Source: Opitutales bacterium
GTDB taxonomy: Bacteria; Verrucomicrobiota; Verrucomicrobiia; Opitutales; Oceanipulchritudinaceae
Direction of reading: 5' to 3'
Assembly (NCBI GenBank): GCA_020831485.1
Contig: JAFIGG010000040.1
Span: forward strand, 1-32,154
DNA length: 32,154 nucleotides
Made by a program: the position numbers and the translations under genes. Within the stretch, counting starts at the first letter, position 1. The number at the start of each line of letters is the position of its first letter. The notes beneath the pieces were generated by a model. That model was not told the origin of the DNA. It made no database searches and saw nothing but the letters and a program-made list of their open reading frames with translations. Shown here piece by piece: positions 1 to 32,154 of the stretch.

Positions 1-1172
1 GAGTCGTGCATGTCGTGCACGGCTTTGTAGGCGCGGGACATGTGGTAGTCGAGTTTCTGGTGCACTTCTTCGAGGGACCAGTAGTAGTTCATGTTGTTCT
101 GAACCTGCTCGAAGTAGCTGACAGTGACACCGCCTGCATTGGCGAGAAAGTCGGGGATGACGTGGATACCGTTCTCGTGGAGAATCTTGTCGGCGTTGGG
201 GGTTGTCGGGCCGTTGGCGAGTTCGCAGATCAGCTTGGCTTTGACCTTGGGTGCGTTCTGACGGGTGATGACGTTTTCGAGGGCCGATGGATAGAGGATG
301 TCGACGTCCAGCTCGAGCAGGCTGTCGGGGTCGATCTCCTCGGAACCTGGGAAGTCGGCAACCTGGCCGGTCTTGAGCTTGTGTTTGACCAGTGCCTTGG
401 GGTCCATGCCGTCGGGATTGTAGATGGCCCCACTGGAGTCGGAAACGGCCACGAGTTTGCCGCCGCCGAGGAGTTCCGGGTGCAGGGTTGCCGCGTGCTG
501 GCCGGCGTTGCCGAAGCCTTGAATGGCATAGCTGCCGGTTGGATCGAGATTGAGGCGCTCGCAGGCGTAGCGCACGCAAAGCACTCCGCCGCGGGCGGTG
601 GCGTCGTTACGGCCCTGGGATCCGCCAAGGGGCAGGGGTTTGCCAGTGATGACGGCGGGATGGGATTTGCCAGTGATAACTTCGTATTCGTCCATCATCC
701 AGGCCATGATCTGGGGCGTTGTGTAGACGTCGGGAGCCGGCACGTCGCGGTCAAAACCAAGTTCGCGGGCCATGACACGCATCCAGCCGCGGGCAAGGCG
801 CTCTTTCTCGCCGTCGGAAAGGTTCTTGGGGTTGCAGGTGACTCCGCCCTTGCCACCGCCCAAGGGAATGTCGACGACAGAGGTCTTCCAGGTCATCCAG
901 GCTGCCAGCGCCCGCACGGTGTCCATGGTTTCTTCGACGTGCCAGCGGAGGCCGCCCTTGCAGGGACCACGGGCATCGTTGTACTGCACGCGATAGCCGT
1001 GGAAGACTTCGGTGCTACCATCGTCCATTCTGACGGGGATTGTGAACTTGTATTCACGCCGGGGCCAGCGCAGCAAATCGCGCATTGCGGGTTCCAGACC
1101 AAGCAGCTCGGCTGCCTCGTCAAATTGTGCCTGGGCAATGGCAAATGGGTTGTGGGTGTTGGATGTACTCAT
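1..1172 (-). CDS. gdhA: Glutamate dehydrogenase (Glu/Leu/Phe/Val dehydrogenase family), 3' end outside window
   Basis: Cytosolic amino-acid dehydrogenase that reversibly deaminates glutamate to 2-oxoglutarate with NAD(P). The minus-strand frame is open from ATG 1172 to the window edge, about 390 codons. Family members have roughly 410-450 residues, so only the C-terminus is missing. The N-terminal half has the substrate-domain signature GPCKGGLRWH, then WKTSVVDIPLGGGKGG, which holds the catalytic lysine. The Rossmann part contains IQGFGNAGQHAA, a GxGxxG-type dinucleotide-binding turn, followed by ELANGPTTPNAD and IPDFLANAGGVTVSYFE, all typical of hexameric GDHs. The N-terminus reads MSTSNTHNPFAIAQAQFDEA, usual for this subgroup. 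The gene is divergent from the PEP/pyruvate-binding gene across 81 bp. Coenzyme preference cannot be read from the motifs with confidence. A 408-residue plus-strand frame over the same DNA is its antisense shadow. Confidence 0.95.
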   Translation of the reverse strand, partial: MSTSNTHNPFAIAQAQFDEAAELLGLEPAMRDLLRWPRREYKFTIPVRMDDGSTEVFHGYRVQYNDARGPCKGGLRWHVEETMDTVRALAAWMTWKTSVVDIPLGGGKGGVTCNPKNLSDGEKERLARGWMRVMARELGFDRDVPAPDVYTTPQIMAWMMDEYEVITGKSHPAVITGKPLPLGGSQGRNDATARGGVLCVRYACERLNLDPTGSYAIQGFGNAGQHAATLHPELLGGGKLVAVSDSSGAIYNPDGMDPKALVKHKLKTGQVADFPGSEEIDPDSLLELDVDILYPSALENVITRQNAPKVKAKLICELANGPTTPNADKILHENGIHVIPDFLANAGGVTVSYFEQVQNNMNYYWSLEEVHQKLDYHMSRAYKAVHDMHD

Positions 1173-1253
1173 GGGGGTTTTGGTTTATTCTTTCAGAAGA
1201 TCGAACTTATGTTGTTGTCAAACTTATATTAGAGATGCTTAAGCTATGCAGCG
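1173..1253. promoter_or_regulatory. Divergent gdhA / PPDK-like intergenic region
   Basis: This is an 81-bp AT-richer gap between divergent start codons, so it must hold both promoters. A perfect TTGACA hexamer lies on the minus strand at 1221-1216, but I see no good -10 at the usual spacing. AACTTAT occurs twice as a direct repeat (1204-1210 and 1221-1227), and GCTTAAGC (1237-1244) is an 8-bp palindrome. These are possible regulator sites, not established ones. Neither start has a clear Shine-Dalgarno sequence. Confidence 0.35.
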
Positions 1254-3899
1254 ATGAAGTCGACCCCGTTTTCCCGCTCGCTGCCTTCTGAAGGCAGTCT
1301 GGCTTCCACCGGCCATTCCGGCTTGGACCGATTGATGGACATGCTCCGCCTTGGGGACAATGTGGTCTGGCACATTGACGAGTTGGACGATTACAGGGAA
1401 TTCGCTCAATTGTTTCATGACCGTGCCTTGGCAGAGGGGCGCAAGCTGGTTTATGTGCGTTTTGGACGTCACGCTCCGGTGTTGTCCCGAGTGGGGGCTG
1501 AGGTTGAGCAGGTTGACCTGGACCCGGAAGAGGGCTTTGACCAGTTCAGTCAGGCGGTCCATGAGCTGGCCGAATCCAAGGGGGAGGGTGCATTCTATAT
1601 TTTTGATTGCCTGTCCGACCTTGTCGATGCCTGGGCAACGGAGGAATTGCTGGCCAACTTCTTTCAAACGGCCTGCCCCTTCTTGTTCGAGCTGCGGACC
1701 ATTGCCTATTTCGGATTGTTGCGTCGACGCCATACCAACCAGGCGGTTGCGCGTATCTACAACACAACCCAGGTGCTGATCGAATTGTTTCACAGTTCCA
1801 GCACACGGTTTATCAAGCTGGACAAGGTCTGGGATCGCTATTCGAGCGAGATGTTTTTCCCGCATCAGCTGGATGGCGATAAGCTGTCATTGGCCTTTGA
1901 TCGCCTGGAACCATTTGTCGATACAAAGTTGATCGCTCAGGCGCCACCGCTGGGACCGGCTTCGCCCTGGGACAGTATTCAACAGCTCCTTTCGAGTGCC
2001 AAGAATCCGCGTGAACCCGACCTCCTGAAGGAGGAACTGGATGCGCTCAAGGGCGAGTTTTCGCGCATGCTGTTGGGTCGGCATCCGATCTTTACCCAAC
2101 TGGCCGATCGCTTCCTGGGCCTGGATGCGCTGTGGCAGCTGCGCCAGCGTCTGATCGGCAGTGGCCGCATTGGCGGCAAGGCCGCAGGCATGTTGCTGGC
2201 CCGTGAGATTCTCAAGGATCCGAGTGAGGGGCTTTCGGACCCGACTGTAATTGACGATCACGATTCTTATTACATCGGCTCGGATATCTTCTATACCTTC
2301 CTGGTTCAGAATCAGCTCTTTCGCTTGCGGATCGAATGCAGCCGTGGCTACGCCGATGGAAGCATCAGCTATTCCGACGTGAAGAAGCGCTTCCTGGCCG
2401 GCAAGTTCTCACCGGAGATTGTGGATCGCCTGCGGCAGATGCTGGAATACTTCGGCACCGCACCAATCATTGCGCGTTCCAGCAGTTTGTTGGAGGACAG
2501 CTTTGGCGGGGCCTTTGCAGGTAAATACCGGAGCGAGTTCTGTCCCAATCAGGGCAGCCTGGACGAGCGCCTCGAACAGTTGATGCGGGCGCTCAAACTG
2601 GTGTATGCCAGTTCGCTGAGCCCGGACGCCTTGTCCTACCGCAAACGCCGGAATCTGGAAGGCAGTGAGGAATTGATGGGAGTCTTGATTCAGCGGGTCG
2701 CTGGCAATCAATACCGTAATTACTTTTTCCCAATGCTGGCGGGGGTTGCCTTCTCCCGTAACCTTTACGCCTGGAATGACCGTATTGATCCGAACCAGGG
2801 CATGGTCCGCCTGGTCTTTGGCATGGGCACCCGGGCGGTGGATCGGGTGGGTGGCGATTACCCACGCCTGATTGCGGTCAGCCATCCACATCTACGCCCG
2901 GAAGTAGGGGTGGAGGCAGCCAAGTATTCGCAGCACGATATCGACGTGATCAATCTCGAGAACAATACCTTCCAGACCCTGTCGGTGTGGGATGTTCTCG
3001 AGGACGTCCCTTATCCTGGATTGCACCTGTTGGTGTCCTCATGGGACGAGGAGCACATGAAAGATCCCTACACCCGGTTTCTGGATCCGGATGCGCATTA
3101 TGTGCTGACCTTCAATAACCTGCTTAGGCAAACGCCTTTGATCCGTGTGTTGCGTGAGGCCCTGGCCATTCTGGAGCGGCATTATCAGAACCCGGTCGAT
3201 ATTGAGTTCACCGCTTCGGTGGTAGGTGGGCGTCTGCGTTTCAACCTGCTGCAATGCCGTCCAATGTGGACCCACGACCGCTTGGAGAACATCCGCCTGC
3301 CACAGAACCTGGCCTCCGAACACGTGTTGTTCCGCGCCAACCGGGTGATTACCGGCGGCACTTTCGAGGACGTGCGTTTTATCATCTACGTCGACCCGGC
3401 TGCCTACGGCGCAATTGATTATCCACCGGACCGGAAAACCCTTGGCCGTCTGGTGGGGCGGATCAACAGTCATCCGGACATTGCCCCCTACCACTACATT
3501 CTCATGGGCCCGGGCCGCTGGGGTAGCAGCAATCCAGAGCTGGGAGTGAATGTTAGCTATGCAGACATAGACAACACCAACGTTCTTGTGGAGATGTCCT
3601 TCCCCGAGAGCGGGCATGCCCCCGAAGTTTCCTACGGTACCCATTTTTTCCAGGACTTGGTCGAGGAGCAGATCATCTTTCTACCCGTTTTCCCCGAACG
3701 CCCTGAGTGTCAGTTTGCAAAGGACTTCTTCAAGAATGCCCCAAACCACCTGGAACACTACCTACCCGAATACAACACCCTCGAAAAATACCTCAAGCTG
3801 ATCGACCTTCACCGCATCGACCTCCAGGCCCGCCTGGTGGCCGATCCGCAGAATCAGGAAGCTGTCTGTTACCTTACGAACCCAGCCAGTCAAGGGTAG
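1254..3899 (+). CDS. PEP/pyruvate-binding (PPDK_N-like) protein with degenerate KaiC/RecA-like N-terminal domain
   Basis: An 881-residue soluble protein of unknown function. Residues 15-205 resemble a KaiC/RecA fold (GHSGLDRLMDMLRLGD, later AEGRKLVYVRFG and GAFYIFDCLSDLVDAW), but the Walker A loop is lost: DELDDY stands where GxxGxGKT would be. Residues 300-672 match the nucleotide-binding PPDK_N domain of PEP synthase and pyruvate phosphate dikinase: GGKAAGML (307-314), ARSSSLLEDSFGGAFAGKY (407-425) and LQCRPMW (666-672). The phosphohistidine (TGG...SHA) and PEP-utilising barrel domains are absent, so it cannot be a complete PEP synthase. Residues 680-881 form another conserved-looking domain with GPGRWGSSNPELG (752-764) and YGTHFFQDLVEE (794-805). 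A nucleotide-dependent phosphotransfer or regulatory role is only an inference. The gene stands alone, divergent from gdhA and followed by hairpin repeats. Confidence 0.8.
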   Translation: MKSTPFSRSLPSEGSLASTGHSGLDRLMDMLRLGDNVVWHIDELDDYREFAQLFHDRALAEGRKLVYVRFGRHAPVLSRVGAEVEQVDLDPEEGFDQFSQAVHELAESKGEGAFYIFDCLSDLVDAWATEELLANFFQTACPFLFELRTIAYFGLLRRRHTNQAVARIYNTTQVLIELFHSSSTRFIKLDKVWDRYSSEMFFPHQLDGDKLSLAFDRLEPFVDTKLIAQAPPLGPASPWDSIQQLLSSAKNPREPDLLKEELDALKGEFSRMLLGRHPIFTQLADRFLGLDALWQLRQRLIGSGRIGGKAAGMLLAREILKDPSEGLSDPTVIDDHDSYYIGSDIFYTFLVQNQLFRLRIECSRGYADGSISYSDVKKRFLAGKFSPEIVDRLRQMLEYFGTAPIIARSSSLLEDSFGGAFAGKYRSEFCPNQGSLDERLEQLMRALKLVYASSLSPDALSYRKRRNLEGSEELMGVLIQRVAGNQYRNYFFPMLAGVAFSRNLYAWNDRIDPNQGMVRLVFGMGTRAVDRVGGDYPRLIAVSHPHLRPEVGVEAAKYSQHDIDVINLENNTFQTLSVWDVLEDVPYPGLHLLVSSWDEEHMKDPYTRFLDPDAHYVLTFNNLLRQTPLIRVLREALAILERHYQNPVDIEFTASVVGGRLRFNLLQCRPMWTHDRLENIRLPQNLASEHVLFRANRVITGGTFEDVRFIIYVDPAAYGAIDYPPDRKTLGRLVGRINSHPDIAPYHYILMGPGRWGSSNPELGVNVSYADIDNTNVLVEMSFPESGHAPEVSYGTHFFQDLVEEQIIFLPVFPERPECQFAKDFFKNAPNHLEHYLPEYNTLEKYLKLIDLHRIDLQARLVADPQNQEAVCYLTNPASQG

Positions 3900-3907
3900 G
3901 GAGTTTA

Positions 3908-3928
3908 GAGTGGACGAGGCGTCCACTC
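3908..3928. terminator. Hairpin after the PPDK-like gene
   Basis: GAGTGGAC (3908-3915) and GTCCACTC (3921-3928) form a perfect 8-bp stem around a 5-base loop, starting 8 bases after the stop codon. No T-run follows, so this is not a classical intrinsic terminator. It overlaps the first unit of the adjacent tandem repeat and may be part of a dispersed intergenic element. Confidence 0.4.
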
Positions 3929-4001
3929 CCCCGGGGACGGGCGCGCCCTCGCGCCCGTATTTCCACTCCCCCGGGGACGGGCGCGCCCTCGCGCCCGTAT
4001 T
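3922..4001. repeat. Two perfect tandem copies of a 40-bp hairpin-forming repeat
   Basis: The 40-bp unit occurs at 3922-3961 and again, identically, at 3962-4001. Each unit contains ACGGGCGCG-CCCT-CGCGCCCGT, a perfect 9-bp stem with a 4-base loop, preceded by the palindromic run CCCCCGGGG. The 89 bp from 4002 to 4090 before the next gene contain nothing else I can identify. Very GC-rich intergenic palindromes of this kind look like REP/PU-type elements. A search for other genomic copies would settle that. Only two copies without a spacer exclude a CRISPR. Confidence 0.8.
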
Positions 4002-4090
4002 GCGTAATGGGCCGATCGAACGAGGCATTCGGCTCTCTTTCTACACAACAGGAATTGTCAACCGCCCCTCCGTCGGGTTAATCTCCATCC

Positions 4091-5311
4091 ATGGAATTCG
4101 AAAACACTGAAGCCATAACGGATTTTGGCAGACTGCCCCGGCTGTTGCATGCGCTGGGTGGACGACAAAAGCTGGCGGAATGGACGGAGGCCTTTGTCGC
4201 GGAGCCGGGCTCGGAATGTGTGGTATTGGTGACCGGCGGAAAGTCGCTGGAGCGCTCGGGTCGTCTGGTGGAGCTTTGCAGACTGTTGCAGGGTCGCGGA
4301 CTGCGGGTCGAACACTTGCGGGTTGATGGCGAACCCTCGGACCTGTGGGTGGATGCGGCGCGGGAGGCGGTAGCGCATAAGCAGCCGGCGGTGGTGGTTG
4401 CGGTTGGGGGCGGCAGTGTACTGGATGCAGGCAAGGCATTGGCGGCCCTGCTGGAGGAAAACGAACCGACGAAATGTTACCTCGAAGGGGTGGGAGACCG
4501 GCAACCGAGTGGGCGTTCGCTGCCATGGATTGCGCTGCCGACGACTGCAGGGACGGGGAGTGAAGGCAGCTTCAATGCGGTGTTGAGCCGGGTGGGGCCG
4601 GATGGCTTTAAGAAGTCGCTGCGGCACCGCAATTTTCGTCCACATTCAGTGATCCTGGATGGCGAGCTGGCAATGGGCTGTCCCGTTTCGGTCACTGCGG
4701 CTTGTGGCATGGATGCACTGACTCAATTGCTCGAGGCCCATTTGTCACCGAAGTCATTTTCGTTGCTGGACCGCTGGCTGGAGTGGGGGCTGGAGTGCGC
4801 CTTCCGGAGTTTGCCTAAATTGGTGCTGGATCCCGACCCTGCCGTAGAACCAGAGTGTCGGCACGACATGGCCATTGCCGCATACCTCTCCGGCATCGGC
4901 CTGGCACATGCGGATCTGGGTACTGTGCACGGCTTTGCCGGTCCATTGGGTGCCAGGCTGCCGATTCCACATGGGGTGGTTTGCGGGGCGCTGCTGGCTC
5001 CTTGTATGCGGGAAACTTTGCTGTGGCTGGAAGCGAATACAGCGGAATCCGTCGCTGTGGAAAAGTTGTCCCGTGCAGGCCGGATTCTGGCAGGCGTGAC
5101 GGGCATATCGCTGGATAGCAACGCGGCTTGTCGGCATTTCCTTATTGAAACCCTGCAGAATTGGACGCAGCGCATGCAGTTTCCCGGCTTCGCCCAGTTC
5201 GGATTGGACGAGGCCCTGAGTGAAGGCATCGTTGAATCTGCGAACAATCGTCAGAATCCGGCACAGTTGTCGAAAGCCGTCTTGGCGCGCATCCTGAAGG
5301 AAGTCTCGTAG
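4091..5311 (+). CDS. Iron-containing (group III) alcohol dehydrogenase family protein
   Basis: NAD(P)-dependent, metal-requiring oxidoreductase of 406 residues, interconverting an alcohol and an aldehyde or ketone; substrate unknown. The N-terminal Rossmann-like half has the family signature GGGSVLDAGK (106-115) and TTAGTGSE (151-158). The C-terminal helical half carries the metal site: Asp208 in GMDALTQ, His280 in TVHGFAGPLGA, and His294 in PIPHG. The second histidine ligand of classical members, four residues after the Asp, is Gln212 here. This may mark a subfamily, or the metal may differ. No Shine-Dalgarno precedes the ATG. The gene follows the hairpin repeats and is convergent with the beta-CASP hydrolase across a perfect hairpin. 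Nothing beside it indicates a pathway. Confidence 0.88.
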   Translation: MEFENTEAITDFGRLPRLLHALGGRQKLAEWTEAFVAEPGSECVVLVTGGKSLERSGRLVELCRLLQGRGLRVEHLRVDGEPSDLWVDAAREAVAHKQPAVVVAVGGGSVLDAGKALAALLEENEPTKCYLEGVGDRQPSGRSLPWIALPTTAGTGSEGSFNAVLSRVGPDGFKKSLRHRNFRPHSVILDGELAMGCPVSVTAACGMDALTQLLEAHLSPKSFSLLDRWLEWGLECAFRSLPKLVLDPDPAVEPECRHDMAIAAYLSGIGLAHADLGTVHGFAGPLGARLPIPHGVVCGALLAPCMRETLLWLEANTAESVAVEKLSRAGRILAGVTGISLDSNAACRHFLIETLQNWTQRMQFPGFAQFGLDEALSEGIVESANNRQNPAQLSKAVLARILKEVS

Positions 5312-5332
5312 GCGCAGTCGTCCCGACTGCGC
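5312..5332. terminator. Perfect hairpin between convergent genes
   Basis: GCGCAGTCG (5312-5320) and CGACTGCGC (5324-5332) form a perfect 9-bp stem with a 3-base loop, starting directly after the TAG of the alcohol dehydrogenase gene. It lies between two convergent stop codons, so it could end transcripts from both sides, although no T-tract is present on either strand. It may also be a dispersed genomic palindrome. Confidence 0.55.
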
Positions 5333-5367
5333 AGCCGGGAGTGGCAACGTCCTCAGGCTCGTTTCCG

Positions 5368-6714
5368 CTACACCAGAATCCGCTTCAGCGGCTGCGGATC
5401 GAACACCTTGGCATCGGGCAGGCGTTCGCTCAGTTGTTCGCGAAACCAGTCGCGGGCCGGTTGGTCGCCGTGGGTGAGGACAATTGCACGGGGATCGAGC
5501 TCGCAGGCAAACTCCAGCAGGTCTTCGCGGTTGGCGTGGGAGCTGAGGTCAAACTTGTCGATGTGGGCTTTGACCGGCTCGATGCGGTCGATGGCCTCGA
5601 ACAGATAGCGTTCGCCCTGACGGGTTTGCAGCAGCTCACCACCAGGTGTATCGGGATCGCAGTAGCCGACAAAACAGATCGCGTTGCGGTGGTTGCCGAG
5701 AAGGGAGGCTGCCGTGTTGTAGGAAGGCGTGTGGGCGACCATCATGCCGCTGCTGACCAGGTAGATGGCAGGCCCTTCGGAGCCGGCCTTGTGGGACTCG
5801 GGCAGGCGTTGGGCACCGAGGTCTTTGAGGACGCGGCGCCGGAAGTGCAGGTTGCCGCCGCCGCGGGAAATCTGGTCAAAGTAGTCAACCAGATCCAGGC
5901 CCAGGCCGCTGACATAGAGCGGGACATCTGGAAATTCCCGGTTTTCCTTCGCCAGGTGGAAAATTGCCAGCAGCTCTTGCATGCGGCCGAGGGCAAAAGC
6001 CGGGATCAGTACGCTGCCGCCGTGGCTGACCGTGTTGCGGATGGTTTCCAGCAGGCGTTCGATTTCGCTCTCGCGGGAGCTTCCGCTCGGGCGCTCCGTG
6101 GCGCCGCGGGTGGTCTCCATGATCAATGTATCGACTTTTTCTCGCGGAAAACGGGCTGCCGAGAGAATGCATTGATCTTCAAATAGGACATCACTGGTAT
6201 GGAAAATCTTGCGGTGACGGTATTCAAACATCACTCCGCAGGTGCCGGGAATGTGTCCTGCTTCGAACAGCGTCAGCGTCATCTGCTCACCCTTGTCGCT
6301 ACTATAGAAGCGTGGCTGGCGCGGGTGCAGGGGGACGGCCTGGCCACGCGTGGCTTCGACTTCGCGACGACTGAATAACGGGGTGCCAAGCTCACTGCGC
6401 TGGCGGCGCATGATGGATACGGAATTCTGCAGCATGCGTGGAAACAGCAGATGGCTTGCCGGACTCATGACAACCGGTGTCGCCGGATGGTCCTTCGCAA
6501 GTAGTGGAATGGCCCCAAGGTGATCGAGGTGACAGTGTGTCAGCACGATTAGGTCCAGCGGATCGCGCAGCGTCGCCTGCCAGTTCGGCAGCGCTTCGCG
6601 GCCTTTCAGCTTGGGATGAATACCCGCATCGACGACGATGCGAAACGGGCCAATTTGAAGGTAGAGTGCGTTGGCGCCGATGCCGCCGCTGGGATTCAGG
6701 TCAATCAGTTCCAA
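5368..6714 (-). CDS. Metallo-beta-lactamase-fold beta-CASP hydrolase (RNase J/CPSF-like exonuclease)
   Basis: A 448-residue metal-dependent hydrolase of the MBL/beta-CASP superfamily, whose members mostly act on RNA. Visible motifs: THCHLDH (His60, His62, Asp64, His65), His154 in GHIPGT, Asp175 in HTSDVLFED, PAFALGR (238-244) at the start of the beta-CASP cap, SSGMM (321-325), His393 in FDLSSHANRED, and His415 in VLTHGD. This order is as in CPSF73/YSH1-like bacterial proteins; no KH or RNase J C-terminal domain is present. The start is TTG at 6714, chosen because GGAGG sits 7 bases upstream and because thiS ends only 3 bases before it. It is therefore the last gene of the thiGHS operon. Its link to thiamine synthesis is unclear and may only reflect shared transcription. 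Confidence 0.88.
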   Translation of the reverse strand: MELIDLNPSGGIGANALYLQIGPFRIVVDAGIHPKLKGREALPNWQATLRDPLDLIVLTHCHLDHLGAIPLLAKDHPATPVVMSPASHLLFPRMLQNSVSIMRRQRSELGTPLFSRREVEATRGQAVPLHPRQPRFYSSDKGEQMTLTLFEAGHIPGTCGVMFEYRHRKIFHTSDVLFEDQCILSAARFPREKVDTLIMETTRGATERPSGSSRESEIERLLETIRNTVSHGGSVLIPAFALGRMQELLAIFHLAKENREFPDVPLYVSGLGLDLVDYFDQISRGGGNLHFRRRVLKDLGAQRLPESHKAGSEGPAIYLVSSGMMVAHTPSYNTAASLLGNHRNAICFVGYCDPDTPGGELLQTRQGERYLFEAIDRIEPVKAHIDKFDLSSHANREDLLEFACELDPRAIVLTHGDQPARDWFREQLSERLPDAKVFDPQPLKRILV

Positions 6715-6717
6715 ATG

Positions 6718-6921
6718 TTATCCTCCGGCGACAATGCGAACGATCTCCAGGCGGTCGCCTTCCTGCAGCTGAATGGTTTTGGCTTCCGCACGGGTCAGCG
6801 CCTGGCCGTTGTGCTCGACTACCACTTTGTCGAGGGTCAGGCCGACCGACTCGACAAAAGTCGGTAATGGCGTTTCGGCTTCGACGCTGTGGTGTTCTCC
6901 GTTGGCGATGATTTGAATCAT
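6718..6921 (-). CDS. thiS: Sulfur carrier protein ThiS
   Basis: Small ubiquitin-fold protein, 67 residues from ATG 6921. Its C-terminal Gly-Gly is adenylated by a ThiF-type enzyme and converted to a thiocarboxylate that delivers sulfur to the thiazole synthase ThiG. The sequence runs MIQIIANGEHHSVEAETPLP, has the LDKVVVEHNGQALTR strand-turn segment and the QLQEGDRLEIVRIVAGG end, matching the family in length and in the invariant terminal GG. A TTG four codons upstream keeps the frame open, but the ATG gives the usual N-terminus. The gene lies 19 bases after thiH and 3 bases before the beta-CASP hydrolase on the same strand. No thiF or thiE homologue is visible in this window, so the activating enzyme must be encoded elsewhere. 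Confidence 0.93.
   Translation of the reverse strand: MIQIIANGEHHSVEAETPLPTFVESVGLTLDKVVVEHNGQALTRAEAKTIQLQEGDRLEIVRIVAGG
6722..6726 (-). promoter_or_regulatory. Shine-Dalgarno embedded in the last codons of thiS
   Basis: On the minus strand GGAGGATAACATTTG reads as Gly-Gly-stop of ThiS and, at the same time, as GGAGG plus a 7-base spacer plus the TTG start of the hydrolase. The glycine codons that form the functional C-terminus of ThiS thus also supply the ribosome binding site of the next gene. This arrangement decides the TTG start. Confidence 0.8.
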
Positions 6922-6940
6922 GGATGGAGGCAATTGAAGG

Positions 6941-8107
6941 TCATGCGACGCCTTGGGCGGCTGTCACCAGGGATTGGTCAAAGTCCTTCCAGACCGGCTC
7001 GTAGCCCTTGGAGCGAATCATGTCTGCGATCACTTTCGGCGAGCGTTCGTCGGCAATGTGGAATTGTTCGCCCTCCTGGGAGTCTTTGGTCTGAACCCAC
7101 TGGCTCTCGTCGAAGCTACTGTAGCCACCCGGTTCGGTGGATGCACCCGCACTCATGTGGGTAACGCCCAACTGCACCATGTTGTTGCGTAGGCTTGGGT
7201 GTTCACGCGTGGACAGCACAACGCCCGCGTGGGGCAGCAAGAGCCGCATCGCCGCAATCGTTTGCACCAACTGAGTATCCGACATTTGATACTTCAGGTC
7301 CGGCTGAAAACCACCGGCGGCTGGGCGCATGCGCGGAACCGAGATCGACAGTTGCGCCTTCCAGCAGTGAGTGTGGAGGTGGCGTGCGTGGGCGGCAACG
7401 GCCAGCGCCTCAAAGCGCCAGTCGTGGAGGCCGAACAGGGCACCGATCCCCAGACGACGGAAACCCGCCTGATAGGCGCGCTCCGGAGTGTCCATGCGCC
7501 ATTTAAAGTGTTTTTTTGGCCCGGCCGTATGCAACTCCTTATATGTCTCCGGGTGATAGGTTTCCTGATAGACGATCAGGCTTTCGCATCCCGCGCGGAC
7601 CAAAGGCTTGTAAGGCTCGGTTTCCAGTGGTCCCAGCTCGAGTGCCAGACTCGGCATGATTGGCAGGCAGCGCTGGATAACCTCCTCGACATAGCCATTT
7701 GACACGTATTTCGGATGCTCGCCAGCCACAATCAGCAGTGAACGGAATCCCTGGCGGGCCAACTTCTGGGTTTCCTCAACCACTTGTTCGACCGGAATCG
7801 TGATGCGCGGAATCGGATTGTTGCGCGAGAAACCGCAGTACTTACAGATGTTGATGCACTCGTTGGAAAGATAGAGCGGGGCAAACAGGCGAATCGTCTT
7901 GCCAAAATTGCGCTGGGTTACCCGTTGGGCCATCTGCGCCATCATTTCGAGGCGTTGAGTGGCTACCGGCGAAAGCAGCCAGGCGAACTCTTCCAGAGAC
8001 CGTGGCCCTTGGCGTCGGAGAACTGCATCCACCTGCTCGATCGTAGCCTTGCGGCTGCTTTCGTTCAGTTGGTGAAGTGTTTCAGCTGAAAAATGGTCGG
8101 AAAACAT
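6941..8107 (-). CDS. thiH: 2-iminoacetate synthase ThiH (radical SAM tyrosine lyase)
   Basis: Cleaves tyrosine with S-adenosylmethionine and a 4Fe-4S cluster to give dehydroglycine (2-iminoacetate) and p-cresol; the former is the C-N unit used by ThiG. The 388-residue length is normal. The radical-SAM motif CINICKYCGF places the cluster cysteines at 84, 88 and 91. Further family segments are RLFAPLYLSNEC, LLIVAGEHPKYVS, YQETYHPETY, and GLHDWRFEALAVAAH. Use of ThiH rather than the oxygen-dependent glycine oxidase ThiO fits an anaerobic or facultative organism. The gene starts 18 bases after thiG and ends 19 bases before thiS, so the three are very probably one transcript. The ATG at 8107 is the natural start. 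Confidence 0.96.
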   Translation of the reverse strand: MFSDHFSAETLHQLNESSRKATIEQVDAVLRRQGPRSLEEFAWLLSPVATQRLEMMAQMAQRVTQRNFGKTIRLFAPLYLSNECINICKYCGFSRNNPIPRITIPVEQVVEETQKLARQGFRSLLIVAGEHPKYVSNGYVEEVIQRCLPIMPSLALELGPLETEPYKPLVRAGCESLIVYQETYHPETYKELHTAGPKKHFKWRMDTPERAYQAGFRRLGIGALFGLHDWRFEALAVAAHARHLHTHCWKAQLSISVPRMRPAAGGFQPDLKYQMSDTQLVQTIAAMRLLLPHAGVVLSTREHPSLRNNMVQLGVTHMSAGASTEPGGYSSFDESQWVQTKDSQEGEQFHIADERSPKVIADMIRSKGYEPVWKDFDQSLVTAAQGVA

Positions 8108-8125
8108 GGGAAGTCTTTGGATCGC

Positions 8126-8926
8126 TCAGGATTTGGAGTCGAGAAAAGCCGTCAGCGGACTCGTCGCCACTGCCCGGTTTTCGGCATGGCCGAGGCCGAT
8201 TTCGTAAGCACAACGGCCTGCAGCCACAGCGGCAGCGAAGGCCCGCGCCATGGCGGACGGGTCGGAGGCGATGGCGATCGCCGTGTTGACGAGGACCGCG
8301 TCGGCCCCCAGCTCCATCGCCTGCGCGGCGTGGCTGGGTGCTCCGATGCCCGCGTCGACGACTACCGGCACTCGTGCCTGTTCGATGATGATGCGGATCT
8401 GTGCTTCCGTCTCGAGCCCGCGGTTGGACCCAATCGGCGAGCCCAGTGGCATCACCGCCGCGCAACCGACATCCTGCAAGCGAAGTGCCAGCACCGGGTC
8501 GGCATTGATGTAAGGCATCACCGTAAAGCCCTCTTTAACGAGGATTTCGGCAGCCTTTAGAGTTTCGATCGGGTCCGGCAGCAGGTAATTCGGGTCCGGA
8601 TGGATCTCCAGTTTCACCCACTTTGGCAGACCTGCTGCTTCGGCCAGTCTGGCAATGCGTACCGCCTCATCGGCATCCATCGCCCCCGCTGTGTTGGGCA
8701 GGATCAAATAGCGCTCGGACTCAAGGTAATCGAGAATATCGGCAAAAGCGTCCGGACCCTTCAGGCTGGCCCGTTTCAGTGCTACGGTGACCAGGCCGGA
8801 TCCCGAAGCCGCACAAGCATCCCGCATCGCCTCGCCCGAAGGGAATTTCCCTGTTCCGAGCAAGAGCCGCGAGCTGAAGCTGCGATCGCCAATTTGCAGT
8901 GGTTGGTAGCTGAGTTCCGTCATCAT
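8126..8926 (-). CDS. thiG: Thiazole synthase ThiG
   Basis: TIM-barrel enzyme that condenses 1-deoxy-xylulose 5-phosphate, dehydroglycine and ThiS-thiocarboxylate sulfur into the thiazole phosphate of thiamine. The start is ATG 8926, or the adjacent ATG 8923; the latter gives 265 residues, the usual length. The frame is open to 9073, but that extension resembles no family member. Diagnostic segments, numbered from the second Met: [10 protein letters not shown] (21-30), LPNTAG (75-80), [16 protein letters not shown] (103-118) with the Schiff-base lysine at 104, then [13 protein letters not shown] and [19 protein letters not shown], the phosphate-binding end. First gene of a thiG-thiH-thiS-hydrolase operon, divergent from kdsB. 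No ribosome binding site and no TPP riboswitch are recognisable upstream. Confidence 0.96.
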
Positions 8927-9061
8927 AGTTTGAAGCTGATTCAAGTTACGCGGAATTGGCCAATTGTAAACCCTTGAAAGAGCGGAGGGCGGATGGTTTG
9001 GTTGAAAATGACACCTAATCTTCCCCTTGTCATCGGCGATTAAGTTTTGCTTCATACTGGA
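8927..9061. promoter_or_regulatory. Divergent thiG / kdsB intergenic region with an inverted repeat
   Basis: This 135-bp region must hold both promoters. It includes the inverted repeat ATGACA (9008-9013) and TGTCAT (9028-9033), spaced by 14 bases, which could be a regulator site. I looked on the minus strand for the conserved TPP (THI-box) riboswitch core, the CTGAGA element and the distal CCAGCGTAGGGA-like segment, and did not find them. No convincing -35/-10 pair stands out on either strand. Confidence 0.3.
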
Positions 9062-9793
9062 ATGCCGAATCATGCCATCATCGTGCCTGCCCGTCTGGCT
9101 TCACAGCGATTTCCGCGCAAGCTGCTGCATCCTGTAAGGGGGAAGCCGCTGATTTTGTGGACGGCCGAACGGGTGCGTTCCGAGGTGCCGGAGATTCCGC
9201 TGTATTTTGCGGTGGCAGAGCCTGAGCTGGCGGAGGTGCTGGATGCTGCCGGATTTCGGACGATCGCAACTGATCCGGAGCTTGCCAGCGGGACCGACCG
9301 CATTGCCCAGGCCAACCGGGAAGTCGCTGCCGACTTTGTGATCAATGTCCAGGCTGACGAACCTCTGGTGACCGGTGAGCAGATCCGCACTCTGGACGGA
9401 CTGATTCAGTCGGGAGTTGCAATGGCGACCTTGGCCAGGCCGATTCGGGAACGGGCGGATTTTGTCAACCCGAACCGGGTCAAAGTGGTCTGTGACAGCG
9501 AGGGCAGAGCTCTGTATTTTTCGCGTTCCCCGATACCCCACCAGCGCGGTGAGTCGGACGGCTTTGCCGCCGGTGAAGCCCTGCTGCACCTCGGCCTCTA
9601 CGCTTATACGGCTGACTTTCTACAGAAGTTTCAACAGTGGCCAGCCGGGCGACTGGAAGGCCTTGAGCGGCTGGAGCAGCTGCGCGCTTTGGAAAATGGC
9701 GCCAGCATTGCCGTTGGGTTCACCGAGCACGTAGGCATTGGGGTCGACACGCCGGAGGACGCCGAGCTGCTGGAGAAGGCGCTTAGGGGTTGA
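9062..9793 (+). CDS. kdsB: 3-deoxy-manno-octulosonate cytidylyltransferase (CMP-KDO synthetase)
   Basis: Cytosolic nucleotidyltransferase that activates KDO with CTP for lipopolysaccharide core synthesis, so the organism probably has a KDO-containing outer membrane. From ATG 9062 it has 243 residues, the normal size. Family motifs: [17 protein letters not shown] at the N-terminus (CTP-binding loop), [20 protein letters not shown] (magnesium/CTP Asp), [11 protein letters not shown] and [14 protein letters not shown]. The near-C-terminal [17 protein letters not shown] is the dimerisation and closing segment. A TTG at 9047 would add five residues, but the ATG matches homologues better. Neither has a clear Shine-Dalgarno. 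The gene is single, divergent from thiG, and followed by the 7-bp repeat array. No other KDO or lipid A gene is present. Confidence 0.95.
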
Positions 9794-9801
9794 GGGGTTT
9801 T

Positions 9802-9879
9802 TTGGTTCTTTGGTTCTTAGTTCTTGGTTCCTGGTTCTTGGTTCCTGGTTCTTGGTTTGTGGTTCTTGGTTTGTGGGTA
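9802..9879. repeat. Array of about 11 degenerate 7-bp repeats (TTGGTTC-type)
   Basis: From 9802 the sequence repeats with a 7-bp period: TTGGTTC, then after one extra T TTGGTTC, TTAGTTC, TTGGTTC, CTGGTTC, TTGGTTC, CTGGTTC, TTGGTTT, GTGGTTC, TTGGTTT, GTGGGTA. One plus strand is purely G/T/C-rich, unlike its surroundings. It lies between the kdsB stop and the start of the first kinase gene, ending 43 bases before ATG 9923. Heptameric short tandem repeats of this kind are known in some bacterial genomes; copy number could vary by slippage. Whether it affects kinase expression is unknown. Confidence 0.85.
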
Positions 9880-9922
9880 GAAAAACCTTTTCACTGCTTA
9901 GGAAGCTTTGCAGGATGCTTGG

Positions 9923-12900
9923 ATGGGCCTGAACGACGACAAGACGATCCTGGGAGGGAGCGGCGAAGATGACGGCGGTTCCGGATCCTTGGCAGCGGGC
10001 ACCCAGTTGGGTGACTACCGGATCGTGCAACTTTTGGGTAAGGGCGCCATGGGGGAGGTCTACGAGGCCGAGCAGGTGCACCTCAGACAGCGCTACGCGG
10101 TCAAAGTGTTGCCGGCCGAGCTGAGCCAGGATCCGCGCTTTCGGGAACGTTTCCGCACAGAGGCGCAGACTCTGGCGTCGTTGCGCCATCCGAACGTGGT
10201 TTCCATCCACAATGCCGGCGAGGCTGAAGGACGATTTTTCCTGGTGATGGAACGGCTCGCACCGTTTGAGGATGAACGAAGTTTGGGCGCTGGGGTTGAG
10301 AGGGTTGACGCGATCCGTTCTGTCCTTGAGCAGGTGCTTTCCGGTTTGGTCTACGCACACGGGAAGGGAGTGGTACACCGAGACTTGAAACCTGCGAATT
10401 TGCTGCAGGGTGAGGACGGTGCGGTGAAAATCGGCGACTTCGGTGTGGCCGAGGTCGTGGGTGAAGATTTTGTGCAGTCCGTGGTTAAGGAAACGATCGC
10501 CAGGACGCAAACCGGAGCGGCCTCGACACTGGTGGATCGAGGCAGCGGTTCCGGGTCTGGCTACGCAGGCACGCTGCAATACATGGCCCCGGAAGTGTTG
10601 GAAGGTGCCCGGGCCACAGAGCAAAGCGATCTCTACGCTGTTGGTGTGATGGCTTACGAGTGGCTGACCGGTCGTAAACCGGTGGGGCGGTATAAGGACG
10701 CCAGCAAGCTTGTTGAAGGTTTAGACCCGAGCTGGGACGAATGGTTGAACGGGATATTGGAGCCCGATCCCGACGAAAGGACTGAATCGGCAGAAGCGGC
10801 ATTGGATGGATTGCGGGAACTCAGTAAGCCGGTGGCGGCACCAGATGCAACGGCTTCGAAGCCTAAAGAGGCAGTCCGCCCTGAACGGAAATCAGCTATG
10901 ACTCGGTGGGCAATGGTGTTGCCCTTGCTCGTTATCCTTCTGTCGGCCGGAGCTGCAATGGGCTATTACTACGGGATCCATCTACCAGCGGAGCGGGAAC
11001 GGGAACGGATTGCGGAGGAACAGCGCATCGCGGATGAGGAACGAAGGGCCGAAGAAGCGCGTCTGGCCTACGATGCGCTGAGGGAGCAGATCGATGCGGT
11101 GGCTGAAGAGACGCCCATCACGAAGATGGGAGACTTGGAGCGCGAAGTGGAGGGGTATCTGACGGAAGCTGAAGATCCCTACCGCGGTCAGATCCGAGAG
11201 CGCTGGTTGGAAAAACGATCGGCGGTGGAGCACTACTGGGAAACGGCGCGCGGAGGTTTGACTCTCGACACCGAGCCGTCTGGAGCGGAAGTGCGCATCG
11301 GGGAGCTGCCGGTTGAGCACAGTCCGGTTCGTTTGTCGGATCTGCGTCTGGGAGAATACCCAATCGAAATTGTGCATCCGGGCTATGAGAGTTGGTCTGG
11401 AGTGGTGGAGGTCGAGAATGAACGTCATACCGATATGGGTACAATTGCTCTGGAGCGAAGCACAGGCAGTGTACGGATCGAGGTCCAGCCAGAGGGTGCT
11501 CGTTGGGAGCTGCTCAAAGAAGATGGCGAAATTGAACCTGTTGCCGGCGAGGGAGCTGGCGTGCTGGACGGCCTGCCTACTGGGCAGTACACGCTAAGCT
11601 CTGTGGCCGAGGGCTATCGCGATTGGGAACTGAGGTTGGTTGTCGCCCGAAACGAGGAACAGCCAGTATCCGTTGCCCTGGAATTTCAGCGGGGAAGCTT
11701 GGAAATGACCTTGGCGAACGAACGGATTCTTGAACCGGAGCGCATCCGCATCCTATTGGACGGAGAGGAAGCGCGTTTGCTGCGCACGGATACCGAAGCC
11801 GTTGGCCGGGTCTACAGGGTCGACGAAGTTATTGCCGGGGATCGAGGGTTGGAGATCAGGCATCCGCGGTATGAGCCGCTGACTTTCAACCCGACGATAA
11901 GAGATCGGCGAATAACTGAGCTGGAAGCTGTACTGGAACCATTGCCGGCCCGAGTGGCGCTGGAGGTTCAGGGCCCCGGACGGGGAGAGTGGACGCTGAA
12001 GGCCGGGGGAGAGACGGTAAGTGCCGATAACGACGGTCGTTTTCAGCTGCCTGCCGAAGAAAAGCTGGATTTGCGTGTGAGCGCTCGTGAATGGCAACCG
12101 TGGGAAGAGCAAATGATTCTGGAAGCAGCCGGGGAGCGAGTTCTGCAGGTGGCACTGGAGGAGTATGAGGGACCCCTCGATGGCGAAGATTACAGTCTGA
12201 ACCTTGGGAGCAATTTGGCGCTTGAGCTGGTGTGGATTCCCTCCGGTGAATTTGTGATGGGCTCGCCGTCGAACGAGCAGGGACGTAGGAATGACGAAGG
12301 TCCACAGACGCACGTGCGGCTGACGAGCGGGTTTTGGCTGGGGAAGACGCCGGTGACAGTAGGCGAGTTTCGTGCGTTTGCAGATGAGAGCGGATACCGG
12401 ACCGAGGCGGAACAGGATCCTGAGAAAGGGGTGAATATTTTCGAGACGTCCAGATGGAGGGGAGGCAGTTGGGAGGAGGGGCCCAACCGGAACTGGAGAA
12501 ACACAGCTGCGGATAACGAAAGAAATCCAGTAGTGGGGGTTAGTTGGAACGATGCGATGGCCTTTTGTGAATGGCTGACGGAGCGTGAACGGGAAGCGGG
12601 TCGTTTACCGGAAGGCTTTATCTATACACTCCCTTCGGAAGCTCAGTGGGAATACGCAGCGCGGGCGGGAACGACGACGCCTTGGTCGTTTGGAGACGAT
12701 CCAGCTCAGTTGGGGAATTATGCCTGGTATCAAGGCAATAGTCGAGATCGAGTCCATCCCGTGGGAACCAAACGTGCGAACCCGTGGGGCTTGCACGACG
12801 TCCACGGCAATGTCTGGGAGTGGACTCGGAGCTGGTTCGGTGCCTATCCTGGTGACAGTGTGACGGACTACGAGGGCCCTTCATCGGGTTCTCAACGGGT

Positions 12901-13027
12901 CGACCGTGGCGGTGCTTGGCCCACCGATTCGCGCGGATTGCGTGTGTCCTACCGCGACAGGAGCACGCCGGGCAACCGCTTCAGTCTGGTTGGCTTTCGC
13001 CTTGCCATTGCACCGTCCCCACAGTGA
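9923..13027 (+). CDS. Membrane Ser/Thr protein kinase with PEGA repeats and C-terminal FGE-sulfatase-like domain (paralogue 1)
   Basis: Predicted one-pass transmembrane kinase of 1034 residues. ATG 9923 is preceded by AGGA at a 7-base spacing; the upstream TTG at 9908 is less likely. Residues 31-290 are a Hanks-type kinase: glycine loop GKGAMGEVYEA, ATP-binding lysine in YAVKVL (Lys61), HRDLKPAN (Asp154), DFG (Asp172), and APE in YMAPEVL. The activation segment carries a Gly/Ser run. A transmembrane helix (about 326-351) is followed by a charged helical stretch, PEGA-type repeats (for example PSGAEVRIGELPVE and LRLGEYPIEIVHPGYESW) and, from about 766 to the end, an FGE-sulfatase domain (VWIPSGEFVMGSP, PVVGVSWNDAMAFCEWL, LPSEAQWEYAARAGT, HGNVWEWTRSWF). 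This C-terminal half should be periplasmic. The cysteine pair of true FGEs is absent from the RGGAW region, so it is probably a binding or sensing module. Chlamydial Pkn1 has a related kinase-FGE layout. Confidence 0.9.
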   Translation: MGLNDDKTILGGSGEDDGGSGSLAAGTQLGDYRIVQLLGKGAMGEVYEAEQVHLRQRYAVKVLPAELSQDPRFRERFRTEAQTLASLRHPNVVSIHNAGEAEGRFFLVMERLAPFEDERSLGAGVERVDAIRSVLEQVLSGLVYAHGKGVVHRDLKPANLLQGEDGAVKIGDFGVAEVVGEDFVQSVVKETIARTQTGAASTLVDRGSGSGSGYAGTLQYMAPEVLEGARATEQSDLYAVGVMAYEWLTGRKPVGRYKDASKLVEGLDPSWDEWLNGILEPDPDERTESAEAALDGLRELSKPVAAPDATASKPKEAVRPERKSAMTRWAMVLPLLVILLSAGAAMGYYYGIHLPAERERERIAEEQRIADEERRAEEARLAYDALREQIDAVAEETPITKMGDLEREVEGYLTEAEDPYRGQIRERWLEKRSAVEHYWETARGGLTLDTEPSGAEVRIGELPVEHSPVRLSDLRLGEYPIEIVHPGYESWSGVVEVENERHTDMGTIALERSTGSVRIEVQPEGARWELLKEDGEIEPVAGEGAGVLDGLPTGQYTLSSVAEGYRDWELRLVVARNEEQPVSVALEFQRGSLEMTLANERILEPERIRILLDGEEARLLRTDTEAVGRVYRVDEVIAGDRGLEIRHPRYEPLTFNPTIRDRRITELEAVLEPLPARVALEVQGPGRGEWTLKAGGETVSADNDGRFQLPAEEKLDLRVSAREWQPWEEQMILEAAGERVLQVALEEYEGPLDGEDYSLNLGSNLALELVWIPSGEFVMGSPSNEQGRRNDEGPQTHVRLTSGFWLGKTPVTVGEFRAFADESGYRTEAEQDPEKGVNIFETSRWRGGSWEEGPNRNWRNTAADNERNPVVGVSWNDAMAFCEWLTEREREAGRLPEGFIYTLPSEAQWEYAARAGTTTPWSFGDDPAQLGNYAWYQGNSRDRVHPVGTKRANPWGLHDVHGNVWEWTRSWFGAYPGDSVTDYEGPSSGSQRVDRGGAWPTDSRGLRVSYRDRSTPGNRFSLVGFRLAIAPSPQ

Positions 13028-13073
13028 ACGGGGATTGGACGGCCAATGTGATTTTCAAGTCTCTATTTTGTCG

Positions 13074-13700
13074 TTACCACCAACCGGTGACATGCCCTTG
13101 GGCAAGTTTGACGGCGAAGACGCCGATATTGCTGGCGATGTGGGCGGCGATGCAGGGTAGGAGGGAGCGGTTGTGGTTCCTGAAGCCAAAGCGCAGGGCG
13201 TAGAACCAGATGGAGTTGAGGAAGAGAATGCAGAGGGTCCAGCTGGACTGGGGATCGATGCGGAATTCGAATGCGTGCCAGGCAGCGCCTTCGGGGACTT
13301 CGGTGTAGTACTGGGTGTGAACCAGGGCAAATATCAGTGAGAAGAAAATGACGCTGGCCCAGAGAACCGCCGGGCCTTTGCGGTCGTAAAACAGGTAGCC
13401 GCGAAATATCAGCTCCTCGATAAATCCTGCACCGAGCATCGCGAGCAGGAAGAGGGCGCTGATCTGGCTTTGCTGGGCGCTGACCCCGAGGGCGTATTCG
13501 CCTGCGGTTTCCAGTCCGACCAGCAGCAGGGCACCGATCACGCCGAGAAGTATCAGCGAAGTGCGCGCCCCGGTGGCGCCGGGAAAGGCTCTGGGATTCG
13601 GTTTTCCGGAGCGCCAGGCGCGGTAGTCCTGCCACCAGAGCCAGGCGAGGTAACAGACAGCGGCGAAGAGCGCGAGGATGACAGCGGGATTGTCTTGCAT
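13074..13700 (-). CDS. CPBP-family intramembrane glutamic endopeptidase (Abi/CAAX protease-like)
   Basis: Multi-pass inner-membrane protein of about 208 residues, in the family that includes Rce1-type CAAX proteases and bacterial Abi proteins. Signature segments in order: the double-glutamate motif EELIFRGYLFY, then FALVHTQ with a conserved His, and AAHIASNIGVFA with the third motif His and Asn. Hydrophobic helices lie at the N-terminus (AVILALFAAVCYLAWLWW), at SLILLGVIGALLLVGLE, ISALFLLAMLGAGF and VLWASVIFFSLIFAL, and near WTLCILFLNSIWFYAL. The start is ATG 13700; an in-frame TTG at 13718 would add six residues. It is convergent with kinase 1 and divergent from the polyprenyl synthase gene. 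Its substrate is unknown. Proximity to kinases and an isoprenoid enzyme does not prove a shared pathway. Confidence 0.87.
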   Translation of the reverse strand: MQDNPAVILALFAAVCYLAWLWWQDYRAWRSGKPNPRAFPGATGARTSLILLGVIGALLLVGLETAGEYALGVSAQQSQISALFLLAMLGAGFIEELIFRGYLFYDRKGPAVLWASVIFFSLIFALVHTQYYTEVPEGAAWHAFEFRIDPQSSWTLCILFLNSIWFYALRFGFRNHNRSLLPCIAAHIASNIGVFAVKLAQGHVTGWW

Positions 13701-13723
13701 CGGTGCTGTTTGAGACAATCGGC

Positions 13724-13772
13724 CGCTTGATTCAGGTCAAGCGCTGAGCGCGTTGTCGGCGTCGGCGCTTGA
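13724..13772. promoter_or_regulatory. Inverted and direct CGCTTGA repeats in a divergent promoter region
   Basis: In the gap between the divergent CPBP protease and polyprenyl synthase genes, CGCTTGA (13724-13730) pairs perfectly with TCAAGCG (13737-13743) across 6 bases. CGCTTGA occurs again at 13766-13772. Three copies of the same heptamer within 50 bp suggest a DNA-binding protein site serving one or both genes. No matching protein is identifiable. Confidence 0.35.
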
Positions 13773-13814
13773 TTTTCTTTCTCCAGCGCCTAACTTGCTG
13801 AACAACTCCCCATT

Positions 13815-14831
13815 ATGTCATTGAGCGACCCGTACAACAATTTGGCTTCCGAAGTGAATGCCGCTGAAATTCTCGAGCCTGTGGCAGGCCACCTTGAGCA
13901 GCTGGAGGATTACCTGCAATCGCAGATCGAAGCCTTTGAGCCGGAGGTTCAGCCTCTGGTGGAATTCACCTTGGGCCACAGCGGCAAGAAAATCCGACCG
14001 GTGCTGGTCTTTTTGAGCGGCTATCTGGGTGAAGAAGAGGCGAGTCCCGAGCTGGTGCGGGCGGCGGCCATCGTCGAGTTGGTGCATCTGGCAACGCTGG
14101 TGCACGACGACATCCTGGATGAAGCGGACCTGCGGCACCAAGTGGAGACCGTGACCGCGCGCTACGGTCCACACAGTGCGGTGCTGTTGGGCGATGCCCT
14201 GTTCGCGCATGCGCTGAAACTGGCTGCGGACTACCCGACGCCGGAGGTTTGCCGGGCGGTCGCGGAGTCCACCCGCCAGGTTTGCAGTGGAGAAATCTGC
14301 CAAACTTTTGCCCGTGGGGACGGCGACCTGTCCCTTCCGACTTACCTGCGCATCATCGACCTCAAAACAGCGGAGCTGTTTGCGGTGTCGGCCCGCCTGG
14401 GTGCCCGGCTCTCAGGGGGCTCCGAAGATTGGGTGGCTGCGGCCGAGACCTTTGCCCGCAAGCTGGGGGTGGCCTATCAGATTTACGATGACCTGGCCGA
14501 TATCATTGGCCGCGAAGACAAGGCGGGCAAGACCTTGGGAACGGATCTGGAGAGCGGCAAACTGACGCTGCCGGTGCTGTATTACCTGGAGGAATTCGAA
14601 GGCGCTGAGCGGGCAAAAGCCTGGCAGGAAATGCGCAACATGTCGCACGCCGAGCGGTTGCAGCTGCTGACTGAGAAGGCTGCGGTTCGGCGCACGCATG
14701 ACTACCTGGTCGCAGAGCTGGGGGCTGCGAGGGAATTGTTGAACCGTTTCCCGGATCTGCCAGCCTCCGCATGCCTGGCACCCTTGACGCTTTGGGTCGA
14801 GTCGGCCTTGCACAAGTTGCTGCATGCCTGA
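13815..14831 (+). CDS. Trans-polyprenyl diphosphate synthase (octaprenyl/heptaprenyl type)
   Basis: Soluble all-helical enzyme that adds isopentenyl diphosphate units to an allylic primer, making the long side chain of a respiratory quinone. It has 338 residues, typical of the long-chain class (IspB/HepT). Visible motifs: GKKIRP (57-62, substrate binding), first aspartate-rich motif LVHDDILDEADLRH with Asp98, Asp99 and Asp102, GEICQ (159-163), LKTAELF, and second aspartate-rich motif YQIYDDLADIIG with Asp225, Asp226 and Asp229, then GKTLGTDLESGKLTLP. Residues just before the first motif are small (Ala-Thr-Leu), consistent with a long product, but chain length cannot be fixed by eye. The gene lies directly before the second kinase gene (31-base gap), so co-transcription is possible. 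A menaquinone would suit the nearby NrfH quinol dehydrogenase. Confidence 0.92.
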   Translation: MSLSDPYNNLASEVNAAEILEPVAGHLEQLEDYLQSQIEAFEPEVQPLVEFTLGHSGKKIRPVLVFLSGYLGEEEASPELVRAAAIVELVHLATLVHDDILDEADLRHQVETVTARYGPHSAVLLGDALFAHALKLAADYPTPEVCRAVAESTRQVCSGEICQTFARGDGDLSLPTYLRIIDLKTAELFAVSARLGARLSGGSEDWVAAAETFARKLGVAYQIYDDLADIIGREDKAGKTLGTDLESGKLTLPVLYYLEEFEGAERAKAWQEMRNMSHAERLQLLTEKAAVRRTHDYLVAELGAARELLNRFPDLPASACLAPLTLWVESALHKLLHA

Positions 14832-14862
14832 GGCACGGCTTTGACGCGGCCGCCGCATCCAG

Positions 14863-17800
14863 TTGACCACAGCGATTCCGGAATTATGTTTGAGTGCTGT
14901 GGATGCGGATGAAACACTGATGAGTCCCGACGGTTCCAATGGGCCGTCTTTGCTGCGTGCAGGGGATCAGCTGGGGCCTTACAAGGTGATTCGGCTGCTC
15001 GGTGCCGGAGGCATGGGTGAGGTTTACGAGGTCGTGCACCGTGACCTCGGTAGCCATTTTGCCATCAAACGCATTCATCCCGATCTGCTGAAGCGAGGCG
15101 AAGGCAGTGCGCGCTTTCGTCGGGAGGCACAGGTCATGGCCCGCCTCGCGCATGCGAATATTGTGCATGTGGATGATTTTCAGCAGGCTGATGGCGAGGC
15201 CTGGCTGCGCATGGAACTGATCCAGGGAGGCAGTCTGGCTGACCGCATGCGGGCGCTGAAGGGCTCTGCAATGCAGGAAGAGGCTGTTTGTGAAGTGATT
15301 CGGCAAACACTGTCCGCCCTGGATTACGCGCACGCGCAGGGTGTGGTGCACCGCGACCTGAAACCGGCGAATATCCTGTTGGAAGGGGGGCATACCGTCA
15401 AAATCACCGATTTTGGTCTGGTCGGATTGGCCGATCCGGATTGGCTGGAATCAAGATTGCGCTCAACCACTCAGGCGCCACCTAGTATGGGCGAACTCAA
15501 AACGCGCATGGCAACGTCCGGAGACGAACCGGGGCGGTCGCTCCTTGGGACCTTTGCCTACATGAGCCCTGAGCAGAAACAGGGGCAGAAAGCCGGTCCG
15601 CAAAGCGACTTGTATGCAGTCGGATTGATGGCTTTTCAACTGCTCACCGGTGAGGAATCTCCGGGTTTTAAGCAGCCTTCGAAACTCAATCCACACATCG
15701 CCGAAGAATGGGATCGCTGGCTGGAGCAGGCGATGGAGACTAAACCCGGACGCCGGTTCCGCTCGGCCAGACAGATGCTCGAGCAGATGCCGGATCCGTC
15801 CGGGCGTAAGGAAGCTTCCGAGACCGGCATTGCATCGCGACGGCCCCGCCGATTGGCCGTGTTTGCATTGTTGGCAGTCGCGACTGCTCTGACGATGGTG
15901 GGTGCCTGGCACTATCTGGATGACTGGCTTCAGGACCTTCGAACCACTCGAATGACAACGGAGGAACCGGTCGCTCCTGAGATTGCCCCAGACGCTGAAG
16001 AGTCGGCTGCGGGTGAAGCAACGGTATCCATGGCGCCTCTTAATTTGCGGATTGAACCAGTGGAACCTTCGACCCGTGTCTGGCTGGGCGATCACTCCGG
16101 GCTCGGAGTGGATTCGGACGGACGGGTTGCGCTGGAAAGGATTGAAGCTGGAACGCATGAGCTGGTGGTGCAGGCACCAGGGTTTCAACCGGTGATCACA
16201 CTTTTGGATGTGCCGGAATCGGGATTGGATACGGTTGTACCCCTGGTGCCGATTCGAGGCGCCTTGATTTTGCGCAGCAATCCCGGTGTGCGGGTGCTTG
16301 CAGTGGACGATGATGGGCGGCGCATCGAACTCGGAACCACCGATGCCGATGGCTTGCTTGAAAGTCGGGACCTGTTGCGCATCGGCCGCTATCAATTGCA
16401 GTTGGGCGCACCGGATCGTGTAGATGTCGAACAGTCGGTGGTGTTGCCTCTGGGCAGGCCGGCGGAGCTGCGGCTGTCGCTGCCACCGAAGCCCGGTTCC
16501 CTACGCGTGCTGACGACTCCTGACGGAGCGCAGGTTCATGTGTCCAGCGAGCCTTGGCCGAACGATGGGCAAACTCCGTTTGAAGTAGAGGAGGTTCCCG
16601 CCGAGGTGGAGGTCGAGGTCGTGGCTCAATTGCAGGGGTATCGACCCCTGCGGAAGAAGCTGCAACTGGACGCCAACGAAAGGCGCACGGTGAATCTCGG
16701 TGAGTTTGTTACAGAGCGCGCGGACTTGGAGCTGAGGCCAGGGCCTGTGGAGGTGGATCCGGAACTGCTTGAAGTGAGCCTGGGAGACGCAGGGAGTTCG
16801 CCGAATGGAGGGCCTCTGCGCTGGCAGGATCTTGCGCCAGGTAGCTATTTACTGGAAGCCAGGCACCCGGACTTTGAGCCCTATCGGCAGGAATTGACTC
16901 TGGAGGACGGCGATAGCTTGGTTTACGACCTGAACCTCGTGCCCTTGCCGGCCGAACTCGACCTTGAGGTGAGCGGGCCCGAATCCTATAAGGTTTCGGT
17001 ATTTGCTGGGGATCAGCGGATTGAGTCAGGTTCGGGCGATCGTCTGCGCCTGCCGGCTCTAAAGGATTTGAAAGTTCGGGTGGAAGCTGAGGAATGGATG
17101 CCCGTAAGCGAAGAATTGCGTTTGCAGCCAGCAGAGCAGCGACAGCTGTCCTTTGCGATGGAACCAGTGGAATGGCCAGGGACCGGAGAGGACCACGCCC
17201 TGGAGCTGAATGCGGAGGAAAGCATTCGCTTTAAATGGCTGCAGTCGGGCCGGTTTATCATGGGCTCTCCCGAATCGGAATCAGGCCGTTACGAATGGGA
17301 GGGGCCTCAGACTCGGGTCGATATTGAACACGGTTTCTGGATGGCCGAAACACCCGTCACAGTAGGGCAGTTTCGGGAGTTTACACTGGAAACGGGCTAC
17401 CGGACGGATGCGGAGCAGGATTTGCGGCGCGGCGTGCGAATTTGGAGGAATGGTCAGTGGGAGGAGGGCTCCGGTCGCAGTTGGCAGTCTGTTTTTGCCG
17501 AACGCTCTGATTATCCCGTCGTCGGTGTCAGCTGGAGAGATGCCCAGGCCTTTGTTGAATGGTTGAACAGGCGCGAGTCGCAAGCCGGTAGGTTACCGCC
17601 GGGCTATGTTTATGGATTGCCCTCCGAAGCCCAGTGGGAATATGCCGCCAGGGCTGGAACCCAAAGCCGTTGGTCCTTTGGCGACCGCCGGCAAGACCTC
17701 GCTGAATATGCCTGGTTCGAAGCCAACAGCGGCGAGCGTGTTCAGCCAGTTGCGCAAAAAGCGCCCAATCCATGGGGCCTCTATGACATGCACGGCAATG

Positions 17801-17985
17801 TGTGGGAGTGGACCCGCAGCCCCTGGCGCGAACAGACTGGAGCGGATGCGGGTCAAACGCGTGTCTACCGCGGTGGATCCTGGATCAACGAAGCCAATCA
17901 GACCCGGTCGGCCCATCGTTTGCGTTCCGGTGAGGCTTTTCGGAGCAGTATTCTGGGTTTCAGGGTGGCTCTTGTTCCAGAATGA
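14863..17985 (+). CDS. Membrane Ser/Thr protein kinase with PEGA-like repeats and C-terminal FGE-sulfatase-like domain (paralogue 2)
   Basis: Paralogue of the 9923-13027 protein, nearly equal in length (up to 1040 residues). Kinase domain residues 40-310: GAGGMGEVYE, Lys69 in FAIKRI, HRDLKPANIL (Asp165), DFG (Asp183), and SPE in place of APE. One transmembrane helix lies at about 330-351 (LAVFALLAVATALTMVGAW). A long presumably periplasmic part follows: beta-rich PEGA-like repeats (about 390-770, for example PGSLRVLTTPDGAQVHVSSE and GSYLLEARHPDFEPY), then the FGE-sulfatase-like domain (about 784-1040: SGRFIMGSP, YPVVGVSWRDAQAFVEWL, LPSEAQWEYAARAGTQ, MHGNVWEWTRSPW, YRGGSW). Again no Cys near RGGSW. 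The start is uncertain: TTG 14863 is the longest, while a GTG at 14899 would begin just before DADETL, matching DDKTIL of paralogue 1. No clear ribosome binding site. The zinc-ribbon membrane gene follows after 53 bases. Confidence 0.88.
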   Translation: MTTAIPELCLSAVDADETLMSPDGSNGPSLLRAGDQLGPYKVIRLLGAGGMGEVYEVVHRDLGSHFAIKRIHPDLLKRGEGSARFRREAQVMARLAHANIVHVDDFQQADGEAWLRMELIQGGSLADRMRALKGSAMQEEAVCEVIRQTLSALDYAHAQGVVHRDLKPANILLEGGHTVKITDFGLVGLADPDWLESRLRSTTQAPPSMGELKTRMATSGDEPGRSLLGTFAYMSPEQKQGQKAGPQSDLYAVGLMAFQLLTGEESPGFKQPSKLNPHIAEEWDRWLEQAMETKPGRRFRSARQMLEQMPDPSGRKEASETGIASRRPRRLAVFALLAVATALTMVGAWHYLDDWLQDLRTTRMTTEEPVAPEIAPDAEESAAGEATVSMAPLNLRIEPVEPSTRVWLGDHSGLGVDSDGRVALERIEAGTHELVVQAPGFQPVITLLDVPESGLDTVVPLVPIRGALILRSNPGVRVLAVDDDGRRIELGTTDADGLLESRDLLRIGRYQLQLGAPDRVDVEQSVVLPLGRPAELRLSLPPKPGSLRVLTTPDGAQVHVSSEPWPNDGQTPFEVEEVPAEVEVEVVAQLQGYRPLRKKLQLDANERRTVNLGEFVTERADLELRPGPVEVDPELLEVSLGDAGSSPNGGPLRWQDLAPGSYLLEARHPDFEPYRQELTLEDGDSLVYDLNLVPLPAELDLEVSGPESYKVSVFAGDQRIESGSGDRLRLPALKDLKVRVEAEEWMPVSEELRLQPAEQRQLSFAMEPVEWPGTGEDHALELNAEESIRFKWLQSGRFIMGSPESESGRYEWEGPQTRVDIEHGFWMAETPVTVGQFREFTLETGYRTDAEQDLRRGVRIWRNGQWEEGSGRSWQSVFAERSDYPVVGVSWRDAQAFVEWLNRRESQAGRLPPGYVYGLPSEAQWEYAARAGTQSRWSFGDRRQDLAEYAWFEANSGERVQPVAQKAPNPWGLYDMHGNVWEWTRSPWREQTGADAGQTRVYRGGSWINEANQTRSAHRLRSGEAFRSSILGFRVALVPE

Positions 17986-18038
17986 AATCTTCGGTGCTGG
18001 CTTTTCCCCCTTTGATTCCGCTAGACTCCTGAACTGTT

Positions 18039-19259
18039 ATGGAATGGGACCTCAATACTCTCCTCTATGCGGTCGGTGCGATGGGCTTGTTTTCGTCGCG
18101 TGCAATCATACCGGCCTTTTTCACCGCCTTGATGATGCGCTACGGCGGTAGTCTGCCTTTTCTCGGGGAGGTTGAGTTCCTGCAGACCTCGGGCCAGGAG
18201 CCGTCCTGGTTCACTCACAATGGAACCATCTTCATTCTGGGTGTGCTGGCGCTGGCTGAGGTCATTGCCAACAAATCGCCTGAAATAGAGGAGGCCATGG
18301 AGTCCTTCTATAAGTCGGTCAAAAGCATTATGGCGGCCCTGACGACGATGGGTGTGTTGAGTTCCAGTGATGCGGCGTTTATCAGCGAGACGGTTGGAGT
18401 GACTCAGGCGGGTGTCCTGGATTTGGTTGTCAGCGGCACCGTAGCGGTAGTGGTTTGGCTCATTGCGAGCCTGCGCAACCTGCTGATGGAGGTGGTCATG
18501 TTTGCCGATCCGGATGGGTCCATCGGCCTGCGCAAATTGATCAGCTGGTTTGAGGATATCTGGGCCTCGGTCGGCATTATCTTCCTCTTCCTTTACCCGA
18601 TTGGGATGACGATCCTGATTCTGCTGGTCGTGGCCGTTATGGGGGTGATGAAGAAGCTGCGCGAACGCAGCGAGGAGAAGTCCAAGCGCCCCTGCGTCGC
18701 TTGCAATGAACCGGTCTACCCCTGTGCATTGACCTGCCCATCCTGCAAAGCGGAACAAAGGGATGTCCATGCCATCGGCTTCTTCGGTCAGTCTTTGGTC
18801 AAACCAATTGCCGACAAGCAGAGTGCCTCCCTGGCGCTTGCCGAAAAGAAGCGTTGCCCGCACTGTGCCACCCGCCTGCCAAAGCGCGATGCACAACAGG
18901 AGTGCCCCGGTTGCGGCGAAACCACTTTCAGCGAAGCAAGCTTCAATCAAGCCTACGTTGCCCAAGTCACCCGGCGTGTCCCCAAGGTTGTGGCCATCAG
19001 CGCTCTGTTCAGTTTGATCCCGGTTATCGGACTGATCCCCGGCGTCATCTACTACCGGATAGCACTGGTTGCGCCATTTATGGGCTATCTGCCGGCGGGC
19101 CGGAGCTTTGCGCTGAAGATTCTACTGCGCATCGCGCTCCTGCTGCTCATTGGTTTACAGCTCATCCCAGGCATTGGCGTGGTATCCGTACCGGTAATGG
19201 CGCTTTTGAGCTACGGTCTCTACCGAAGCTCCTTTACTTCCCGGGTGAGTCTCGGCTGA
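18039..19259 (+). CDS. Multi-pass membrane protein with two cytosolic zinc ribbons (DUF4126-like N-terminus)
   Basis: A 406-residue protein of unknown function. The N-terminal half has hydrophobic helices (about 5-33, 62-78, 125-145, 175-203) and resembles DUF4126-type membrane proteins (GLFSSRAIIPAFFTALMMRYG; ALAEVIANKSPEIEEAME). A charged segment (204-217) leads to two CxxC...CxxC ribbons: Cys219/222 with Cys233/236, and Cys273/276 with Cys289/292. These should bind zinc. A C-terminal pair or trio of helices (315-345, 358-395) with VIGLIPGVIYYRIALVAPF follows; this part resembles zinc-ribbon membrane proteins sometimes found near signalling genes. The ATG is 53 bases after the stop of kinase 2, so the two may be co-transcribed and the ribbons may be a cytosolic docking or substrate module. 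That link is inferred. The stop is 1 base from the convergent aldo/keto reductase stop. Confidence 0.8.
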   Translation: MEWDLNTLLYAVGAMGLFSSRAIIPAFFTALMMRYGGSLPFLGEVEFLQTSGQEPSWFTHNGTIFILGVLALAEVIANKSPEIEEAMESFYKSVKSIMAALTTMGVLSSSDAAFISETVGVTQAGVLDLVVSGTVAVVVWLIASLRNLLMEVVMFADPDGSIGLRKLISWFEDIWASVGIIFLFLYPIGMTILILLVVAVMGVMKKLRERSEEKSKRPCVACNEPVYPCALTCPSCKAEQRDVHAIGFFGQSLVKPIADKQSASLALAEKKRCPHCATRLPKRDAQQECPGCGETTFSEASFNQAYVAQVTRRVPKVVAISALFSLIPVIGLIPGVIYYRIALVAPFMGYLPAGRSFALKILLRIALLLLIGLQLIPGIGVVSVPVMALLSYGLYRSSFTSRVSLG

Positions 19260-19260
19260 G

Positions 19261-20280
19261 TCAACCCAGTGGGTAGCGGTATTTGTCGGTGATCTGGTCG
19301 ATCCGTTCCAGCGTTTCCGCAGACAGCTTTAGCTCGCCGCCGGGCAGGTCTTCTTCCAATTGCTCCAGCGAGGTAGCGCCAAAAATAACCGAGGCGACAA
19401 AATCGTGCTGGCGGCACCAGGCGAGGCAAAGCGCTGGCAGGCTAACGCTGAGATCCTTGGCCAGTTCGCGGAGTTCGGCCACTGTGCCGAGACTGCGCTC
19501 ATTGACGAAGCGATGAGCCATCTTCTGCTGCCGTTCGCCACCCTGTTTCAGGTATTCGCTGAAACGGGCGTTGTCCGGCACATTGCCGTCGTTGTATTTG
19601 CCGGTGCAGACACCGCCGCCCAGCGGAGAGTAGGGCAGGCAACTCACTTTTTCGCGGCGGCAGATGTCGGCGAGAGAATCCTCAAAGCGCCGATTGACGA
19701 TGCTGAAATTGTTTTGAATGGTTTCGTAGCGGCCAAGCTCCAGTTCCTTGGAAACCTGCAGGGATTTCATGGTTCCCCATGGTGTCTCGTTGCTGGAACC
19801 AAAGACGCGGATCAAACCCTCTTCCTGCAGCTCGGTGAGTGCCGTCAGGGTCTCCTCGTAACCAAAATCGTGGTCCGGCCAATGCGTCTGATAGAGGTCG
19901 ATATAGTCCGTTTGCAGGCGTTTGAGGCTGCCTTCGATGGCCTTGCGAATGTGGTGGCGGTCGAGGGCCGCCTTGTCGCCGCGAATCGGCGGAGCAAACC
20001 ATCCGTGCGCTGCACCGGCAACTTTGCTGGCAAGGATGATGGAGTCGCGGTCTTTGGTCTTCAACCACTTGCCTACAATCTCCTCAGTGCGGAAAACCCA
20101 CTCTTTTTTCGGAGGTACCGGATAGAGTTCGGCGGTGTCGTAAAAGTCGATGCCCGCATCGTAGGCGCGGTCGAGAATGGCGAAGCCCTCTGCTTCCGTA
20201 TTGCTGGACCCAAAGGTCATTGTGCCCATACAAAGATCGGTGACGACAATGCCACTGCTTCCTAAACGTCGTTTGTCCAT
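19261..20280 (-). CDS. Aldo/keto reductase (Tas-like)
   Basis: NADPH-dependent TIM-barrel oxidoreductase of 339 residues, substrate unknown. The catalytic tetrad is visible: Asp48 and Tyr53 in FYDTAELYP, Lys86 in ILASKVAG, His133 in YQTHWPD. Cofactor-binding segments near the C-terminus include [16 protein letters not shown]. The insert [21 protein letters not shown] and the [11 protein letters not shown] segment are typical of the Tas subfamily (E. coli Tas), rather than of the short AKR5 enzymes. The ATG at 20280 begins [20 protein letters not shown], the normal N-terminus. The gene is monocistronic on this strand and converges with the zinc-ribbon gene, the two stop codons being separated by one base. 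It is divergent from the heparinase operon. Confidence 0.94.
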
Positions 20281-20396
20281 GCCTTCAGTGAAAACCGCAG
20301 GCTGAAAGAGGCAATGGTTTTCTGTCTACGGCGATTTACGATAAGAATCGTCGGTGTTTCGGAGCTGCCAAAATGCGGTCTAGACTTCGACATTAG
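20281..20396. promoter_or_regulatory. Divergent aldo/keto reductase / heparinase-operon intergenic region
   Basis: This 116-bp gap must contain the promoters of the reductase gene and of the heparinase/M14/symporter operon. A small perfect palindrome, ACGAT (20338-20342) and ATCGT (20347-20351) around AAGA, is the only symmetrical element I see. It could be an operator half-site pair, but the evidence is weak. Confidence 0.25.
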
Positions 20397-23300
20397 TTGG
20401 GCTTCTTAAGAAAACGGTTTGTGGCGTGGCAGGTGTGCATTTTGAGGCAGGCTGGCTTTGTTTTTGCCTGTTGCCTTTGTGGTCCCGTTTCGACTGCTGC
20501 AGCTGACTTGCCTGAGAACCCCGTTCACTCCATCGGGACAGTCTGGCTGGGACCAGCACCGGTTCCGGTGATGGAACAGGTGTTCTGGTTGCAGGTCCCT
20601 GTATCCCCCGCAGAATCTCCTGAAATCGAACTGCCCGAAGGCTTGGAGCTCGTGGATCAGACCCAGCCCGCTTACGACCGTGGATACACCCGCTTTTACC
20701 TGCGTGCGGATCGGAGGATCCGCGATGCATCGATCGGTCTGCGCTATCCGAATGGGGAACAGCAAAAAGTGCCGCTCGAGGTTCGCAGCTACCGAGAGGA
20801 CCTCGAGCATTGGCTTGCTTCGCTGCCAGGCTTCGATCCAGACGCCAGAAAGGCCGGTCGCTCGGTCTACAGCGATGAGCGGATCGAGCAGGCCCGGCGC
20901 AATCTGCGGGAGTTTCCAGCATTGCAGCGCGAGCTGCGGCCGTCGACTCGGTTTGCGCCGATGCGGGATGCCGGGCAACTGTTTCAGAGCCTGCCTTCCT
21001 GGAACGTGCCCCGGCGGGTGTATGGAGACTTCGAATGCCCCGATTGTGGCGAACGCCTGTTTGCGGCGAGTGCCTATTATCCGTGGCAGGACGATGAAGT
21101 CGAGCAGCCCTTCCGCCTGCAGTGTCCGGTTTCCGGCAAGTGGTATCCGAGCAACGACTGGGCTGCAGGCGACTTCAGCTCGGGAGATTATCCAGACGAT
21201 GGATGGGGCTGGTTTTCAGGAAGCGAGGATCCGGAAGCTGCTGCGGCTTGGATTGCTCACTACAATCACCGGGTGCACTGGCTCAATCTCGGCGAGCAGC
21301 TCCAGCGCATGACCAAGCGTTTCCTTCTGCTGGATGAGCAGGAGGAAGCGCACCGCCTGGGCGTTCTTCTCGCAAGGCTGGCTTATATCTATCCGGGTAT
21401 GGATGCCCGCTGGCAGCAGACGGATGAACGCTACCTGCGCCCCGGGCGCATATTGATGGATGGTAACTGGGAGCGAGGGGAAATCATCCTGCCAGCCGCT
21501 CGGGCTTACGATGCCATTTTCGATTTCCTCGATGAAGATGAAGAGCTGGTTGCATTCCTTCAGAGCAAAGATCCTTCCATTCAGAACAGTGACGATGTGA
21601 AGCGCCTGATAGAGACGGGCTTTCTCCAGGTTGCGGCCCTGGACTTGCTCAATCGCAATGCAACGGGCGGCAATATGGGCGCACGGGAGTCTCACCAACT
21701 GCAACTTGCCGCAGCCATTAATATGCCCGGCGTCAGTGATGCCTTGTTGAGGGATGTCGCTGAAAACTCATACAACAGCGGACTCAACCGCGGCAATTTC
21801 CTGGACCAGAACTTTATCAACCTGCGCAGCCGTGAGGGCCCGGGCATGGTAGCAGGCTTGACCTATGCGCCGGACTACTTCCGCCGCGCAATCGAGATCA
21901 TAGAATCTCTGGAGTCAGTCCGTCCGATTGCCGAACGCGAATCCGACGGCTCTTTGTTTGGCAGCGGGCTTTTCCCGAAAATTGAGGCGGAGTTGGAGAC
22001 CTGGCTGGAATTCTGCCTGGGCGGCCGATTTCCCCCGCTGTGGGGCAATGGGGCGGCCGACCCTCCCGGTCCCATTTTTTTACATGGTGTTGCCATGGGA
22101 GAAAGTCTGGTGGAAACCTTCGAGACACTCTACCGGTGGCAGCCCCTGGACAAACTGGCCCGTGCTTTGCACGCCATTGGCCTGTCCGAAACGCCGCCTC
22201 TGTTTGCAGAGGACATCGGTCCGCAGGTGAAAGCACACATCGAACGCATTGGTCCGGCAGAGCCTATGCAATCGCGGGTAATGGATGGATTCGGGTTTGT
22301 CCTGATGGAGTCCCGGCCGCATGCTGCCGATCCGCTTGACCGCGCTGGCTTATCGCTGCGCTACGGAGCCTCAAGCGGTCATAATCACCAGGATAACCTC
22401 GACCTGCAGCTGTTCGCGCAGGGAGTGAGCATGACGCCTCAGCTGGGTTATCCAGTCTGGACTCATCCGCTTGGCAGCGTTGGTCATGCCGCGCATCAAA
22501 ATACGGGATTGATCGACCGTTCCCCTCAATACGCTTACACGCGGGATTCCCGCACGCCACCCACGGCCCGCGGGACCCTGCTGCAGTTTTCAGTCGGACC
22601 CGGTGCCACATTTGCCGAGGTTGAGGCTGAGCCGACCGGTTTCCCAAACCGCATGTACCGCCGCTCCGCTATGCTGGTCGATGCTCCGGACAACAATGTC
22701 TATGTCGTCGATATCCTTCGCCTCAGTGGAGGGGAAACTCGTAGCTATGCGATGAATGGGCCACCTTATGCCGCATTTCGTTCGAGTGAATCCTTCGACG
22801 CGGAAAAAGAGGCTGTATTTGACGTCGGGCCAATGCCTCTGAATGCAAAGATGCAACCAAACATCGTCGATGCCCAGCAGTTGAGAACAGACGAAACATT
22901 TCAGTTCGAGTGGGATTACCTGACTGAAGCGCCAGAGGACTGGAGTCCGGGCCTTTCCAGTCAGTCAGGTGTCGAATGGCCGCAGGTGGCAGAGGGCACC
23001 CGTCTGCGGGTGACCTTCCCTGGACAGGATGGGCGAAGCTACCATACGGCGCGCTTTGCCAAGCCGGACAGCCCGCCGATTCGCTTTCTGTTTGCAGAGG
23101 ATGTTGAGGCAGATGGAGACAGCACCTTTATCGCCATTTGGGAGCCATACACCGGTGAACCCTTCATTGAACAGGTCCGTAAACTGCCAGTTATGTCCGG
23201 GAATTCGCATGCTGGTGGAAAGTTGGATCCTGTGGCCATTGAAGTGACCCTTCGGGATGGGCGCAGGGATGTTTTCATATCGACCGTGGATTCCAGCCAG

Positions 23301-23921
23301 ACCCATGTATTTGGAGGCGATTTGATATTCAAGGGGCGTTTCGGATACAGGTCCGAAGATGCGGAGGGATTGCGGCTCCAGCACTTGGTTGATGGATCGC
23401 ATTTTGAGTGGGATGGGGGAGGTGTGAGCGATCATTCTCCGACCTGGCAGGGACGGATTGCCGAAGTGGATTACGGCCAAAGGCTGGTCCGGTTCACGGA
23501 CCCCGTTGCCGATGTGGCTCCGGGAAGCGGCTCCCTGCTGTTTATCGACAATGGTCAGCGGCGCATGGCGTATGAGGTTTTGGAAAAGGTTGACGATACA
23601 ACTCTGAAACTACGCCACACTGCACTCTTGTACCGTGGACGGGTCAGCGCCATTCACGAAGATGGAATTTCAGTGGACATTGCCCCGCCCATCGAAGTGG
23701 CCTCCGGATTTCCTCCTGGTTATTATGATCGAACCGTAGCAGCTGATGGCGATGGTGAGGTCATTGGAAGGGTTGAGCGCATCGAAGGAGAACGCATTTA
23801 TCTGGATGCAATGCGTCTTCAGGATTTTGAGACAGTAGAGCTTTTTGAATACGGAGAAGAGGACCAAGCGACATTGTACCAGCATTACTTTTATCAACGA
23901 AAAGAAGAAAGAATACCATGA
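20397..23921 (+). CDS. Secreted heparinase II/III-like protein (putative polysaccharide lyase)
   Basis: Large exported protein of up to 1174 residues. The N-terminus RKRFVAWQVCILRQAGFVFA has the basic and hydrophobic parts of a signal peptide, with a likely cleavage near VSTAAADL. The start is non-ATG: TTG 20397 is the first candidate, a GTG at 20421 also possible; the next ATG would remove the signal. After a beta-rich segment comes a small Cys cluster (ECPDCGERL ... QCPVSGKW, about 213-246), then an alpha-helical toroid region (about 280-600), then the heparinase II/III-type beta-sandwich with GHNHQDNLDLQLF (about 660-672), whose His/Asn/Asp pattern matches the family. The C-terminal 250 residues are beta-rich and unrecognised. 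Homologues cleave uronate-containing glycans. The substrate is unknown. It overlaps the M14 gene by ATGA, so the two are translationally coupled. Confidence 0.82.
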   Translation: MGFLRKRFVAWQVCILRQAGFVFACCLCGPVSTAAADLPENPVHSIGTVWLGPAPVPVMEQVFWLQVPVSPAESPEIELPEGLELVDQTQPAYDRGYTRFYLRADRRIRDASIGLRYPNGEQQKVPLEVRSYREDLEHWLASLPGFDPDARKAGRSVYSDERIEQARRNLREFPALQRELRPSTRFAPMRDAGQLFQSLPSWNVPRRVYGDFECPDCGERLFAASAYYPWQDDEVEQPFRLQCPVSGKWYPSNDWAAGDFSSGDYPDDGWGWFSGSEDPEAAAAWIAHYNHRVHWLNLGEQLQRMTKRFLLLDEQEEAHRLGVLLARLAYIYPGMDARWQQTDERYLRPGRILMDGNWERGEIILPAARAYDAIFDFLDEDEELVAFLQSKDPSIQNSDDVKRLIETGFLQVAALDLLNRNATGGNMGARESHQLQLAAAINMPGVSDALLRDVAENSYNSGLNRGNFLDQNFINLRSREGPGMVAGLTYAPDYFRRAIEIIESLESVRPIAERESDGSLFGSGLFPKIEAELETWLEFCLGGRFPPLWGNGAADPPGPIFLHGVAMGESLVETFETLYRWQPLDKLARALHAIGLSETPPLFAEDIGPQVKAHIERIGPAEPMQSRVMDGFGFVLMESRPHAADPLDRAGLSLRYGASSGHNHQDNLDLQLFAQGVSMTPQLGYPVWTHPLGSVGHAAHQNTGLIDRSPQYAYTRDSRTPPTARGTLLQFSVGPGATFAEVEAEPTGFPNRMYRRSAMLVDAPDNNVYVVDILRLSGGETRSYAMNGPPYAAFRSSESFDAEKEAVFDVGPMPLNAKMQPNIVDAQQLRTDETFQFEWDYLTEAPEDWSPGLSSQSGVEWPQVAEGTRLRVTFPGQDGRSYHTARFAKPDSPPIRFLFAEDVEADGDSTFIAIWEPYTGEPFIEQVRKLPVMSGNSHAGGKLDPVAIEVTLRDGRRDVFISTVDSSQTHVFGGDLIFKGRFGYRSEDAEGLRLQHLVDGSHFEWDGGGVSDHSPTWQGRIAEVDYGQRLVRFTDPVADVAPGSGSLLFIDNGQRRMAYEVLEKVDDTTLKLRHTALLYRGRVSAIHEDGISVDIAPPIEVASGFPPGYYDRTVAADGDGEVIGRVERIEGERIYLDAMRLQDFETVELFEYGEEDQATLYQHYFYQRKEERIP

Positions 23922-24973
23922 CCAGAGCCAAAGAACTGCCGCCGCAATGGCCGGGGGCCTACGAGGATCTAATAAAGGAATGGCAGGGTCTCGAGCGGGC
24001 ACAAGTCCGCCAGTTGACCCTCTCTGCAGGCGGTCGTCCTGTCTTCGCCCTTCATTATGGAGAAAAGGAGATGGTTTCACCTTCGGCCAATTTCAACGCT
24101 GCCGTGGCCAGCAAACAGGCATCTGCGTTTCCCTATCGCTACAAACGCCAGCGACCAAGTGTTTTGTTGTTGGCTGTGATCCATGGGGGCGAGCACGAGG
24201 GGCTTTTCGGTTTGCAAAGCCTGATGAAGCTGTTGGAAACCAACACGGATCTATATGGTCGCGAGTGGCCTGAGCTCGTGGAGTTGGCGCAGCGTTGCCG
24301 ATTGAGTCTGGTGCCAGTGGTGAATCCAGACGGCTATGTGCGCTTTACACCAGGCAGTGGCAAACTCCTGTCAGAGACGGAAAATGCCCGCTTCGTAACT
24401 GGATCCTTCCCGGATGGATCGATACCAATCTGGCCTACGAATAAGGCAGTTCACCCCTTCCCGAAAGGAGGTAAAGGTTTCCTCGGGGCCTACTACAATG
24501 ACAATGGTATCAACATACAGCATGATGAGTTTTTCCGTCCCATGGCAGATGAGACCAAAGCCATTCTGGATCTCGTTTATGACGAGTGGCCGAACGCGAC
24601 AATGCACTTTCACACCTGTCCGCATGGTTCCTGCTTTTTCGATGCCGACTACACACCCATCGAACATTTCAACTTTGCGAGTGAGACCGCACAGGCCTTC
24701 AGTCAGCGCATGCAGGCACGGGGCATTCCGGACGGTCCTCTCCCGGAGCGCAATTATCCAAGTGAAGCGGCTGGAAAACCCTTCAACCTGATTTCGGCGG
24801 TTTATCATGCCACGGGGTCCTACAGCCTGTTGTTCGAAACCGAATTGGGGTCGGATTTTTGCCAGCACGAGCTCAGTTTTGAGGAGATCCACGATACGCA
24901 GCTGATTGCTGTTTCGGCTTTTCTAAAGACGACGTTGGAGAATTTTGAGGAGCGCAAACGAGCGGAGGCCTGA
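23918..24973 (+). CDS. M14-family zinc carboxypeptidase-like protein
   Basis: A 351-residue protein without a recognisable signal peptide. Zinc site: HGGE (His89, Glu92), with the third ligand in MHFHTCPHG (His230 or His232). NPDGY (136-140) and the catalytic-glutamate strand LLFETELG (305-311) are also as in M14 peptidases. The usual substrate-binding Asn-Arg pair is replaced in NGINIQHDEFF, so a carboxypeptidase reaction on ordinary peptides is doubtful. A deacylase or amidase acting on an acidic product, as in succinylglutamate desuccinylase-like members, is an alternative. The ATG overlaps the heparinase stop (ATGA) and the ORF ends two bases before the symporter ATG. It may process products of the upstream lyase after uptake; that is inferred from the operon alone. 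Confidence 0.82.
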   Translation: MTRAKELPPQWPGAYEDLIKEWQGLERAQVRQLTLSAGGRPVFALHYGEKEMVSPSANFNAAVASKQASAFPYRYKRQRPSVLLLAVIHGGEHEGLFGLQSLMKLLETNTDLYGREWPELVELAQRCRLSLVPVVNPDGYVRFTPGSGKLLSETENARFVTGSFPDGSIPIWPTNKAVHPFPKGGKGFLGAYYNDNGINIQHDEFFRPMADETKAILDLVYDEWPNATMHFHTCPHGSCFFDADYTPIEHFNFASETAQAFSQRMQARGIPDGPLPERNYPSEAAGKPFNLISAVYHATGSYSLLFETELGSDFCQHELSFEEIHDTQLIAVSAFLKTTLENFEERKRAEA

Positions 24974-24975
24974 CA

Positions 24976-26676
24976 ATGACCATCTGGGTAACCATTGCCA
25001 TTTATGTCTGTTTTCTGATCGCTATCGGAATTCTCTTCAATCGCTTTAACCAGAGCGGTTCCGACTATTTCCGCGGTGGCGGGCGGGCTTCCTGGTGGTT
25101 GGTGGGTATGAGCACATTCATGGCGCAGATTAGCACCCTGACCTTTACTTCGAATGCGGGGGTGGCTTATGAAGCCGGACTGAGTTATCTGGTAATGTAT
25201 ATTGGTCTCGGCCTGGGCTACCTGGCCAACGTTATCTGGTTTGCGCCCTGGTTTCGGCAAATGCGGACCGTGACTTCGCCGGAAGCGGTGCGGGCCCGTT
25301 TCGGACCGGCAACCCAGCAGTTGCTTGCGGTTGTCAGCGCAGCCTACTATCCGGTCCTCGGTGCCATGTATCTACTGGCTGTGGCAGTGTTCTGCAGTGC
25401 GCTGTTTGGCCTGCAGATAGAGACGGCAATTGTTTTCCTCGGTATAATTGTAGTGACTTACGCGACTCTCGGTGGGCGCTGGGGAGTCATGGCTTCGGAT
25501 TTTCTGCAGGGGGCAATCCTGCTTGCTGTCAGCATTGTCCTCGCGGTCGCTTGCCTGATTGAACTGGGCGGGGTGGGGCCACTGCTGGACGCATTCCGCA
25601 GTGGAGATACGGCGCGTGATTATGCCTTTTTCAAGAGCAAAGGTGCTTTCCCAGGTGACCAGTATACATGGCAGTGGGCATTGGCGATGGGCTTTTTTCA
25701 GGCGACAGGCGTCTGCACTTTGCTGAATGCGCAGCGCTATTTTGCGGCCAAGGATGGACAGCATGCACGCAAGGCGGCCCTGGTGACGCTGGTTCTGCTT
25801 TTGGGCGGCACGCTGGTTTGGATCATCCCTCCGGTTACCGCGCAGTTGTTGTTTGCGGATCAGGTTGCGGCCCTGGATCTCCCCAAGGCTGCTGAGGGAA
25901 GTTATGCGGTGGCCTGCATGCTGTTGTTGCCCGCGGCGATGCAGGGAATCGTAGTGGTTGCAATGATCGCGGCTACCCTGAGCACAATGGATACGGCGAT
26001 GAATGTTTCCTCGGCGATTGTTGTGCGGGACATTCTGCCAGCTGTCTATCGGCGGTTTGCCAACCTTCCGGATGAGATGGAAGTGCTGGCGGGGCGAATA
26101 ATGACAATTTTTCTGGGGATTGTTCTGATTTTCACGACACTATGGTTTGCCCGCACTGAGGGTCAGGGCGTGTTTGAATGGGGCCAGTACCTGTTTGCCC
26201 TGATGGGGGCTCCGACAGCGATTCCCTTGCTGCTATGTCTATTCATTCGCAAGGTCCCCGCATACAGTGGAATAGTATCGATCATTACAGGCTTCGTCGC
26301 GTCGATCACGACCACTCAGCTGGGTCTGACATTTGCAGAAAAGGCTTTCTGGATAACCCTGTTTTCCGTCGCTGGATTTGTTGCCTGCCTGCCCTTTTGG
26401 CGTTACGCTTCGGAGAGTTACAAAGCGCACGTGAGAAACTTTTTTGAGCAGATGGAGCGTCCGGTGGACTTTGAGCTGGAGGTCGGTCGCTCGGTCGATA
26501 GTGAGCAAAAGCGCCTGCTTGGCCGAATCCTACTGGTCGCTGCCTGTGTGCTCGCGCCTGTCACAGCTTTGGTCTGGTGGGACGGCGAAGCTGTTTGGAT
26601 TCCGCTCAGCTTTACTCTTGGTATCGCGGCCCTCGCGTTGGGCTTGCTTTTTACCAGGGTTGGGGAGAGCGATTGA
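24976..26676 (+). CDS. Sodium:solute symporter (SSS family)
   Basis: Inner-membrane sodium-coupled transporter of 566 residues with about 13-14 hydrophobic helices. The family pattern is visible: N-terminal helix TIWVTIAIYVCFLIAIGILF, then FRGGGRASWWLVGMSTFMAQISTLTFTSNAGVAYEAGLSYL, the SSS start signature, later ATLGGRWGVMASDFLQGAIL and VVVAMIAATLSTMDTAMNVSSAIVVRD, the sodium-site helix with its Ser/Thr and Asp. Ribosome binding site GGAGG (24964-24968) lies 7 bases before ATG 24976, inside the end of the M14 gene. Third gene of the heparinase-like/M14 operon, so its likely cargo is a sugar acid or other product of that enzyme set. The precise substrate cannot be read from the sequence. SSS proteins of this length are common beside lyases in marine heterotrophs. 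Confidence 0.92.
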   Translation: MTIWVTIAIYVCFLIAIGILFNRFNQSGSDYFRGGGRASWWLVGMSTFMAQISTLTFTSNAGVAYEAGLSYLVMYIGLGLGYLANVIWFAPWFRQMRTVTSPEAVRARFGPATQQLLAVVSAAYYPVLGAMYLLAVAVFCSALFGLQIETAIVFLGIIVVTYATLGGRWGVMASDFLQGAILLAVSIVLAVACLIELGGVGPLLDAFRSGDTARDYAFFKSKGAFPGDQYTWQWALAMGFFQATGVCTLLNAQRYFAAKDGQHARKAALVTLVLLLGGTLVWIIPPVTAQLLFADQVAALDLPKAAEGSYAVACMLLLPAAMQGIVVVAMIAATLSTMDTAMNVSSAIVVRDILPAVYRRFANLPDEMEVLAGRIMTIFLGIVLIFTTLWFARTEGQGVFEWGQYLFALMGAPTAIPLLLCLFIRKVPAYSGIVSIITGFVASITTTQLGLTFAEKAFWITLFSVAGFVACLPFWRYASESYKAHVRNFFEQMERPVDFELEVGRSVDSEQKRLLGRILLVAACVLAPVTALVWWDGEAVWIPLSFTLGIAALALGLLFTRVGESD

Positions 26677-26743
26677 TTTTTAGATTCGCCTAAAGAAACG
26701 GTCTCTATGCTTGCGTTCGACAGGCGAGCTTTTACAGAATTGC

Positions 26744-26768
26744 GGGGAACTCGGAAACCCCATTCCCC
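26744..26768 (+). promoter_or_regulatory. Alternative hairpins at the ccsBA start codon
   Basis: GGGGAA (26744-26749) can pair with TTCCCC (26763-26768), which abuts the start ATG, or its GGGG with CCCC at 26758-26761. The two pairings exclude each other, and either would fold the translation initiation region. The rest of the 92-bp gap after the symporter gene holds no convincing promoter or terminator. Confidence 0.3.
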
Positions 26769-29700
26769 ATGCTGAAAAAAAGACTGAATCCGCTGCTGAA
26801 GGCGCTTGGCTCTCTTCGCTTTACCATAGTTCTACTTGTATTCAGCATGATGCTGACCTTTCTGGCGACGATGGCGCAGACGCAGATCGGGATTTGGGAA
26901 GTGATGAGTCGCTACATCCGGACATTTTTTGTCTGGCATGAGATTCCGGGTCTTGGTGAACTGCCGATTTTTCCAGGAGGATGGATTCTGGGCGGGCTCC
27001 TGTTCATTAATATATTGGCTGCTCACTTTACCCGCTTTCGCATGGGTTGGCGGCGTGTTCCGCTGATTCTTATCCATGGAGGCATCGCCCTGTTGCTGAT
27101 TGCTGAGTGGGTCACCGGGGTATTCGCGAAAGAGATGAACCTGATGTTTGATGAGGGCCAGGAGAAGTCCTACCTGGAGCATCCACGGGAGTCCGAGTTT
27201 GTTCTCATCGATACCACGGATCCCGAAATTGACCGCGTTTACGCTGTGCATGAATCCCACCTGGCTGCGGGGCACCCCGTAGTGCAGGAAAGCCTGCCGC
27301 TGCGCGTCGAGGTTCGGGAGTTTTTCCAGAATTCAAGAGTCTTCCTGTTGCCACCGGAAACAGCTGCAGCGCACCCGGATGAAGCGCCGGCGGAGCGCGG
27401 CTTGGGGCCGCGCTTGCGGATGACAGAGGAACCCAGGGTCGTTTCGACCGACGGACGCAATGTGGTCAGCGCAGTGGTCGAAGTGTTTTCAGAGGAATCG
27501 GATGAATCGCTGGGAACCTGGGCTGTTTCCAGTGTGCTGAACGAACCACAGACATTTGAATATGGCGACCGCAGTTACCGGATCGCCATTCGGCCTGAAC
27601 GCGAATACCTCGGCTATTCGCTGCAGCTGTTGAAATTCACCCATTTGCGTTACCCGGGCACCCAGATCCCCAAACACTTTGCAAGTCAGGTGCGGCTGCG
27701 GAATCCGCAAACCGGGGAGGACCGGGAAATCCATATTTCGATGAATCAACCGCTGCGTTACCGGGGCAAAACCTTTTATCAGGCGAGTTATGCGAATGAC
27801 GATCAGACCTCCATCCTCCAGGTGGTGCGCAATCCGGGTTGGACCTTGCCCTACATTGCCTGCCTGGTGGTGACCGTTGGGCTGATCTGGCAGTTGGGTC
27901 TGGGTATCAGCCGGCGGCCACGACGGAAAAATGCGGAGGGTTTGGAATCTGCGGCCGACGCGAAACCAGCACCGATGGGCTGGCTGGGCTGGTTGGCGAT
28001 GACGGTGGTCGCGGCCTGGATCTGCAGCGGACTATTTCGTTCCAGCGTTTCGGAGGAGCGTCCGGACCTGGATACCTTTGGAGCCCTGCCGGTGCTGGCC
28101 GACGGACGGCTGAAATCCATGGATTCGATGGCCCGTGGCTATTTGCGCGCCTTGAGCGGCAAAACCTCGGCACGCACGGCTGATGGCGACAGCCTTGATG
28201 CGCGTGAATGGTTTTTGATCGTTTCGGCAGAGCCGGAGCGGGCGGACCGGATTCCCGTGTTTACGATCTTTCATCCGGAGGTGATGTCCATGCTCGGACA
28301 GGAGCCGCGTAGCCGACTGACTTTGGCCTTTGAGGATATCCGTGATTATGGTGCGGTGATCCAGCACCAGGCAGAACATATCCGTGACATTGAGCGCGCG
28401 GACCGCAGTCAGTTTGAAAATGCGGTGTTGCAGCTGGATTACCTGCTCACCTTGTATTGGCGTCTGCGGCACAGCTTGCACCTCAATGATCCGAGGGGGC
28501 TGGACGATAAAGTTGTCAGCTTCCAAACAGAGATTCACCCGCGCTTTCGCGAAATGCGCGCGATGGGCGACGGCAGCGGGGTTCCAGAGCAGTTGATGGG
28601 TGGGATGCATCAGGCCATCACACGCTTTGCAGTGATGGATGATTTTGCCCAGTATGCGCCGATCCCATACCGGGGTGGGGAGGAGCGCCCGCGAGGGGAC
28701 TGGGTGACCATTGGGGCTGCCTTCCAGCGGAGCTTGCAGGCGGATGCCCTGCATCCTGGAGTTGGCTATTACCGTGACATATTAAGGGCCTGGGAAACGC
28801 AGGACTACGCGGCATTCAATCAGGCGGTCGGCAGTCTCGGAGCCTGGATGAGTGCTCATTTTGGCACGGCGGCTCACCGTGCGGAGTTTGAACACAGTTT
28901 CAATCGCCTTGCCCTGTTTTGGAAGGGAGCCGCCCTGTATGTGCTGGTGTTTTTGGTGGTTGCGGCTTCCTGGTTAATCGGACCGCGGCTGAGGACCATT
29001 GCTTTGGGCCTTGGCTGGCTGACCTGGACCGCGCACACGATTGGTTTGTTGATGCGGATGTACATTCAGGAACGTCCGCCGGTGACGAGTCTGCATGCTT
29101 CGGCGATCTTTGTCGGCTGGGTTGCGGTCTTTCTCGGTTTGGTGCTGGAACGGAAACTACGCAATGGACTGGGGATAGCGGGGGCTGCGGTGCTGGGTTT
29201 TCTGACGCTGGTCGTGGCGCACAATCTCGGTGGAGATGGAGACACTATTGAAGTCATGCGGGCAGTGCTGGATTCCAATTTCTGGTTGGCAACGCACGTT
29301 GTCGTAATAACGATCGGCTACGCTGCGGTCTATCTGGCGGGTGCACTTGGCATTGCCTACCTTATTGCGCGGCAGATTCCGCGCGCCTGGAGTCCACAGT
29401 TACAGACTTCCCTCTACCATTCCGTACTTGGAGTTGTTGGTTTTGCCTTACTGTTCAGCTTTGCCGGAACGGTATTGGGCGGTATCTGGGCAGACCAGTC
29501 CTGGGGTCGATTCTGGGGCTGGGATCCCAAGGAAAACGGTGCCTTGCTGATCGTTTTGTGGATGGCGGTGATCCTGCACCTTAGGATTGGCAATATGGTA
29601 TCGGAGAAGAACCTCATGGCCTGTGCCATCTTCGGCAATATCATCGTCGCTTTCTCATGGTTCGGCGTGAATATGCTGGGAGTCGGATTGCACTCCTATG

Positions 29701-29810
29701 GATTCATGGAGGGTGCCCCGTTCTGGCTGGGTGTGTTTATGCTTTCCCAGTTGCTGTTCATGGCATTGGCCCTGCTGCCGGAACGGCGGGCTTTGGAGAC
29801 GGATCAGTAA
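26769..29810 (+). CDS. ccsBA: Fused cytochrome c biogenesis protein ResB-CcsA (system II haem lyase)
   Basis: Inner-membrane synthetase of 1013 residues that moves haem outward and attaches it to apocytochromes c. The ResB half has helices at about 13-38, 71-91, 95-118 and 356-378 with a large periplasmic loop between. After a further helix (about 399-420) comes a second periplasmic domain (420-715) opening with ALPVLADGRLKSMDSMARGYL. The CcsA/ResC half follows from about 718 with several helices and the WWD haem-binding motif WGRFWGWDPKE (about 912-922). A single polypeptide like this is known from Epsilonproteobacteria and Bacteroidetes. The ATG at 26769 is immediately preceded by a GC hairpin. 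The stop overlaps the nrfA stop on the other strand. Because NrfA has a CXXCK site, it may be the NrfI-like lyase for that haem. Confidence 0.93.
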   Translation: MLKKRLNPLLKALGSLRFTIVLLVFSMMLTFLATMAQTQIGIWEVMSRYIRTFFVWHEIPGLGELPIFPGGWILGGLLFINILAAHFTRFRMGWRRVPLILIHGGIALLLIAEWVTGVFAKEMNLMFDEGQEKSYLEHPRESEFVLIDTTDPEIDRVYAVHESHLAAGHPVVQESLPLRVEVREFFQNSRVFLLPPETAAAHPDEAPAERGLGPRLRMTEEPRVVSTDGRNVVSAVVEVFSEESDESLGTWAVSSVLNEPQTFEYGDRSYRIAIRPEREYLGYSLQLLKFTHLRYPGTQIPKHFASQVRLRNPQTGEDREIHISMNQPLRYRGKTFYQASYANDDQTSILQVVRNPGWTLPYIACLVVTVGLIWQLGLGISRRPRRKNAEGLESAADAKPAPMGWLGWLAMTVVAAWICSGLFRSSVSEERPDLDTFGALPVLADGRLKSMDSMARGYLRALSGKTSARTADGDSLDAREWFLIVSAEPERADRIPVFTIFHPEVMSMLGQEPRSRLTLAFEDIRDYGAVIQHQAEHIRDIERADRSQFENAVLQLDYLLTLYWRLRHSLHLNDPRGLDDKVVSFQTEIHPRFREMRAMGDGSGVPEQLMGGMHQAITRFAVMDDFAQYAPIPYRGGEERPRGDWVTIGAAFQRSLQADALHPGVGYYRDILRAWETQDYAAFNQAVGSLGAWMSAHFGTAAHRAEFEHSFNRLALFWKGAALYVLVFLVVAASWLIGPRLRTIALGLGWLTWTAHTIGLLMRMYIQERPPVTSLHASAIFVGWVAVFLGLVLERKLRNGLGIAGAAVLGFLTLVVAHNLGGDGDTIEVMRAVLDSNFWLATHVVVITIGYAAVYLAGALGIAYLIARQIPRAWSPQLQTSLYHSVLGVVGFALLFSFAGTVLGGIWADQSWGRFWGWDPKENGALLIVLWMAVILHLRIGNMVSEKNLMACAIFGNIIVAFSWFGVNMLGVGLHSYGFMEGAPFWLGVFMLSQLLFMALALLPERRALETDQ

Positions 29811-31306
29811 CCCGGCATTGCAGCTGAATCAGGCCCGGAGGACATGCGGGCTTCCCGCTCCGCAGCTTCTTCGAGCCAGCGAGGGACGACCTTTTCGAGG
29901 AACTCCTGCTTGTTTTCTTCGAGTTGATCCATGTCCAGACCGATGTATGCCTGGGCTTTGGCTTTGGTCGAAATGTCGGGCATTTCAATCGGATCAGTGA
30001 CACCATTCTTATGGAGAACGCGGACAATGAGCCGTCGCGCTTCAGCTGCTTTGTCGATCGAAGTGCCGAGAATGCGCGCGGATTCCAGGGGCGAATGAAT
30101 GCCCATTCCGTTGGCGGCAGCGACAAAATCCCAGCGCCATTGCGAATGACGAATCAACTGCAGGATGGGGGCCATCTGTTCTTCGGTGGCGCCGGCATCC
30201 CAGGCTGCCTTGGCTTCAATGTGTGTGGTGGCTAGCAAGGGTTCGGCGATGCGGCGCAATTCGTGAATGCGGTCCTGACGCGCGTATACGCCTTCGCGCA
30301 GCGATTGCTCGCTTTCCCTGTGGCAGACCTGGCAGGCGTTGGCAATATTGTTGAGGGGGCTTTGCAGATGGTGATCGGTGAACTTGACGCCACCTTCGCT
30401 GCGGTAGGGCATGTGGCAGTCGGAACAGGAAACACCGCGTTCCGCGTGCACACCCGTTAGGTAAAGTTCGTAGTCCGGGTGCTGTGCCTTGAGCATAGGT
30501 GCCCGGCTGAGGCTATGAACCCAGTCCACGTGTTGAATGTTGTCGAAGTAGGCCTCCATGTCCTCGACCCCAGTCCCTCTGTCCCAGGGAAAGGTCAGGT
30601 AATTCTTGGGCTCTTTGGCAAAGTAGTATTCGACGTGGCATTGGGCGCACACCAGGGAACGCATTTCCTGGTGCGTGACTTCCTGGATGTTTTTCCCTTG
30701 GCGGTCAAAGGCTTCGATGAGGGCTGGTCGCGTAATGCGAAGGTTCATGGTCTTGGGGTCGTGACAGTCCTGGCAGCCAATGTGATTGACCACTTCCGAG
30801 CCCAGTTCCCGCCAAGTGCTGGCGTAGAATTCTTCCACGCCCATTTCATTCATCAACCGAGGCACATCGGTGCTTTTACAGGTCCAGCAGGTGCCTGGCT
30901 GGGGCACATCCGTGCGCAGAGTGTTGTGCACGTCTTTGACCGAGTAGTAGTGACCTCTGCCCTGGTTGTAGTCGCGGGAGAACGCATACCCGGCCCACAT
31001 GACAATCAGCTCTGGATACTTCTCGAGATAGTCGATCATCTTCGAGCCCGCATGTTTGCTCTCGAAATCGGTGCGGGCGGTCTGGCGGTAGCGGTCATAC
31101 TGGCGTGGATACTGTTGCCCCCAAACCTCATTGCGTGGCTCCCATTCGGGCATCGGCTGGACCTGCTGGGTGATGAAGGCTTCCTGCCGGCGCTCAATGA
31201 TGGATGCGCCAAAAAGGCCGAAGATAAATACGAGCAGCAGGGTGATGCCGAATAGCAGCCATCCGGTCCAGGGCTTTTGTTCCACGAGTTCAGCGATACT
31301 TTTCAT
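29804..31306 (-). CDS. nrfA: Ammonia-forming cytochrome c nitrite reductase, catalytic subunit NrfA
   Basis: Periplasmic pentahaem enzyme reducing nitrite to ammonium with six electrons. From ATG 31306, which has GGAG 7 bases upstream, it has 500 residues. Residues 13-36 form a hydrophobic signal or anchor. The active-site haem has the diagnostic lysine-ligated motif CWTCK (140-144). Four ordinary sites follow: CQDCH (178-182), CAQCH (220-224), CSDCH (294-298), CQVCH (325-329). Active-site elements include Tyr in CAQCHVEYYF and the His in KAQHPDYELY, both conserved in the family. The start overlaps the nrfH 3' end by 17 bases, indicating translational coupling in an nrfHA operon. The C-terminal tail after EEAAEREARM is short and variable. 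The 3' end overlaps ccsBA by 7 bases. Confidence 0.97.
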   Translation of the reverse strand: MKSIAELVEQKPWTGWLLFGITLLLVFIFGLFGASIIERRQEAFITQQVQPMPEWEPRNEVWGQQYPRQYDRYRQTARTDFESKHAGSKMIDYLEKYPELIVMWAGYAFSRDYNQGRGHYYSVKDVHNTLRTDVPQPGTCWTCKSTDVPRLMNEMGVEEFYASTWRELGSEVVNHIGCQDCHDPKTMNLRITRPALIEAFDRQGKNIQEVTHQEMRSLVCAQCHVEYYFAKEPKNYLTFPWDRGTGVEDMEAYFDNIQHVDWVHSLSRAPMLKAQHPDYELYLTGVHAERGVSCSDCHMPYRSEGGVKFTDHHLQSPLNNIANACQVCHRESEQSLREGVYARQDRIHELRRIAEPLLATTHIEAKAAWDAGATEEQMAPILQLIRHSQWRWDFVAAANGMGIHSPLESARILGTSIDKAAEARRLIVRVLHKNGVTDPIEMPDISTKAKAQAYIGLDMDQLEENKQEFLEKVVPRWLEEAAEREARMSSGPDSAAMPGY

Positions 31307-31985
31307 TGGAGCTCTCCGATTGGGACGTTTCAATTGGGGTCGGATTGCCGTCGCTGCTGGAGCGCCGGCGGGTAAAATCTAAAAGCCAGTCTGGAATGGC
31401 GGGTTCGAGCCCCGGCACGCGCACGTGCTCAACCGAGGCCAGGCTGTTGACGCGGCCATGGGGAGTTTCGCGGTGACATTCCCAGCACAGCATACCCTCG
31501 CCATGGCGGGCCATGGAGCCGGTTATTTCCCGTAGGCTGGTGCGGTGCAACTCGTGCTCGTGACAGCGGATACAGTTTTCCTGAACGACATTCTGGCCGG
31601 CCTCATGCATGCGGATGACCTGGGGTTCGAGCCGGAAGGTGAACATGTAGGCGTGGCGACTGCCATCCATTGCCTTGAAGTAATAGGTGCGCGCAATGTG
31701 GTCGTGCGGCACATGGCAATCATTGCAGGACGCCACCCGGCCGTGGCTGCCGCGTTCCCACGAGGCATATTGGGGAATCATGACGTGGCAATTGATGCAC
31801 GCCCGGGGATCATCCGAGAGATAGGAAGTGGCGTTGGAAAGGTGAACGGTGAGCAGACCTATGCCGCAAAACACACCTCCGGCGAACAAAACGAGCGGCA
31901 TCCATTGGCGCGGGGGTTTAAGCCAACGAAGGAAGCGGGACAGGAACTCAACAGGGCGGGGCACGCAGTGAAAGGGGTTGGACAT
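31290..31985 (-). CDS. nrfH: Cytochrome c quinol dehydrogenase NrfH (nitrite reductase membrane subunit)
   Basis: NapC/NirT-family membrane-anchored tetrahaem cytochrome that takes electrons from menaquinol and passes them to NrfA. From ATG 31985 it has 231 residues: one N-terminal helix (about 28-48, MPLVLFAGGVFCGIGLLTVHL), then haem sites CINCH (63-67), CNDCH (87-91), CIRCH (138-142) and CWECH (167-171). The first reads CINCHVM, so Met69 is placed like the unusual methionine ligand of Desulfovibrio NrfH. The frame is open to 32135, but the extra 50 residues look unlike the family and contain a perfect inverted repeat, so I place the start at 31985. No Shine-Dalgarno is seen there. First gene of the nrfHA operon; its C-terminal coding end overlaps nrfA. 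Confidence 0.95.
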   Translation of the reverse strand: MSNPFHCVPRPVEFLSRFLRWLKPPRQWMPLVLFAGGVFCGIGLLTVHLSNATSYLSDDPRACINCHVMIPQYASWERGSHGRVASCNDCHVPHDHIARTYYFKAMDGSRHAYMFTFRLEPQVIRMHEAGQNVVQENCIRCHEHELHRTSLREITGSMARHGEGMLCWECHRETPHGRVNSLASVEHVRVPGLEPAIPDWLLDFTRRRSSSDGNPTPIETSQSESSNEKYR

Positions 31986-32056
31986 TATGTAAACATCTGG
32001 CCGAAGCGGGATCAAGGTTTTTTGGTGTTTAAGGCCTTCCACCACTTGCTGGAGTG

Positions 32057-32082
32057 AATTTTGGATTGAAAGGTCCAAAATT
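32057..32082. promoter_or_regulatory. Perfect inverted repeat upstream of nrfH (candidate operator)
   Basis: AATTTTGGA (32057-32065) and TCCAAAATT (32074-32082) form a perfect 9-bp dyad with an 8-base spacer, 72 to 97 bases before the nrfH start codon. A TTGACT -35-like hexamer lies just upstream on the minus strand (32090-32085), but a matching -10 is not clear. The symmetry and position suggest a binding site for a nitrite, nitric-oxide or anaerobiosis regulator. It does not match the FNR consensus (TTGAT-N4-ATCAA) or the E. coli NsrR consensus. Alternatively it is a hairpin in the leader RNA. Confidence 0.55.
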
Positions 32083-32154
32083 TCAGTCAATAGTCCGGCA
32101 GTGGTGCGACCAATAAATTTTTTCACTTTTGCCATAGCGGATTGCCAGCGCCAT

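Follow-up and report, generated by a model that had tools for sequence, protein, structure and literature searches.

The closest described receptors come from Planctomycetota. In the main text of a kinase survey that included Verrucomicrobiota outgroups, the sulfatase-modifying-factor domain is the third commonest kinase-associated domain and lies mostly extracytoplasmically in single-pass kinases (PMC11032199). That main text is silent on PEGA, on FGE cysteines and on pseudokinases; the supplementary tables may list PEGA-FGE kinases. A literature search for kinases with an FGE-sulfatase domain, either combined with PEGA or in Verrucomicrobia, returned no paper. In Xanthomonas PknS, the kinase is cytoplasmic and a periplasmic sensor part modulates autophosphorylation (PMC13147305), and in actinobacterial PknG/OdhI the N-terminal tail, when phosphorylated, recruits an FHA substrate (PMC8546545). 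Cyanobacterial variable proteins of diversity-generating retroelements (DGRs) join a kinase to an FGE/C-type-lectin-like C-terminal binding domain (PMC7517822).

The DNA analysed here (the window, 32,154 nucleotides from an Opitutales bacterium) is the whole of contig C117 in an assembly of 142 contigs (3.86 Mb, 96.8% complete). It encodes two transmembrane Ser/Thr kinases, K1 and K2, which resemble the surveyed Planctomycetota proteins in their predicted cytoplasmic kinase, single transmembrane helix and external FGE-fold domain. Single open reading frames with both a kinase and an FGE domain were also found in Planctomycetota, Lentisphaerae, Pontiellaceae and myxobacteria. The kinase-FGE class is published for Planctomycetota, where the survey describes it as common, and the statement in the initial annotation that such a system was not described for this group was too strong. 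The kinase fold of K1 and the single-pass topology of both proteins are like those of M. tuberculosis PknA/PknB; however, the ectodomain of PknB is PASTA, whereas K1 and K2 have PEGA. PknS and PknG differ from both in having TPR sensors, other tail sequences and no FGE domain. K1 and K2 share the kinase-to-head arrangement of the cyanobacterial DGR proteins, but neither a DGR nor a second copy of the K1 3' end was found in the window's genome. We put at roughly 0.7 the probability that K1 and K2 are separate single-pass receptor kinases of the Hanks type (PknA/PknB), drawn from a nine-kinase family, with dead FGE-fold (C-type-lectin-like) ligand-binding heads and a module-swapped origin. As members of a known receptor-kinase kind, the two proteins themselves look ordinary for the phylum.

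Architecture of the two receptor kinases

Table 1. Coordinates of the kinase genes, their parts, the adjacent genes and related pseudokinases (window positions unless a locus is given)
Feature	Position	Strand	Basis
K1, transmembrane Ser/Thr kinase	9923..13027	+	1034 aa from ATG 9923
K1 N-terminal tail, disordered, with DDKTIL (residues 5-10)	9923..10003	+	pLDDT, motif enrichment
K1 kinase domain, catalytic residues all present	10016..10819	+	Pfam, alignment, model, Foldseek
K1 transmembrane helix (residues about 329-347 from ATG)	10907..10963	+	hydropathy, model
K1 predicted extracytoplasmic helical linker and PEGA/CarboxypepD_reg-type beta repeats (residues about 402-749)	11126..12169	+	low model confidence
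K1 FGE-fold head	12224..13024	+	Pfam, Cys count, sequence and structure matches
CPBP/Rce1-like membrane protease gene	13074..13718	-	Pfam; unlinked to kinases elsewhere
Polyprenyl synthase gene	13815..14831	+	Pfam; unlinked to kinases elsewhere
K2, transmembrane Ser/Thr kinase	14863..17985	+	1040 aa from TTG 14863
K2 kinase domain, catalytic residues all present	14980..15780	+	Pfam, alignment, kinase tree
K2 transmembrane helix (residues 331-349)	15853..15909	+	hydropathy
K2 PEGA-type stalk	16015..17199	+	sequence comparison
K2 FGE-fold head	17236..17982	+	Pfam; Cys count in last 60 residues
DUF4126 membrane protein with CxxC zinc-ribbon motifs	18039..19259	+	Pfam; neighbour of K2
Pseudokinase examples	L113:6843-9896, L116:6627-9611, L124:6089-9193 and 14 further loci		17-sequence alignment

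The order of five parts proposed in the initial annotation (tail, kinase, transmembrane helix, PEGA-type repeats, FGE domain) was borne out for both proteins by Pfam and transmembrane prediction (Table 1). Matches to Pkinase, PEGA and FGE-sulfatase followed one another at residues 32-262, 444-503 and 768-1028 of K1 and at residues 40-266, 545-612 and 793-1036 of K2. The Pkinase scores were 146 and 155 bits (cut-off 31.7), and the Gly-loop, VAIK Lys, alpha-C Glu, HRD Asp, DFG Asp and APE were found in both proteins, so that the catalytic sets are intact, as first noted. The PASTA-kinase (PknB/Stk1) equivalog gave only 190 and 200 bits against a cut-off of 450, which places both proteins outside that family, and no PASTA repeat was detected in either by Pfam. 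Each protein has one transmembrane helix with positive charge on the kinase side, as expected of single-pass receptor kinases by hydropathy and positive-inside count, and the helix is also present in the structural model of K1. The kinase would accordingly face the cytoplasm, with the PEGA stalk and FGE head outside the cytoplasmic membrane, and surface sensing by each of the two is plausible from this topology and the domains.

In the K1 model, pLDDT was mostly above 90 in the kinase and head and low in the stalk; the N-terminal tail (pLDDT <50 over residues 1-20) and part of the activation segment were disordered. The transmembrane helix continued in the model as a long helix to about residue 395. 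PknA/PknB of M. tuberculosis occupied Foldseek ranks 1-4 for the kinase fold. The K1 frame is open from TTG 9908, upstream of the ATG at 9923, and about ten TTGGTTC heptamers stand in tandem just 5' of the gene (window 9802-9871), an array whose length possibly varies between strains. For K2, GTG 14899 is the likelier start and is preferred over TTG 14863, because no ribosome-binding site is evident at the TTG and the protein read from the GTG begins MDADETL..., an N-terminus resembling those of its paralogues.

Ancestry of the modules, the heads and the neighbourhood

A Pfam profile search of the window's genome found Pkinase nine times, on eight contigs, and FGE seven times. Five of the nine kinases bear an FGE domain (K1, K2 and those on contigs C46, C121 and C21). 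The other four, of which all but C52 were scanned for domains, include one with PEGA alone (C53), one with Sel1 repeats (C137) and one with RDD (C9). When 120-residue windows were compared along each protein, residues 1-300 of K1 matched the genome's own C53 and C137 kinases (about 60-70%), residues 361-600 matched C46 best (up to 58%), and the sequence from about residue 600 matched K2 and the relative G005:C94, with C46 also near in the FGE head. Residues 1-300 of K2 were closest to C21 and to G016:C6 of another genome (about 50-60%), residues 361-660 to G005:C94, with pseudokinases weaker, and the part from about residue 660 to K1. Between the middle PEGA stretches of K1 and K2 no clear similarity is seen; the pairing of the two proteins is confined to their last ~430 residues. 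Long segments are indeed common to the two FGE parts, the stretches quoted in the initial annotation being found in both.

The trees agree with this pattern. The kinase domains of K1 and K2 belong to two distinct clades of their tree, each with full support; K2 groups there with its own genome's C21 and with G016:C6. Constraining the two kinases to be sisters came at a cost of 154.7 log units (p-AU 4e-32). The FGE domains of the two proteins pair in their own tree at 89/90 support, and placing K2 with its kinase relative C21 was rejected (p-AU 7e-11). Because the two trees place the proteins differently, receptor genes must have exchanged parts at least once, and the sequences indicate that K1 and K2 arose by module exchange, with alike heads on different kinases and different sensors within one kinase clade. 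A simple tandem duplication, in which the two are twins of one event whose kinase and PEGA parts later diverged, would account for their adjacency, their shared order of parts and the grouping of their FGE domains; it is nevertheless highly unlikely given the rejected sisterhood of the kinases and the dissimilar middle ectodomains, which require recombination between different receptor genes at least once. The description of K1 and K2 as twin paralogues therefore stands for the last ~430 residues and fails over the full length, and their divergence in the kinase and PEGA parts, correctly seen, was understated: the kinases belong to different clades. The comparison offers a clear example of receptor kinases assembled through exchange of sensor and kinase parts. 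In the relative G005, several near-identical copies of K2-type ectodomains lie at contig ends (L114:2-11548, L148:5886-7862), which suggests that a receptor family was amplified recently and that its copies break the assembly. Two of its proteins, C94 and C70, were considered as kinase-less K2 ectodomains and set aside, since they are open at contig ends and are probably truncated kinases.

The FGE-sulfatase matches of K1 and K2 are strong (186 and 173 bits against a cut-off of 23.3; E about 1e-50 or better). The nearest solved structures to the K1 head, by sequence search and Foldseek, are TvpA, PvdO and FGE. The copper-binding catalytic pair of human FGE is Cys336/Cys341; in the alignment of K1 to human FGE no Cys stands opposite either residue, and the last 60 residues of both K1 and K2 contain no Cys. 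Both proteins are thus FGE-like by fold and profile but lack the catalytic pair. Since the pair is missing, the heads are probably binding heads and not FGE enzymes, and this is the best reading because the fold is common to ligand-binding proteins such as TvpA. That the heads are enzymes after all (generating formylglycine, or oxidising in the manner of EgtB or PvdO), with the kinases regulating sulfatase maturation or some other modification, is very unlikely, even though the profile match and the likeness of the K1 head to FGE and PvdO in sequence and structure speak for it and PvdO-type chemistry may do without the Cys pair. Against it are the absent cysteines and scores for both proteins far under the NCBIfam cut-offs for EgtB, SenA and PvdO. 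Diversification of the heads for ligand binding by a DGR is extremely unlikely. The closest solved sequence to the K1 head is a variable protein (T. denticola TvpA, variable protein 1), and in cyanobacteria the proteins targeted by DGRs are frequently kinases bearing a C-type-lectin fold (PMC7517822); however, the sole RVT_1 match in the genome is DRT2-type, and a DNA search with the terminal 145 bases of K1 found no second copy in the assembly. These two results largely refute the idea, save for sequence absent from the 96.8%-complete assembly. The reverse transcriptase itself (L152:1102-2448) is of the DRT2 defence type (PADLOC Drt2, 495 bits). The 'FGE' annotation of K1 and K2 is not to be taken as a sign of sulfatase activation.

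The genes around the kinases are a CPBP protease, a polyprenyl synthase and a zinc-ribbon membrane protein, with identities and positions as first annotated. It had been proposed that these and the two kinases act jointly in surface sensing, the zinc-ribbon protein being a kinase substrate. The genes are physically close, and K2 and the zinc-ribbon gene lie on the same strand 53 bases apart; but the CPBP gene, on the opposite strand between K1 and K2, means that the kinases do not form one operon. Nor did any specific neighbour recur when the other open reading frames of the window were compared by blastp with all fetched kinase loci; the few hits, weak or partial, came from the window's symporter and cytochrome c assembly protein. 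Homologues of the zinc-ribbon/DUF4126 protein were found in 8 of 55 genomes, the window's included, and no kinase or FGE gene stood beside them in eight relative loci (L132-L139). With nine kinases over eight contigs and no constant neighbour in the sampled loci, a locus-level system is not supported, and we consider it very unlikely; as regards neighbours, this is the outcome that the initial annotation named as refuting its proposal. As a substrate, the zinc-ribbon protein was not an obvious candidate, having no conserved link to the kinases and no tail-type motif evident by eye. The simplest view of the polyprenyl synthase gene is that it serves housekeeping isoprenoid synthesis. Given the adjacency and sister-like heads of K1 and K2, a functional pairing of the two, through a shared ligand or cross-phosphorylation, is possible. 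Elsewhere in the window are a ResB/CcsA-type cytochrome c assembly fusion protein (26769-29810) and an adjoining cytochrome c nitrite reductase pair (cytochrome c552/NrfA-type, 29804-31333; NrfH, 31290-32135).

The tail motif and a proposed mechanism

Of 18 active kinases sampled in the order, 12 carry an acidic-Thr-aliphatic motif ([DE]x(0,1)T[ILVM]) N-terminal to the kinase domain. It occurred there 18 times, where 2000 shuffles gave 2.3 on average and never more than 8; the rate was about 30 per 1000 residues compared with 3.0 in the rest of the proteins, figures that are inflated because the motif was seen before it was counted, the proteins are related and overlaps (DETI/ETI) were counted twice. 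There was no excess in the tails of 46 kinases of other groups (2.8 per 1000). Pseudokinases were intermediate, with 7.4 per 1000 in the first 40 residues, which only suggests that the motif was lost alongside catalysis. In the activation segment, with the ETI/ETV of a conserved helix masked, 18 copies were counted in 7 of the 18 proteins, mainly relatives; the motif there is clear in these relatives and degenerate in K1 and K2. In Zixibacteria and FCB MAGs the kinase tails carry a motif resembling DDDNTRTH, and GDNPT recurs in the activation segment of a Hydrogenedentota kinase (L192, L196, L197, L219, L162); other lineages may use acidic-Thr motifs of their own.

For ligand binding, activation and phosphosites we infer the following course. 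The FGE-fold head would bind a ligand (protein, glycan or wall component), and binding would alter clustering or conformation across the single helix, whereupon the kinases would trans-autophosphorylate. The tail motif (DDKTIL in K1, DADETL in K2) is a likely phosphosite and, once phosphorylated, could recruit a phospho-Thr reader, a step modelled on the tail-FHA recruitment of PknG (PMC8546545). The genome search turned up a single FHA-domain protein (L244:1120-2349), about 11 kb from the C121 kinase; by analogy with PknG/GarA docking (PMC8546545) it is a hypothetical candidate for such a reader.

An order-wide pseudokinase relative of K2

A protein of ~930-1070 residues with a pseudokinase, a transmembrane helix, PEGA and FGE is encoded by many relatives, both within this family and elsewhere in the order. 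Genomes that have it usually encode one; G016 encodes two closely similar copies, each on its own contig. Among 17 aligned sequences, all contain FGE and PEGA and 14 give a weak Pkinase match; the VAIK Lys, alpha-C Glu and DFG Asp are absent from all 17, and two retain the HRD Asp. A profile of the 17 gave full-length matches above 1000 bits in 10 of 286 genomes of the class, all from this order, with the two best candidates per genome scored and profile members matching by construction. G005:C94 (590 bits) and K2 (409 bits) came next among full-length relatives; beyond the order, matches extended over just part of the profile. In an unrooted tree 20 pseudokinases formed one clade (100/100) apart from K2 and G005:C94. 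By its score, its intact catalytic residues and its position outside this clade, K2 is not a member of the group. YukC/EssB of type VII secretion is likewise described as a membrane protein with a dead kinase fold (PMC9600267); it differs in system and context.

A coaC-like flavoprotein gene lies near 7 of 19 pseudokinase loci, and at three of the 19 a block of flavoprotein, DUF432-like, MscS and pseudokinase genes was seen. On contig C137 of the window's genome (L233:3366-5584) the flavoprotein, DUF432-like and MscS genes are intact, the pseudokinase gene is missing, and the very next gene after MscS is a convergent one of DNA polymerase III delta-prime type. The assembly yielded no other FGE protein of pseudokinase length. 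The simplest reading of this arrangement is that the pseudokinase was lost from the C137 site in the window's lineage. K2 need not be its replacement, as G005 has both a pseudokinase and an active K2-type protein. It is conceivable, though we regard it as doubtful, that K2 bears, in its PEGA-FGE ectodomain, a sensing module specific to the order and usually carried by a conserved, non-catalytic signalling pseudokinase, and that this receptor was lost here while the ectodomain type was kept on an active kinase.

An order-wide transmembrane pseudokinase is unusual for bacteria and testable, and is the part of this analysis that merits follow-up. It raises the questions of what role a conserved dead receptor kinase plays and why one genome has only the active version of the ectodomain. 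If the tentative reading of the K2 ectodomain is true, the same sensor could be read with or without phosphorylation.
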